Shown here: in pieces, positions 1 through 64,000 of the stretch
How the letters are laid out: each line of letters begins with the position of its first letter
How positions within the stretch are numbered: position 1 is the stretch's first letter
Source: Topomyia yanbarensis
Taxonomy: Eukaryota > Arthropoda > Insecta > Diptera > Culicidae
Reading direction: 5' to 3'
Assembly: GCF_030247195.1 (NCBI RefSeq)
Contig: NC_080672.1
Location: 348,004,413-348,068,412 of the forward strand
Length of the DNA: 64,000 bases
Notes under the pieces: model-generated
What the model was told of the DNA's origin: nothing
Seen by the model: only the letters and a program-made list of their open reading frames with translations
The model's database searches: none
Position numbers and translations under genes: made by a program

Positions 1-54
1 CATGCACGGCACGAGAACGAGCGAGAAAGCGATAGTAGTGCATATTAGCGCGAT

Positions 55-64
55 TATATAAATA
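55..64 (+). promoter_or_regulatory. TATA box of decayed histone H3 copy 1
   Basis: A TATATAAATA box lies about 35-40 nt upstream of the degenerate H3 reading region. Just upstream, at 8-40, is a GCACGAGAACGAGCG-type segment that recurs near 1,120 (before H3 copy 2) and near 28,803 (before the H1 remnant). A block shared by several histone remnants suggests a common histone promoter module. The functional reading is inference. Confidence 0.45.
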
Positions 65-95
65 TCTGTCGGTCGGTTTTTCTCATCATTCGTAT

Positions 96-426
96 TCGTT
101 CAAGCACTAGCAAGCAGCCAGTCCACCGAAGAAAAGCAGTCGGCGATGACGACGGCGGAAAAAGTGCCCCAGCTACTGGTGACTCATCGCAACCCGATCA
201 GGAACTGTCGCCCTGCAAGAATTTCGCCCCAACTAAAGGGCAACAGAGTAGGCTATCGTTCCAGCGTCTGGGTCGTGAGATTGTGCAGGACTGCAAAGTC
301 GAGCTACGCTTACAAAGCTCAGTCGTAATGATGCCCCGAGAAGCCAACGATGCCTACTTGGTCGGTTTGTTCGAGAATGCAAAATAGTGCTTTCTAGCTC
401 ACCGTGTCCGCGGGGAGTGCGCCTGA
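96..426 (+). pseudogene. H3: Histone H3 pseudogene, copy 1
   Basis: Reading across frames recovers the H3 order. An N-terminal STGGK-like stretch is near 120. At 259-388 the frame reads [12 protein letters not shown], then [11 protein letters not shown], then [12 protein letters not shown], against canonical FQRLVREIAQDF...LRFQSSAVM...[12 protein letters not shown]. The end, LAHRVRGECA plus TGA at 424-426, matches canonical LARRIRGERA plus stop. The initiator ATG is lost, the middle is shifted, an in-frame TAG follows the FENAK segment, and the IHAKRVTIMPKDIQ segment is missing. H3 normally has 136 codons. A histone 3' stem-loop follows 29 nt after the stop, so this was once a replication-dependent histone gene. 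It is clearly non-functional. Confidence 0.85.
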
Positions 427-454
427 ATTATGCTCCCGCAATAAAACAATAAAC

Positions 455-470
455 GGTTCTTTACAGGACC
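455..470 (+). terminator. Histone 3' stem-loop after H3 copy 1
   Basis: A 16-nt motif, GGTTCTTTACAGGACC, has a 6-bp stem and a 4-nt loop (TTAC). It has the geometry of the metazoan histone mRNA stem-loop bound by SLBP. It lies 29 nt after the H3-like stop, a normal distance. Confidence 0.75.
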
Positions 471-1085
471 AATTAATTGTGTTCTAATAAGAGTTAAACT
501 GAAATTTACATTTTATGGTGTATAACAAATAATTTTCAGAAAGCAATATAAGAAATACGATGTGTGGAAAGAAAGAAAGAGAATTTAAATTATCCTCTCG
601 CTCGTTTTCGTGCACTGCTTTTCCATTCCTTTCTGCTGCTACTACCATCATAACTGAAACGAATGTGCGTGTTCCCCCACCATCTCATGGCCAGTGTTGC
701 CACAATTGCATGTCGCTATAACAATTTGAATTATTTTATTGATCCTCTCTAGTATTGATAAAATATAGAACATGCAAAGTACACTAGTCGCATGCTTTTA
801 TTCGAACTTTTTGGCAGCCTCCATTGATTAACTGCATAAATCGATTTGTTTGTGCAGCTCCTTGCTAGTAGCAAACTAAATAGCCTTTATCAGCGCTAAC
901 AAATAAAACAAAAGAATTTAAGTTTGTGAAAATCTTCTCTTTCCTTCTTTTCAAATCTGCAACATTCTTTGAAAATATTGTTGGAATGTTGTTATTGAAA
1001 AACTGAACATGCAAGTTTGCTAGCACTGGCCACTAGATTGAAGGCGATGGAAAGACAGAATATTCGTTTTGGTTATGCTAGTATT
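471..1085. other. Spacer between H3 copies 1 and 2
   Basis: No gene is visible. Blocks at 580-670 (CTCTCGCTCGTTTTCGTGC) and 800-895 recur at 1,660-1,740 and 1,785-1,860. The H3 copies therefore sit in roughly 1-kb tandemly duplicated units and were not inserted separately. Confidence 0.5.
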
Positions 1086-1189
1086 GGTAGCCGAACGGAA
1101 AGGAAAGGCACAGGAATGGCACGAAAACGAGCGGGCGAGCGATAGTAGTGCTTTCTTGTGTTTTCATATATGAATATTGGTCGGTCGGT

Positions 1190-1500
1190 TTTTCTCATCA
1201 TTCGTATTCGTTCAAGCACTAGCAAGCAGCCAGTCCACCGGAGGAAAGCAGTTGGCGATGATGACGGTCCGCAAAAGTGCCCAGCTACTGGTGGCCCATC
1301 GCAACCAACTACCGATCAGGAACTGTCGCCATGCTAGTATTTCGCCCCAACTAAAGGGCAACGGAGCAACTAATCCGCTGGCTAACATTCCAGCGTCTGG
1401 TTCGTAAGGTTGTGTATTACTTCAAAGTCGAGCTACGCTTACAAAACTCAGCCGTAATGAAGCCACTGATGCCTACTTGGTCGGTTTGTGGGAGTGGGCG
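1190..1500 (+). pseudogene. H3: Histone H3 pseudogene, copy 2
   Basis: The sequence is colinear with copy 1. KQ.STGGKQLA is readable near 1,225-1,255. FQRLVRKVVYYF and VELRLQNSAVM appear at about 1,390-1,455, then DAYLVGL-coding sequence in another frame. A deletion fuses the GLFE region to the GGGAGTG...TAA remnant of the C-terminus. The first Met is absent and frames shift at least twice. It is followed by a histone stem-loop, and upstream is a TATA-like CATATATGAATATT plus the GCACGAAAACGAGCG block. Non-functional remnant of a replication-dependent H3 gene. Confidence 0.8.
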
Positions 1501-1520
1501 TAAATTACAATAAAAGCAAC

Positions 1521-1536
1521 GGTTCTTTTCAGGACC
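1521..1536 (+). terminator. Histone 3' stem-loop after H3 copy 2
   Basis: GGTTCTTTTCAGGACC forms a 6-bp stem (one G-U pair) around a canonical TTTC loop, just downstream of the truncated H3 copy. An AATAAAAGC stretch lies immediately upstream, as in copy 1. Confidence 0.8.
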
Positions 1537-1860
1537 AATCAATTGTGTTCTAGTGAGAGTTAAACTGAAACTTTTATTTTAAGGTGTGTAGCAAATTTTC
1601 AACAAGCAACATAATACGTTGGGTGGAAAGAAGTAGCTTGCACACGGAACAAAAATTTAAATTATCCTCTCGCTCGTTTCGTGCACTGCTTTTCCATTCC
1701 TTTCTACTGTTATTATCAGTATTACCAAAACGAATGTGTTGTTGCATGTGTTTAAGAGAAACGTTGAAGTCGCATGCTTCTATTCAAGCTTTTTGGCAGC
1801 CCCCGTGAACTAACTGTATTAAATGATTTTTTGTGCAGCTCCGTGCTAGTAGCAAACAAA

Positions 1861-2060
1861 ATGGCCCTACCAGTGTCTGATTCGTGAGATTGTGCAGGAT
1901 TTCAAAGTCGAGCTAAGCTTATAAAGTTCAGCCGTAATGGTACCCGAAGAAGCCAGTCTTGTCGTTTTGTTCGAGGCTACAAAACAGTTCGCCAGGCACG
2001 TAACTATCATGCCAAAAATATCCAACGATCCAGCGCATCACCATCAACACCAACGCCGAT
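1861..2060 (+). pseudogene. H3: Histone H3 pseudogene, copy 3 (3' half)
   Basis: Only the C-terminal half remains. It reads YQCLIREIVQDF, VELSL (stop) SSAVM, ASLVVLFEATKQF and ARHVTIMPKIS, matching H3 FQRLVREIAQDF...SSAVM...GLFEDTN...AKRVTIMPKDI. An in-frame TAA interrupts it, and the last ten H3 residues are replaced by His/Gln-rich low-complexity sequence. The 5' edge abuts the spacer repeat at about 1,860. A histone stem-loop follows at 2,067. Confidence 0.8.
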
Positions 2061-2066
2061 ACCAAA

Positions 2067-2082
2067 GGTTCTTTTCAGAACC
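2067..2082 (+). terminator. Histone 3' stem-loop after H3 copy 3
   Basis: GGTTCTTTTCAGAACC has a perfect 6-bp stem and a TTTC loop, flanked by CCAAA and ACCA as in the metazoan consensus. A purine-rich GAGAATTATTTG stretch lies some 15-25 nt downstream, where a U7-pairing histone downstream element would be. Confidence 0.85.
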
Positions 2083-2184
2083 ACCATTATTACCATAGAG
2101 AATTATTTGAAAATTTCCCATTCAAACGTGATTCTGTTGAATATTATTAGTTTTAAATTAACGTCTCGAATTGAAATCACGACG

Positions 2185-2220
2185 CTCCGGTTATGTGACA
2201 GACATTACCCACCCATCTTT
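2185..2220 (+). repeat. Conserved tail motif downstream of histone stem-loop (1)
   Basis: A 36-nt block begins CTCCGGTTATGTGACAGAC and ends CCCACCCATCTTT. It recurs at 2,645-2,680 and 36,855-36,890, and in weaker form at about 36,529-36,560. Three copies lie 96-118 nt after a histone stem-loop. No function is known to me. Confidence 0.6.
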
Positions 2221-2479
2221 TTTTATTGTGACCACGACACCCCATTTCAATATTTCTGAATGAACAGAAGGTCGAGTTTGGAAAGTTTGTAACTTTCATT
2301 GTACTTAACCAAATTACACAATGTTCGCACTAATGATTCAGAAATATGATCAGGAATCTTCTGTTAGATTTGTAAGTATGTATAATTTACATGAATAAAG
2401 AAAAATTGATTTTCAGGAATCAATTATTATCTGTTCGCGACTTCCTCATGCTAACAATTAATTTCATCGTTAGCCATCT

Positions 2480-2530
2480 CCCTCACCAAGGCCAACAACG
2501 CCAACAAAACCGGTCCTTTTCAGGACCACC
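2480..2530 (+). pseudogene. Histone gene 3' end remnant with stem-loop
   Basis: Sequence like the end of H3 copy 3 (CCAACAACGCCAACAAAAC) is followed by the perfect hairpin GGTCCTTTTCAGGACC at 2,512-2,527 and a purine-rich GTAAAGAATAATTTG downstream. The coding part is gone. This is the fourth stem-loop in 2.5 kb. Confidence 0.65.
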
Positions 2531-2644
2531 ATCATTTTTGTAAAGAATAATTTGAAATATTCCTCGCCCAAATCAGCTTTTGTCCGAAAATCCTAATGAG
2601 TATCAACATATTTGAAGAACGTGTTCCTTATGTATTCTACATCT

Positions 2645-2680
2645 CTCCGGTTATGTCGCAGACATTACCCACCCATCTTT
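2645..2680 (+). repeat. Conserved tail motif downstream of histone stem-loop (2)
   Basis: Second copy of the CTCCGGTTATGT...CCCACCCATCTTT block, 118 nt after the stem-loop at 2,512-2,527. Confidence 0.6.
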
Positions 2681-2689
2681 TGGAACTAA

Positions 2690-4076
2690 AAATATAAATA
2701 ACGTCGTCAATAAAAACAACATCTATGTATTGCTTCAATTTTTTACCAGTTTGGTTATATTTTATCATGTAAGGACAAAGTTTCTAATCCTTCAAAAGCT
2801 GAAATGAACTTACCGAAACTGTTAGGTATTGTATCAATATGCCGGACTCGCAAATTTTTCCTTGACTTCACTGTTTAGAGATAACTCGAACATATAAGTT
2901 ATTCAAAAATGTTTCTGACGAATTAATTAGCAGACAATTGCATATAATACTGGTATCATTCAAATTAATCCAGTTATCACGTTAGCGTAGTACATTGCTT
3001 TTTGGCTCCATACTACGAAAGAGTCAAGATTGAGACATTGTTAAAATATTCAAATAGAACGGATATCAAATTACCAAATCAAAGCAGATAATTAAATTAA
3101 CATCCAACCGAAGCTCAATGCCATGCAGCATATGGCATTTTTCTGCAGCCCTTTAATGCTTTCGATTTTCAAACAAGAATTCTTCAAATTATTTTCTCCC
3201 GGCTATGGTATGGTTTCTTTGTTGCCAGGACCATCTTCCGCCAAGTACACCCACCTAGCCGACACTTTTGCAGTTTTCAATCTGCACTTGAAATGTTGGA
3301 TATAATCGCGCGTCCGATAGACGAAGAGCCTACCGCAAGCGGAGCTTTTTGTAAACTTATAACCATGCATAAACCAATCTTTCCACGGTCTCATTTGCCT
3401 TTGAAGAAATTTAAACAACTTATCCAAGGGGCAGAACTTCAGTTCACGGATTGGTGGGTTGCGACAAAACGCCTATTTAATATGTCTAGCTATATAGAGA
3501 AATGAGCCTATTTTAGCCGTGTTTCCATTTTCACACTACCCATTTGAAGCCGTTGGTTAGAACAGCACCTGCCATCTTTGCTCAACGCATTGGATCAAAT
3601 GGTAGGGCGACAATTGGGGCGCTCGATTCGAGTTTTCGTTGCGCTCAAACACGATAATTGCACCGTTTTCAGTGTATTTGTGTTGTTATATTCGTTCTTA
3701 ACAAAGAAGCAAAGCTGTTGATGGCTATTCATGTGTATTCCATCGTTTGTAGGCCGAGTGATACATGAATTTTGGGAGGCACCCTCCCTTAATAGGGTGA
3801 AAACAGTCAAATTACCCTAAATCCTTTCGTATATGTACCATAAGACGGAGAAAAATTGATCACTTTTTCAATTTTTATTTTTAAAACAAGTATGGGAAAT
3901 CACAGATTAAAAATGTTCCAATTGTGTGAATTAAATCGTTTCATTATAAAAATAAAATAGTGTTATTTTATATTTACAAATCTTGCTGTGCGGGTAACAT
4001 TGATCAGCAGAATCATAGTGCCGAAAAGAAAAATATGATTAGGTCCCAGAGGAAGCCAAAATTGGCTGGAAGGATA
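2690..4076. other. No identified gene
   Basis: AT-rich with no recognised domain. The stretch at 3,200-3,430 is open on the minus strand for 74 codons and partly open on the plus strand. Neither product is recognisable, and no splice or promoter context was evident. Confidence 0.3.
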
Positions 4077-4323
4077 TACACACTCAATTCGGCTCAGTAA
4101 TTTCCCAACAACCGTGTAGTCAGCAAATTTGGATACTGATATCTCAGTAAAGTGAGATTAGTTTGCTGATTTTTAGTGAAATATTATCCGAGCCTCAGCA
4201 CTCAAATGTCACTTTTACTGAGATCTCAGCAAAAAAAAAATTGTTTACTGAGTGTCAGCTGTTGAGATTTCGGCAAAAGATGCGAAAAAAGGTTAGACTC
4301 GGTAGAAAAAATTAAGTGTGTAG
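4077..4323. mobile_element. MITE with TACACACT termini
   Basis: About 247 bp bounded by TACACACTCAATT on the left and the inverse AATTAAGTGTGTA on the right, so inverted ends flanked by TA. The interior is rich in palindromic ACTGAGATCTCAGTAAA-like segments. It has no coding capacity. TA-flanked non-autonomous DNA elements of this kind are abundant in mosquitoes. Confidence 0.6.
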
Positions 4324-4985
4324 ATTACCCTCATTTTTCAGGAAAATAGTCGAAATTAAATAGTTGACAACAAAATCTCACATTTTCGGTGCATTATTTT
4401 ACAAGCATATTTACGATTTCTAAACAACTGATCAGTTCAGTTAGAGTGGCTTGTCTTCATGACTATACAAAGAATTGTTTGTCCTGATCGAAAACACAAG
4501 GCCATTTTCAAATCAGATTTTTGTCTCTGAAATGACCATTAAATGAAAAAAATGATGGTTATCAACAGATGCTGAACATGTTTAGATCCGACATGGTTTT
4601 TAGTTTTTTTTTTGGTTAGGGGAATTCATCTTATTGTACATTTACTGTAACAATTCTCATATGATCAAAATTACGTTGGTGTTCAAAGATACCGCGTTTT
4701 ACGGTGTGATCACTATACTCAAAACCTGACGTGTATGTTCCTATTACTTTTGGGTAAGATTCTATTGTCTTTTCGGTAACAAACCACGCAATTGCGCATT
4801 GCGGTATTCAACTCATATTCCCGCAAAGAATAATTCGGTCGGTTTCTATGATAGTGTTAGTATCGAGTCAAACCAATCGAAATTCCGGCGGAAATTCAGG
4901 CTGAAATCTGGCCCAATATTGGCAGAAACCGTCCGGAATTACGGATTTTTTTTGTTGGGTAGGTTGGATAGTGAAATAAAAAGTA
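4324..4985. other. No identified gene
   Basis: AT-rich sequence with no gene or repeat boundary that I can define. Confidence 0.3.
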
Positions 4986-4989
4986 CAGG

Positions 4990-5140
4990 TAGTTGCCGGA
5001 TCCGGAACAGTAACCGATCCGGACTAGTTCTCGGATCCGGACCAGTTACTAGATCCGGACCAGCACCCAGATCCGGAGCAGTTATCGAATCCGGACCAGC
5101 ACCCGGATCCGGATCAGTTCCTGGATCTAACGCATCCCCT
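4990..5140 (+). repeat. 21-bp minisatellite (GGATCCGGACCAG core)
   Basis: About seven degenerate 21-bp units, each holding GGATCCGGA-CCAG. The period is a multiple of three, so one frame stays open and reads a Gly-Ser-Pro heptad-like repeat (SGPAPRSGAV and similar). No initiation context or homology suggests a real protein. Confidence 0.7.
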
Positions 5141-5219
5141 TACCAGGTCCAGACCTGAACCAGGCCCAGACCCTCAACGTTTATTTGCTGCTTACTGGGA
5201 TGCATCGCAGGGTTAAATT

Positions 5220-5360
5220 ATTTTAGCTTGCTGTCATGTAAAAAAATCTGTACCAATCTGTACTTTTTTACAAAAATCTGTAATCTGTACCGTACCATCT
5301 GTACCAAAAATGCTTAAAAATTCTGTACCTTTCTGGATAAATCTGTACTTGTGGCATCAC
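5220..5360. repeat. TCTGTACC-rich repeat
   Basis: A short stretch made of repeated ATCTGTAC and CTGTACC words, ending just before the foldback element. It probably is the edge of a dispersed repeat whose boundaries are not defined here. Confidence 0.35.
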
Positions 5361-5430
5361 TGACTGTGCATGTTTTATGCAGTCGCTACCTTGCTATTGA
5401 CGTCCGTGAATGAAAAGAAATTTCAATTTA

Positions 5431-8400
5431 CAGTCGAGTCTCCTACTACGCGGATTCCTACAACGCGGCTTCCTACTGCGCGGTACCCGCGTTGTTGGAT
5501 ACCCATAGCTTATGGGATTTCTACTAATTGGGGCTGTGGCCGATTATTTCGTCCGTGTCAACATGTAGCGCCATACTTTCTTTGGCAAAGTTGTTGTACT
5601 CACTTGGGCCTACAACTTAGTGTAATTGGGTATCCAATTAGTTGAGAATTATGCCGCCAGGGGTGTTATGAAGAGAGAGTAAATAAATCGAAATTCTCGT
5701 CGTAATTTCGACTATCATCAAATGGATTCAATGTCAAATATATCAAGACCCTGATTATTTTGAAAGGTGGTGTCTTCGGGGAATTTATAAAAAAAGTCCA
5801 GAGCTTCTGGATGGTAGAAAGTATAACTCACAATTACCCCACCAGGCGGCGCTAGTGCTAATGCAAATATTCAACACATGTTAAAATAATTCTATATCTC
5901 AACAACTTGATTAGATAGACTAGTACTGTCTTCAGCAAAGTTGCTCGAGAGGACGAGGACTACCCAACGGTGATAGATTAGTTTGGAATATTCGCACTAT
6001 GCGGCGCTAGTGAGCGTAGAAGCTTTCAACATATGGTAGATTATGATGTATCTCAAAAGTCTAATAACTTGGAAAATGGTGTTTTCGGCGAAGTTCTCGA
6101 GGAGGTCAAAGGCTACTGGATTATGGATAGATTAAACTGGAATGGACCCGCCAGGCGGCGCTAGTGAGCATTTTCTTTCAAAGCATGTATCTCGAGATCA
6201 TGATCATTTGGAAGGGTGGTGTCCTCGGCAATATTTATAGGCAGGTCGAGCTCTGTCCTACGGCAAACAAATAAGTTCAGAACTCGCCCACTAGATGGCG
6301 CTAAAGAGAATGAAATTTTCTTAACATTATAGATATATTTCTAAAGTCTGATAATTTTGGAAAACGCTGTTTTTGGTAAAGTTCTCCAGGGAGACAAGTG
6401 CAGTTTGACAATGTATAGGAAAATTTCGATTTTACCCACTAGGTGACGCTAGTGAGCACGAATTTTTCCTTTAAATTTATGCATCTCAATATAAAGGTAG
6501 TTTGAAAGTGTGGTGTTTTCAACAAAGTTTCTCGAGAGGTCGAGGACTACCCAACGGTAACAGATTAGTTTAGAATACTCTCACTATGAGGCGCTAGTGA
6601 GCGTAGATGCAGGAACGTCACGAGAAGCATTTTCGAGTTCGATTGCGGTTGGCGAGTCAGCTGAAAAAACACTCGAGAAGAATCTGGCAAACAGCGTACA
6701 TTTCGCCACAGTTGTCGTAGCTTCTTCGCCGTCGTAAAACATCCTTAATTGAAGTCCAGTTTCTTTTCGCTTCGTGTTGACAAATGACCAAAAGCCCTTC
6801 GGGTTTCGACGTAGATTATTCTGCATGCGGTTTACATAGCGTTTATACACAAACTTGTTGTAACAACGATACTTATTACTGGCTAAGTGAACATGCGCTT
6901 AGAAAGAGAACTCCGTCGATTTGTGTACGCACGTAGGGTTTTTGCTCGAGTACGTTTTAGCTTTTGAAGAGTGCTGGTTGACCAGGGCGGCTTGCTTGCT
7001 TACTTCTGAGATAATTCATAATCTACCATATACTGAAAGCTTCCACGCCCACTAACACCGCATAGTGAGAGTATACCAAACTAATCGGTCACCATTGGGT
7101 AGTCCTTGACATATCAAGCAATTTTGTTGAAGACACCACCTTTCTAAACTTCCTTAATATTGAAATGGTGAAATTGAAAAAAAGCGTGCTTACTAGTGTC
7201 ACCCAGAACACGTGCTTACTCGCGTAACCTAGCAATTACCAGACTTTAAAAAAAGATCTATAATATTCAGAAAATTTCATACTCGTTAGCGCCGCCTAAT
7301 GGGTGAGTTCTAAACTAATCTGTTCACCGTATGGCAGAACTCGACCTGCCGATGAATATTACCAAAGACATCACCGTTGCAAATTATCATGATCTCGAAA
7401 TACAGAATATAATATATACTTGCTCACAATCGTAACCTTGCGGGTCCATTCCAAGTTAATCTATCCATGATCGAGTAGTCCTTGAGCTCTTCAAGAACTT
7501 TGCCGAATGCGCAATCTTTAGACATTTGAGATATATCACAATCTACCACAATGTGAAAGCATGAACGCTCACTAGCGCAGCATAGTGAGAGTATTCTAAA
7601 CCACCCTTCTAAACTGCCTTTATGTTGAGATGCAGAAATTGAAAGGAAAAATGCGTACTCACTAGTGTCACCTAGCGGGTAAAATCGATATTTTTCTATA
7701 CATTGTCAAACAGCACTTTTCCCCCTGGAGAACTTTACCAAAACAGCGTTTTCCTAAATTATCAGACATTAGAAATATATAATGTTGAGAAAGCTTCATT
7801 TTCATTAGCGACGCCTAGTGGGCAAGTTTAGAACTAATTTGTTCGCCGTAGGACAGAGCTCGACCTGTCTATGAATATTGCCAAAGACACCACCCTTCCA
7901 AATGATCATGATCTCGAGATACAGGATATGAAAAATAATGCTCACTAGCGCCAACTGGCGGGTCCATTCAACTTTAATCTATCCATAATCGAGTAGCTTT
8001 TGACCTCCTCAAGAACTTTGCCGAAAACACCATCTTTCTAAGTTATTAGACTTTTGAGATATATCATTATCTACTCCATGCTCAAAGCATCTACGCTCAC
8101 TAGCGCCTCATAGTGAGAGTATTCTAAACTAATCTGTTACCGTTGGGTAGTCCTCGACCTCTCGAAAAACTTTGTTGTAAACACCACACTTCTAAACTAC
8201 CTTTATATTGAGATGCATAAATTTAAAGGAAAAATTCGTGCTCACTAGCGTCACCTAGTGGGTAAAATCGAAATTTTCCTATACATTGTCAAACTGCACT
8301 TGTCTCCTTGGAGAACTATACCAAAAACAGCGTTTTCCAAAATTATCAGACTTTAGAAATATATCTATAATGCTAAGAAAATTTCATTCTCTTTAGCGCC

Positions 8401-9258
8401 ATCTAGTGGGCGAGTTCTGAACTTATTTGTTCGCCGTAGGACAGAGCTCGACCTGCCTATAAATATTGCCGAAGACACCACCCTTCCAAATGACCATGAT
8501 CTCGAGATACATGCTTTGAAAGAAAATGCTCACTAGCGCCGCCTGGCGGGTCCATTCCAGTTTAATCTATCCATAATCCAGTAGCCTTTGACCTCCTCGA
8601 GAACTTCGCCGAAAACACCATTTTCCAAGTTATTAGACTTTTGAGATACATCATAATCTACCATATGTTGAAAGCTTCTACGCTCACTAGCGCCGCATAG
8701 TGCGAATATTCCAAACTAATCTATCACCGTTGGGTAGTCCTCGTCCTCTCGAGCAACTTTGCTGAAGACAGTACTAGTCTATCTAATCAAGTTGTTGAGA
8801 TATAGAATTATTTTAACATGTGTTGAATATTTGCATTAGCACTAGCGCCGCCTGGTGGGGTAATTGCGAGTTATACTTTCTACCATCCAGAAGCTCTGGA
8901 CTTTTTTTATAAATTCCCCGAAGACACCACCTTTCAAAATAATCAGGGTCTTGATATATTTGACATTGAATCCATTTGATGATAGTCGAAATTACGACGA
9001 GAATTTCGATTTATTTACTCTCTCTTCATAACACCCCTGGCGGCATAATTCTCAACTAATTGGATACCCAATTACACTAAGTTGTAGGCCCAAGTGAGTA
9101 CAACAACTTTACCAAAGAAAGTATGGCGCTACATGTTGACACGGACGAAATAATCGGCCACAGCCCCAATTAGTCGAAATTCCATAAGCTATGGGTATCC
9201 AACAACGCGGATTCCTTTTTCACGCCCCCAGTTAATCACGTAGTAGGAGACCCGACTG
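5431..9258. mobile_element. 3.8-kb foldback element with pogo-like TIRs
   Basis: The left end is CAGTCGAGTCTCCTACTACG and the right end is the inverse of CAGTCGGGTCTCCTACTACG. TA dinucleotides (5,429-5,430 and 9,259-9,260) flank both ends. The outer arms, 5,431-6,610 and about 8,085-9,258, are inverted copies of about 1.17 kb. The interior consists of ~130-160-bp monomers built on 'CACTAGCGCCGCCTAGTGGG', organised in higher-order units of about 520-590 bp: one in the left arm and about three on the right (markers near 7,422, 7,940 and 8,529). The TIR sequence and TA duplication suggest a non-autonomous pogo/Tigger-type element, by family resemblance. No transposase is present. Confidence 0.75.
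6611..7007 (-). pseudogene. LINE RT-linker fragment captured in foldback apex
   Basis: On the minus strand two overlapping stretches read KLKRTRAKTLRAYTNRR...YNKFVYKRYV and NPKGFWSFVNTKRKETGL...FARFFSSVFS. This is the linker between endonuclease and reverse transcriptase typical of jockey/CR1-type LINEs ('NPK.FW.FVN.KRK', 'FA.FF.SVF'). It has internal stops and neither catalytic domain. It lies exactly between the two arms of the foldback element: repeat sequence stops at GTAGATGC (6,610) and resumes at GAGATAATTC (7,008). Confidence 0.7.
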
Positions 9259-9260
9259 TA

Positions 9261-9540
9261 ACACCGACCGAAATACCCCACCACTACTCCGAGTCGGTTT
9301 TTTCTGACTGCGTTTTAAAGCTAGCCGAATGTAAGTTAAAATTTATTTTATGAGAATTGATGAAACATGAGTGCGACGAAGAAAGGATTTGAATGTGTTG
9401 GTATTGCCGCTTGGGGAAATTTTTGTTGCCACCCTTTTTTGTATTAAACGTCTTGCTATTAGAGCATTTTTTCTTATTACCGTAAAAGTATTACGGCCGA
9501 GTTTTTGGTGTAGTTAAACTTCAGTGAGTTGTTATAGGTA
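9261..9540. other. No identified gene
   Basis: AT-rich sequence between the foldback element and an RT fragment. No feature identified. Confidence 0.3.
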
Positions 9541-9775
9541 CCGCATAGCACTACACGAAGTGCGAAAGGCTATCCGAGAGCTGAAAAATGATAAGGCCGC
9601 TGGGCAGATCCTTTGTCGGCGAATACCAAAGCGGGTTTCGAGAAAGGCGATCATCAACGGAGCAAATGTGTACCCTGCGCCAAATTCTGGATGAATTGCA
9701 GGAATAAAACTTGCGAACTCACCATCAGTTTGTGGATTTCAATACGGCGTACGATGCAGTGAAACGAAACGACCT
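9541..9775 (+). pseudogene. RTE-like reverse transcriptase fragment, copy 1
   Basis: The segment aligns at DNA level with 12,050-12,378 and reads, with breaks, LHEVRKAIRELKNDKAAG, then EYQSGFRERRSSTEQMCTLRQ and a VDFNTAYDAVKR-like motif A. The part between KAAG and the EYQSGF motif is deleted. The words 'GEYQ.GFR..RST', 'LRQIL' and 'DF..AYD' are typical of RTE-like LINE reverse transcriptases in insects. It ends in a poly-C run near 9,790. Non-functional. Confidence 0.65.
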
Positions 9776-9794
9776 GCGGTAGAATAACCCCCCC

Positions 9795-10020
9795 CCCCCC
9801 AACCTATTTTGGTATGCCTACTAGGTGAAGGTGATTGGGTTCAGAGAGGGGTGAGTCTGGAGAGGGTGCATGAGGTGCACGTTTGAGAGGGGTCTGTTGG
9901 GGGGGTTTGAGGGGAGTTTGCTTGATGGGGTGAGGGGTATAATGGAGGTAGCTTCAGGGGGGATGGGCTCAGGAAAGGAGGGCCATCACCTCGCTGCATA
10001 CCCCTAGCTATGCCCCTGTT
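9795..10020. repeat. G-rich dispersed repeat
   Basis: A G/A-rich block ends in CCCCTAGCTATGCCCCTGTT, followed by an AAAATACAGAAAAC stretch. The same end (CCCCTAGCTTTAACCCCTGTT) closes a G-rich block at 60,740-60,920, and a related G-rich block is at 44,820-45,010. It is a repeat family shared across the window. Confidence 0.5.
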
Positions 10021-10049
10021 AAAATACAGAAAACATATACAGGCAAAAA

Positions 10050-10810
10050 AAATTAGGATGAGGTTATATAGGTCGGGATTAGGTTGCCGGTTTTCAGAGT
10101 GGAGCCGCCGGAAGTCCGCCTTGATGAAAGTCTTATCATACACGATATGACAAAGAGCCTTCGTCAGCATCTAGTTGTACAGTTTCCGGGCCCGCGACTT
10201 TTCCATTGTATTTTACCATTCGTCACGATTTGAAGCCTTCTGCACTTTGTACGTATGCAGTCCCTTACGGTCCTTGGCTCTCTGTACAAAAGACTTGGAC
10301 AGACAAGTGTTTACGGCTTTCTCAGTCGGTAAAATTTAGGCAAACGATTGGTTTATAAATTAACGAGTTAAGTTAATTAAACGATTAACTTAAATTTCCC
10401 TGGAAAAAGGCCATCAAAAACCGCGGAAACGTCGGGCAATTTATAAACCAATCGTTTGCCTAAATTTTACCGACTGAGAAAGCCGTAAACACCTGTTAAA
10501 ATTCCCGTATCCAGTCGTTACAACACCTAAACATAGACTTGGACAGATTCAACATTTAGGGCACATCCCTGACCGAAGCATTAGGATTCCGCTTTTACTA
10601 AACGCTTGTGATCCTGATCACTAATAGAACATCCATTTTGACCGAATTTCTCCCTCCGTTCGATGCGCAGACTTTGGCAGTAACTTTAAATCACATGACT
10701 CACCATTAACTGCACGATTTCGAATTGTTTTCCGGTACTCGGTAAAAGAGTTGAGGATTTCCAAGGAGCTTGCGCAAAATCAATTCGCGACGTTGCTTTT
10801 CGGGTGACGC
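10050..10810 (-). pseudogene. Mariner/Tc1-type transposase pseudogene, interrupted
   Basis: On the minus strand, from about 10,800 downward, the frames read RRELILRKLLGNPQL, later SDQDHKRLVKAES and SVQVF. After the inserted MITE they read SVQVF..ESQGP, KGLHTYKVQKASNRDEW, MEKSRARKLYN and VYDKTFIKADFRRL. These words belong to the IS630-Tc1-mariner transposases common in mosquitoes (possibly ITmD37E), in which the last segment holds the first-Asp motif 'DDET.IKADF'. Here the motif reads YDKT, frameshifts and stops abound, and the C-terminal catalytic half is missing. Interrupted at 10,307-10,492. Confidence 0.65.
10307..10492. mobile_element. Palindromic MITE with perfect 55-bp TIRs
   Basis: The arms at 10,307-10,361 and 10,438-10,492 are exact inverted copies of 55 bp (GTGTTTACGGCTTTCTCAGT...). 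They enclose a 76-bp spacer that holds a smaller inverted repeat around TTAAGTTAATTAAACG. The element interrupts the transposase pseudogene. Zero mismatches in the arms suggest recent insertion or conversion. I could not fix the target-site duplication. Confidence 0.75.
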
Positions 10811-11540
10811 CATTTTTTTAGATTTTCGAAAAACTGACAGCGATAAAAATACTGTGTAAAAATACACTCAAACCTACTTCTATCCAAACTTTCAAGAGAA
10901 AATACTGCTGCTAACTTGGGTACTAGTTTAGATACATCATCTAACTAGACACCCAGTCGATGCTAGTTACTGATGAGATGAATTCAAAACACAAAAATCA
11001 AATTTAATTCAATGTTTGTTCTTGTTTGTATTCTGTACTCACGAGCCGCGTTTGTAAATCCGTTTTCATGAACGTTTGGTATGTGGTCTCAACTTAATAA
11101 CCTAGAAATGAACCCAGGATATTTGCTACAAACATATGTTTTAATATTCCTAGAAATAAAACCCAAAAAAGTTAGGCGGAATTCAGAATTTTGCAGCATT
11201 GCCTATGTTCCAGCGGAACATGAGAATTTGTATACATACAGTACATTTTGTGGGTAAAAGACGGGAAAATTGAATTTTCATGTAAGTTTATTAACCGTTA
11301 TTCAATCTTGTAACATCAAAACACATCTACAAACTCGGGGTTATCCATAAGTTATATGCAGGTCTATTTTGTATTAATCGAGAGTGTTTAATGCAACTAA
11401 TATATTACAAACTGAAAATAGTATACGATGAATTGCCTATAAGTGATAGGTAACAATGAATATAATGAGCAAAATAGATAAAATCAACGTTATGAAAACG
11501 AAAATAATGAACATGAAATTTTTTAAATAATATAATAATG
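10811..11540. other. No identified gene
   Basis: AT-rich. Sequence near 10,815-10,900 (TTTTCGAAAAACTGACAGC...) recurs at about 53,180-53,260, so part of this stretch is a dispersed repeat. Otherwise no feature. Confidence 0.3.
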
Positions 11541-11808
11541 CTATATTTCACCCTAAGGAGAAAAATTTGGTAAAAGCATAGTGCTTTCGCATAGGCCTGC
11601 TAAGCCAAGACAAGTTTCGGCTTCACTGTGTCTCATCGGCATAAACAGAACGTCTGCTCGAACGGGACATCACGTTTGATCAGTCGTTCGATTGAAACAC
11701 AAAATGTGTTTTAGTTTTAAGGGATTTGCGTCAAGCCGGCGCTAATCTATTCCGACAATAAGTTAGTGTCGGCTTCTGATGAGGCGAAGCCGACACGCAA
11801 CTGAGCAT
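11541..11808 (+). mobile_element. Hammerhead-SINE copy, 13-bp TSD
   Basis: A 268-bp insertion is flanked by exact 13-bp direct repeats TAATATAATAATG (11,528-11,540 and 11,809-11,821). From GCATAGTGCTTTCGC (about 11,576) to the 3' end it is roughly 90-95% identical by eye to 38,080-38,310. The first ~34 nt (CTATATTTCACCCTAAGG...) are the reverse complement of the segment that lies at this place in the other copy, which resembles a LINE-type twin-priming inversion. The 3' end is a hammerhead-like fold with a mutated core. The TSD length points to mobilisation by a LINE in trans. Confidence 0.75.
11726..11800 (+). ncRNA. Hammerhead ribozyme motif, core mutated
   Basis: TTGCGTC at 11,726-11,732 provides the stem III strand and the GUC cleavage site. 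Stem I is AAGCCGGCGC/GTGTCGGCTT. CTGATGA is at 11,776-11,782 and stem II is GGC-GAA-GCC at 11,783-11,791. The GAAA box reads GACA (11,792-11,795), replacing the conserved A14, so this copy should be inactive. The closing strand is ACGCAA (11,795-11,800). The pairing was read by eye. Confidence 0.7.
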
Positions 11809-12050
11809 TAATATAATAATGTTTATTTTGCAAGCAGTGATAGTTCTCTAAAACAATCAACAACAAGAGAAGGAAAAGCACCCCGACCCCGATCTTGATT
11901 AACGATCGGAACGGGAACCTGTTGACAGATTATACGTGAGTCGCTGTCAGGTGTCAGAAGCACTTTGATTTGCTATTGAATAGACAAACGAGTAATAAAG
12001 GCACAAACAGAATGAGGATTGGGCATGTTTGATAAGCTGTGGATCCACCT
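11809..12050. other. No identified gene
   Basis: Holds the downstream TSD at 11,809-11,821. No other feature is recognised before the RT fragment. Confidence 0.3.
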
Positions 12051-12378
12051 ACACTAGACGAAGTGCGAAAGACTAACTGATGAAGCTGAAAAATGGTAAG
12101 GTCGTTGGGAAAGATGGAATGCCAGTTGAGCTTCTAAAAATCGGGAGTGATCGGCTGTACGAAACAATCCATTGCGCGGTCGGGATAATCGGTATAGCAG
12201 ACTGCGCCTATTGACTGAATTCTTTATCGGCGAATACCAAAGCGGGTTTCGAGAAAAACGATCAACGACGGACAAAATGTTTAACCTGAGACAAATTCTG
12301 GATAAACTCTGGGAACACAATTTGCGGACTCACCACCCGTTTGAAGATTTCAAAGTGGCATACGATTCAGTGAAATAA
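12051..12378 (+). pseudogene. RTE-like reverse transcriptase, 5' RT part
   Basis: With minor frame breaks it reads LDEVRK, LKNGKVVGKDGMPVELLKIG, RLLTEFFIGEYQSGFREKRS, TTDKMFNLRQILDKL and FEDFKVAYDSVK. These are the fingers and motif A of an RTE-like LINE reverse transcriptase. The segment ends abruptly at motif A where a tandem satellite begins. The same reading resumes at motif C near 14,113, so both are pieces of one copy split by about 1.7 kb. Several residues are degenerate and part of the domain is missing. Confidence 0.7.
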
Positions 12379-12435
12379 AACGAAAGTTTCGTGCATTATA
12401 AATAGTAGGTTTCGTTCATTTCATGAACAGGAATA

Positions 12436-13585
12436 GCCGCTTGCTGAACGAAAGTTTTCGTAAATTTTACACATGTAATGTACAATGCACGAATGTTATC
12501 GTTGATAACGACATTATTTTTCGTGAATGAAACGAAATGCTTTGTTTATTTTAATAAACCTTTGTGTAGATTACGAACGATTTCGTTTGTCGCACGAATT
12601 CATTTCGTTTATCTTAGAAAAGTTTGCGTATTTATTAGCTTGTTGTTTTCAGTCGTTCTTTTGGGATCGATGTTTGACAACATCGATTTTTTTTTAATTT
12701 AAAAAAAATCGATGCGACCAAATCGATTCTATTGTGGTACGAAGAAATGGCCACTTGATGAACGAAAATTTTCGTAAATCTCACTTATTTAGTTTACCTT
12801 GCACGAATGTTATCGTTGATAACGATATTATTTTTCGTGAATGAAACGAAATGTTTCGTTTATTTTAATAAACATTTATGTATATTACGTACGATTCCAT
12901 TGCTCACACGAATTTATTTCGTTCATCTTAGGAAAGTTTTCGTATTCATTAGCACATTATTTTTTCAATCGATAAGTTAAGATCGATGTTTAACAATAAC
13001 GATTTTTTTAACTAACTAAAAGGATCGATCTGGCGAAATCGATTTTATTTCAACCTGCTCACCTCTATTGGGGACTGGAAAGATTGTGGTGTGAAGTAAT
13101 GCCCGCTTGATGAACAAAAGCTTTTGTAAATTTTACACATTTAATGTACATTGCAGGAATGTTATCGTTGATAACGACATTATTTTTCGTAAATGAAACG
13201 AAATGATTAGTTTACTTCCATAATGTTTATGTATATGATGAACGATTTCGTTGGTCGCACGAATTTATTTCGTATATCTTAGAAAAGTTTACGTATTTAC
13301 CAACCTCTTATTGCTTTCAGTCGATCTTTTGGGATCAATGTTTGATAACATCGATTTTTTTTTTAATTTAAAAAAATCGATGTGGCCAAATCGATTTTAT
13401 TGTGTTACGAAGAAATGGCCGCTTGATGAACGAAGGCTTTCGTAAATTTTACTTATTTAGTGTATATTACACGAATGTTAACGTTAATAACAACATCACT
13501 TTTCGTGTATATTATGAACAATCTTGTCGGTCGCACGAATTCATTTCGTTCATCTAAGAGAATTTTTCGTATTTAATAGCATATT
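12436..13585. repeat. Satellite, four ~313-352-bp tandem units
   Basis: Units start at about 12,436, 12,749, 13,101 and 13,417 with CCGCTTGATGAACGAAAG-like sequence. Each carries CACGAATGTTATCGTTGATA and TTCGTTCATCTTAG-like segments, and most carry an AT-core palindrome flanked by ATCGAT. Periods are 313, 352 and 316 bp, and the last unit is truncated. CGAAA/TTTCG words are dense throughout. It lies between two halves of an RT pseudogene. Confidence 0.75.
12682..12715. repeat. CATCGAT-(T)n-(A)n-ATCGATG palindrome
   Basis: A 33-34-nt near-perfect palindrome inside satellite unit 1, with a T9/A8 core. A very similar palindrome occurs at about 13,350-13,383 in unit 3. Such sites can extrude as cruciforms; no role is known. 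Confidence 0.6.
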
Positions 13586-14104
13586 ATTTTGACATTACTC
13601 CTGAAGTGAAAAACTCAAACACCAACGAGCAGTTTGCGAAGGCTCAACTGAATCCGTATTGCTGCGGATTCTGGATCAAATGGAAGCGAAGAAGAAGTTC
13701 TAGAAATCTTCCTGAAACCGGCGGACACGCATACGGCTACTAAATAGTCAGACAGAGACCGTCGTGATGATCAACAATTATCTGACGCATAGCAACAATG
13801 ACTCCATATTCAACCTCTATTGAAGCTCTTTTGACGTCGACGGTTTGACGAATGGTGCTCGTGAATATAATTAAGACTTTCGTATATAGCAGCGAACAAT
13901 TCGTTTGCCTAACGAAGCCGTTTCGTAATAAGCCAACGAAAGTCGTTTCGTGGTTTTCACGAAAAACTCGTAATAAAAAATAAAAGTGTTTCAATAGAGC
14001 TACGAACGATTCATTATATGTATGAAAAATTCGTATATTTTATGAAAATTTTCTGTACGAAATTAATTCCTAGCGATTTACGAATATATTTTATCAGTGT
14101 AATC
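13586..14104. other. Satellite-related degenerate sequence
   Basis: Contains further CGAAAGTCGTTTCG and TTCGTA words like the satellite, and one short open stretch near 13,620-13,740 that I do not recognise. Confidence 0.35.
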
Positions 14105-14360
14105 TATTGTTTAACATAGCGCTCGGATGTGCGATACGAAGAACTGACATGTGAAGGAACGGAACCATCATCACATGCTCTCACATGCTTTTTGGCTTCG
14201 CGGACGACATCGACATCATTGGCGTTGATCGCAGAGTAGTGGAAGAGTCATTTTTGCCTTTTAAAAGGGAGGCTACGGAAATCAGACTGGCTAGAAACTC
14301 TGACAAGACAAAGTACATGGAAGCTGGTAGAGAAGTTTCGAGTTGGAAATGGATGGAGTA
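14105..14360 (+). pseudogene. RTE-like reverse transcriptase, motif C part
   Basis: Reads FNIALGCAIRRTDM (stop), then HMLFGFADDIDIIGVDRRVV, EESFLPFKREATEI and LARNSDKTKYMEAGR. This holds the catalytic FADD box and the downstream 'DKTKYM' motif of RTE-like LINEs. It continues the RT fragment that stops at 12,378; motif B (the LRQGD region) is missing. Non-functional. Confidence 0.7.
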
Positions 14361-15900
14361 CGATAACAATTTAATGCGATTGCATGATTTGCTCAATTAT
14401 AAAGATAGCTTATTTAAATTTTATTATCATTTCTATCAAATTTAACAGCGAGTTTGACAGTTGGCACAACTTTAATCAAAACAAATGAAATCAAAATAAT
14501 TGCCACTAGTGCACTGGGTATCTAAACAATCAATGGCGTACAATGCGACGATCTAGAAAATTAGTTTGGAATTTTCACATTTTGGAAAGCTTTTTAACGT
14601 ATATAGCCCTCTGTGCAATGCGTGCAATTTTACACATTTCCTCAGTGTTATAATCGGATAAACATCACATGTGCTATCACAAACAATTTTATTTTCAATT
14701 ATGTGTCTAGGGTTTTTCGCGCAAGCCTGGATTGATAAAAAATTAAGATAGGCAGAACTATTCTTGAAATAGATTGACTTGAAAAGAGTCCAAATAAGGA
14801 ACTAAACCAATTATTTTCCGACAGTTTCACTAATTTCACACTTCCATTCTTTAGAAAAAGTTCACAAAAAATAAGTAGTCTTGAAAAAATACTGTTGAAA
14901 AACTCTATGTTCTAGAAGAACTGATTTGCCAACACTTAAACAGCAGACTTGGTACTACACTTCGATGTGGAACTTGAGCTGTTTCTACAGACTTCGTAGC
15001 TAATTTATATCATATAGGACAATGATAGGACTAGCTATGATCCCACAGAGCCTTACTAATCCGTTCCGTGACGCATGAAAACTTGCGATGAAACAATTCA
15101 AGAGCAGTACCTGAGACAAGCCTGCAACTATAACTCCTCCACTCTATTAAATACGAACTAGACACAATACTCCAGTTTTCTTCTTCTGACCTGAACCAAC
15201 AGTTACAACGTTTAGATGGTAGTAAACGAATTGTTTGTATTTATCTTCCAAGACAAAATCGAAACTCGACGAAAGTGGAGAGCGACGGTAGACGACTACG
15301 TAACTTGCAGACACCACGTACCAAAACAAAACTACTCAAATGCTTTTCCAAAACCAATTACATTGTTCCTACTGTAATCCGCTTAGTCACAAGTCTTCGT
15401 AGGTTACACAAGCGGAATTTAATTTCACGTTTCGGGTAAGCAACCGTTTGCAAAACAATTTCCTGTGATTTTACCAACATTTGAGGATTATACTAATCCC
15501 CTTAAACGAAAATAAGAAAAATGGTTTGAGCGATCTCAAGATCCGATCTAAGCCTAATCCTAGGTATTGAATCACTCACGTTTTAAATAAATATCCGTTA
15601 AATCACTGAATTGTGTCAGCTCACTCTAAGCGCACTGTCCTCCGATAAGCAATGATTCTGCCTGCACTTGGAATTACCTTCTATCCCGATCACCACCTCT
15701 GAACTTTGAACTGCTCCAAAATCGTACACTCCGTTGGTCAGAATCACGATCGTAACTGAATGACGGTGAGTCCGCCTTCGCCTGGTCCCCAGCGAAAATC
15801 TTTCCACCCCCTTCAATGAACTAAGAACTGCTCCTTCCTAAACCATCACCAGTTACATCCAACCGGTAGGAAATAGCCAATCGATCACGTCACAATTAAT
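14361..15900. other. No identified gene
   Basis: Unique-looking sequence with only short unrecognised open frames. No repeat ends or RNA genes were recognised. Confidence 0.3.
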
Positions 15901-15929
15901 TTCGCACTTGATAATCGCGTAGCTGTAGC

Positions 15930-16460
15930 ACTCTCCCTCTATCTATCTCTCTCTCTCTCCCTTCGCTTAAAATGCCACACCACCACGAAAGGCGCCAAGC
16001 TTCCACTATTCAAGTATTTCGCGCATTGATTAACTCTTGAAAACTCCGGCACTTTCTACATCACTAAACCCAGCCTGCGGCGACCACTGGACAAAAGATC
16101 AAATCAGATCACCTTCACCCCGAAGGAATTCACCATGTACCGCGCACCACAGCTACCAACCAGCGTCAACCGTGAACCGACAAAGTCAGACAGTGCCGAC
16201 CGAACCTCACCACGGGCAGTCGTGAACTGAAGCGCGCTTGATCCCACGGTTTTGCTGATGATTCGCGCTTAGCTGCTGATCGTGGTTCGTAAGTGGAATT
16301 AATCTGGAAACATATAGAGAGAGAAAGAGAACGAGCGGTGAGAGTGGACTGCCAAAGTGCTTTGAATAATGATTTATGCGACTTCAACTCAACTGCTGAG
16401 GGAACGCGTGTGAAACTGGAACGTACTATACACTTTGATGGTCCGCCATGGCCGTTGCTG
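15930..16460. other. CT/GA-rich, GC-moderate segment, possible regulatory region
   Basis: The segment has a (CT)n tract at 15,935-15,962 and a GAGA-rich tract at 16,315-16,340. Base composition is higher in GC than its surroundings. Short frames on both strands resemble no known protein. It could be a host promoter or 5' exon, since GAGA tracts are common in dipteran promoters, but I see no TATA-initiator pair or splice evidence. Confidence 0.2.
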
Positions 16461-16694
16461 CGTGGCGATGTCGGATGGTGCATAGCAATGATGACCGCTT
16501 TTACCGGCTCTTGATTAATTTGTCATTTCTCACATCGTTTGCTCCCAATCAAAACGGCTCCGAACAGATTTTCCGGTTTTGTTCAGTGCGTAATTGCAAT
16601 TCGCCACAGCCAGTGGCAATTGAAGAAGGAACTATGGGGTTTGTACACTGTTTGAAGTGTAGGTCTTTCAACTTTCGGGCGTAAAGAGATACAT

Positions 16695-16815
16695 ATTAGT
16701 CCTATAGTGATTTTTTTGTTTTGATTACATAGGTTGCTCGACCATATTTTTTTCAGATTAAAAACATGTTTCTAACCCTAAGTGCGGGGCTACGAATCGA
16801 ACCCAGGTGAGTTGC
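16695..16815 (-). mobile_element. tRNA-derived SINE remnant
   Basis: On the minus strand the sequence has GGGTTCGATTCG, a good RNA polymerase III B box, followed by TAGCCCCGCACTTAGGG and an AACATGTTTTTAATCTG tail. This resembles tRNA-type SINEs of mosquitoes. No A box is visible upstream, so it seems 5'-truncated. It adjoins a hAT-type MITE. Confidence 0.45.
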
Positions 16816-16866
16816 GTATTAATATTGAGTTTTTGAATAACTGGTCCAAGTCTGATCAATTTTGTA

Positions 16867-17370
16867 TAGGAGCGGATCCAGAAAAAAAATTTCGGCGGGG
16901 GTCCGAAATTTTTAATTTGAAATGATCATTGTACAATACGTTATACCACTGAGAACTGACATACAAGTAGAGTTTTAAACTTGTGTAAGAAATAAAACTG
17001 TCGCTTTGAAATGGCAACAGCAAGTAGCAACTTGCCATTGGCCGGCGCTGCGATCGGCCAGTAATCGCCATACGGCACTTGTTTGCAAACTTGGATACAA
17101 TGGTGACTCACGCATGCAAACCTGTGTGCGATGGTGATTATCAACGTATTTTCTTTTAAATGTTTACACAGGTTTTTCGAGAAACTTTGTTCTAGCTTAT
17201 ATGTCTGTTCTCTGTGGTTATACGTCAAAAGCTCATTTAATGAAAATAATGGTGATCAAATTTGGCTTGAAATGATTATAAGTTTACAGCTAAATAAAAT
17301 TTCTCATAAAGTTAAAAAAAATTTGAAGGGGGTCCGGACCCCCAGGACCCTCCCCCTGGATCCGCCACTG
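16867..17370. mobile_element. hAT-type MITE, 504 bp
   Basis: Ends are TAGGAGCGGATCCAG and CTGGATCCGCCACTG, inverted copies of the CAGTGGCGGATCCAG terminus. They are flanked by 8-bp direct repeats ATTTTGTA (16,859-16,866) and ATTTCGTA (17,371-17,378). Next to the ends is a G-run segment (GGGGGTCCGGACCCCC). 8-bp TSDs are the hallmark of hAT elements. No transposase. A relative is at 59,071-59,317. Confidence 0.8.
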
Positions 17371-17474
17371 ATTTCGTAGATTTTTTTCGAACGTTCACCT
17401 TATTGTGTGCAAATTCTTCTGCGCAAAAGTATATCGATAATCCGATTTACCGCAACCCTGGACACCCATTTCTT

Positions 17475-17723
17475 AGGGCCAATTCATAAATTACGTAACG
17501 CTTTTAGGGGGGGGAGGGGGTACGACAAGTTGTGACATAGGGGGGAGGGGGTGTTAACTAGATCGTTACGTAACATGTTTTCATCGAAGAAAAAAAAATT
17601 CTTGGAATTTCTTACGTAACAGGGGAGGGGGGAATGCAAAAATTTGTGACAATTTGTTACATAGGGGGAGGGGGGAGTCAATTTTGGGCAATTTTTGCGT
17701 TACGTAATTTATGAATGGTCCCT
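17475..17723. mobile_element. MITE with AGGGACCATTCATAAATTAC ends, copy 1
   Basis: 249 bp. The left end is AGGGCCAATTCATAAATTAC and the right end is the inverse of AGGGACCATTCATAAATTAC; both continue GTAACGC. The interior has G-runs separated by TTGTGACATAG and TTACGTAAC words and can fold along its length. A second copy is at 48,660-48,909, in the opposite orientation. Superfamily not assigned; I could not define a TSD. Confidence 0.75.
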
Positions 17724-18170
17724 TATCTTTTTTCAATTCGAGGTCAATCCTATTTATATTGTACTTAAACCTAAATACCCTGAAACTAAACATAATAAAC
17801 TGGACCGATATGGAATTGTGCATCACTTTTTCGAAAAATCATTCAATATAGATGTTAACTTTCCGGCGGACGCGCAAGTACACTGAGTGCATACCACTCA
17901 GAAAATCAAGCGAAATCGTCTTTGAACACTAGCGCCTACTCGTTCGGTGAGCCATCCACGCGCCTTCAGGTGGGCCAGCCATAAAGATTTCAACAGTGTA
18001 TAACTTCTGAACGAGGTTTTTTTTATCGTAAGGTTGGCACTGTGTGGGACTCACGACTCGCTGTCGTGCCAAACCACTAAAACCACACCTTACTCTTTCT
18101 TCACCTTTTTTCCTTCCTTTTTTCAAGGAATTCCTTCGTTGGTTAAGGGCGGAAGGGGGACTCGTTATGA
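17724..18170. other. No identified gene
   Basis: AT-rich flank followed, from about 17,900, by unrecognised sequence. Nothing supportable as a gene. Confidence 0.25.
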
Positions 18171-18179
18171 TTTCATCAC

Positions 18180-19072
18180 ACATCTTTCTTTTGTTCACGA
18201 GTTTTTCGCAGCTATCTCGGAGCCTCACTTGATACATGAAAAGGCTCGAGTCATTCAGCTCTAAACTCATCTCATGATTTTCATCTTCATCTATTACGTC
18301 GCCATTTAATTCTCGTCTCAGTGAGCCGTTCAACTGCTGATTTCATGAATAATTTAGTTCCTGTTTTCGTGAGTCATTCAGCTTATCACGATTTACTCGG
18401 ATAATCCCCGGTGATGAACTCACCCTACTCCGACTGAGAGTTCCTTGACGGAAGAATTTCTCCCGACACCGATACCCCCTTTCTTCAGCCATTTAGCTCC
18501 CAGCATTAACGAGATCTACTATCTATCTATAATCCGGTGGTGAAACTGCTCTAATCCGACTGAGAGTTCCCCGACGATGGAATTTCTCTGGGTGCAGATG
18601 TCTGTTTCGTGGGCCAATTAGCTCCCAACAAAATAGAATCTACTCTACTGCGAATTCCTCGGTGGTGTGTTTATCCCGATCCTGATGCTTGTTTCCGTGA
18701 GCCATTCAGCTCCTCGTTTCGTCGGACCTAACCTACTCGTCGTTTCGTCTTTCGGTGGACCTAACCTACTCTACGGATCAGCCAGTAGGTGCCCAGGGAT
18801 GTCCAGCGATTCCGGGTGAAGCGTAACTTCCGGTTCGCTAGAGCCCCACCGACCCACTGCTGGCGGTTCGACGCGGTCTACTCGTTCTAGTCCCTAGTGG
18901 TTAATTTAGGCTACTCACGAGGTACCTGTTTGGGTGTCAAGGTCGGTCCGGCGATTCCAGTGAAGCGTGACGTCCGCTTCGCTAGCACCCCGACGACCCA
19001 AACCCGGTGCTACGTCGCGTACTACTCAACTGGTCCCCGGACCTAGACTACACCGGTGGAGAGTACCCGGCG
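18180..19072. repeat. Degenerate repeat array 3' of R1-like copy A
   Basis: Modules recur: CTACTCCGACTGAGAGTTCC followed by CCCGACACCGATACC-like words, and GTGAGCCATTCAGCTC-like words. Examples start near 18,438, 18,552, 19,045 and 18,690. The same modules occupy 21,010-21,790 and 23,560-23,660. Read on the minus strand they follow each R1-like RT copy, so they may be element-associated 3' repeats or inter-element spacer. Confidence 0.55.
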
Positions 19073-19074
19073 GC

Positions 19075-20995
19075 GGAATTTCTCCTAAAACCCGAAACGC
19101 GTATTCTTCCGCTGGTAGCATTCCACGTTCTCAGCCAGAATGATACAGATGGGAACCATCCCGGCAATGACGCATACCGCATCCGACAATATCGAATAGC
19201 CACTAGGCGAAACGTGCTTGTCAACTTCGTCCGGTTTCGCTTTGAGTTCAGCGCAGCAGCACATGCTGGTTCGCCATACCTCAGTATTGAGGTTGAGACA
19301 CCCGCCACAAGATGTCTCGTGCTGCCTCTTGCTCCTCCGTGATTCGGCATGATCTTTGCCAATGCGTTACTTGTCCTCGCGACCTTCTCACATACATAGT
19401 CGACATGGCTGTTGTAATTGTACCGATCGTCTGCCATCACACCCAGGTGCTTCAGCACACGCATCGGTGGGATGGATTGTACTCCGAAGCTGATCACGAC
19501 ACGCTTAGTTTTTTACGGTTGCTGACCAGCACTACCTCGGTCTTGTGGTGAGTCAGTAGCAAGCCGTCCAGGTTTTCACGATGCCTATTGTCTCTACCGT
19601 CAACATCTCCACCTCCTCAAGAGTTTCGCCGGTTATCATCAGGACAACGTCATCTGCAAAGCCGACGATCTGCTATGAACAGATCCAGTGTTAACACTCC
19701 GTTGTACATTATATTCCAGAGAGTTGGGCCGAGTATGGACCCCTGAGGTACTCCCGCCGTGAGCCTAATCAACCCCTGCCCCACGTTCGTTTCGTAGACC
19801 AGTAACTTTTCAGAACCTTGCACAGATAGTCCGGAAACCGCATCCTGTGCAGCGCTACGGCAATCGACCCCCCTCCCCCCGACTGGCACCGTTGAACGCG
19901 TTCTTCACGTCTATCGTTACCACGGCGCACCAGCGATTACCCCTTCTCTTTTGCTTCAATGCTTTCTCCACACTCACAATGACTTTCAACGTAGGTCGTC
20001 AGCGTGTTGAGGATGACCCTTTCCAGGAGCATCCAGCAGGCATATAGGCCTATACGATGCTGGATCTCCTGGTGGCTTCCCTGGTTTTGCTAGCAACACC
20101 AGCTGCTGGATCCTCCATCTATCCGGGAAGTAGCCTACGTCCAGGCATTTTTGTAGAACTATCCTGAACATGTCTGAAAATGCCAGGATCGCGGTCTTCA
20201 GTGCCACGTTGGGGATACCGTCCGGAAAGAAAGCTTTCTTCGCTTTCAGCCCTTTTGCCATTATAAGCAGCTCGTCGTTAGAGACTTGATTATCATCAGC
20301 ATTTCCACCGTTTGCATCAACCTACGGTGTAGATGGCCATACAGTTGGTCGTGCTTCGGGGAAAGACCCTGCACGATAATCTTCAGATTGTCAGTGCACA
20401 TTTCAGCTGGCGTCGTTGGACCCTTGATCTTGACCATCACGTCCTAGCTGTCCGGAATGTCACTTTATACTATTCTCTGACTACCTCTGAACGCGTCTTC
20501 TGGATGCTAAGCCTTTTGTTCCACCAATTCGCTGGATGCCGCTACTTTGTCGGCTCCATTTTTCTCATTGTTACGTCACACGCCTTCGTTAATATTTTCG
20601 ACAGCTCCTCGGCATTCTGAACTGGAGCGCGGCTGTCGGCACGAAGTGCTTCCACAAAAAGGTACTTGTCGAAGTTTTTTACTTTTTACTTCCCATCGCA
20701 GTGAGGACTGGCGACTCCGTGGTACAATGCAGTTCCGCCTACCAATGGTGTAGTGAATGGCCAGGTGACCGCTGGAGTACTAGTCACTATCTCGACAATT
20801 CATGTTATCCATCAGCGACGAATTGCAGAATGTTACGTCGATGATGGATTCCCGGCCATTTTTACGGAAAGTACTAACGGAGCCTTCGTTGCACAACCTT
20901 ATATCGAATTTCTGTATGGTAGTAGGAAAGCTAGCTGTGGGTCTAGAATTAGTACTCTTCCCCTACGAGAACAATCTGGGCGGCCAACTTCAGAT
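19075..20995 (-). pseudogene. R1-clade LINE pol pseudogene, copy A
   Basis: On the minus strand, the end of an endonuclease (SVSTFRKNGRESIIDVTF, then MNCRDSD) is at about 20,900-20,760. RT follows with LKAKKAFFPDGIPNVALK, LVLLAKPGKPPGDPASYRPI, then LTAGVPQGSILGPTLWNIMY and FGVQSIPPMRVLKHLGVM...STSILRYGEPACAAAL. These are R1-type words ('PDGIPN.ALK', 'LL.KPGKPPGDP..YRPICL', 'AGVPQGS.LGP'). The region between 19,890 and 19,980 and the FADD box are badly decayed, with many stops and frameshifts. Non-functional. Confidence 0.75.
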
Positions 20996-21009
20996 TGTCT
21001 AATTTACTG

Positions 21010-21925
21010 ATTTCGATGGATCTAGCCTACTCCGACGAAGAGTTCCCCGGCGAGAGAAGTTCGAAAGCCAGCCAGCGAGCCAGATGCCGAGGTCAGGTCG
21101 GCGATTACGGTAGAGTAGGGCATCCGGTTTGCTGGAGCCCCGGCGCGACTGGTGGTGTCTCGTCGCGGTCTACTGTACGCTGACGGAGAGTTCCCCGGCG
21201 AAATAAGTTCTCCCGATACCGATTCTTCTTTGGTTTCAATACCACAACTTCTTGACCGGCGCCATTTAGTGCCGCAACTCCTTTAAGCCCTTTAGTTCTC
21301 TTCTTGTGCCATTTAGCACTACTTCAGCTCCTCGACTTGTTCGCGAACTACTCGGTCTAGTCCCCGACGATGGACCTGATCTACTCCGACAGAGAGTTCC
21401 CCGGCGAGGGAAGTTCTCCCGAAACCGAGCCAATCAGCTGGGTGCCGAGGTCAGTTCGGCGATTCCGGCGAAGCAGGGCGTCCGGTTCACTGGTGCCCCG
21501 AAGATTCGCAACTGGTGGTGTTTCGTCTTGGTCTACTCAGTCTAGTCCCCAGCTGTGAATCTGTCTTACGCTGACGGAGAGTTCCCTGGGGAAAGAAGTC
21601 CTCCCAATACCGATTCTTCTTTGGTTTCCGCTATATTTCTATCGGAATAACCGGTGGAGTGTGCCGTGATCGGTCTGGCGATTCCGGATGGAGCGTGGCG
21701 TCCGGTTCGCTTGCGTTTCAACGGCTCATACTTGGTGCTCTGTTGCAGTCTACTCCACTAGTCCTCGCAGATAGATCTAGCTTATTCCTGCGGAGAGCTC
21801 CCTGGTAGTGATTGCTCTCCCGAAACCGTTGCTCGATGTTCATGACGCCGTTTCCGCTGTAAGACGGTAATGATCCACATCACAACTCTGTTTACTGCGT
21901 TCCACGTCTTTGCGTCGCTTGTCAT
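21010..21925. repeat. Degenerate repeat array between R1-like copies
   Basis: At least four modules of the form CTACTCCGACAGAGAGTTCC / CCGGCGA...GAAGTTCTCCCGA start near 21,030, 21,175, 21,373 and 21,562. They are linked by GGTCAGTTCGGCGATTCCGG-type segments. Spacing is irregular, about 140-200 bp. Same family as 18,180-19,072. Confidence 0.6.
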
Positions 21926-21933
21926 TCTGTAGG

Positions 21934-23560
21934 CTACATTATCCGATCCTCCCGTTTTAAGTAGCTCCCTGCACATCGCATCAAACCTCGGACATTCAAA
22001 GGTACATGCTCTGGTGTCTCCTCGACGATCTCACACTCCGGGCACAATGGTGACGTTGCGTACCCGAACCGATGAAGATACTTCCTGAAGCAGCCTGGTG
22101 GCTCGGTAGGAGCAGTTTCAGGTAATTTCTCCGTGCTTTCTATTGACCCACGTCGACAGGTTTGGATGAGCTGGTAGGTCCACTTTCCTTTCTCCTTATT
22201 ATCCCATTCCTGCTTCCACGTCGAATCGATTATCACCATCTTCCTCACGTTTCTGACGTTTCATTGATTGTAGCACTTGCTATCCTCCGCCCAGGGAGAT
22301 GCAGATGGGGATCATCTTGGCGATAACACATACTGCCTCAGGTACGCAATCGCACCTCGTACGACCACCAGCCGGAACGTCCTGTTCAACTTTTCGCGGT
22401 TTCGCTTGGCTTTCAGCGCCGCACACCAGACAGGAGCCCCATATCGCTGTATCGATGTCGAAACACTAGACAAAAGACCGACATTTCGCAGGTTCAACGT
22501 GGTTGTTAAACCTCAACCGGTCGTCGTTTATCACTCTCAATTGCTTCAGTGCACGCTTCGATGCATGCGGCATGCGCAACGATGATCTGTATCCGCTGAA
22601 CCGCTTTACAGTTGCTGACCAACAACACGTCCGTCTTATGGTGAGCTATTTGCAGCTTGACCCCGTTCATCCAGATCTGGATCGATCTATTGTATCCGTT
22701 GCCGACACTTCCATTTCTTCAAGTGTCTCACTCATCATCATCGTCCACGAAACCCACGATTTTGACTTTCCCAGGCAGCCGCAGTGTTAAAACCCCATTG
22801 TACATCCCGTTCCAATAAGTTGGACAGCTAATGGAGCCCTGAGGAACGCCCGCTGCGACTCGCATTGCCTTCTGCCCTTTGTTCGACTCGTACAGCAGTA
22901 CTCTAGTCTGGAAGTAGCTCTTCAGGATCTGGCTCATTAATTTGTGCAGCGCTGCGGCAAAGGCCTACACGAGGCTGGATGGCCTACATTTCAGGGAAAT
23001 TGCCATCATCTAAATACTTCAGCAGTAGCATCCTGAACGTGCCAGGATCGCTGCTTTAAGCGCCACGGTTGGTATTCCATCCGTACCGGGAGGTTTCTTT
23101 GATTTTAGTCACATCGACGCTTCATTGAGCTCGTCGTTAGTAGCTTACTTGAGTCCCTACCTTCTCGAAACGTTACTTGCGCTCCTCTCTCACTCCTCTC
23201 TACTCTTGATCTTGCTATCTGAGCCTGCCTTCTTGCTCTAAGACAAGGAGCGTGTAGCGTACTGAGTTACTCATTTAACCAGTAAGCTGCATGCCGTCTA
23301 GTGCATGGCTCCAGTTTTCGTGACATTGTAACGTCACAATCCGTCACAATCCTTCTTGTTAGATCAGCCGCATCAACGTAATTGATTCTGCTGTTCGCCG
23401 AAGTGACTCAACAAAGAGGTTCTTGTTAAAGACTTTCGTCTTCCACTTTAGCTTGCCGGTCGTCCTTCTCCGTGTTGCAGCAGGGTTCCATTGGCCGATG
23501 CGGTACCGATTCGCCTGGTGACCGCTATGGGTATACTTCTCGTACACTCTCTAATCCATA
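21934..23560 (-). pseudogene. R1-clade LINE pol pseudogene, copy B
   Basis: On the minus strand it begins with an endonuclease end (YEKYTHSGHQANRYRIG, 23,547 downward) and WKTKVFNKNLFVESLRR. RT follows: LKSYFQTRVLLYES, VAAGVPQGSISCPTYWNGMY and KVKIVGFVDDDDE (decayed FADD). Then comes IQRYGAPVWCAALKAKRNR and the C-terminal region QEWDNKEKGKWTYQLI... FRKYLHRFGYATSPLCPECE with EETPEHV. That last part is the start of the R1-type zinc-finger domain. Several frames are needed. It parallels copy A and the better preserved R1-like element at 45.8-48.1 kb. Confidence 0.75.
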
Positions 23561-23680
23561 TTCGCCATCAGTAAGCATTCAGTTTTGTCACGATACCAGG
23601 AGCCATTTAGCTCTTCGATTCGCCGCGATCTACTCGTTGTATTCCTCGGCGGTAGGTGTCGAGGTCTGCCACCAATTTTC
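23561..23680. repeat. Repeat module upstream of R1-like copy B
   Basis: AGGAGCCATTTAGCTCTTCG and GATCTACTCGTTGTATTCC-like words match the arrays at 18.2-19.1 and 21.0-21.9 kb. The repeats thus flank both sides of copy B. Confidence 0.45.
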
Positions 23681-23689
23681 ACTATAAGG

Positions 23690-24340
23690 AAACATTCTCA
23701 CAAAATAACTTTTGCAAATGAAACTTAGAGAATTCCATTTAAAATATTGGGCATATTTTTGTTGAACATATTCAATTTTTTCAAATTTCTTCAAAATATT
23801 TCGGGGAGGGCGGGTTCGTCAACAACCCCCCCCCCTCGCTACTACGCCACTAGCTAGAAAGTATTATTTTTACTAAACTTCCGTAGAATTCTGAAGAAGT
23901 TATGAAAAATCCGTAGATTATTCGAGCTAATCCGTAGATCCTTGGAAAGAGCAGAAATCCGTAGATCTACGGGAAAATCCGCTGGGTTGGCCACCCTGAG
24001 CATGGAGCAGACATTGTGGGTCTCGCACTCGCACGCGAATGAGGAGAGTGTGTTGGATTCTCACTCTTCCAGCAACACTGACTATGATCAATTTTACTAA
24101 AAAAAGTGTAAAACTAAATCAATTGCGCTTTTCACACACACAAATAGTGGAGAATATATAAAATCGCTGATATGGACAGTTTCAACTTCAATGAATTAAG
24201 TACCCCAAAACACTGTTTTGAACTATAGTGCGGGAATTCGAATTAGGCCACAGCGCGACACCTTGATTAATGAGTTGAACAAGGAATCATTTACCCTACC
24301 TTTAGATAAAGAAAAACTCAACAATCCAACATGAATTACT
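23690..24340. other. Repeat edge (ATCCGTAGAT words), no gene
   Basis: Contains a poly-C run near 23,830 and a block of repeated ATCCGTAGAT words at 23,880-23,980 ending GGTTGGCCACCCTG. This is probably the end of a dispersed repeat. It precedes the 3' end of secreted-protein gene 1. Confidence 0.35.
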
Positions 24341-24341
24341 T

Positions 24342-24347
24342 TTTATT
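24342..24347 (-). terminator. Polyadenylation signal, secreted-protein gene 1
   Basis: AATAAA on the minus strand about 88 nt after the stop codon of the gene at 24,435-25,336. Confidence 0.5.
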
Positions 24348-24434
24348 AATATATTAGTTCGCAGATATTACCACATGTAGATTTTAAATAATAGAGTAGA
24401 TCAACAACAGTTAAAAAACGCCCGTACATTCTGA

Positions 24435-25336
24435 TTAGGGCCAAGAACAACTTATGTAAGTATTTTCAAGGTCCGTAAGCCCATCGTTGGTGTTAGCTTG
24501 TGCCAGTTGACCACACAACTGATTACGATTGTTGATGTCCTGCAACAGCGATTGAAGGTAATCGTACACCAAAAGCAACATTTCCTGCCCGGAACTATAC
24601 CCCGCAGGCAATTGGGTAAGATACTGAAAAGATATGGAAATTTGAATATTTAGCATTACAGAAGATTTCTGTAACCTACATAATTCAGACACGTAGTGGC
24701 TGCTGCAGAGCTACAGAGCTGTTGTTGGTTTGCAAGCGAAACAAAATCTTTCTTCGCAACTGATATCATATTTAGAACTGTTGGCAGGGATGCAATAATC
24801 GTGTTCACATTATTTTGAACACATTGCCCTAATTTGACCAGCGAAGTCGGGGAGTTTGCCATTTGACTGGCATTTCTGGAAGTGCAGTATTCTCCATTAG
24901 TATTATATCCCATCTCTCCCAGAAGCATTCTGTAATAGTTCATAAGAGCATCGATTCCTTGATCCAAGTACCCGGTTAGCCCACTCAAATCATTTCCAAT
25001 TTGGTTGTCGATGCTCTTCTCTCCTGTGGCGATGATCTGATTCAAACTGAGCACATTTTGAACAAAATTCGGGAGCCCCGCCTGATTTGCCCCATACGTC
25101 TTATTCAACGCCGTGTAGGTTATGTTAACCCAGCGCATCAGACCGTTCAGACCGACAAATATCTGACTTCGGGCAGAGTTCAGAGTATCGTTGTAAGTTG
25201 CTACCACAGCCGTGATCTGCGTCAGGCTTTGACTAATCGTTACCAGCCCGTTGGATCCCACCGAAACGGGAGAGTACAGTGAGAGGGCCAAACCTAGACA
25301 TCCCAAAATACAGGCCAACGCCAGCCAACGACACAT
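24435..25336 (-). CDS. Secreted six-cysteine protein, family member 1
   Basis: Two exons, 25,336-24,680 (219 codons) and 24,623-24,435, join at a 56-bp intron with GTAGGTTAC donor and TTTTCAG acceptor, phase 0, between Tyr and Tyr. The product has 281 residues. An N-terminal hydrophobic signal peptide (MCRWLALACILGCLGLALS) is followed by a mostly helical, Leu/Asn/Ser-rich mature chain. It has N-glycosylation sequons (YNDT, VNIT, NKT, RNAS) and six cysteines (GEYC, LGQC, QQLC, TTC, NQLC, ISC). I do not recognise a named family. The Cys-spaced helical make-up recalls insect DUF725/TsetseEP-like proteins, an untested guess. It has two paralogues in the window, at 42.1 and 54.8 kb; 54.8 kb is closest (both carry VNITYTA.NKTYGANQ). 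The gene looks intact. Confidence 0.85.
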
Positions 25337-25407
25337 TTTGCTTTCTTGCAGTTAGACACGTTCAAACACCGAGTGATAACTGATAGCATGCTGGATGGTT
25401 TGCAGGT

Positions 25408-25415
25408 CTTTTATA
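25408..25415 (-). promoter_or_regulatory. TATA box of secreted-protein gene 1
   Basis: TATAAAAG on the minus strand lies exactly 32 nt before a TCAGT arthropod initiator (25,383-25,379), giving a 5' UTR of about 45 nt. The same TATA and 32-nt spacing precede both paralogues. Confidence 0.75.
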
Positions 25416-25559
25416 TCGTCCATCCTGGATGAATTCGGTTGGAATGTTTGATATATGTATGACGCATTTGCATGGTACATTTGGATGATAGGTAGCTGAA
25501 GCAGATCTATATGGTATGGATATTTCAAGAGAACTATTCCGAGCAAGGATTAAATGCGA

Positions 25560-26942
25560 ATTGCATGTGATCATTTAATGACATTGTATGATTATAAAGA
25601 TCAATCGCGTTAGTGCGTCTCGCAACTGACCAGGACGTCATTTCTGATTCTATAACACTGTTTCATATTACAACATTTATTTAAAACAAATGTTATAAAA
25701 TTTCTGGAAACTAATCTACATTAGCATACATATTATTGATCACATTCAAAGCATGAATTTATTGCGGCCAATGCTGTTTACCATCTATCGGAAATTTTAC
25801 AGGGTTGGCCTACTGACCGATTAGATCAAGATCAAGATTAGTGAACCAAGAGGTCCGCGCATTATACACAACATGTATAATTACTCACTTATGTGGTTCT
25901 GTTGTAAACCATTGTACAGCAAAGGCGATTCTAGATGTTAGGCAAAAAGGGGCACGTTTTTGTGCTAAAACTAAAAACTACACTAAAACTACATTTTATC
26001 CACGTAGATCTAATATATTAAAGGATAAGGCCAAAGTTATTAGTTTTATTTGAGTATAAACCCCCTTAAACAAAAATTTGTCAGCACTGCATTAAAGTAC
26101 TTAATAAAAAAAACCTTTCCGAAGACATCGATGTGCTATACGTCACAAATATTATAGAATCGTTTGGATTTTTTAATTTCGTCCGTATTTTTGGGAAGGG
26201 TCAACGACCAGAAATATATCTCCCGTAAAAACCTAGAGCTTAAAACTTAAATTACTTCGAATCTTTACAAGAATAGCAAGAGATATACGTATGAGTATTA
26301 CAATATTTAGAATTTCGCGAAATGGTACCCTATTCGGTGGAAAAACACTGAAAATGTTATAAAAATCGATAAAAAAAAATAGATTATAAAAATCCTAATC
26401 TTAATTAACATTTTAGACCAAAAAACATATCGCTGTTTTAAAAATTCTACAGTGGTGTAACCCCTTAATGTTGTTTCACACAGCTACTCAGTAAAAATAT
26501 CTCATCGGCACAGTGTATATTTTTCCTTGCAAATAATAAAAAAATGGAGAGGAAAAAAGTAGACCATCTTCAAATGTCCTACCCTAGGTCAAACTGAGTT
26601 GAAAATTTCTCATTCCTATAAGCGCGTGTACTGCATCAATATTGATAAATGAAGGCAAATCAAATAAGTAACTTTACCAGAAAAGAAAATCTTATTTGCG
26701 TAGTGTCTAGAAAAACAACTTGTGTTAGTACAGTCTACTGTTTCATTATACCATATTTGATTGTTCTTGCTTTAATACTAGGTACTTTCCCAAATTTCTG
26801 TCCGCGCGTGTTACATGATATACGCATTACAGATGGTAAACATTAGGCACCTCTTGCTTTCTACTCCTTTGAACAAAACTATCATTAATCCTGTTCACCG
26901 CCAAAAAATAGAGAACAAACGAAATGCCAGTTTGTTCCGGAG
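25560..26942. other. No identified gene
   Basis: AT-rich, with small open frames and no homology I can name. Confidence 0.3.
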
Positions 26943-26944
26943 TA

Positions 26945-28143
26945 GGGGAATTATGGTTAAAATCGACACCTTAAGCTTACAATTTTTTCTAAGTTGCCGC
27001 AAAACCAATAAACCTATAATTTTTATGCAGAATTCTTCTTCAGAAAATTCTTAACAAGATTTAATTTTTTCAGTGCTTCAAAAAATTAATTTCATTAAAA
27101 ATTATTGGTTGTAAAACTTGGAAAACAAAGTGACTTTTTGTAGACACTGCGGGTAAAACCGCCCATAGGGGTAAGACCGACACCCTATTTAATTTATTTT
27201 CTCTCCACTTTATTAAAATCTTTATCTTTAATCAAAATGAGATGTATGCGTGATTTATAAAGTGTGAGTATGTATGATGCAAATATGTGCTTTTCATTGC
27301 TTCATCATGTAGTGAGGGGAAGAAAGTTCGAAAGCGTAGTACTATAAATAAGAGTATTTTATGCTATAGGATTATTTATTGATATGAATATTTCCAAATA
27401 ATCCTTGTGCACATCATTGCAACCTCCAGTGTCATTTTATTTCGTAGGAGAAGATTTGCAAGCGTTCTACGTTCTGCTAATTGGATTCATTCACTTATAA
27501 GTGACACATACACACTTCTTAGTAAAACTATCTTTTTCAGATTTGATTTTTCGGACTCTGATCATCAACGATCTATTGGGGTATACATAAGATCATTGTC
27601 TCATTGTGATAAAGATCGTCTATGATAAACCAAGAGAACACTAGAAATTCGGTTTGATGAGCTTTTTGCAGAAATAGCAAAAGCTTCGATCCCCAGTATT
27701 TTGAATTGAATCGCAAGTATACACAACCATCTTAATAGCGTATCGGTTTACCCTAACCATAGGGTGTCGGTTTTACCCCAACAGCGCACATTTTTTTATA
27801 AAAGCAATTAAAAATATTGCATTTCTCAAACTCGTCTTCAATGCACCTAGTTGATCATAGTACAGGCCAATAATAATAGGTACTGAAAAATGTGGTGATT
27901 TGAAAAGCTTTTGTTCGGTTAAAACCCTAAAATCTACCAACGAAATTTAAACGCTGCTGTCGCATGTTTTGTTTATTTTTATGACATTCGGCGCACTAAC
28001 GTAAATACATTTTTATTTTCATATGCTCTAAATAAATGTACTAATAATAATGTATCATTATGAAATGCATAAAAATTTGATTTCTAGGAAAAGTTGTGGG
28101 GTGTCGGTTTTACCCACAGTGTCGGCTTTTCCCACAATTCCCC
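26945..28143. mobile_element. 1.2-kb TA-flanked DNA element, copy 1
   Basis: Ends are GGGGAATTATGGTTAAAA and the inverse of GGGGAATTGTGGGAAAAG, flanked by TA (26,943-26,944 and 28,144-28,145). GGTGTCGGTTTTACCC-type words recur at both ends and internally (27,170 and 27,765). No long ORF, so non-autonomous. The second copy, in reverse orientation, is split between 43,420-43,780 and 48,087-48,590. Confidence 0.75.
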
Positions 28144-28145
28144 TA

Positions 28146-28785
28146 CACCGGATTCTGTTTTTGCACGCACTTTTTGCACCGTTTTTTAACGACTTTTTTG
28201 CAAAATAACACGATTTTGTCATGACTAACCCCGATCAGAAACACATAACAAGAATGTTTCAAAACTATATCTCTCGTTGTTACTTTTTATAATTTTCTGT
28301 TATTTTAACTACTAACGAGACCAAATTTATAACACAATTTGTTACGAAAATTGCATTCAGTTACAATCTTGTTATTTCATTCTGATCGGGACGACTTACC
28401 TTTCAATATAGGGGCCCCATTTCAAAATTTCGGAAGAAAAATGATGTAAGGTTTTATCGCTTATATCTTTTGTTGTACTGAATGGATTTATTCAATTTCT
28501 TCGGCATTTTGTCGAAAATATTTGTACCAATGTTGTATTAAATTTTGGAATATGTAGGGCATTAATTATCAACGGAAAATTTGTGTTTTGAAAAATCTTT
28601 CGAAAACGATTCGGAAAAGTGAAAACTATCAGCCCATCCCGCACAGAACCGTCAATATGGTGCACCAACCGAACAATAAAATAATGAAAAGTTTTAAATA
28701 TAGGTCCACTACATGTTTGTTCCTATAATTATTCGTATTGGGCTGCTTGGCGAGAGCAGTTGGTGGGGAAAAGCCGGCATATTAG
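28146..28785. other. No identified gene
   Basis: AT-rich sequence between a DNA element and the histone H1 remnant. No feature recognised. Confidence 0.3.
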
Positions 28786-28794
28786 TTTTGGTTA

Positions 28795-29035
28795 TGATCA
28801 TGATCGCACGAGAACGAGCGAGAAAGCGATAGAAGTGCAAATTAGCGAAAACGTTACGTACATTTTGAATATTGATAACTTTCCTTCTACTAAACAGATT
28901 GCTAATCCTGTTCCATAAATCGGAAGGAAAACGTTCAACGCTTGCTACCGATATAGCAAACATATAAAATTTGTTTAAATAGTTCAAGAATTACTTTAAA
29001 TGAGAATCAACATTAATTATAAAACCTATAAATAG
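28795..29035 (+). promoter_or_regulatory. Histone-type promoter remnant upstream of H1 tail
   Basis: GCACGAGAACGAGCGAGAAA at 28,805 is identical to the block at 8-27, and the preceding TTTTGGTTATG also occurs before H3 copy 2. A CCTATAAATAG TATA-like box is at about 29,022-29,032. It lies some 100 bp before the H1-like lysine-rich frame. The role is inferred from the shared block. Confidence 0.4.
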
Positions 29036-29119
29036 GGGTGCCGCAGCTTTTCTCAAATCCAGACGTGTGTAGAACGCTAGAGGTTAGGTCGTGATAAGCT
29101 GCATCGGACCACCAATTAA

Positions 29120-29332
29120 ATTCGTCTACCACCGGAGAGAAGAAGAAAAACGGTGGTGGCGGTGAGAAGGCCAAAAAGCCAAAGACTAAGAAACGCAGTC
29201 ACTGAAAAGGCTGTAGCAACTGCCACTAAAAATGCCACTAAAACATCGAAGGCTGCAGCGAACAAGCCGAAGACCCCAAAGCCAAAGAAGGCCGCCAAAC
29301 CTGCCAAGAAAGCTGCCCGAAGAAGATAAGTA
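29120..29332 (+). pseudogene. H1: Histone H1 C-terminal tail pseudogene
   Basis: After one frame change the sequence reads EKKKNGGGGEKAKKPKTKKR, then ATKNATKTSKAAANKPKTPK and PKKAAKPAKKAARRR plus stop. This is the Lys/Ala/Pro-rich tail of a linker histone. The globular domain and start codon are missing and a TGA breaks the frame near 29,200. A histone stem-loop lies about 30 nt after the stop, which rules out a random lysine-rich frame. Confidence 0.75.
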
Positions 29333-29359
29333 AATTCACGCGTCTCTAATATTGCCAAC

Positions 29360-29375
29360 AGTCCTTTTCAGGACT
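29360..29375 (+). terminator. Histone 3' stem-loop after H1 tail
   Basis: AGTCCTTTTCAGGACT forms a perfect 6-bp stem with a TTTC loop, followed by GTAAAGAATTAG, a purine-rich downstream element like those after the H3 stem-loops. Confidence 0.8.
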
Positions 29376-29453
29376 AACAAAATACTTGTAAAGAATTAGT
29401 GGTGCTTATTTTCCGTTAGCGCCTTTAATTGTAGATGGATTTGTGTCATAGTT

Positions 29454-29467
29454 ATATGCAAACCGTC
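29454..29467 (+). repeat. Target-site duplication, left (I-clade LINE)
   Basis: ATATGCAAACCGTC, repeated exactly at 35,579-35,592. The final C could belong to the element, in which case the TSD is 13 bp. Confidence 0.85.
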
Positions 29468-29753
29468 ATTCGTTTTCGAGCTCTCCATCGAGACAGAGGT
29501 TGTTTTTTCTAGTCCGTAGTGCTGTGTGAGGCGATAAAGAATAGTTTTAATCCGCATTCAAGGTTATTTTGCCAGTTCGGTTCGGTCCTCAGTCTTTTGT
29601 TCGCGTGTGAGGATTAAACAATAGCCAGCTGTATAAGCTGGATCGGTTCGTCGTTGGACACCAGTTTAAAGCTATGTGGTTTTTGTCTTTTGTAACACAT
29701 TTATTGCTTTCTTCCGTCTGCGCGGGCGCTGACCCCGTGCGTTGACGTTTTCT

Positions 29754-31073
29754 ATGGTTCCCTCTCCGGATGGTCAAATGGAAGTTGAATCGGGTACAAC
29801 TTCTAAGGCTCCCCCCCGGCCCAAATGCTATCCAGAACTCTCAACTGGTCCATTTGTGGTCTTCTTTCGGCCCAAGACTAAATCACTGAATCTTCTTCAG
29901 ATTTCTAGAGACCTGACGGAACGGTTCTCGGCTGTGACCGAAATTTCAAAGGTCCGCTCGGACAAGATAAGGGTGTTGCTAGCCAACTCAAAGCAGGCAA
30001 ACGATATTGCTTGCTGTGAGCACTTTACGCGGGATTATAACGTGTATATTCCGGCTGTAAGAGTACAATCCGAAGGCGTCGTAACCGATGAGAGTTTGAC
30101 GTGCGAGGATCTGCTGAAGTACGGGGTTGGCCGATTCAGAGACCGCTTACTTCAGCCAGTTAAAATACTTGAGTGCAAACGTTTGCACTCAGTAGTAGTT
30201 GCGGGGGACGGTTCAAAAACGTACCCCCAATCAAACTCTTATCGGGTGACCTTCGCTGGTACCGCTTTGCCAAATTTCGTCCTCTTGCACAAGGTTCGTC
30301 TGCCTGTGCGTCTGTTTGTGCCGCGGGTAATGAATTGCACAAAGTGTAAACAACTGGGTCACACAGCCACCCATTGTAGCAATAAGGCCCGCTGTGGAAA
30401 ATGCGGGGAGAATCATCTAGATGATTCGTGCAGTAAGCAAGCCGAAAAGTGTCCTTACTGTGCGGAGAGTCTGCATGATATCTCGGCATGTCCCGCGTAC
30501 AAACTACGCGGGGATAAACTGAAACGTTCCCTTGCGGGACGATCCAAACATTCTTTCGCAGAAATGTTAAAGAATGCTACGCCACCATCCTCAGCAAACA
30601 TCTATACTCACTTGCCTCCTGACGAGGGCGAGGCTGGTAACCCACAAGAGGGAACATCTACTAGGGTGCCTAGAATTTATAGGAAGAGGAGGAACACTTC
30701 CTCTCGTAAAGTTCCTTGTAAAGGCCAGAAGGTGTCCCTTGAGGGGGCTCCGAAAGTCACATCTATTGGAAGTGTTGCAACCAAACCGAAGCAATTAGCT
30801 CCTGGTCTCGGAGGATTAAGCTCAGAGAAGGAGTTCCCAGCACTTCCAGGAACATCAAAAATCCCAAGTGTTCCTTTGTTTCAGTTCGAGAGTAATCACA
30901 GCACTGGAATTATAAAACTTTCGGACATAGTGGACTGGATAATAAAAACTTTCAATATTACTGATCCTATTAAAAGTCTTATGTTAGCTTTTCTCCCTAC
31001 AGTGAGAACATTTTTGAAGCAGTTGACTGCTAAATGGCCCCTCCTCTCAGCGATTGTATCCTTCGATGGCTAA
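29754..31073 (+). CDS. I-clade LINE ORF1 (gag-like, three zinc knuckles)
   Basis: 439 residues from ATG 29,754 (MVPSPDGQME); an upstream TTG frame extension is not used. ORF1 proteins of this type bind element RNA and form the ribonucleoprotein. The N-terminal half (FVVFFRPKTKSLNLLQISRD) is the gag-like region. Three consecutive zinc knuckles follow at about residues 197-250: CTKCKQLGHTATHC (CX2CX4HX4C), CGKCGENHLDDSC (CX2CX3HX4C) and CPYCAESLHDISAC. The C-terminal third is basic, then Pro/Ser-rich (LGGLSSEKEFPALPG). The stop overlaps the ORF2 start in ATGGCTAA, suggesting translational coupling by reinitiation. No breaks. Confidence 0.88.
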   Translation: MVPSPDGQMEVESGTTSKAPPRPKCYPELSTGPFVVFFRPKTKSLNLLQISRDLTERFSAVTEISKVRSDKIRVLLANSKQANDIACCEHFTRDYNVYIPAVRVQSEGVVTDESLTCEDLLKYGVGRFRDRLLQPVKILECKRLHSVVVAGDGSKTYPQSNSYRVTFAGTALPNFVLLHKVRLPVRLFVPRVMNCTKCKQLGHTATHCSNKARCGKCGENHLDDSCSKQAEKCPYCAESLHDISACPAYKLRGDKLKRSLAGRSKHSFAEMLKNATPPSSANIYTHLPPDEGEAGNPQEGTSTRVPRIYRKRRNTSSRKVPCKGQKVSLEGAPKVTSIGSVATKPKQLAPGLGGLSSEKEFPALPGTSKIPSVPLFQFESNHSTGIIKLSDIVDWIIKTFNITDPIKSLMLAFLPTVRTFLKQLTAKWPLLSAIVSFDG

Positions 31074-34000
31074 CTCATCGAACGAGGTCACGGATTTGAT
31101 CACTGTTCTACAGTGGAATTGCAGAAGTATCATCCCGAAAATCGATTCCTTCAAAATTTTAATAAATAATTTGAGTTGCGATGCATTTGCATTATGTGAA
31201 ACTTGGTTAACTTCCGACATAGAACTCAACTTCCACGACTTTAATATTATTCGCCTGGATCGAGACACCCCCTATGGAGGAGTGCTTTTGGGGATCAAAA
31301 AGTGCTATTCCTTCTACAGAATTAACCTTCCCTCGATAACAGGTATTGAAGTTGTCGCTTGTCAAGTAACAACCAAAGACAAAAGCCTTTGCATAGCTTC
31401 CATATATATTCCCCCCAACACCGCGGTTGGGCACCGACGGCTACAAGACATCTTAGAATCCCTGCCAGCACCGCGACTAGTTTTAGGAGACTTTAACTCT
31501 CACGGTACAGCATGGGGTTGCCTCTATGATGATAACCGGTCTTCCTTAATTCAGGATCTTTGCGATAACTTCAATTTGACAATTTTAAACACGGGTGAAA
31601 TGACACGGATTCCTGCTCCTCCAGCGCGCCCGAGCGCCTTAGACTTGTCCCTTTGCTCAACATCGCTGCGGTTAAATTGCACGTGGAAGGTAATTCCTGA
31701 TCCCCACGGCAGCGACCATCTGCCGATTGTAGTCTCAATCAATAACGGTTCAAGGCCATTGAAATCAATCAATATTTCGTATGACCTCACACGAAATATC
31801 GATTGGAAGAGCTATGCTGCCGCGATATCCGACAACATCGAATCTACCCAAGAACTTCCTCCGGAGGAAGAGTACAGCTTTTTGGCTGGCTTGATTCTCG
31901 ACAGCGCGAATCAAGCTCAGACTAGGCCAGTACCCGGCGCGAACATACAAAAACGTTCTCCCAATCCCTGGTGGGATAAAGAGTGCTCAGACGTGTACGC
32001 AGAGAAGGCCGCCGCGTTTAAGACCTTCCGGAACGACGGGTTACCCGCCAGTTTTCGACAGTACGCGACGTTAGACAAGCGAATGAAGAGTTTGATGAAA
32101 GCCAAAAAACGCGATTATTGGCGCCGGTTCGTCGACGGATTAACGAGAGAAACATCGATGAGCACTCTTTGGGGAACAGCCCGACGTATGCGAAATCGAA
32201 ACAGTACTAATGAGAGCGTGGAATATTCAAACCGTTGGATATTCGATTTCGCCAAGAAGGTTTGTCCGGATTCCGCCCCGGCACAGAAGATTTACCGCGC
32301 CGCGTCTCCTCACGATAGCGCGAACGAAACACCTTTTTCGATGGTGGAGTTCTCACTTGCTCTCTTGTCGTGTAACAATAAAGCTCCGGGGCCAGACAGA
32401 ATCAAATTCAACTTGTTGAAGAATCTGCCTGACTCTGCCAAGAGACGCTTGTTGAACTTATTTAATAAGTTTCTCGAGGCTAACATTGTCCCACTCGATT
32501 GGAGACAAGTGAAGGTCATCGCCATCCAAAAACCAGGAAAACCAGCCTCCGACCACAATTCGTACCGTCCGATCGCAATGCTATCCTGTATCCGGAAGTT
32601 GTTCGAGAAAATGATCCTATCCCACCTCCACAATTGGGTCGAAGCAAATGGCTTACTGTCAGATACACAATTTGGCTTTCGCAAAGGCAAAGGGACGAAC
32701 GATTGTCTTGCGTTGCTCTCAACTGAAATTCAAATGGCCTATGCTAGCAAAGAGCAGATGGCATCAGTGTTCCTAGATATAAAGGGGGCTTTTGATTCAG
32801 TTTCGATCAACATTCTTTCAGAGAAGCTGCACCAGCATGGTCTTTCAGCGACTTTAAACAACTTTTTACTAAACTTGTTGTCGGAAAAGCACATGCATTT
32901 TTCGCATGGTGACTTATCGACATCACGATTTAGCTACATGGGCCTTCCCCAGGGCTCATGTCTAAGCCCCCTTTTATACAATTTCTATGTCAACGACATT
33001 GATGAATGTCTTGACAATTCCTGCACGTTAAGGCAACTTGCAGACGATGGCGTGGTGTCTGTTACGGGACCCAAAGCTGTCGATCTACAAGGACCATTAC
33101 AGAATACCCTGGACAATTTGTCTGCTTGGGCTATTAAGCTGGGTATCGAATTCTCCACGGAGAAAACTGAGCTAGTTGTATTTTCAAGGAAGCGTGAACC
33201 AGCACAACTACAGCTTCTATTAATGGGTCAAACTATCGCTCAGGTCTTCACAATAAAATATCTAGGGGTCTGGTTCGACTCGAAAGGTACTTGGGGATGC
33301 CATATTCGGTATCTGAAACAGAAATGCCAACAAAGGATCAACTTTCTTCGTACAATAACCGGAACATGGTGGGGTGCCCACCCAGGAGACCTAATTAGGT
33401 TGTATCAAACAACGATACTGTCGGTAATGGAATACGGATGCTTCTGCTTTCGCTCCGCCGCGAACATACATTTCATCAAACTCGAAAGAATTCAGTATCG
33501 TTGTTTGCGTATCGCCTTAGGGTGCATGCAGTCGACCCATACGATGAGTCTCGAAGTGCTGTCGGGCGTTCTCCCGTTGAAAAATCGATTTTGGGAACTC
33601 TCATATCGATTGCTCATTCGATGCGATATCTTGAACCCGGTCGTGATTGAAAATTTCGAAAGGCTTGTTGAGCTCAATTCTCAGACCCGTTTCATGTCCC
33701 TGTACTTTGACTACATGGCGCAGAATATTAACCCTTCTTCTTACAATCCCAACCGTGTGCATTTCATAAATACTTCTGAATCTACTGTTTTCTTCGACAC
33801 ATCCATGAAAGACGAGATTAGTGGAATTCCGGACCACATACGCCCACAAGTGGTTCCAAACATTTTTTATAATAAATTCCGAGAAGTCGACTGTTCTAAG
33901 ATGTTTTATACTGACGGATCAAACCTCGAAGGATCCACTGGCTTCGGTATTTTCAATCAAAAGTTCACCGCCTCCTACAAACTCAGTGACCCTGCTTCAG

Positions 34001-34752
34001 TTTACGCCGCAGAACTAGCTGCCATTCAGTATACCCTTGGAGTCATTGAAACATTACCCGCAGACCATTACTTCATCGTTTCGGATAGCCTCAGTTCCAT
34101 TGACGCTATTCGCTCGATGAAACAAGGCAAGCACTCCTCGTATTTTTTGGGGAAAATACGGGAGCTACTGAGTGCTTTATCTGACAACTCTTTCCAGATT
34201 ACCTTGGTATGGGTCCCTTCTCATTGCTCCATTCCGGGCAATGAGAAGGCAGACTCCTTAGCTAAGGTGGGTGCCTTAGAAGGAGACGTTTACGAAAGAC
34301 CAATTTGCTTCAGCGAATTTTTCAGTATTACTCATCAGAGAACCCTCGAAAGTTGGCAAACTTCGTGGAGCAGTGGAGAGCTGGGAAGGTGGCTACATTC
34401 GATAATCCCTAAGGTATCGACGAAACCTTGGTTCAAGGGGATGGATGTGGGTCGTGACTTCATTCGTGTGATGTCCCGACTCATGGCAAACCATTACACG
34501 CTGGATGCACATCTCCGGCGTATTGGGCTCGTGGATAGTGGTATCTGCGCTTGTGGCGACGGCTATCACGACATCGAGCACATTGTCTGGGCGTGCACCG
34601 AGTACAGTTCCGCTAGGTCTCGGCTAATGGATACCCTGCGGGCCCGAGGAAGACCAACCGACGTCCCGGTTCGAGATGTGCTGGCAAGCCGCGATGTTCT
34701 CTATATGTCCCTTATATACACCTTTGTGAAAACCATCAATATACAAGTCTAA
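31066..34752 (+). CDS. I-clade LINE ORF2 (endonuclease, RT, RNase H)
   Basis: 1,228 residues from ATG 31,066, overlapping ORF1 by 8 nt. An APE-type endonuclease is at about residues 10-225 (LQWNCRS, LCETWL, LGDFNSHGTAWG, GSDHLPI). Reverse transcriptase is at about 430-700: KAPGPDRIKFN, QKPGKPASDHNSYRPIAML, FGFRKGKGTND, VFLDIKGAFDSV (motif A), LPQGSCLSPLLYN (B), and QLADDGVVSV (C, LADD where YADD is usual). RNase H follows at about 945-1,075 with catalytic acids in YTDGSN, AAELAAIQ, VSDSLSS and NEKADSLAK. A C-terminal CACGDGYHDIEHIVWAC motif could bind zinc or nucleic acid. It would nick the target and copy the element RNA by target-primed reverse transcription. No disruption. Confidence 0.92.
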   Translation: MANSSNEVTDLITVLQWNCRSIIPKIDSFKILINNLSCDAFALCETWLTSDIELNFHDFNIIRLDRDTPYGGVLLGIKKCYSFYRINLPSITGIEVVACQVTTKDKSLCIASIYIPPNTAVGHRRLQDILESLPAPRLVLGDFNSHGTAWGCLYDDNRSSLIQDLCDNFNLTILNTGEMTRIPAPPARPSALDLSLCSTSLRLNCTWKVIPDPHGSDHLPIVVSINNGSRPLKSINISYDLTRNIDWKSYAAAISDNIESTQELPPEEEYSFLAGLILDSANQAQTRPVPGANIQKRSPNPWWDKECSDVYAEKAAAFKTFRNDGLPASFRQYATLDKRMKSLMKAKKRDYWRRFVDGLTRETSMSTLWGTARRMRNRNSTNESVEYSNRWIFDFAKKVCPDSAPAQKIYRAASPHDSANETPFSMVEFSLALLSCNNKAPGPDRIKFNLLKNLPDSAKRRLLNLFNKFLEANIVPLDWRQVKVIAIQKPGKPASDHNSYRPIAMLSCIRKLFEKMILSHLHNWVEANGLLSDTQFGFRKGKGTNDCLALLSTEIQMAYASKEQMASVFLDIKGAFDSVSINILSEKLHQHGLSATLNNFLLNLLSEKHMHFSHGDLSTSRFSYMGLPQGSCLSPLLYNFYVNDIDECLDNSCTLRQLADDGVVSVTGPKAVDLQGPLQNTLDNLSAWAIKLGIEFSTEKTELVVFSRKREPAQLQLLLMGQTIAQVFTIKYLGVWFDSKGTWGCHIRYLKQKCQQRINFLRTITGTWWGAHPGDLIRLYQTTILSVMEYGCFCFRSAANIHFIKLERIQYRCLRIALGCMQSTHTMSLEVLSGVLPLKNRFWELSYRLLIRCDILNPVVIENFERLVELNSQTRFMSLYFDYMAQNINPSSYNPNRVHFINTSESTVFFDTSMKDEISGIPDHIRPQVVPNIFYNKFREVDCSKMFYTDGSNLEGSTGFGIFNQKFTASYKLSDPASVYAAELAAIQYTLGVIETLPADHYFIVSDSLSSIDAIRSMKQGKHSSYFLGKIRELLSALSDNSFQITLVWVPSHCSIPGNEKADSLAKVGALEGDVYERPICFSEFFSITHQRTLESWQTSWSSGELGRWLHSIIPKVSTKPWFKGMDVGRDFIRVMSRLMANHYTLDAHLRRIGLVDSGICACGDGYHDIEHIVWACTEYSSARSRLMDTLRARGRPTDVPVRDVLASRDVLYMSLIYTFVKTINIQV

Positions 34753-35578
34753 CTGCCCCTTGTTATCTCCTTATCATTCTCAGAACGCTCTTCCACCTGT
34801 ATCAAACCATCTGTATCGAATGAGCCAACAAACACGGGACCTACGGCACGAACATAACACGCTTAACTCGAAATGTAGCCGATCCACATCTGAGCCGTAC
34901 TACGAAATCGTCTGGAAAAACCCCTGCCATCTTGAGGAGGACCACCCGGCGTCCCAGTACATGATTCCCCTGATGAAGGCCACCCGAGTTTGTAATCCAT
35001 CCGTTGATCTCACGATGCCTGAAACTGAAATAATTTTCTCTCCCTGCCATCTTTGTCGACCCTCCCTCCCCTGACTCTTATACCCAGAAGTAACACCCCT
35101 ACCCCCCCCCCCCCCCCAATATCATCACGAAGCATTTAGCTCTTCTTGTCTCTTCTAGTTTTAACTATTATATTATATAATCTCGTTGAAATTGCCCAAC
35201 TCTACTACCCACAAAAATAACTATAATTACGAATCTTTACAAAATTCAATCATGCCCTCTAGTTATTCCTAATTTTAAGTTAGTCGTAAAAAATTGTCCC
35301 CCTTAATTAAACATTATTTGCTCCAATAATCTCACTGATAAAAATGTCAAACCATATTGCCACAAAAACTAAATGACCCCCCTAATCTTACGAAAACAAT
35401 ATTATCCCCTTGTGTAGATATATAAGATAGCTATAAAATCGCATTAGTTTCATTTTAAAAAAAATCAATATGTAATCCCCTAGTTTTAAGCAATTTAAAA
35501 TGTAAAACAAAACAAAATTGGCACCTTTAAGCTAACGCAACGTGCCTTATCAAATAAACGATTTGAATAAAAAAAAAA

Positions 35579-35592
35579 ATATGCAAACCGTC
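35579..35592 (+). repeat. Target-site duplication, right (I-clade LINE)
   Basis: Exact copy of ATATGCAAACCGTC. Removing the element restores a continuous AACCGTCCTTAGGATGAATA segment that resembles 35,961-35,985. Confidence 0.85.
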
Positions 35593-36530
35593 CTTAGGAT
35601 GAATATATAATGGAAAAAGAATTTTATTAGGAAGTTTCTTTTATTAATTTGTATAATTAAAAATAATTATATAAGAAAATATTTTTCAAATTAATCTACA
35701 AATCCTTCCAAGAAGATCAGTGAATGTGACAACTCTGCCACTAAGCAAAAGCTACACCAAAACGAATGATGAAAATATTTTCATTTATCGCACAAAAGGA
35801 TAGCATGCCATCTGCAACGAAAAGTTAATAAATAGGAACGCCTTGATGCAGAGCGTACTTATTTGGTATGAGCTGCGAAAGGGGAATGTTCGTATGTGTG
35901 TACGCAGTAGAAACAAATCGTCAGCAAGGTTTGAATCGTTTCAAAAGCTTCTCGTCTACAAACCGTCCTTATTAGGACGAATGTATAATGGAAAAGATGG
36001 GTTTGTAATGTATACGACATAACAGGGGCGTCGTGACCACACTTCGAAGTTATTTCAAATCTTGCAAAGCATAAATTGACATAATTTTAATGATTGTTCC
36101 TATATGAATGAAATGACAAATTTTCAGGTTAACACGGCAATAACTTTGCAATTTTAGAACAATTTTATATTTTTAGTTATTATATAATCTCTTCCAAACA
36201 ACTTAACCCTCTGCTGCCAATCCCGTGGTTTTGCGGGATTAAGGAGAATCATTGTAAAATGTCCAATACACGATTTTATGTTGTTACCTCTACTAAAACC
36301 ACTTCAAAACACTCCCACCTGTCATACAAGTACATTGTCTGCTTGTTGAAATCATATGAAATTATTGACCTGTATTCAATGCGGAGAACTCAGTATTAAA
36401 ATTGTTTTACTAAACAGATTAACGAACGGGATCCCCAGGAAAATTTCACTGAGCCCGGTGAATCGAGCTTAATGCGTAAAATTTAGCCATTTGAAAGAGA
36501 TACAAGCAGAATTTTAAGAATATGATCATC
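35593..36530. other. Histone-cluster remnant, no coding sequence
   Basis: CCGTCCTTAGGATGAATATA near 35,589 and AACCGTCCTTATTAGGACGA at 35,961 are related sequences. Otherwise AT-rich, with no gene. Adjacent to the H1 remnant once the LINE is removed. Confidence 0.4.
35964..35979 (+). terminator. Variant 6-4-6 stem-loop, histone-like
   Basis: CGTCCTTATTAGGACG has a perfect 6-bp stem and a 4-nt loop TATT. The geometry matches the histone stem-loop, but the first pair is C-G and the loop departs from TTTC. It may be a diverged histone stem-loop. Confidence 0.35.
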
Positions 36531-36560
36531 TCGGTTATGTCCCGGACGTTACCCGCTCCT
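36529..36560 (+). repeat. Diverged histone tail motif (3)
   Basis: CTCGGTTATGTCCCGGACG...ACCCGCTCCT is a weaker version of the tail block found after histone stem-loops. Here it lies before the stem-loop at 36,744, as though from the preceding unit. Confidence 0.45.
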
Positions 36561-36699
36561 AGTTTTTCGCTAAGCGTGATTCATTTCTATACGCTAGGAA
36601 AAAGATTCCGATGGTTGTTTCGAGAGATTTTATCATTGATATTTCAAAGCAAGAAAATATGAAATTTGTGCATTTCATGAATGAATGTCTCAACGAGCT

Positions 36700-36765
36700 T
36701 AGAATCCAGCGCATCCCCTATCAACGCAGACGCCAACAACAAAGGTTCTTTTCAGAGCCACCATG
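36700..36765 (+). pseudogene. H3-like 3' end with histone stem-loop
   Basis: AATCCAGCGCATCCCCTATC and the following ACGCAGACGCCAACAACAAA match the end of H3 copy 3 (2,030-2,066). GGTTCTTTTCAGAGCC at 36,744-36,759 is a perfect histone stem-loop (one G-U pair), followed by purine-rich TATAAAGAATGACTTG. The coding body is lost. Confidence 0.65.
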
Positions 36766-36854
36766 ATTATTATAAAGAATGACTTGAAACATTCCCACAT
36801 ATTTCATTTAGTATCATTCGATTTCAATTACAAGTCAAACGACTAGTCACGACA

Positions 36855-36890
36855 CTCCGGTTATGTCCTAGACATTACCCACCGATCTCT
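36855..36890 (+). repeat. Conserved tail motif downstream of histone stem-loop (4)
   Basis: CTCCGGTTATGTCCTAGAC...CCCACCGATCTCT, 96 nt after the stem-loop at 36,744-36,759. It matches the copies at 2,185 and 2,645. Confidence 0.6.
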
Positions 36891-37893
36891 TCTACTCTGT
36901 CATTTTTCAACAGATTTTTAATTCTCTAGGTGTTTTGGAAAGAAGAAGAAATGACCTTTCCAACGGTATGTTATGTTATGTCCTTTTGTTAAAAGTACTA
37001 TGCGGCTTTCAGTCAACAATGTGAAAGTACCCCTTTTTTGCGTTTTTTAATCAAAAACATGAATATTGTTCTACATTTTTATTAGGAAGCGTCTTTGTTT
37101 AAACATAAAATTAGAAAGAGTTATAATTTTTTTTCCAGATTAGAAAAAAAAAATTCCAAATTAGAAAGTATAACTTTTGATAAGGGCAAAATTTTCTCAC
37201 AAAAACAAGTAATGCTAATAAATGTGACTATTGCCTTTCATTTGAGTATTAATAGTTTCAAGGCCCAGCTCTAGAACTGAAGTTATTGCAATTAGTCTGA
37301 TTGGATTCCGATGGAGCAGTGCTTCCAGGAACAGTTTACGTTGACGACGGAAAATGAATTTTCCATATATCTTCGTCATGTTGCAATATTATTGAAAATT
37401 GATAAAACTTATCAATTTAGACTGGCTGCATTTTTCACGCAATTGGACTATTGTAAATATTCTAGGAGAATTGTGTTGAGCATTAGAAGATGAAAATTGA
37501 GCAGATTCTAGCACTGCGAGGGAAGCACCTATCTTTATGAAAAAAGGCTTTTCGTGTTTCTTGACCCCACCATTTTCAAGGCAAAATAGTTTTGAAACCC
37601 TACATGCACTAGAAAAAAGTTGGACATGAAAGGGTTAAGAGTTCATGCGAGCAAGTTTCTAATTTGGAAAAAAAAATAATAAGTCTGCTATTTTTGAACC
37701 GATTTTGATGATAAATAAGTCGTTGGCTGCGTAATTGAATGCTCTCTCTAAAATTTTATTGAAACAAAGACGCTTCTTTCGAAGATTCTTGAGTAATTTT
37801 CATAGAAAAATCGCAAAATTATGGATATTTTCATATTGTTGACCCAAAACCGCAAAGTATCTTGGACAAAAGAATAAAACATACTATGCTATA

Positions 37894-37961
37894 AAGCCGG
37901 CGCCAATCTATTCTGACATAAAGTTAGTGTCGGTTTCTGATGAGGCGAAGCCGAAACGTAA
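37894..37961 (+). ncRNA. Half hammerhead motif starting at cleavage position
   Basis: Contains stem I AAGCCGGCGC...GTGTCGGTTT, CTGATGA (37,937-37,943), stem II GGC-GAA-GCC (37,944-37,952), GAAA (37,953-37,956) and the 3' stem III strand ACGTAA. The 5' stem III strand and cleavage triplet are absent, replaced by TATGCTATA. It cannot self-cleave alone and looks like the product 5' end of a cleaved monomer. Confidence 0.7.
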
Positions 37962-38227
37962 CCGTGTAACAAATAAGGATTTGTGTCCTTCAAGTGCAAA
38001 AACTGGTTTTACCAAAAAAAAATCGCCCTAGTGAGAAATTTGGTGTTTATCCAATTTTCCTCCTTAGGGTGAAATATAGCATAGTGCTTTCGCATAGGCC
38101 TGCTAAGCCAAGACAAGTTTCGACGTCACTGTGTCTCATCGCCATAAACAGAACTTCTGCGCGGACGGGACATCAGTTTGATCAGTCGGTCGATTGAAAC
38201 ACAAAGTGTGTTTTAGTTTTAAGGGAT

Positions 38228-38302
38228 TTGCGTCAAGCCGGCGCTAATCTATTCCGACATAAAGTTAGTGTCGGTTTCTGATGAGGCGAAGCCGAAACGC
38301 AA
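38228..38302 (+). ncRNA. Complete type III hammerhead ribozyme
   Basis: All invariant parts are present. Stem III is TTGCGT (38,228-38,233) with ACGCAA (38,297-38,302), six Watson-Crick pairs. Cleavage is predicted after C38,234 in GTC. Stem I is AAGCCGGCGC (38,235-38,244) with GTGTCGGTTT (38,268-38,277), ten pairs including G-U, extended by TAA/TTA. CTGATGA is at 38,278-38,284. Stem II is GGC/GCC with a GAA loop (38,285-38,293). GAAA is at 38,294-38,297. The short stem II resembles other animal retroelement hammerheads. Activity is inferred from sequence; the fold was made by eye. Confidence 0.85.
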
Positions 38303-38659
38303 CCGTGTAACAACAAAACATAGCATATGGTTGAAAAGGTCATTCCTTTTTCTTTCCAGAACACTCAAAAAATTTAAAACAACCGCGTAGAAATTTGTTT
38401 AATGGCAAAAGTCCCGAAAATAGTTTTTTTTGTAATATATCAAGATTTTGAGGGTACACAACATTTTTCAAACATTGTCTTGTGTTGTATTTTGCGAGAT
38501 CTACAACCTATACTAGATCTATTCTTTGTTCCACTTTCTAAGAAAATATTTTGTATCCAGTCATATATAGAGTGAAACAGCCACATTATTTTTTTTCTTC
38601 AGGCTTGTCTTTCTAATTATATTCCCCATGATTTCTGTCTCTTCCTTCATATTCTACAG

Positions 38660-39900
38660 TTTTCACTTTGCGTCTGGCTCTAGGCCCGTGCATAAATGAA
38701 CTCTTTTGGAATGACCCAAATGATCCTAAAAGGGATGTCGAGCAAGATTCATCATCAAAGACTCCATGTTTCCATTTAAAATCAATCACCTTGAACTGGG
38801 TTCGACCGTATCTGATCTTCTTTCGGATCAAAAATAGTCCGCTAAGTATTCTAATATTCCGTAAGACGCAGACATATTCAGATATATCGATAGTTCGCTT
38901 AGATAAGTTCAAAATTGTGATATTTTGTCTAAAGCAAACAAATGACATTAGTGGCGGCAAGACTTTTATGAGGAACTAACGCGTTTACATACCCGCTCAC
39001 AAAGCTGAGATCGATTGTGTAGTTATCGATTCAAGTTTGGTATGCGTGGATCTACTGAAAGACGAGATTGGCTGTTTCAAAGACCCCTTGCTTCAGTGAG
39101 CGAAGATTTTGAATGCCATGCGCACCGGACGGGACAAAATGGTATGTTCCTTCAGTGTCGGATGACCTTTGGCGAAACTGCTTTTCGTCTTCTTCGACGA
39201 GGATCGTCTGCATGATCGGTTGTTTGTGCCGCGCGTCATGCATGTAATATTGCACTAATTACAAGCAAATGGATCTTTGTAGCAATTTTTTTTTCTTGAG
39301 AGGCCATCAATATACCAGCAAGAGGAAGATCTACCATAAATCCGAAGCAAATAGCACCTGGTCTTAGATGTTTGAGAAGAAACAAGGAGTTTCCAATGCT
39401 TCCTGGAACACCGAACATGTGATATTTTTTTATAATTGACCACCACCCCCCTGGTAGTGGACGCTACTTGTCTTAGCCCATGAACAATGGCAACAAAACA
39501 AATAAAACAAACTGAGCTGAGACAGACATTTACATCTATATGATGTTCAATTAAGTTAAGATGATTAACTAAGGTGGAATCCGAGCGGATATAGATTTCC
39601 TGGATCCACATTATAAATTAAATTAAAGTTAAGTTAAAATACTGCTGACGGATGTATACATTAAATTACAAAACCACATTAATTAAATATTTCGTTAAGC
39701 CTATGTTTAAGATATTTAAACCAAAGAGTGCCGGATTTGTTGTATTTAGGTTGAGAACCAGCAACTTTGTGATATTGTGGAACTCCTCCCGGTAACGAGA
39801 AGTCTTTAATTTTCACGGTACGGTATGGGGTTCTTTTGTCGATGATAATTAATCTAGCTTACTCTAAGATCTTTAAAAAGGCTTTGAAAAGGTGGCCTGC
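38660..39900 (+). pseudogene. Degenerate I-clade LINE copy (ORF1 and start of ORF2)
   Basis: Plus-strand words follow the order of the intact element at 29.7 kb. LIFFRIKNSPLSIL and CLKQTNDISGGKTF match ORF1 FVVFFRPKTKSLNL and SKQANDIACCEHF. DNA at 39,040-39,260 matches 30,100-30,345. KPKQLAPGL is readable near 39,350. A remnant of LGDFNSHGTAWG from the ORF2 endonuclease is at about 39,800-39,850. Stops, frameshifts and internal losses (e.g. the zinc knuckles) make it non-functional. Confidence 0.7.
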
Positions 39901-42000
39901 TTTACAGCCCATGAAGATTGCAATAATTTTCGCTATTTTGATGTACGTTTGTTCGTTGTTTATTCTGGACTAACAGGGCCGTAGCGTAGTCTTCTGGCGC
40001 CTTTGGTAGAGTTCCAGTTATGCGCCTCTACTTTTGCTTTCTTTTTCAGTATCGACTTTCGAACAATAATTTTGTGTATACCTGGGATTGTTACTCCTAT
40101 CCTGACTTATTTTATGACATAACCTCACTTATTTTATAAAGCAGACCAATATTTTAGCGCCCCCCTAAGTGTGGGACCCTGGCCAACCGCATCCTACGGT
40201 TATATATTTTTAGGGGATTTGGGGTCGCTGAGCGCAAGTTTGATATCGAAAAGACAGGATTAATTCATCTTACAGTGACAAATCGATTCACACATTTTAT
40301 GGTATAAGTTTTGCCAATAGTTGATGATGAATGCAAATAGACTATCCGATTGCATTATCGTCAGTTCGGTTCTTACGGATTAGATTTCAACGTGAACTGT
40401 TATAATAATTTCCACTACAACTTTTGTATTAGATGATGGAATTTATTCACACTCTTACTATGACTTTCAACTCGGATATTATCGATTAATTCAATTAACT
40501 TAATTGTAGTCGAAAACACTCAATTAATAGAGTGTTCAACCTGGCTTCAATTCAGTTGATTTTTCAGCTGTGTTTTCTTTAAGAAAACACTTTTTTATAA
40601 TCTAGCCAAATATTACAAGACGCCTTTTCATAATTAATTCTCAAATTAATAAGTATTGATGCTTTGTTAGCTTAATGTCGACTATCAGAGATAGTGCTTC
40701 ATCTGTTTTCAATTTCGCAAATTCTGTAGCATAAGCACCCAAGTTAACTAGCAGAACTTTCGAAGCATTTTTGATTAACTTTAGATAATTCTCAAAATTT
40801 AAAAATCGTTCGCTCTATAATGTAAATATGTGAATTGAAGGTACATTGATTAAAATAGTAACAAACACGACAACAATGTTCTATCAATTCCTCCTCGTCT
40901 CAATGCTGTACCCTCCGCAAAATAGATTTTTGTCCGACACCATTTGAACACCATGTTTCTTCAAATTATTGTGCTTTGTGTGATCCAAACAACTCGAATA
41001 ATTAAAAATCATATTTGGTTTTGCTATGTTTGCTTTGGTCCATTTCTTGACAGCCAGTTTATAAAAGTAGCAAATAAGTTATCTTAAATCTCTAATCTTT
41101 TCCTAATACACTTGCGATAACATTATTTGCTACTTGTATGGACTTCAGATTCGTCCAGATCTGAAAAAAATCAGATCCGTGCACATTTCGAAAATATATG
41201 TTTCAGCGAACAATTGTTGCTGAAAAAATGTTAATAATGATGGAAGTGTTACCGAATATAACCAAACATGCACTTATTCAAAATGTCCTTGAAGCTGAAT
41301 GTGGGAAATCGGGCTGCTGGTCCAGGTATTTTTAGGTTCCTCAAGAGTAGTCTAAAAAACAAATTGTGGCCCAATTGATAGCATAGAGTAGGAAGTCAGT
41401 TATTTTTCCAATCGAGTTAAAGTTTCATTTAGAAAGAAAGAAAGATTTTAATTTCTAGCACGTCCATAGAAATTTATAGGATGCAACTTAAATCAATAGA
41501 ATTTTTGCATTTTACACGGTTCTTGAAGATCGAAAAAATATTTAAACATACTTTAAAAACTAAAACAAAAATGATGAGCACGTGACCGTTTGACGAAGTA
41601 ACAACCAGAAAAAAGGTTTCACGAACAGTACTATTTTCATTGCTCATACAATCTCGGAAGTTTGAATAACTGTACTGTTTTATATTGCAATATAAGTAGC
41701 ATGTTCTACGTACAACAGAAAACATAAAACATAATTTTTCATAGCGAAGAAGTGATGTACGATTAGATTATGTTAAAATATTCACTCGGTCATTTGCAAT
41801 ATGTTGGAAACTCCATGTAACCTTTGTTTCAATTTCTCAATGCGCAACTTAATACAAAACAACTACAGTGCCCATAACAGAAATACCCGCAATTGACACA
41901 AGCTAGATACACAATGTTGTACATGCGCCAGTTTTAGACCCGTCACAACAAACAATGAACTAACGTCATATCACTGCAGCATCGCTTTGGTACAGGTTGG
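39901..42000. other. No identified gene
   Basis: AT-rich. A possible repeat lies at about 39,980-40,195 (CAGGGCCGTAGCG ... GGGACCCTGGCC), whose ends are only loosely inverted. No other structure is evident before the promoter at 42,003. Confidence 0.3.
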
Positions 42001-42002
42001 AT

Positions 42003-42010
42003 TATAAAAG
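42003..42010 (+). promoter_or_regulatory. TATA box of secreted-protein gene 2
   Basis: TATAAAAG is followed, exactly 32 nt from its first base, by TCAGT (42,035-42,039), an arthropod initiator. The 5' UTR would be about 38 nt. Same arrangement as in both paralogues. Confidence 0.75.
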
Positions 42011-42074
42011 CGAATCGCAAACCATTTCCATCCGTCAGTCATTTCACATCTATTATTGCGTTTAAATCGGTAAG

Positions 42075-43033
42075 ATGAAATTCTTCCTTGCGCTCGTTGG
42101 GACCATGTGCTTCGTTGGCCTAATTTGGGCCCAAAGCACAGTTCTAATTAACGTCGCTGGTGACGTTGCTCTTGGCCTTAACAGTTTAAACAACACAATA
42201 AAAGCGATCAACAAAACGGCCATCGCTGCGGATACGGTTACTGTAGCTACGTGGAATAGTTGGGGTAATACCATGATTTCAAACCTCACCACGCTAGTGA
42301 ACCGTTTCGCCAGTTATCCCGATTACGTCAGTGGTGCATTGAATAATGTGAACAACACCATAGCTAGTCTTCAATCATTGATCAGTACTGCCGGACCTAA
42401 CCTACTGTCAACCGATCCTACACTTCAGAACTTATACTCGAACGTTTATCAACTGGCCGCACAAACTGGCAACACACTGGCAGCGGTTGCGCTTAATTTG
42501 ACCTCACAGGCTACCGGTAATAATGCCGATAGTTGTTTGCAAAAATACGGTGCCAGTTTAACCGTCTCCCCGATCTTGATGAGCCGCTTCTACAAATGTC
42601 TTTCAGTAGAAAAAAAATAGAATCGCAAATATCGGAGTTAACGTCACGACTCAGATAAACGACGCAATCGCTACATCGCAAACCTTCTACAAACTCCTAG
42701 CGACATGTAATGTTCCAACAGCTGCCACTATGAATGCTTCCTGGTCCCGCTCAGTGCCATCGGTCCAGTGTCTTGAGCTGGTAATACTTTTTCTTCGAAC
42801 CTCAATAAAATAATAATAATTCCAAACTTCCCTTTCAACAGTATCTGACCGGCATCACCAACTATCCACCAATTAGTTCACTGAACAACATTGTCGATTC
42901 AATGCGCACTCAGCAACTTCAGATGGTTTCCTTCAGAGCGAATCAATGCGCCCAGCTTATTCAGTACGACATTCAAGATGCCGTGACTCAGGTTGAAGCT
43001 GCCTTCACCACATGTTTATCAACCGGATCCTAA
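42075..43033 (+). CDS. Secreted six-cysteine protein, family member 2 (frameshifted)
   Basis: Exon 1 runs 42,075-42,780 and exon 2 42,842-43,033. The 61-bp intron (GTAATA...CAACAG) is in phase 0 before a Tyr, as in the paralogues. The signal peptide is MKFFLALVGTMCFVGLIWA; N-glycosylation sequons are frequent. As written, the frame stops at TAG 42,618 after 181 residues. One base fewer in the A8 run at 42,610-42,617 would keep exon 1 open to the splice site, for about 298 residues. The downstream frame contains NIGVNVTTQINDAIATSQTF, SVPSVQCLEL and, in exon 2, YLTGITNYPP...FTTCLSTGS. It restores the six-Cys pattern (DSC, YKC, ATC, VQC, NQC, TTC). Because coding character persists beyond the shift, this is either a homopolymer sequencing error or a very young pseudogene. 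Function unknown. Confidence 0.75.
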
Positions 43034-43417
43034 ATTCAGTAGTCATAATTATAGTAAACCCTTGTATGAATGTAGATCAACAGCAATCGTAAATATAGCA
43101 GATATTACTGAGTAGAGAAAAGTGGCAAGAATGTTTGAAATTTATGAAATAAGATTTTCCATAGCATGTAGCTCAAACTGCGAACAATGTACTTGCGTCT
43201 CCGCCAGTAATCGAAGTGATGGAGATGCTAGCATTGCTCGTTTCTATCTAATCTTAATAACCAGCTTGCTGACTGTTTCGAGCTTGAATTTCAAACCGTA
43301 TATCCTTTTCTTATTCAGTACATTTCTATAGCAGCGTGTGGCGTTAGTTTGGAGGTGCCAATTCGTTTTATGATTTCGGTTTTCTTGATACTTTGCAATT
43401 TGAAATTATTTTGAAAC
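43034..43417. other. 3' flank of gene 2
   Basis: No AATAAA is evident within 100 nt of the stop. AT-rich, no gene recognised. Confidence 0.3.
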
Positions 43418-43419
43418 TA

Positions 43420-43780
43420 GGGGAATTGTGGGAAAAACCGACACTGTGGATAAATCCGACACCCCATAACTTTCCCTAGAAATCAAATTTTTATTCATTT
43501 CATAATGACCCTTTATTATTGGGACGATTATGTAGAGCATTTGAAGACAAATTGGATTTACGTTAATACGCCGAACGTCATGAAAATATACAGAACATAC
43601 GACAGCAGCGTTTATGCTCGTCTGGATGTTAGATTTTGTTGGTAGATTTTAAGATTTTAACCGAACAAAAGCTTTTCAAATCACCACATTTTTCAGTACC
43701 TATTGTTATCGGCCTTTCCTATGATCAACTGGGTGCATTGAAGACGTGTTTGAGAAATTCAATATTTTTAATTACTTTTT
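43420..43780 (-). mobile_element. TA-flanked DNA element copy 2, first part
   Basis: GGGGAATTGTGGGAAAAACC onward is the inverse of the right end of the element at 26,945-28,143, colinear to the segment near 27,800. It is preceded by TA at 43,418-43,419 and breaks off at ATTACTTTTT where another repeat begins. Confidence 0.75.
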
Positions 43781-44760
43781 AAAAAACCTGTTTTAATCCA
43801 CCTAGAGGTGCAATTGTGCCTCTCATTTCTCCAAACTATGATTTAATAGCTGGTTCGTACAATATAACATTATGGAAATGTCTTTCATTCTTATTACACT
43901 TGGTCATTTTCCGGGGACGCAACACCTTTCATTTGAGACTAAGTTGATCAAATCGGTCTAGCCATTTTCGAGAAACCAATATAACCGTTATTCTGAATTT
44001 GGATGCTTCCGGATCCGTCGATGGTGGCCAGTGTGGCCAAAGAGACTTTGAATGACTGTTAATGACCTAGATCTACAAATTCAACAGTTATGTTCATATT
44101 TTGGAAAAAAAATCACCTTTGTACATTCATCGCAGAATTCGTTAAAATCGGGATTTGCTGCGTGATCGTGCGTATCACCCTATAATTCAGGAACCAGAAC
44201 TCGGATCCACACAAAATTCAACAGCAGTTGATGGACCTTTCATTTAAAATCAAGTTCGTCAAAATCGGTTCAGAAAATTCCGAGAAACCGATGTGGACAA
44301 ATCAACAAATTTTGTTTTGTAACCATACTCTTCAACTCGTAATCTGAAACAACATGTCGGTTGAAAATGAAATTCAATAGCAACCTATGGGAATATTGTA
44401 CCTTTCAGTTGAATCTTAGTTTGTAAAAATCGGTTCAGCCATCTCCGAGAAACCGATGTGGACATTTTGTTAACAAATCCGCACATACACACACATACAT
44501 ACATACATACATACATACATACATACATACATACATACATACATACATACATACATACATACATACATACATACATACATACATACATACATACATACAT
44601 ACATACATACATACACACACATACACACAGATATTTTGCGATCTCGGCGAACTGAGTAGAATGTTATATGAGACTCGGCCCTCCGGGCCTCGGTTAGAAA
44701 ATCGGTTTTTGGAGCAATTGTATAACCTTTCTATATGAGAAAGGCAAAAGAATAATATTT
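43781..44760. repeat. Culicine dispersed repeat with microsatellite
   Basis: Starts AAAAAACCTGTTTTAATCCA, as does 60,410 onward, and ends TATGAGAAAGGCAAAAG. Internal modules of the form CGTAATC/CTCCGGAAC, TTCAATAGCAGC and AAAATCGGTTCAGCCATCTC recur at 44,180-44,290, 44,330-44,460, 45,290-45,400, 45,600-45,750 and 61,030-61,090. The 3' part carries CGGCCCTCCGGGCC. I recognise the type as abundant in Aedes and Culex but cannot assign a class. Confidence 0.55.
44484..44630. repeat. (CATA)n microsatellite
   Basis: About 30 tetranucleotide CATA units with CACACA margins. All its long open frames are spurious (Met-Tyr-Val-Cys or Ile-His-Thr-Tyr repeats). Confidence 0.95.
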
Positions 44761-44819
44761 AATTAGCTTAATCAGCATGAGTTCAATGTTATCTTCATGT
44801 GATTATATTTTGAAATGTT

Positions 44820-45010
44820 GGTGGAATGGGTTTGAAAGTGGAGGGAATGGGGGGTTAGTAGAGTGGGAGTGGAGGATGAGTCAGAAATCCTTCATCTTAT
44901 TTCGGTATACGGGGTGGATGAAGGAAATGCGGGCATGAGGGTGGTCCAAGGGGAGGGGAGTGATGAAGGAGGGATGTGTAAGGGCAAGGCGGGGGGAGGG
45001 GTGGCGACGC
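44820..45010. repeat. G-rich dispersed block
   Basis: G/A-rich, similar in texture to 9,795-10,020 and 60,740-60,900, each near copies of the culicine dispersed repeat. Confidence 0.4.
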
Positions 45011-45019
45011 AATACTCAA

Positions 45020-45790
45020 CTGCATATTTTGCCTTCCATTTGAGACTTTGTTTGAGAAAATCGGTTCAGTCATCACCAAGAGAACCGATGTGACTTTAAT
45101 TGTGGAATATGCCCGGAATTCCGGAATCGTCGATAGTGGACAATATATTCAAAGAATGTTTGATTGGCAATCAGTGATCCAGATCTGCGATTAGAAGTAA
45201 TTTGGTGACCATTTCAATAGTTTTTAGCCTCTGAGGTATTACGATTGTACCGATTTATATGGGAAATTCCAGTGTATCCTTATTAACACCCCTGTAACTC
45301 CGGAAGCAAGAGTCAGAACCGAATAAAATTCAGCAGCAGTCAATGGTATTACTGTATCTTTCATATGAAATCAAGTTTGTAAAAATCGGTAGAGAATTCG
45401 TTGGGGAATGGGTGTGATATTAGCTTAGGAACTTGGCGAGTTCCCCGGGGGCGTCATGAACCGTCATAGGTGGCCAATGTGGTTAAAGCTGCTTTAATTG
45501 ATCATTAGTGATCCAGACCCGCAAACTAGAGTAATGTTACATCAATTTTAATATGTTTTACATCATTTTAACATCATGGTGGTACCAGTTTATATGGGAA
45601 TTTGCCGTGTGACCGCACTCTTCAACCCGTAACTCCGGAACCGGAAGTCGGATCAACCAAAAATTCAATAGCAGCTTATAGGAGCGTTATACCTTTCAGA
45701 TGAAACTAAGTTTGCGAAAATCGGTTCAGCCATCTCTGAGAAAATTTTGTGAGTTTAAATGACACACACACATACACACACAAACATTTC
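45020..45790. repeat. Further modules of the culicine dispersed repeat
   Basis: Two modules with ACTCCGGAA, TTCAATAGCAGC and CGGTTCAGCCATCTC words, ending in a short CACACATACACACA tract directly before the R1-like coding sequence. Confidence 0.5.
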
Positions 45791-45803
45791 GTGCGACGCC
45801 ACT

Positions 45804-47809
45804 ATGCCGAGAAAAACACTGCCAAGAAACGGCAGATGCCCGGTATACTGGTGGAGTGCCGCGATTGCAGCTCTACGGTCAGCCTGCCTCAGAGCTAGAC
45901 GTAGGATGCAAAGAGCTCGCACCGAGGATGCAAGAGAGAACCGCCGTGAAGTGCTTCGAGCTGCGAAATTGGCCCTTAGCAAGGCCATTAAAAGCAGCAA
46001 GAGAGCGTGTTTCGACAACCTGTGTGAGAGTGCCAACGCGAATCCGTGGGGTGACGCCTATAGGATTGTGATGGCCAAGACCAAAGGGGGCTCCTCACCC
46101 CCAGAACGGTCTCCGGACCGGTTGGCAACGATTATCGAAGTACTCTTCCCGTCTCGTGCCACAAGCCTCTGGCCACCTGCACTACGAGACAGTGCGGGCA
46201 CGGCCGAAATGGTGGCTCCAGTGACGAATGAAGAACTACTCGCAGTGGCTAAATCCCTAGCAATGAACAAAGCTCCAGGGCCGGATGGAGTTCCAAACAA
46301 CGCCCTCAAGGCAGCGATAATAGCGAACCCGAACATGTTCAGGCTAGCTATGCAGAGATGCCTTGATGAGTGCCGTTTCCCCGATAGATGGAAAAGGCAG
46401 AAATTGGTGCTGTTGCCGAAGCCCGGGAAGCCGCCAGGCGACCCATCGGAGTACAGACCAATCTGTCTGATCGACACGACTGGCAAAATGCTTGAGAGGA
46501 TCATCCTCAACAGGCTAACCCCGTACGCGGAAGGTACGGACGGTCTGTCAAGCAACCAGTCTGGCTTTCGGAAGGGTAAGTCCACAGTGGACGCTCTCAA
46601 CTCAGTGATAAATACTGCCGAGATAGCGATCCAACGAAAAAGGCGAGGTATTCGATACTGTGCGTTAGTGACACTTGACGTGAAGAACGCATTCAACAGC
46701 GCAAGCTGGGATGCCATCGCGCTCTCGTTACACCGGCTTAGCCTACCGGTGGGTCTGTACCGGATCCTGGAAAGTTACTTCCAAAACCGCGTACTGCTAT
46801 ACGAGACCGATGCCGGTCAGAAAAGGGTTCCGATTACCGCCGGAGTCCCGCAGGGCTCGATCCTAGGCCCGGTGCTATGTAACCTCATGTATGACGGGGT
46901 TCTGATACTGAAGTTCCCTCCTGGGGTCAAGATCGTCGGCTTTGCCGACGACGTAACCTTGGAGGTCTACGGGGAGTCAATTCCTGAGGTAGAACTAGGC
47001 CTGGAGCTCGCTCATCATAAGACGGAGGTAGTTATCGTCAACAACCGCAAGTCGGCACAACATGCAGTTATCCATGTGGGAGAAGTCGCGATCACTTCAC
47101 AGCGAAGTCTGAAGTCTCTCGGAGTCATTATAGACGACAAGCTGACCTTCGGCAGCCATGTCGACTATACATGCAAGAGAGCGTCGACTGCTGTTGCGGC
47201 TCTATCGAGAATGATGTCCAACAGCTCAAAGGTGTGCGCCAGTAGACGTAGATTACTGGCAGGCGTTGCCGTATCTATCCTCAGGTACGGCGGCCCGTCA
47301 TGGTCAAGAGCACTGAGGGTAACCAGTTACTTACAGAAACTGGAGAGCACCTACCGCGTGATGTGCCTCAGAGTGATATCTGCCTACCGCACGGTATCAC
47401 ACGATGCATCCTGCGTGATAGCGAGCATGATGCCAGTCGGGCTGGTCATTCGGGAAGATGAGGAGTGCTTCGAGCTACGTGTAAATAGGGGAGCCCGCGA
47501 GCGCACCAGGGTGACCTCGGTCGCCAGATGGCAGCGTGAGTGGGACAACTCCTCGAAAGGTAGGTGGACCCACCGGCTGATACCTAACATATCGAGCTGG
47601 GTGGGAGACCCCATGGGGAAGTTCACTTCCACCTGACACAATTCCTGTCAGGCCATGGCTGTTTCCGACAGTACCTCCACAGGTTCGGGCACGCGGAGGT
47701 CCCAGTCTGCCCGGACTGCCCAGGTGTAGACGAAACTACCGAACACATACTGTTCGTATGCCATCGGTTCGACGTCGAAAGAAGAGCAATGCTTGACGTC
47801 TGTGGCTGA
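45804..47809 (+). pseudogene. R1-clade LINE pol, 5'-truncated and frameshifted
   Basis: A single frame runs to a stop at 47,634-47,636 from the linker (MPRKTLPRNGRCPVYWWS) through RT. RT words: NKAPGPDGVPNNALK, LLPKPGKPPGDPSEYRPICL, SGFRKGKSTVDALN, LVTLDVKNAFNSASW (motif A), AGVPQGSILGPVL (B), and GFADDV (C, FADD at 46,941-46,952). The endonuclease is missing. About 20 residues seem deleted between GESIPEVE and GLELAHHKTE. A frameshift near 47,625 separates the C-terminal domain, which reads HGCFRQYLHRFGHA and CPDCPGVDETTEHILFVC (CCHC, R1-type) up to TGA 47,807. It is the best preserved R1-like copy here and was inserted into the nest inside the DNA element. Confidence 0.82.
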
Positions 47810-48086
47810 TACACAACCCCTGATACCCTTATTCAGCGGATGTGTCAATCGGTGGAGAAGTGGAACGCAGTCTCGGCTGCTACCATTCAGATTGCCTGTA
47901 GGCTACAGGTAATCTGACGAACCGAGCAACAGACGACGGGCACGGCTAACTAGTGATTGGTTAGCTGGAGCGAAAAAGGCCGAGCGCAAAAAAGTGAGTG
48001 AATGGTCTGTTCATGCCGAGGCAGGTTTGGCGCAGCGACTGGCAACCGCGTAAGGGGTAAACCCAGCCACCCCGAAGCAAGACATA
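47810..48086 (+). mobile_element. 3' region of the R1-like element
   Basis: Follows the zinc-finger frame, continues through a 3' UTR-like stretch, and ends near CCCCGAAGCAAGACA, where sequence homologous to the interrupted DNA element resumes. No poly(A) tail is visible, as often in R1-type elements. Confidence 0.5.
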
Positions 48087-48590
48087 TTAACAGAATGTAG
48101 AACCCTTGCAAATTTTCTCTTAAGAAATAAAATGACACTGAAGATTGCAATGATGTGCGTAAGGATTATTTGGAAATATCCATCTCAAGAAATAACCCTA
48201 CAGCATAAAATACTCTTGTTTATAACACTACGCTTTCGAACTCTCTTCCCGTCACTAAATGATGAAGCTACCAAAAGCACATGTTTGCATGACACATATT
48301 CACACTTTTTTGCTCACGTATATATCATATTTTTAATAAAAAAAAAGGAGAGAAAATAAATTGAAGGGGGTGTCGGTTTTACAAGCCGTGCCTACAAAAG
48401 GTCAATATGTTTTCCAAGTTTTTCAACCAATAATTTTAGATGAAATTAATTTTTTGAAGCGCTGACAAAATTAAGCCTTGTTAAGAATTTTCTGAAGAAG
48501 AATTCTGCGTAGAAATTATAATTTTATTGGTTTTGTGGCAACCCAGAAAATGTGTTAAGCTTAAGGTGTCGGTTTTAACCATAATTCCCC
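48087..48590 (-). mobile_element. TA-flanked DNA element copy 2, second part
   Basis: ACAGAATGTAGAACCCTTGC onward is the inverse of 26,945-27,470 and ends ATAATTCCCC followed by TA (48,591-48,592). Between this and 43,780 about 300 bp of element sequence (27,470-27,790 equivalent) is lost, so the nesting involved a deletion. Confidence 0.75.
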
Positions 48591-48659
48591 TAAGTGATCA
48601 AATTTTATGATTTTTGAAAACATCAATAGAAACATTTCTGGAGATTGTCTTAAGGTGTT

Positions 48660-48909
48660 AGGGACCATTCATAAATTACGTAACGCAAAAATTGCCCAAA
48701 ATTGACTCCCCCTCCCCTATGTAACAAATTGTCACAAATTTCTCCATCACCCCTCCCCTGTTACGTAACAAATTCCTAGAAAAAAAAATTTTCTTCGGTG
48801 AAAACATGTTACGTAACGATCTAGCCAACTCCCCCTCCCCCCTATGTCACAATTCGTTGTACTCCCTCCCCCCCCCCTAAAAGCGTTACGTAATTTATGA
48901 ATGGTTCCT
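48660..48909. mobile_element. MITE with AGGGACCATTCATAAATTAC ends, copy 2
   Basis: 250 bp, the inverse orientation of 17,475-17,723. Both terminal repeats and the TTACGTAAC-separated C-runs are preserved. Confidence 0.8.
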
Positions 48910-49715
48910 CATATATGTTGAAAATTTATGAATCCAAATCGGTTTGGAACATATTTGAATGACAATATTTCGTCGGTGATGTTTTCGGTATGTTTTCTTA
49001 ATATCCCCATGGGGCTGTTGAAATATCTGCTCATCGAGAAGTGTCTTTTATTCTCCTGGGAGTAAAGAACACGTCCGTATTGTCTATGTTTCTCTGTTTC
49101 GTTATTTTCCTTATCCCTAACCAGTGCATAGTGGAAGAAATCCGACCAAAAAGACAATTAATTGGAAGCCGCTGAAAGAACATGACAATATATACACCAA
49201 AAGTTGCGGATTTTTTAAGGAAATAAAAGGCAATCAAATTTGCTCACCGCACGTACTTGTGACCGGAGATATGGGGCTTTGAAAATCATACATTTTCAAA
49301 AGGCACATATCCGTACCTGAGCAAACCCCTTTTGAAGCCTTTGAGCTTTTATTTATTTAGTCTAGGTTAAATTAAACAGATAATTTCAACTCGAAATCTT
49401 GTTTGCGTAGTGTCTGCACAAACAACTGCGGGCTTAAAAAAACGTCAATGGTTGTAACATCAACCATCTGATCGTATTTCCAACTAGGTGTTCCCTCCAA
49501 ACACTCGTCTACGTACGTCACACAATATATGGATCCTATGGTGGAACATACTGGATTTTTAGCAGCGCGTGACATCCAATGATACCGCACGTGCCGTTAC
49601 CCATTGCTCAGCTTGTCCGTTTCCATTGCGTTGTCTATTCATGTTTGATTCTTTGTTAAGCCGATTTAACCCAATCATGCATTTCAATAGATGTAGCTTG
49701 ATTTGATAATTTTTG
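48910..49715. other. No identified gene
   Basis: Small open frames on the minus strand have no recognisable domain. Nothing further. Confidence 0.25.
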
Positions 49716-49720
49716 ATTTT

Positions 49721-50152
49721 TTACGTTTTAACGACATTCAATTAGCTAGAGATTACTGGGTAGGGAAAGTTATGAAACTTAGAGCCATAGTACTCAAGTG
49801 AGAGCAAGGATGTGAAGTAAACAGATCGGAAAACTAGAAGTGGCAGGGTCATTAGAACAGGCTTAATATCGTGCGGGCTTAATTTTTGCCTTCTGATAAT
49901 GAGGGTCGAGCTTAGGCAGAATAACTACGAATCACTCGAGTTCACTATCATGTGTCCTTGATAAAGGTAGACGTATCTATCTTTACCGTGACAAGCCCGC
50001 ACGATATTAAGCCTGTTCTAATGACCCTGCCACTTCTAGTTTTCCGATCTGTTTACTTCACATCCTTGCTCTCACTTGAGTACTATGGCTCTAAGTTTCA
50101 TAACTTTCCCTACCCAGTAATCTCTAGCTAATTGAATGGCGTTAAAACGTAA
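49721..50152. repeat. Near-perfect 160-bp inverted repeat (long hairpin)
   Basis: The arms 49,721-49,880 and 49,993-50,152 have equal length and are almost exact inverses; the only mismatch I found is in ACGACATTC/GAATGGCGT. The 112-bp spacer is unrelated to the arms. Ends are TTACGTTTTAACG and CGTTAAAACGTAA. Transcription across it would yield a long dsRNA stem suited to Dicer-2. It could be a MITE or a hairpin-RNA locus; no promoter is visible. Confidence 0.8.
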
Positions 50153-50159
50153 AAAAAGA

Positions 50160-51160
50160 AAATGTGACTAACATAGTCGAAATAAAAAAAAGGGAAAAAA
50201 TAATTTTTGATGTTATTTAAATGCTCATATTTGACGCATATGTCATACGATAAATTGCGATACTGGAGGAATATTTTGATACGTCTGAGATAAATGGTAG
50301 TGCACGTCACTGAAGCCGATGTGTTTGATTCCCGTTAGAGATGTGGGAGTCGGGTATTTTTAGCCGAAATTCAATGCAGATATGTGCCAGGTACGGGATT
50401 AGTTTCAAATTCAAACAAATTCAAGTTCTATCTTTTATTTTTCCTATACACGGAAAGAAATCCGTTCGAAAAAACACGAAGAAATAATCACGAGTTCGAA
50501 AATCGTGACCAAGTTCCTGAAATTATGGATAACAAACCTCGTATTCATGAAACTATGTGTGTTTTCAAAAATTCTAGTTCGCGCAAAAATGTGCATGGCG
50601 TTACACTGAAATTTTTGGTCGGGTTAATGAGGATTTTCTCTGGGCATGTTTAGTTTTTGTTGTGATTCTTGTTCATACTTTGGGGATACACTAGTTTGTA
50701 GTATATCAATTAGAATGATGTTCATGATTTCAGGAGCTTAGTCGCGATTTTCGTAGTCACGTTGCTGTGATTCATGAGTTTAATACCGAATTTTTCTAGC
50801 AGAGTAGCACGATTTATGTCCATGATTGCAGGGTTTTAGTCAAGATATTCTTAATTTATATTCACGTTTTCGTGATATTTTATTCACCAGTTTTGTGTTG
50901 GATTTTCTGACATGGTTTCAGGATCATAGTCACGATTTTTGCTATTTTAGTCACAAGTAGTGTAATTTATATTCATGATTTCATCATATAATCACGTTTA
51001 TCGTAATTTATATGCACGTTATCGTGATATTTTATTCTGGAGTTCACTTGTGAATTTGATTTTGTGAATTACTTCACAACCACGAAAGCCAGATCAGGTC
51101 CCAACTATTGTACGGAGAAAGCTGATCCTTTGTTGGCATTTCTCTTTCAGATACCTAATG
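50160..51160. repeat. Degenerate CACGATTT/ATTCACGTT repeat
   Basis: From ACACGGAAAGAAATCCG (about 50,449) the sequence is made of repeated TCACGATTTTCG, TTATATTCACG and CGTGATATTTTATTC words. Similar words fill 63,170-63,980. A VNTR-like interior of a dispersed element; boundaries uncertain. Confidence 0.45.
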
Positions 51161-51166
51161 TCCCTA

Positions 51167-51263
51167 CCCTAGTAACAATTGTGGATTTATGGTAGTTTTA
51201 TTGCCACTTATAAAACTTAGATTGCACTTGTAGCGTGCTATAAAACTTCAATTGTTACTTGGG
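51167..51263. mobile_element. 97-bp MITE with CCC(T/A)AGTAACAATTG ends
   Basis: TIRs CCCTAGTAACAATTG and CAATTGTTACTTGGG are flanked by TA at 51,165-51,166 and 51,264-51,265. The interior has GTGCTATAAAAC-like sequence. A second, truncated copy (51,266-51,345) begins immediately after. Confidence 0.7.
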
Positions 51264-54120
51264 TAGTAACAATTGAGGTTTTATGTTAGATTTATAGCCA
51301 CTCATAAATTTAAGATTGTACTTGTAGCACGCTATAAAGTCGATAGCCGAGATATTTAAATGTAAAACCTGAGCAATAGTTTGAACAATCAATAGAAGCT
51401 GTAGTTGCACCGATTCAAGCTTCCTTAAAAATACGACTAGCTCGGTTTTCTCTGTAGAGAATTCGATACCAAGCCAGAGAACCCAAGTAGACAAATTGTC
51501 CAAGGTATCCTGTACTGATCCTTGAAAATCGACAGTCCTACAACAGAGACTACTCCGTTACGCCGTAGCTTAAAGGAATTGATAAGACATCCGTCAGTGT
51601 TATTCACGTAAAAATTTTAGAATAGGGGGCTAAGACATGAGCGCTGGGGAAGACCCATGTAGCTAAACCGATATCAAAATCAACATGCGAAAAATGCATG
51701 TATTTTCCCGACAACAAGTTAATCAAAATATTCATATAATCGGGGGAATACCCCATGCTGGTGCAACTTCTCTGAGAGAGCATTTATTGGAACTGAGTGA
51801 AAAATAACCCGAATATCCAAGAACAGTGACGCATAGGCCATTTCAATTCCTGTTGAAAGCAACGCAAGGCCATCGTTCGTTACTTTGCCTTTACGAAAGT
51901 CAAATTATTTATCTGACAGAAAGCCGTTTGTTTCGACGCAATTGTCGAGGCGGAATAGGATCATTTTCTCGAAGAACTTCCGAATGCAGGACAGCATTTC
52001 AATCGGCCGAGACGAATTGTGGTCGGAGACAGGTTTTCCCGGTTTTGGATTGGCGATCTAACGCACATTCCTTTAGTCTTGAGCAGGGCCTACAATTCTC
52101 CATTCCATTCAATGGAGGTGAAACGCAATGGAGCAACGATAACGGTAACGACTAGCGGTAACAACTTTCATTTTCTTATTAGAATGCGAAGTTCATTTAT
52201 AATGAGTAATTTTCAATTCTAATTTTAATTTTCCTAATATGACAACACAACAATGCGCATCACAAAATGCAACTAAAACGCGGCAAACACGTACAATATG
52301 CACGCCAACAGTGCTTTAATCTTTCAATATCAACGCTAGTTCGTAAATCCACGGAATCAAACAACGACAAATAAATATTGTTACTAGCGTATTTTCGTTC
52401 TCTCAGCACTATGTCCAATATCGAAAGTACTAATATCGTTCTCAATCTCAAAGCGAAAACGAGTGTGTGATGGAAATAATGAAAACGAATTTACAGGTAT
52501 GCTTTGTTGTCGTAGGTGGTGGTTCTGGTGCTTTAGAAAGTACCATCGCTATATCTTGTCGGTTTCGCCAGATTTTTGTAAATGAAAAAGACTTATTTTG
52601 ACTATGGTAATGAGAGACAATGACACTCGCCAGGAACTTATTGAATAAAATCATCAAATGGTTTTTCTCGGTGTTAGGTAGATTCTTCGACAAGTTGAAT
52701 TTGATTCTATCCAACCCTGGGGCGTTATTTCTGTATGGCAAAAGTGAGAATTATACCATCGAAAACTGATTCTTTCGCGGCATTGTGCGGGGAAGCGTCA
52801 CGGAAGGTCTTCTGTGTTGGCACAGAGTCCGAGCAGACTTTTTTGACAAAATTTATGGCAAATGTTCGCTCGCTTTTGTTGATATTGTTTTGGTTCCGCA
52901 TACGTCGGGCAGTGCCACAAAGAGTGCTCATCGATGTTTCTCTTGTTAACCCGTCGACGAACCAGCGCCAAAAACCGCGTTATTGGCTTTCGTTAGGGGG
53001 GGGGGGGGCATCTTGTGTAGTGGGCAAAAAATCGACTTCTTTTCTATATGCTTCATTTTTAGTATTCAACCTCTAAAATAGTATCCCGCAATCTCTGTGG
53101 CCACACTAAACTTCTTTTGCCATGCATTCCTCGCGCATATTTGCTATAACACACGCATATTTCAATCTATCAGCAACAATTTTCGAAAAACTGACAGCCA
53201 TAAATATACAGTGTAAATAATAAACTCTAAATTACTTCTACCCAAATTTTCAACCCAATGGGTCATTTTCTACAGTGTTTTTTCCGTGATGACATTTGAT
53301 GTGGGACACCCTTTAATAGCATTTTTCTCAAAACCGCGTTATTCGAATTGGCGAATACGATAACTCAAAAACTGATCAACGAATTGACATGATTTTTTAT
53401 GAGAATGCACAATATGTGTGGCCTATCGATGAACTACAGAAAACTGAATATTTGTTTTTCTCTCTATTATGTTGAAGAGAAATGAGCGAATTTTACAGTA
53501 AAATATGAGATTTTTTGGTTTTCATGAAGCCATTTTCCGAAACTCGAACTTTTTTCTATTTTTTGTGGTTCGTCGACTAAGTACAAGTCTAAGCTTTACA
53601 AAACTTATTGATTTTACCATATCAGACAATCTTTTCGAGAGTTATCATGTTCGCCGCGGAGCTCCTCGACGTGGAAATGGTTGGACGTCTACTCTTGGCA
53701 CGCTCATATGTATTGCTCTGCATGACTAAAAATATTTTTTTACATGCACAATGAATGTATAAATAAATCTGAACATTTCAACATCCATTGCTACCTTGTA
53801 TTCAATATCGTAAACCAAAATAACCTTCGATTTGAGCACTTTACACCAGACGCTCCCCTGAAGCTTTTCATTTTTGTTTCTTATTCCGCGTATTACCTCC
53901 AGTTGTCGGGCGTTCTAACCTTAACGAATTCTTCATACGCGAAAGCCGTTTCCGTGTACAATTCTGAACACTCTTTGTCCCACCACAAGTTGGGAGCTCG
54001 TCCGCGATTGTTCGCGTCTGGTATACCTTTCGCCAGTGCGTGAATCGCGCTGGTGAGAATCAACATATCAAAAAAACGTGTATTCTTCCTCTGGAGAAAG
54101 CCCTTGTGTGAACTCAATCC
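51255..54120 (-). pseudogene. I-clade LINE ORF2 remnant, inverted part
   Basis: Read on the minus strand from 54,117, the order is PNLWWDKECSELYTE, then (52,930 down) MSTLCGTARRMRNQN, APGLDRIKFNLSKNLPN, then antisense of 51,850-52,080 matching the FEKMI-FGFRKGKG region. Last comes DNLSTWVLWLGIEFSTEKTE at 51,500. All match ORF2 of the intact element in order. Unrelated DNA interrupts it at about 52,150-52,440 and 53,010-53,855. Many stops. At 54,120 it meets a plus-strand 3' piece of the same family. Confidence 0.7.
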
Positions 54121-54124
54121 TTTA

Positions 54125-54540
54125 TGTAAATATCTAACTTATAGGATTTTCGACGCATTGGGTTCGCGAATAGTGGCGACGGTTATCACGATATCGAACG
54201 TATTATTTGGGCATGCACCCAGCATTGTTCCTCCAGATCTCAGTTTCGTGCTCGAGGAAGATCGAAAGAGTTAACAAAAACGGGACCTGCAGAACAAACA
54301 TCACACGCTTTACCTGGTGCCGATCTGTAACTGAGCCGTACTACGAAATCTACTGAAGGAAGCTCTGTTGGCTCGTAGAGGACCACCCGGCGTTCATTAT
54401 GCTTGTTGGTGTAGGCCGTCCGAGTCTGAAATCGATGTCGCTGATCTCCCGTTGCCTAAAACTGAGAGTTAATATTTCTTCTCACTGATATCATAGTCTA
54501 CCCTCTCTCCCATGTATCCGATATCCAGATGTAGGAATTC
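54125..54540 (+). pseudogene. I-clade LINE 3' remnant, sense part
   Basis: Reads GDGYHDIERIIWACTQH, matching GDGYHDIEHIVWACTEY at the end of ORF2. It continues with 3' UTR sequence (GAGCCGTACTACGAAATC...GACCACCCGGCG) colinear with 34,880-35,090. Opposite orientation to the preceding ORF2 piece. Confidence 0.7.
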
Positions 54541-54728
54541 AATTATTACTTAGATAAAAATAAACGATTCCTATTTACACTGACATTATCCCAGTTTACT
54601 GATTTATTCGTCCAACGGTCTTTTTGATATGCAACTTCTTCTCACTCGAGTCTCGACTACTTTTTGTCAAACGATCAGAAGGGGGCAAAGAAAAGGCGTA
54701 CCACCTTATACCTCTTCAAAGTTTCGAT

Positions 54729-54734
54729 TTTATT
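54729..54734 (-). terminator. Polyadenylation signal, secreted-protein gene 3
   Basis: AATAAA on the minus strand about 75 nt beyond the stop codon of the gene at 54,808-55,713. Confidence 0.5.
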
Positions 54735-54807
54735 GACTAGCAGACATCAACTATATAGTAGCTATATTGGAACTAATTACAGATCAACTGGAAACAGTAA
54801 GTATTCC

Positions 54808-55713
54808 TTATTGTGGCGGCCATGCACACAGCGAGAAGGCACTTGTCAGATTTGAAACCGCATCCTGGATGTCGCTTTGAACCAGTTGACCACAGAATGA
54901 ATTGCGGTTATAGGCGTCTTGGAATGCCATTGATATGAAGTTATTCAGCATGTACAACATGCTGTTTCCGGTACTTGATTCCATATACACCTGTTCGAAG
55001 TACTGAAATAAAACAAAAACGTTAGATGACTGCATACTTGTGGAGGCTGGACGACTTACGTAGTTTTGACAGGTGATGGATGCAGCATTACAAATCTTCA
55101 GCTGGTTCACGAACGAGACGAAATCACTTTTAATGACCGATATAATGTTCATGATGGGTGGAACGTATGCCGTCACCGTAGCCGTGTTTATCTGGAGGCA
55201 TTGGCCCAGCTTGACCAAAGAAGTCGGCACGTTAATCATCTGAGTGGCGTTGCGAATCGTACAGTTATCGGAATTAGCATTATACGGCATCTGCCCCAGC
55301 AACATGTTGTAATATTGGATGATATTGTCAATTGCCTGCCTTAGAGATTGACTAAGACCAGTCAAATCATTTGAGATAGCCGAAGTAGCAGATTGATCAC
55401 CATATCCTATAGTTTGGTTGAAATACTGCAAATTTGATACAAAATCCCGTAACATCGTCTGATTGGCACCGTAGGTTTTATTCATCGCCGTGTAAGTAAT
55501 GTTGACCCAGCCCATCAGATCGGTAAGACCAACGAACACCTGATTACGGGCAGTGTTCAGAGTGCTCTGGTAGGTGGCTACCACGCCAGCGATTTGCTGC
55601 AGGCTATTACTGAGCGTCACCAGACCACTTGAACCAACTGAAATGGCGGCGTACATGGTGAATGCCCCACCTAGGCATCCCAGGATACAGACCAGCGTTA
55701 ACCAACGGTTCAT
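54808..55713 (-). CDS. Secreted six-cysteine protein, family member 3
   Basis: Exons 55,713-55,060 (218 codons) and 55,002-54,808 join across a 57-bp phase-0 intron (GTAAGTCG...TATTTCAG) between Tyr and Tyr. The intron has no stop and is a multiple of three, so retaining it would leave an open frame. The spliced product has 282 residues. I start at MNRWLTLVCILGCLGGAF by alignment with member 1; an upstream in-frame ATG would add ten residues that spoil the signal peptide. The mature chain carries sequons and six cysteines (DNC, GQC, KIC, ITC, SFC, SLC), and VNITYTAMNKTYGANQ almost identical to member 1. Apparently intact; function unknown. Confidence 0.87.
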   Translation of the reverse strand: MNRWLTLVCILGCLGGAFTMYAAISVGSSGLVTLSNSLQQIAGVVATYQSTLNTARNQVFVGLTDLMGWVNITYTAMNKTYGANQTMLRDFVSNLQYFNQTIGYGDQSATSAISNDLTGLSQSLRQAIDNIIQYYNMLLGQMPYNANSDNCTIRNATQMINVPTSLVKLGQCLQINTATVTAYVPPIMNIISVIKSDFVSFVNQLKICNAASITCQNYVSRPASTSMQSSNVFVLFQYFEQVYMESSTGNSMLYMLNNFISMAFQDAYNRNSFCGQLVQSDIQDAVSNLTSAFSLCAWPPQ

Positions 55714-55785
55714 TATTTCGGCTGCTGGATTCAACTTGTTCAAATCCCGAACAATTACTGATGATAGTCGGGATGGGACGAATAT

Positions 55786-55793
55786 CTTTTATA
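55786..55793 (-). promoter_or_regulatory. TATA box of secreted-protein gene 3
   Basis: TATAAAAG on the minus strand (position within 2 nt) lies 32 nt before TCAGT, as in the paralogues. The transcript would have a 5' UTR of roughly 45 nt. Confidence 0.7.
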
Positions 55794-55899
55794 TCACCCA
55801 GCCGGGACGGTGGCTGTGAATCGATCGTTTGTTCTGCGGCACCGACGTTGAGAAAGCAAGAAACAGACGTGCGTTTGAACAATATTCAGTGTCACTGCT

Positions 55900-57350
55900 A
55901 CTCGTACGCAGTTGACAGCGGGGGCTTTTCCTATTCATTGATACAATGCCAGGTTCAATGAAAATAGTCTTAATTCGAGGAGTAAAATAATTTGATGGTG
56001 CTTATTTGACATAAGATTCAATTTAAGCAGATAAATTGGGCAAACTATAATAGATTAGAAAAAAATCAATCCACTCCACTTTCGATTGAAGGTCTTACCA
56101 TTGTACAGTGGTTCAACTGTAGAATTTGAGAGGCAAAAATATTTGCTACTAAACTACTGATTTAAACTATTCAGAACTAACGGCGTAAGCATCTCCTTAA
56201 ATCCTCCTATGAGGTATTCATGTATAGATAGGGCATATATTTCAGAACAAAAAATAATAAGTATGGTTGCGACCACCTGCTATTCCGAAAACTGTATCAG
56301 TGTAAAAAATCCCAAACACAGTCATAAATCCTTAAAACGCAAAAAAGGTTGATGGAATGTTCCACAAAAAAAAGTTTTTTACATCATATACAACACAATG
56401 CATAATTGCATAGTCTTCATTTTATTTTTATTAATTATTATTAATTATTAATTATTAATTATTATTTATTATTATTTATTATTATATATTAATTTAGAAT
56501 TGCACATATTTTATCGGTAGAAATTTTAAATGTACTTTGATTTGGTGGCATTGTAAGGGAACACGATTTCTTTGTTTGTTTTGTGTTTTTTGAACAACTA
56601 GGGAACTAATCCACTGGACATATAATGTGCGTGGGGAGTACGCATGGTCTTGTCTGAGTGGTAGGATGACTGCTGAATCATGTATGAGGGTTGAAAATTG
56701 ACAATTCGCGCGAAGAATCGAAAGCCAATTTGAAGCAGTCATATCTGCACGAAGACCAAATGTTTTGTTGTCATGTTCATTGATTTACTTTTGATCATTA
56801 AATCGTCAATCAATTATATTATTTGTTCTCATTAGTATTGAATACTTTCATAGACTTTGAAGTAATACATACACTATATTATTGATCGTCATATTAACTA
56901 TATTTCTTCTTCGGTAGGAAAATATTATAGCTTGTTTATTGATGTAAAAGGACAAAAAAATCAGGAGTCCCTTCTTTATATCTTGCACTTGCTGTATTTT
57001 CTGAGCACATTGCTTTTTTAAATTAAATTGGTTTTCATTTAATTTCCTTTCTTTTAATAATACCAATGTTTATACACGATAAATAATACTTGTATTATGA
57101 AAACTTTAAATACATAGGTAATAAAATATCTATTTATACAAATGTCTCGAGACAATAAAGGTAAATGCTTTTAATTATTGTTATTAGTGTTCTTGGAATG
57201 TCGTGTTTCTCCGGGATAAAGAAATAATAAAATCGTTTGCATGCCGTTTGATTCAATTAAACTTAAGGGGTTACATATCTTTTTGTGAGAAAAATGTGAT
57301 GAAAGTGTGAATTTACGTAAGGGTATAAAGCAATGATTTCATTACATCAA
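55900..57350. other. AT-rich, includes (ATT)n tract
   Basis: A low-complexity TTATTAATTATT run occupies about 56,420-56,490. No gene recognised elsewhere. Confidence 0.4.
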
Positions 57351-57352
57351 AC

Positions 57353-57739
57353 TTACACACCAAAAAATAATGAAATTTAAACGACATGTAAATCAATACA
57401 AATGTAAACCTACAACGATTGAACCAAAAATTTGATTGAAAATTACGTTAAAATCAATTGGAGCATCAAACAGCATACAATTTTACACTTTCATTCGTGT
57501 AATATTACATGTCATTCATTTTACAGCAGTATTCGAGTAAAAATACATTGAAGTGCATTGGTTTTCCGTTTAAAGAAACTGTAATTTTCAATCCACGTGT
57601 AAAATTACAATAAAATTCGCTGAAGAAAGCACGACAAATCGTGTGTATTTGTGGTAGAACTTTATTTTACATTTATATTCATGCTCCAAATATGTGCATG
57701 AAAATAAACTTAAAATTACAAAATATTTTTTTCTGTGTA
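57353..57739. mobile_element. Probable MITE with TACACA(C/G)AAAAAAT ends
   Basis: TTACACACCAAAAAATAATG on the left and ATATTTTTTTCTGTGTA on the right are inverted ends of about 14 bp. The AT-rich interior is full of TTACAT/ATGTAA and TTTTACA words. TA at both ends fits a TA duplication. Confidence 0.5.
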
Positions 57740-58955
57740 TAGTATTTTGGTAGTACATTTTTCAGTGAAATAAACAAGCATAAGTTTATAAAAAAAATAT
57801 TGATAATTGGCGGAGTTATGGCTTTTTCGCCGAAATCATTTTTTATTTAAGAGGTTTGCGGTGATCACAATGGAAGACCAATAGCTCAACTACAATTCTA
57901 TAACTAAAAAAATTCCATTGGTATCCCAAGTAGCACTTGCAACATGTTCTAGAAATACAAACAAAGTTATTTGCTGCATTACAATGGCAACAGAAAACAA
58001 AAAACAATTCTGTTGCATGTGTGAAACACAGCTGCAGCACGTTACATTTTAGTTATTTATTTGTATCGCCAATGTTTTCTGAAACAATAAAATTTGACAC
58101 ATATTATGGGTGTTTTACTTTACAGCTAAAACACTTTTGTTGCAAGCATTATCGCGAAAACTGGAGATGACATTATTATTCAACTTATCAGCTAACTTTA
58201 TTCTGGTTAAACTTTTACTGAACTTGAGTTTGTAACATTGTAGAAATAAAATCAACCGTCATATATTTATTGATAGAATGAATTGTTTCTCGATAAAAGT
58301 TGCTGACGAACAGTTAATACTTTTAGATCTTATAATCAGAACCCAAAATTATCATCATTAATATGCTTCAAATTTTTTATTACTCTCGAAAAAAACACAT
58401 TTGAACACAATGCTTTGTGTACGATAAATAATTCACAGAATAAGCATACAATTTTTTTGAGTTTATATCAACGATGTTTTAAGGCCCTCTAAAGATATCA
58501 AAGTATTTTCAAAAATTACTCGATTCATTTTTATTGGTTATACATTACATATTGCCATATTCGAAAGCGGACATCATATTTATGCTTTGTTTGCATAAAA
58601 ATTTCATGAAACACATTAAGTTTCATTTCATTTCGACAAAATTGTTTTCAAAGCAAACGCTAGCATTATTGCAACAATCTCTATTGTTAGTATGATTCTT
58701 GGTACATCATTCGTGACAAATGAACATGTTGCCTATAAGCTCCACCTCTTGCGCTTTTTTAATTGCATAACAGTTGAATAACGTTTTGCTGCACGAATAT
58801 TAAATAGTAAATTTTTCCTGCATTCGGGAGCGTTCTTTCTATAAAATCGCTGTTTTACGCTCTAAAAATTGTATTAAAAAATTCTCATCTACACAACAAA
58901 AATTCATGGTGCGAGAAAAATTAATTACGATCAATTGAAAAAAAATGCAAATTGC
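57740..58955. other. No identified gene
   Basis: AT-rich. CCCAAGTAGCACTTGC near 57,927 resembles one end of the CCCAAGTA-type MITE family, but no second end was found. Confidence 0.3.
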
Positions 58956-58959
58956 GCTA

Positions 58960-59460
58960 ATCAAATGGATGGATTTTCTAGCTGGAAGGTGATTCTTAGT
59001 CTCTTGGGACTGTCCCTGTGGAACGCGCATGAAAATTTCAGCTTATGAATCCATATCTTTTAGCCTCCTCCAGTGGCGGATCCAGGGAGAGGGTCCTGGG
59101 AGTCCGGACCCCCTCCGAAATTATTTTACTTGTTGAGAAATTCTAAATGAGTTTCAATTTTATATTAGTTTCAAATTCAAAATCATTCCAAACCAAATTT
59201 GACCAACTAAACTGATATTCATTAAATAGGATTATTACGTATTACAAATTGTACAATGTTCATTTTAAAATCGAAATTTCGGACCCCTTCCGAATTTTTT
59301 TTCTGGGCCCGCACCTGGCCCTCCTCAAACAGTGATACAATGAAGGCCTTGCTGGCATAACTTTGGCCTTGCCGTTAAAAGCAACTGCAGCTATTGGCGT
59401 AGTCCTTGCACTGATGGTGGTTTAAACACATCTGATTACACCATTTTATTTCAGCAGCAC
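58960..59460. repeat. Duplicated segment, copy 1 (interrupted by MITE)
   Basis: GGATTTTCTAGCTGGAAGGT..., CTGTCCCTGTGGAACGCGCA and AAAGCAACTGCAGC...GGCGTAGTCCTTGCACTGAT match 60,140-60,330 in order. A hAT-type MITE sits between the two halves. Confidence 0.65.
59071..59317. mobile_element. hAT-type MITE, 247 bp
   Basis: CAGTGGCGGATCCAGGGAGA at the left and GGGCCCGCACCTG at the right (degenerate inverse). GCCTCCTC (59,063-59,070) precedes and GCCCTCCTC follows, a near 8-bp TSD. Same family as 16,867-17,370. The duplicate at 60.2 kb lacks the insertion. Confidence 0.7.
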
Positions 59461-60135
59461 GTGCATTATGTTAATAAATTGTATAATATTATGTTTTTCA
59501 TTTCATTGTGCTGGTTATATTCATTATACATTATATTTTTTCCTCAATTCATTATATATTATGTTTCTTTCCTTTTACTAATCAAAATGATTAATCCTTG
59601 GCAAGCCTTATATTTTTTATTCATTGTTAGTTCAAATACTACGAGTCATTGTGTGCAATAATAACATTTCAACTTGAACGGTATCAACATACAGAATATG
59701 TATTGCAAGGGCATGTTTCGTAGGACATGCTATAGTTGAATTGGTGTCGGATATGGATTTAAGGCGTGAATGTAGGATGGGGGTTTCATCCTTCTTTTAT
59801 AAAACATTATATTTGCTATATACATAACATAACTATATTCATTACACATGTCAAATATATTACAAATCATTACATGCATTTTTTCGTGATATTTATGTAT
59901 TTTACTAATTAGGCAGCGAGGGTGCATCAGGGCATCATACGAACTGTGTCATGGACTAGGGTACGTGGATCGCCTCTAGTCAGAAGATAATAATGTCTGC
60001 AGTAACTTATTAATTCTTCGGAATAACATAGTTATTGTAAGTTTTCTTATATGTCATGGTGCGGTAAGTTTGACGCGCTCTACTCATACAAACCATCAGG
60101 TGGTGCCTTAACGAGTATTGCAAATGCTGCTCTTC
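59461..60135. other. AT-rich, no identified gene
   Basis: Contains short inverted ATATAATGTATAATG-type words on both sides of 59,700 but no clear element ends. Confidence 0.3.
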
Positions 60136-60139
60136 AAAG

Positions 60140-60335
60140 ATCTGGATTTTATTGTTGGAAGGAGATTCTCTGTCCCTGTGGAGTGCGCATATGAACCTCT
60201 GCTTATGGATCCAACCATTTTTGGCCCTTCATACAGCGATAAATTGAAAGTTGTTTGCTAGCAACATTTGGAATTGCTGCTTAAAGCAACTGCAGCCACT
60301 GGCGTAGCCCTTGCACTGATGGTGGGTTACATCAT
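60140..60335. repeat. Duplicated segment, copy 2 (no MITE)
   Basis: Colinear with 58,970-59,430 without the MITE, thereby acting as an approximate empty site. A (CAT)n run follows at 60,331-60,350. Confidence 0.6.
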
Positions 60336-60404
60336 CATCATCATCATCATATTTTATGCCATTTATTAAAAATTAGGTTTAGATTAAACGACCACCCCCA
60401 TTTG

Positions 60405-61090
60405 ATACGCAAAAACCTGTTTTAATCCACCTAGTAGTGCAATTGTGCCTTTCTCATTTCTCCAAACTATGAGTCTATGGCTGGTTATGTTCGTTTCAAT
60501 TATGGAAATGTCTAATAAATTCTTAGTACACTTTGCACAATGGCTCGCCAGCCACGAACCTGATGAGCTACGTTTCGACGGTGCAACACTGGAAATAAAA
60601 AAATATCATACTAAATTAGCCTAATCAGCATTAGTTCAATGTTGTCTTCCTGCTAACTAATTTTGTCATGCGAGGGTGGGTGTGTGAGGAGGGTGAAAAA
60701 CCTACGAACAAACCACTCCCCAGCTTTATTTGGGATGCCTTGTGATATAGCGGTAGTATAAAGATGATGGGGTTGAGAGGGGGAGGGGTATGAGTGATGG
60801 ATGGTGGTCTGAGGGATGATCTAAAAGGAATTTAAAGGGGTTTTGACAAGTGGGGGAGAGGGGGGGGGTGTAACCCCTCTCCGTACACCCCTAGCTTTAA
60901 CCCCTGTTTAAATTCAGAAACCTTATATCAGTCGAAAAAAAAATTTTGACCCTCCGAGATTAGGTTGACGATTTTTAGAGTGATTGCATACCCTTCCTGT
61001 ATGAGAAAGGCAAAAATTTCTGTGTGGTCGCACTTTTAAACCCGTAACTCCGGAACAGGAAGCCTCATCAACTTAAAATTCAATAGCAGC
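60405..61090. repeat. Culicine dispersed repeat, second locus
   Basis: AAAAACCTGTTTTAATCCAC...CTTTCTCATTTCTCC matches 43,783 onward. A G-rich block at 60,740-60,900, then TATGAGAAAGGCAAAA near 60,995 and a CCGTAACTCCGGAACAGGAA module follow before the next MITE. Confidence 0.5.
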
Positions 61091-61093
61091 TTA

Positions 61094-61836
61094 GGGGCCG
61101 TACACAAATGACGTAGCTTTTTTTCGACGATTTTTGACTCCTCCCTCCCCCTCGTAGCATTTGGTCACACAATTCTGACCTCCCCCTCGTAAATAACGTA
61201 GCATTTACCTACCCCCTCCCCATCGTCCCATGCAAAGCGAACGGAGGATGAAAAAAATTACATATGTTTTTCAATTATTTTAAATACACGTCCTTTCAAA
61301 ATGTTTGACGACTTTTATCACCATTTTCATTATAACAGCAATTTGCGTGCAAAATAAGCCTATTTCATGAAAAATATAGTGTTGATAGTTTTGTTTTGAA
61401 GCAGTTCTCAGTTCACAATCCTGCAGCTGCCAATGATTCTAAGAAGCATACGTTCATCTAAATTACTAAATTTTGTTTGGTTGAATCCGAAGTAAAAATT
61501 CAGCTTCCAAACTAAGTCTACTAGTTAGCAACATTAACTAACTAATGTAGCAAGTTAAATCCGCATACAAAATCTTTTCGTATTCTTGCGAACTTGTAAT
61601 TCCGGAAATCGTAAAATTTACCTCATGAAAAACCGCATCAAAAGTAACTTTTTTGAATTTAAATTTATGTCTCTTGGAAATGGAGGATCATTAAATTGTT
61701 TTCTCTAAACAATGGGTTTTAAACTTAATGCTACATCGCACAACTTCTGACCCTCCCCTCCCCTTCGTCACACTTCGTCACAAATTTGGTATACCCTCCC
61801 TACCCCCAAAATGCTACGTCATTTATGCGTGGCCCC
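61094..61836. mobile_element. MITE with GGGGCC-ACAAATGACGTAGC ends
   Basis: About 743 bp. The left end GGGGCCGTACACAAATGACG and the right end, the inverse of GGGGCCACGCATAAATGACG, both continue into TAGC. Inside each end are pyrimidine runs separated by GTCACA words. It resembles in plan, but not in sequence, the AGGGACC element at 17.5 and 48.7 kb. Confidence 0.7.
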
Positions 61837-61839
61837 GTT

Positions 61840-63165
61840 GGTGTAAATCGACTCATAGCTAAAATGGCACTAAATGACGTTTCAAAATCGTATTTTTCTG
61901 TCAAAATCGGCTGTAAAATGGCGGAGTTGTTCAGTGTTGAAATAGGATACATCCAGATGGCGCACCATGTACTAATAATAACACTAACTTTAAATTAATT
62001 TACTTCTAAAATAATACTAAATTTACTTAACGGAAAGGTATAAATGTATTATGCTCTCCAAAATTTTCTGACTTTCTAGTGAAAATAAAAAATAAGATAA
62101 ATGGAATACTTCTTCACGTAAAGCTAGTATAAGAGAAAATAAGATGAAAATATCAAAGTTCAATAACCCAAACACATGTCATGTCAAATAATACAGTATG
62201 CAGCATTAGACTAACAATTTGAATTGTTAAAATGATGATGTTATCTATCTAAATTTTCGTAAAATGAACGAAAAATTAATAAAAAATGATATCCTATTGT
62301 CACTCTTTCGATGTGAAACTCGGACTGAATGACCTAGTAAAAGCCGAACAACTCACATTTTCACATGTATTTAAATGTAAGAATTGGAACACTCCTTTTA
62401 TGTGCATCTGGCAAGATGTAAAGTTACAAGTCAAACTCGCGAAAACACCATTCAATAGGACATTCTCACAATACGTTTTCAGTTAGAAGTATTTAAAGAC
62501 AAACGAGTTATTTACAGAACACGTTCAATAACTCTGTAACGATTGAGATATGATGGTATGTGTAGCACGATTTTTCCCCAAATATGGTCCTCTATAACTC
62601 CTAGAGTGATTCTTAACCCTGTACCAAATACCCTGTGTAGTAGGTTGGGCACCAATGAGTTAAGTATTCGCCCCAAACAGAAACGTTCGAAGAAAAAAGT
62701 TTCCGACCATTTGGCTGCGACCTGGAGCCGCCTATGCTACGTAGACGTATGACCAGATCCGTTAATGCCATATACATATACTTAATAAAATGCAATTTAC
62801 AATAAATGTGTCTGGAACGACGCATCCAATGTTGACATGTTTTTTTTTCTTTAAACACGTGATTGATATAAATATTAATTGTTCTATTCGCAAAACTGTT
62901 GAAGCAATCGAGTACCGAAAAGGCACCATTGTATGTCCACAGAGACCTAAACTGTGGAAAACAATAATAATTTAATGTCCCAACTGTGCTAACATCTGGT
63001 TTTGAACCATGAAGTCATCCATTGATGTCTGCTCGATAACCAAGATTATTAATCGATTGATTGTACTTCACGAAGTTGTTTTTAAAAGTATCACTATTTC
63101 AATACTGTGCAAATGAACTTCAACAATGAGACTTATTTTTAATTCATTCAAAACTATCGACCAAA
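61840..63165. other. No identified gene
   Basis: AT-rich with small open frames of no recognisable homology. Confidence 0.3.
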
Positions 63166-63169
63166 CACC

Positions 63170-63980
63170 ACGATATTCTTAATTTATATTCACGTCATGA
63201 CGAATTTCGTACCTGATTTTCCGCCAAAGGAGTGTGATTTATGTTCATTATTTCAGCATTAGTCCGTTAGTTATTTCCGTAATAATCATGATTTCAGAAT
63301 CTCAATCACGATTTTCGAAATTTTAGTCACGATTACTGTGATTTATGTTCACGATATTAGGATATTTATCACAATTTTCGTAAATTATACGCATATATTT
63401 CATACTTAAGCTCACTTTCGAATTTGACACGTGGAGTAATGTGACTCATGTTCATGTTTAATTATTATCAGATTTTTTACTCGGAGTAACGTGAACTGGA
63501 TAATAAAAGTGTGACCGATTCGAGATATCGTGTTTTAAGAACTATGTCAAGAACACGATTTATGGCTATATAATGTATTTTTGGAGCTCGTTTTCTGTCC
63601 GGACACACATTGAACCTTATCAAATGAATAACGAACGATGTTCGAGGTCCAAATAGTTTTCTTTTATCTGCTGATCGAATCTATAATTAATTGCTTGAAG
63701 ATGGAGAAAACTATTTTTATTTAATCAAAATACCCAAATTTTGTGAAATATATTTAATGAAAATACCCAAATTTTGTAAAATAGTTCACGAGGAAATATC
63801 ATGTGCTGAGGTGCATGAAATAGAAAATGATTGCGGACATCTTCTAAGTATCACAAGCACTCAAGATCGATCGTGAAGCATGTACTAGGAATCATGAACC
63901 AGTTCACGAATCCACGAATAATATTTAATGATTTTAGGAGCTATTTTGCGAGCATAAATGATCAGTCATGAATATTATAC
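63170..63980. repeat. Degenerate CACGATTT/TTCACG repeat, second locus
   Basis: TCACGATTTTCG, GTGATTTATGTTCACG and similar words recur irregularly, as at 50.45-51.08 kb; CAAGATATTCTTAATTTATA-type sequence is shared. The window ends inside it. Confidence 0.45.
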
Positions 63981-64000
63981 TAGGACACATGAACTACTTA

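Follow-up and report, generated by a model that had tools for sequence, protein, structure and literature searches.

This locus raises the question of what kind of element left a split hammerhead ribozyme motif in a mosquito chromosome, and how that element was copied into the genome. The window, which is the whole 64,000-nucleotide stretch of Topomyia yanbarensis DNA that was analysed, contains a 79-nt direct repeat at 37894-37972 and 38235-38313. The two copies are 96% identical, differ by three transitions and are spaced 341 nt apart, exactly as an earlier note on this DNA had reported. Positions in the monomer are numbered from m1 (37894, the base 3' of the predicted cut) to m341 (38234). 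The upstream copy does start at the base after the predicted cut, as was also proposed there. The 10 nt before m1 were left unexplained in that account.

Together with the bases that precede it, the downstream copy forms a predicted hammerhead, TTGCGTC/AAGCCGGCGCTAA...TTAGTGTCGGTTT-CTGATGA-GGCGAAGCC-GAAA-CGCAA, where the slash marks the cut. From 5' to 3', the first strand of stem III is followed by the cut, the hairpin of stem I, the core, the hairpin of stem II and the second strand of stem III. The parts comprise a 6-bp open stem III, an NTH site, a 13-bp stem I (14 bp counting a closing T-G), a 3-bp stem II and a complete core. Both the type III core (CUGANGA, GAAA, NUH and three stems) and the open-ended stem III are present. 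Of the type III hammerhead previously claimed for this copy, the core and the 6-bp stem III stand; stem I has 13 bp, not ten. The repeat and hammerhead features are as follows.

37894..37972, plus strand: upstream 79-nt repeat, a half hammerhead that lacks the 5' strand of stem III
38235..38313, plus strand: downstream 79-nt repeat
38228..38302, plus strand: complete hammerhead whose stem III (38228-38233 paired with 38297-38302) is open, with predicted cleavage after 38234; Rfam score below gathering
38235..38277, plus strand: stem I, in which 38235-38247 pairs with 38265-38277 (13 bp, 17-nt loop)
38278..38297, plus strand: CTGATGA, 3-bp stem II with GAA loop, and GAAA

A strict hammerhead descriptor has one match in the window, both strands included, and none in 52 Mb of first-order random sequence. 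The relaxed descriptor also has one match in the window, against 7 in the 52 Mb of random sequence (approximately 0.02 expected per 128 kb). On the minus strand, the descriptor scan of the window finds no hammerhead. The Rfam search that had been suggested as a check gives no match at the gathering threshold, and the type III score is far below its cut-off. Permissive filters give RF00008 a score of 18.7 bits (E 0.28, against a gathering score of 48.5). This match is in a different register, with TTAGTGTC taken for the 5' strand; for the upstream half copy the score is 15.4 bits. The minimum fold energy is -25.4 kcal/mol, compared with -22.5 kcal/mol for the ribozyme structure, so the hammerhead is not the program's preferred fold. 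The usual type III form has a 6-bp stem I and loop contacts to a 4-nt loop II, according to the available text of PMC7936874. The form found here, with a 13-bp stem I and a GAA loop II, is not of this kind. Rejection of the hammerhead on the Rfam result alone was considered and overridden; the motif is kept because of the descriptor statistics and its conservation across the family. A separate feature of this region is the pair CCGACA...TGTCGG (38254-38275, in the same place in other copies), whose pairing into a hairpin would compete with the 13-bp stem I. The ribozyme may be switched between an active and an inactive state by this predicted hairpin.

The insert lies within an imperfect foldback element, and its anatomy can be read against this host.

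36915..38379, no strand: host imperfect foldback element, with arms 36915-37110 and 37754-37883 plus 38323-38379
37876..37883, no strand: left target-site duplication AAAACATA, which extends to AATAAAACATA (37873-37883), 11 nt with one mismatch
37884..37893, minus strand: arm B, a 10-nt antisense stub CTATGCTATA that is the exact reverse complement of m182-m191 (38075-38084), an inverted repeat with similar B-end termini elsewhere
37894..38313, plus strand: arm A, 420 nt, m1-m341 followed by m1-m79 of the next unit, with its inner end exactly at the cut site
38315..38322, no strand: right target-site duplication AAAACATA, preceded by an extra C at 38314

When 37884-38322 is removed, the host arm aligns continuously to its partner over 143/197 columns with a score of 177. 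When the insert is kept, the left part alone aligns (98/140, score 111). The foldback arm is unbroken once the insert is taken out, and the empty site can therefore be seen. Judged from the sequence, the AAAACATA copies are the target-site duplication of an insertion. They border exactly the interval that had been assigned to the element earlier (37876-37883 and 38315-38322).

Searching the T. yanbarensis genome, with 40 of 1,623 candidates scored, yields at least 91 matches. Most are 90-95% identical (range 69-96% by two alignments). Among the matches listed, tandem arrays occur with steps of approximately 342 bases. The earlier description of a mobile repeat with a hammerhead in a mosquito is borne out by these matches, which form a multicopy family with tandem arrays. 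The set examined here consists of 35 loci (34 fetched places and the window) with 42 blocks in total; C537 (of C936) and C3:73510705 (of C3:73553748) were left out as equal-score duplicates. The loci are the top scorers for a 420-nt query that starts at m1. Because the query begins at m1, arm lengths and the count of m1 ends are biased, and the proportions given below are provisional.

The hammerhead is conserved in this family. In 84 full-length copies, CTGATGA is present in 72, GAAAC in 73 and the cut-site motif in 74. The hammerhead is intact in the consensus of 60 of these copies, aligned at 93% identity. Compensatory changes in the stems are not readable from the family since the copies are too alike. 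The monomer is 341 nt with a GC content of 43%. The longest open stretch in the circular monomer is 75 aa on the plus strand and 42 aa on the minus strand, lengths on which viroid-like coding was rejected. Exact patterns found no relatives in IMG/VR and a prokaryote genome set. An old relative is present on the minus strand at L043:1217-1359, 68.5% identical over 143 nt. Its stem II is GAC-GAA-GTC, versus GGC-GAA-GCC in the family, a change from G-C to A-T on both sides; it is a single relative that does not pass the full descriptor. Its sequence suggests that diverged families exist. A higher-order repeat occurs at L009:1808-4771, where blocks of at least two monomers recur at a spacing of approximately 940 bases. 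The most variable region measured is m69-m79 (0.137 versus 0.03-0.05), just before the site at which arm A ends. By eye, two subfamilies can be separated there, AACC or ACCC versus AACT.

Many inserts have two arms joined head to head at a variable junction: arm A, in sense orientation, with its end near m79, and arm B, antisense, with its start near m191. A joint fit was defined by a left end at m187-m194 antisense, a right end at m74-m83 sense and a duplication of 9-15 bp. This fit places 18/42 blocks at 18/35 loci, with duplications of 9-15 bp that are mostly 11 bp. Fit scores are 35-49, compared with a median of 18 in 87 random placements (highest random scores 42, 24 and 24). Three blocks that scored 35 or more are not counted because they failed the end criterion: the first of L009, the first of L042, and that of L025, which has a 21-nt local duplication. 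The 24/42 blocks outside the fit are arrays, truncations, an assembly gap, or blocks in which the duplication was not found.

The joint fit itself seeks the two ends, and the ends were therefore also typed by motif, ignoring the duplication. By this typing, 17/42 blocks have one A and one B end. The window makes 18, although the host flank there is similar to end B, so that both motifs match at the right end of the insert. Blocks with two A ends or two clear B ends number 0/42, and the remaining 24/42 have one, no or an ambiguous end. The chance rates of the end motifs in random places are 11/516 and 10/516, approximately 2%. The 18 fitted and the 18 motif-typed sets have 16 loci in common. 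Ends elsewhere do occur: the B arm starts from m216 at L029 and from m118 at L031, and the right end is at m122 at L034 and at m56 at L036. L016 and L035 have a B end only. The duplications are 74% A+T, versus 64% in the flanks.

The lengths of arms A and B are 420/10 nt in the window, 509/~225 at L019, 393/237 at L040 and 183/~552 at L013. Arms exceed one unit in both directions (L015 A, 761 nt; L018 A, 1,508 nt; L034 B, 383 nt). The inner ends at L033 and L038 are unsure, as the alignments differ. The insert had previously been taken as one and a quarter monomers. There are indeed 1.23 monomers between the target-site duplications, but the insert is more than that: it has two inverted arms, one ending at m79 (sense) and the other at m191 (antisense). 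That these ends are fixed and differ between the arms suggests copying from both target strands. In a circular fold, the two end sites lie in the following contexts.

37968..37991, plus strand: unpaired AACAAAT stretch (m75-m81) around the arm-A site m79/80 (37972/37973), 5' of a predicted hairpin at m82-m97
38075..38095, plus strand: arm-B site m191/192 (38084/38085), where a small hairpin predicted for m191-m202 has its base

Arm A stops exactly at m1 in 4/18 fitted inserts (the window, L015, L017 and L024). These stops fall one or two units upstream. L023, which is outside the fits, has an end at m1 as well. At L014, L026 and L039, and at L033 with an unsure junction, arm A stops beyond the cut site at m304-m335, which implies that uncut templates are used too. 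By coordinates, all 18 fitted A arms cross a cleavage junction (the shortest is 183 nt). The A site lies 11 bases past the 3' strand of stem III (m68), so that any A arm longer than approximately 86 nt contains a complete ribozyme. The enrichment of 5' ends at the cut site that had been predicted is present but partial, at 4/18 fitted inserts in a biased sample. Arms that stop at m1 would be explained by run-off on a 5' end cut by the hammerhead, which requires a linear oligomer whose downstream junction is uncut. Run-off on such an oligomer appears to fit the m1-ending arms better than copying a plain circle. Of the self-processed multimer or circle proposed earlier, the linear oligomer appears the better template than the plain circle, given the uncut junctions and the m1-ending arms.

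One RNA with two fixed internal start sites, one per strand, would be the simplest account of the ends, the junctions, the duplications and the long arms. The family is rather likely to be a non-autonomous, non-coding, multicopy retrozyme-like element with a 341-nt monomer and a predicted type III hammerhead, target-primed from both nicked strands at two fixed RNA sites, probably by a Penelope-like enzyme. Genomic copies would give rise to oligomeric transcripts, and hammerhead cutting would leave a 5'-OH end at m1. A Penelope-like enzyme with reverse transcriptase (RT) and GIY-YIG domains would hold one RNA and nick both strands of an AT-rich target approximately 8-15 bp apart. Each new 3' end would then prime at its own fixed internal site, m79/80 or m191/192, as the fixed, unlike ends suggest. 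Both cDNAs would extend to the 5' end of the RNA, at times past one unit and at times running off at m1. Head-to-head joining of the two cDNAs would follow, and the target-site duplication would arise when the staggered nicks are repaired. The stricter claim, that two-site priming is obligate and every insertion is born as two inverted cDNAs from m79 and m191 on one RNA, is held about evenly balanced.

Penelope-like machinery, the candidate source of the enzyme, is present in the genome beside the L020 copy. A GIY-YIG frame there scores 25.2 bits (cut-off 22.6), and an RT frame matches RVT_1 at 20.2 bits, below the cut-off of 29.6. This RT frame contains RYVDD, which we take to be a reverse transcriptase motif. 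The best protein match to the RT frame is from Topomyia, 92% identical and above the RVT_1 cut-off, and an Aedes albopictus relative has RVT_1 and GIY-YIG within one protein. From these frames we infer that Penelope-like machinery moves the 341-nt family. No shared ends or ribozyme were found that would link the family directly to a Penelope-like element. Repeats around the RT frames at L043 were considered as pLTRs and dropped as evidence, since they could be a MITE.

The family might instead be an ordinary metazoan non-LTR retrozyme, whose circular RNA is copied round and round and whose inverted arm is an accident of LINE-type twin priming or template switching. Much of the general form is as this would predict: a 341-nt monomer, 43% GC, tandem arrays, duplications longer than 4 bp and arms longer than one unit. 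Units are also closer within an insert (mean divergence 0.050, 38 blocks) than between loci (0.073), a difference compatible with either a circle or an oligomer. An accident does not account for an inverted arm that is common and has mostly one start site, or for the lack of any block with two clearly like ends. The hammerhead is type III, not type I. In addition, the 420- and 761-nt arms that end at m1 presuppose an RNA whose 5' end was cut one or two units before a junction left intact, and a closed circle has no such end. This reading is accordingly regarded as unlikely. Slightly less probable again is the same two-armed insertion carried out by an APE-type LINE rather than a Penelope-like enzyme. 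LINE-1 is capable of twin priming, and the long ORF of the I-like element at window 29742-34752, which has RT, endonuclease and RNase H domains, ends approximately 3 kb away. By eye, its 3' region shows no match to the ends of the element. Internal two-site initiation with extension of both strands is reported for PAc, an anole Penelope-like protein, unlike R2Bm and human LINE-1 (PMC11167929).

The size and copy number would also suit a SINE in which the hammerhead-like stretch is decorative, as would a hammerhead score under the Rfam threshold. A simple pattern scan of 37860-38340 on both strands finds no A or B box, the strict descriptor is absent from the random sequence, and 4/18 fitted inserts stop at the cut site, which leaves this reading very improbable. 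A DNA transposon or MITE that contains a hammerhead by chance is the least credible of the four. It would be short, non-coding, interspersed and bordered by target-site duplications, as these inserts are, but CTATGCTATA at one end is no inverted copy of GTGTAACAA at the other, the duplication length varies over 9-15 bp in the fits, the inverted middle junction is variable and the arms can exceed one unit.

Target-primed copying from two fixed sites, the favoured reading, has its closest parallel in PAc. This protein cleaves and extends both strands, and its reverse transcription begins at two internal sites associated with an AC-rich stem-loop (PMC11167929). Two-site initiation and both-strand extension by PAc are contrasted in that paper with R2Bm and human LINE-1. 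The likeness would lie in the proposed extension of both strands and the two proposed internal start sites. The differences are that the PAc start sites are 30-40 nt apart, in the tail, with no strand difference, whereas those proposed for the 341-nt family are 112 nt apart, one per strand. For this family, the two start sites are read from the insert ends m79 and m191, and their spacing and strand use are unlike those of PAc. PAc ribozyme mutants inserted equally well (PMC11167929), and these differences count against the favoured reading. More generally, the family is like Penelope-like elements in its partial tandem and head-to-head inverted copies, variable short duplications, AT-rich targets and hammerhead (PMC11167929 and the available text of PMC3846280). 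The latter text gives Penelope-like duplications as 8-10 bp and favours self-priming on antisense RNA for inverted copies in rotifers, allowing other routes. In the accessible part of PMC3846280 and in PMC11167929, Penelope-like elements encode both RT and GIY-YIG, and their hammerheads are of the minimal type I; the 341-nt element codes for nothing.

With metazoan non-LTR retrozymes, as described in the portion of PMC7229834 available, the family shares a short hammerhead monomer, tandem copies, GC below 50%, the lack of a long ORF and duplications longer than 4 bp. Their tandem repeats of 150-450 bp with GC below 50% include the values found here, 341 nt and 43%. Those retrozymes carry type I hammerheads, whereas the open stem III of the 341-nt family is of type III, which sets the family apart from the textbook animal retrozyme. 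The description in that portion contains no two-armed inserts whose ends are fixed and unlike. The same source proposes that Penelope-like elements move animal retrozymes. Plant LTR retrozymes, in the available parts of PMC7229834 and PMC7761336, likewise have a type III hammerhead, are non-autonomous and contain two ribozyme repeats. They differ in having LTRs, a PBS and a PPT, units of approximately 600-1000 nt and 4-bp duplications. In the 341-nt family, duplications are 9-15 bp in the fits and terminal repeats are not the pattern.

Type III hammerheads of termites, a toad and dipterans, or HDV-like ones, share with the family the type III topology, a long stem I and occurrence in insects, including dipterans (PMC7936874, available text). 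They have a 5-bp first stem, an internal loop, an extra hairpin, a 6-bp stem II and a loop pseudoknot; in the family, stem I is continuous over 13 bp and the 3-bp stem II carries a GAA loop. That text describes the termite motifs as isolated and defers dipteran details to later work. Insect elements with type III hammerheads are mentioned as in preparation in the accessible part of a review (PMC7761336). Hammerheads of Aedes aegypti are also from a mosquito and repeat-associated, but have a closed stem III with a loop III that could pair in a dimer, according to the available text of PMC3088659; stem III of the 341-nt family is open. A literature search, thin on subscription journals, found no mosquito type III retrozyme and no twin priming with a hammerhead element. 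Within the same scope, no animal retrozyme-like family with a type III hammerhead and no rule of one end of each kind was described. Animal type I retrozymes, the mention of type III hammerheads in insects, and inverted Penelope-like copies with variable duplications are already known.

With this family, an animal retrozyme-like element is seen to carry a predicted type III hammerhead. In the reviews covered, type III is attributed mainly to plants and infectious RNAs, and insects receive a mention in the part of PMC7761336 available. Since the family is small, multicopy and little diverged, its inserts are readable base by base, and those that could be read follow a single rule: each has one A and one B end. 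Penelope-like elements are a third class of eukaryotic retroelements, and the two-armed inserts may bear on how their tandem and inverted copies arise. Their later insertion steps were left for validation in the anole paper (PMC11167929). If obligate two-site priming is true, closer sites would explain inverted Penelope-like pLTRs and tails with no antisense templates or self-priming, and this mosquito element would be a minimal model for such priming. Copying from both cut DNA ends may help to explain insertion of a poorly understood class of jumping genes. The 341-nt RNA is suited to direct tests of ribozyme cutting and two-site priming.

Other features of the window lie outside the insert. 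Rfam identifies two histone 3' stem-loops at 2062-2107 and 2507-2552, and a GGTTCTTTTCAGAGCC stretch near 36745 resembles histone stem-loops by eye. The window may contain histone genes or relics. The I-like LINE at 29742-34752 has a 1,232-aa ORF with endonuclease, RT and RNase H domains; its upstream ORF has no Pfam match and is gag-like by eye. A 625-aa ORF with a reverse transcriptase domain at 45759-47636 probably belongs to a second LINE. The ORFs at 24656-25336, 42075-42620 and 54808-55743 have no Pfam match. Over 54808-55716, the predicted protein shares 94% identity with a T. yanbarensis protein. The ORF at 54808-55743 has seven relatives, all from Topomyia, Malaya and Wyeomyia, and the ORF at 24656-25336 is similar to it by eye.
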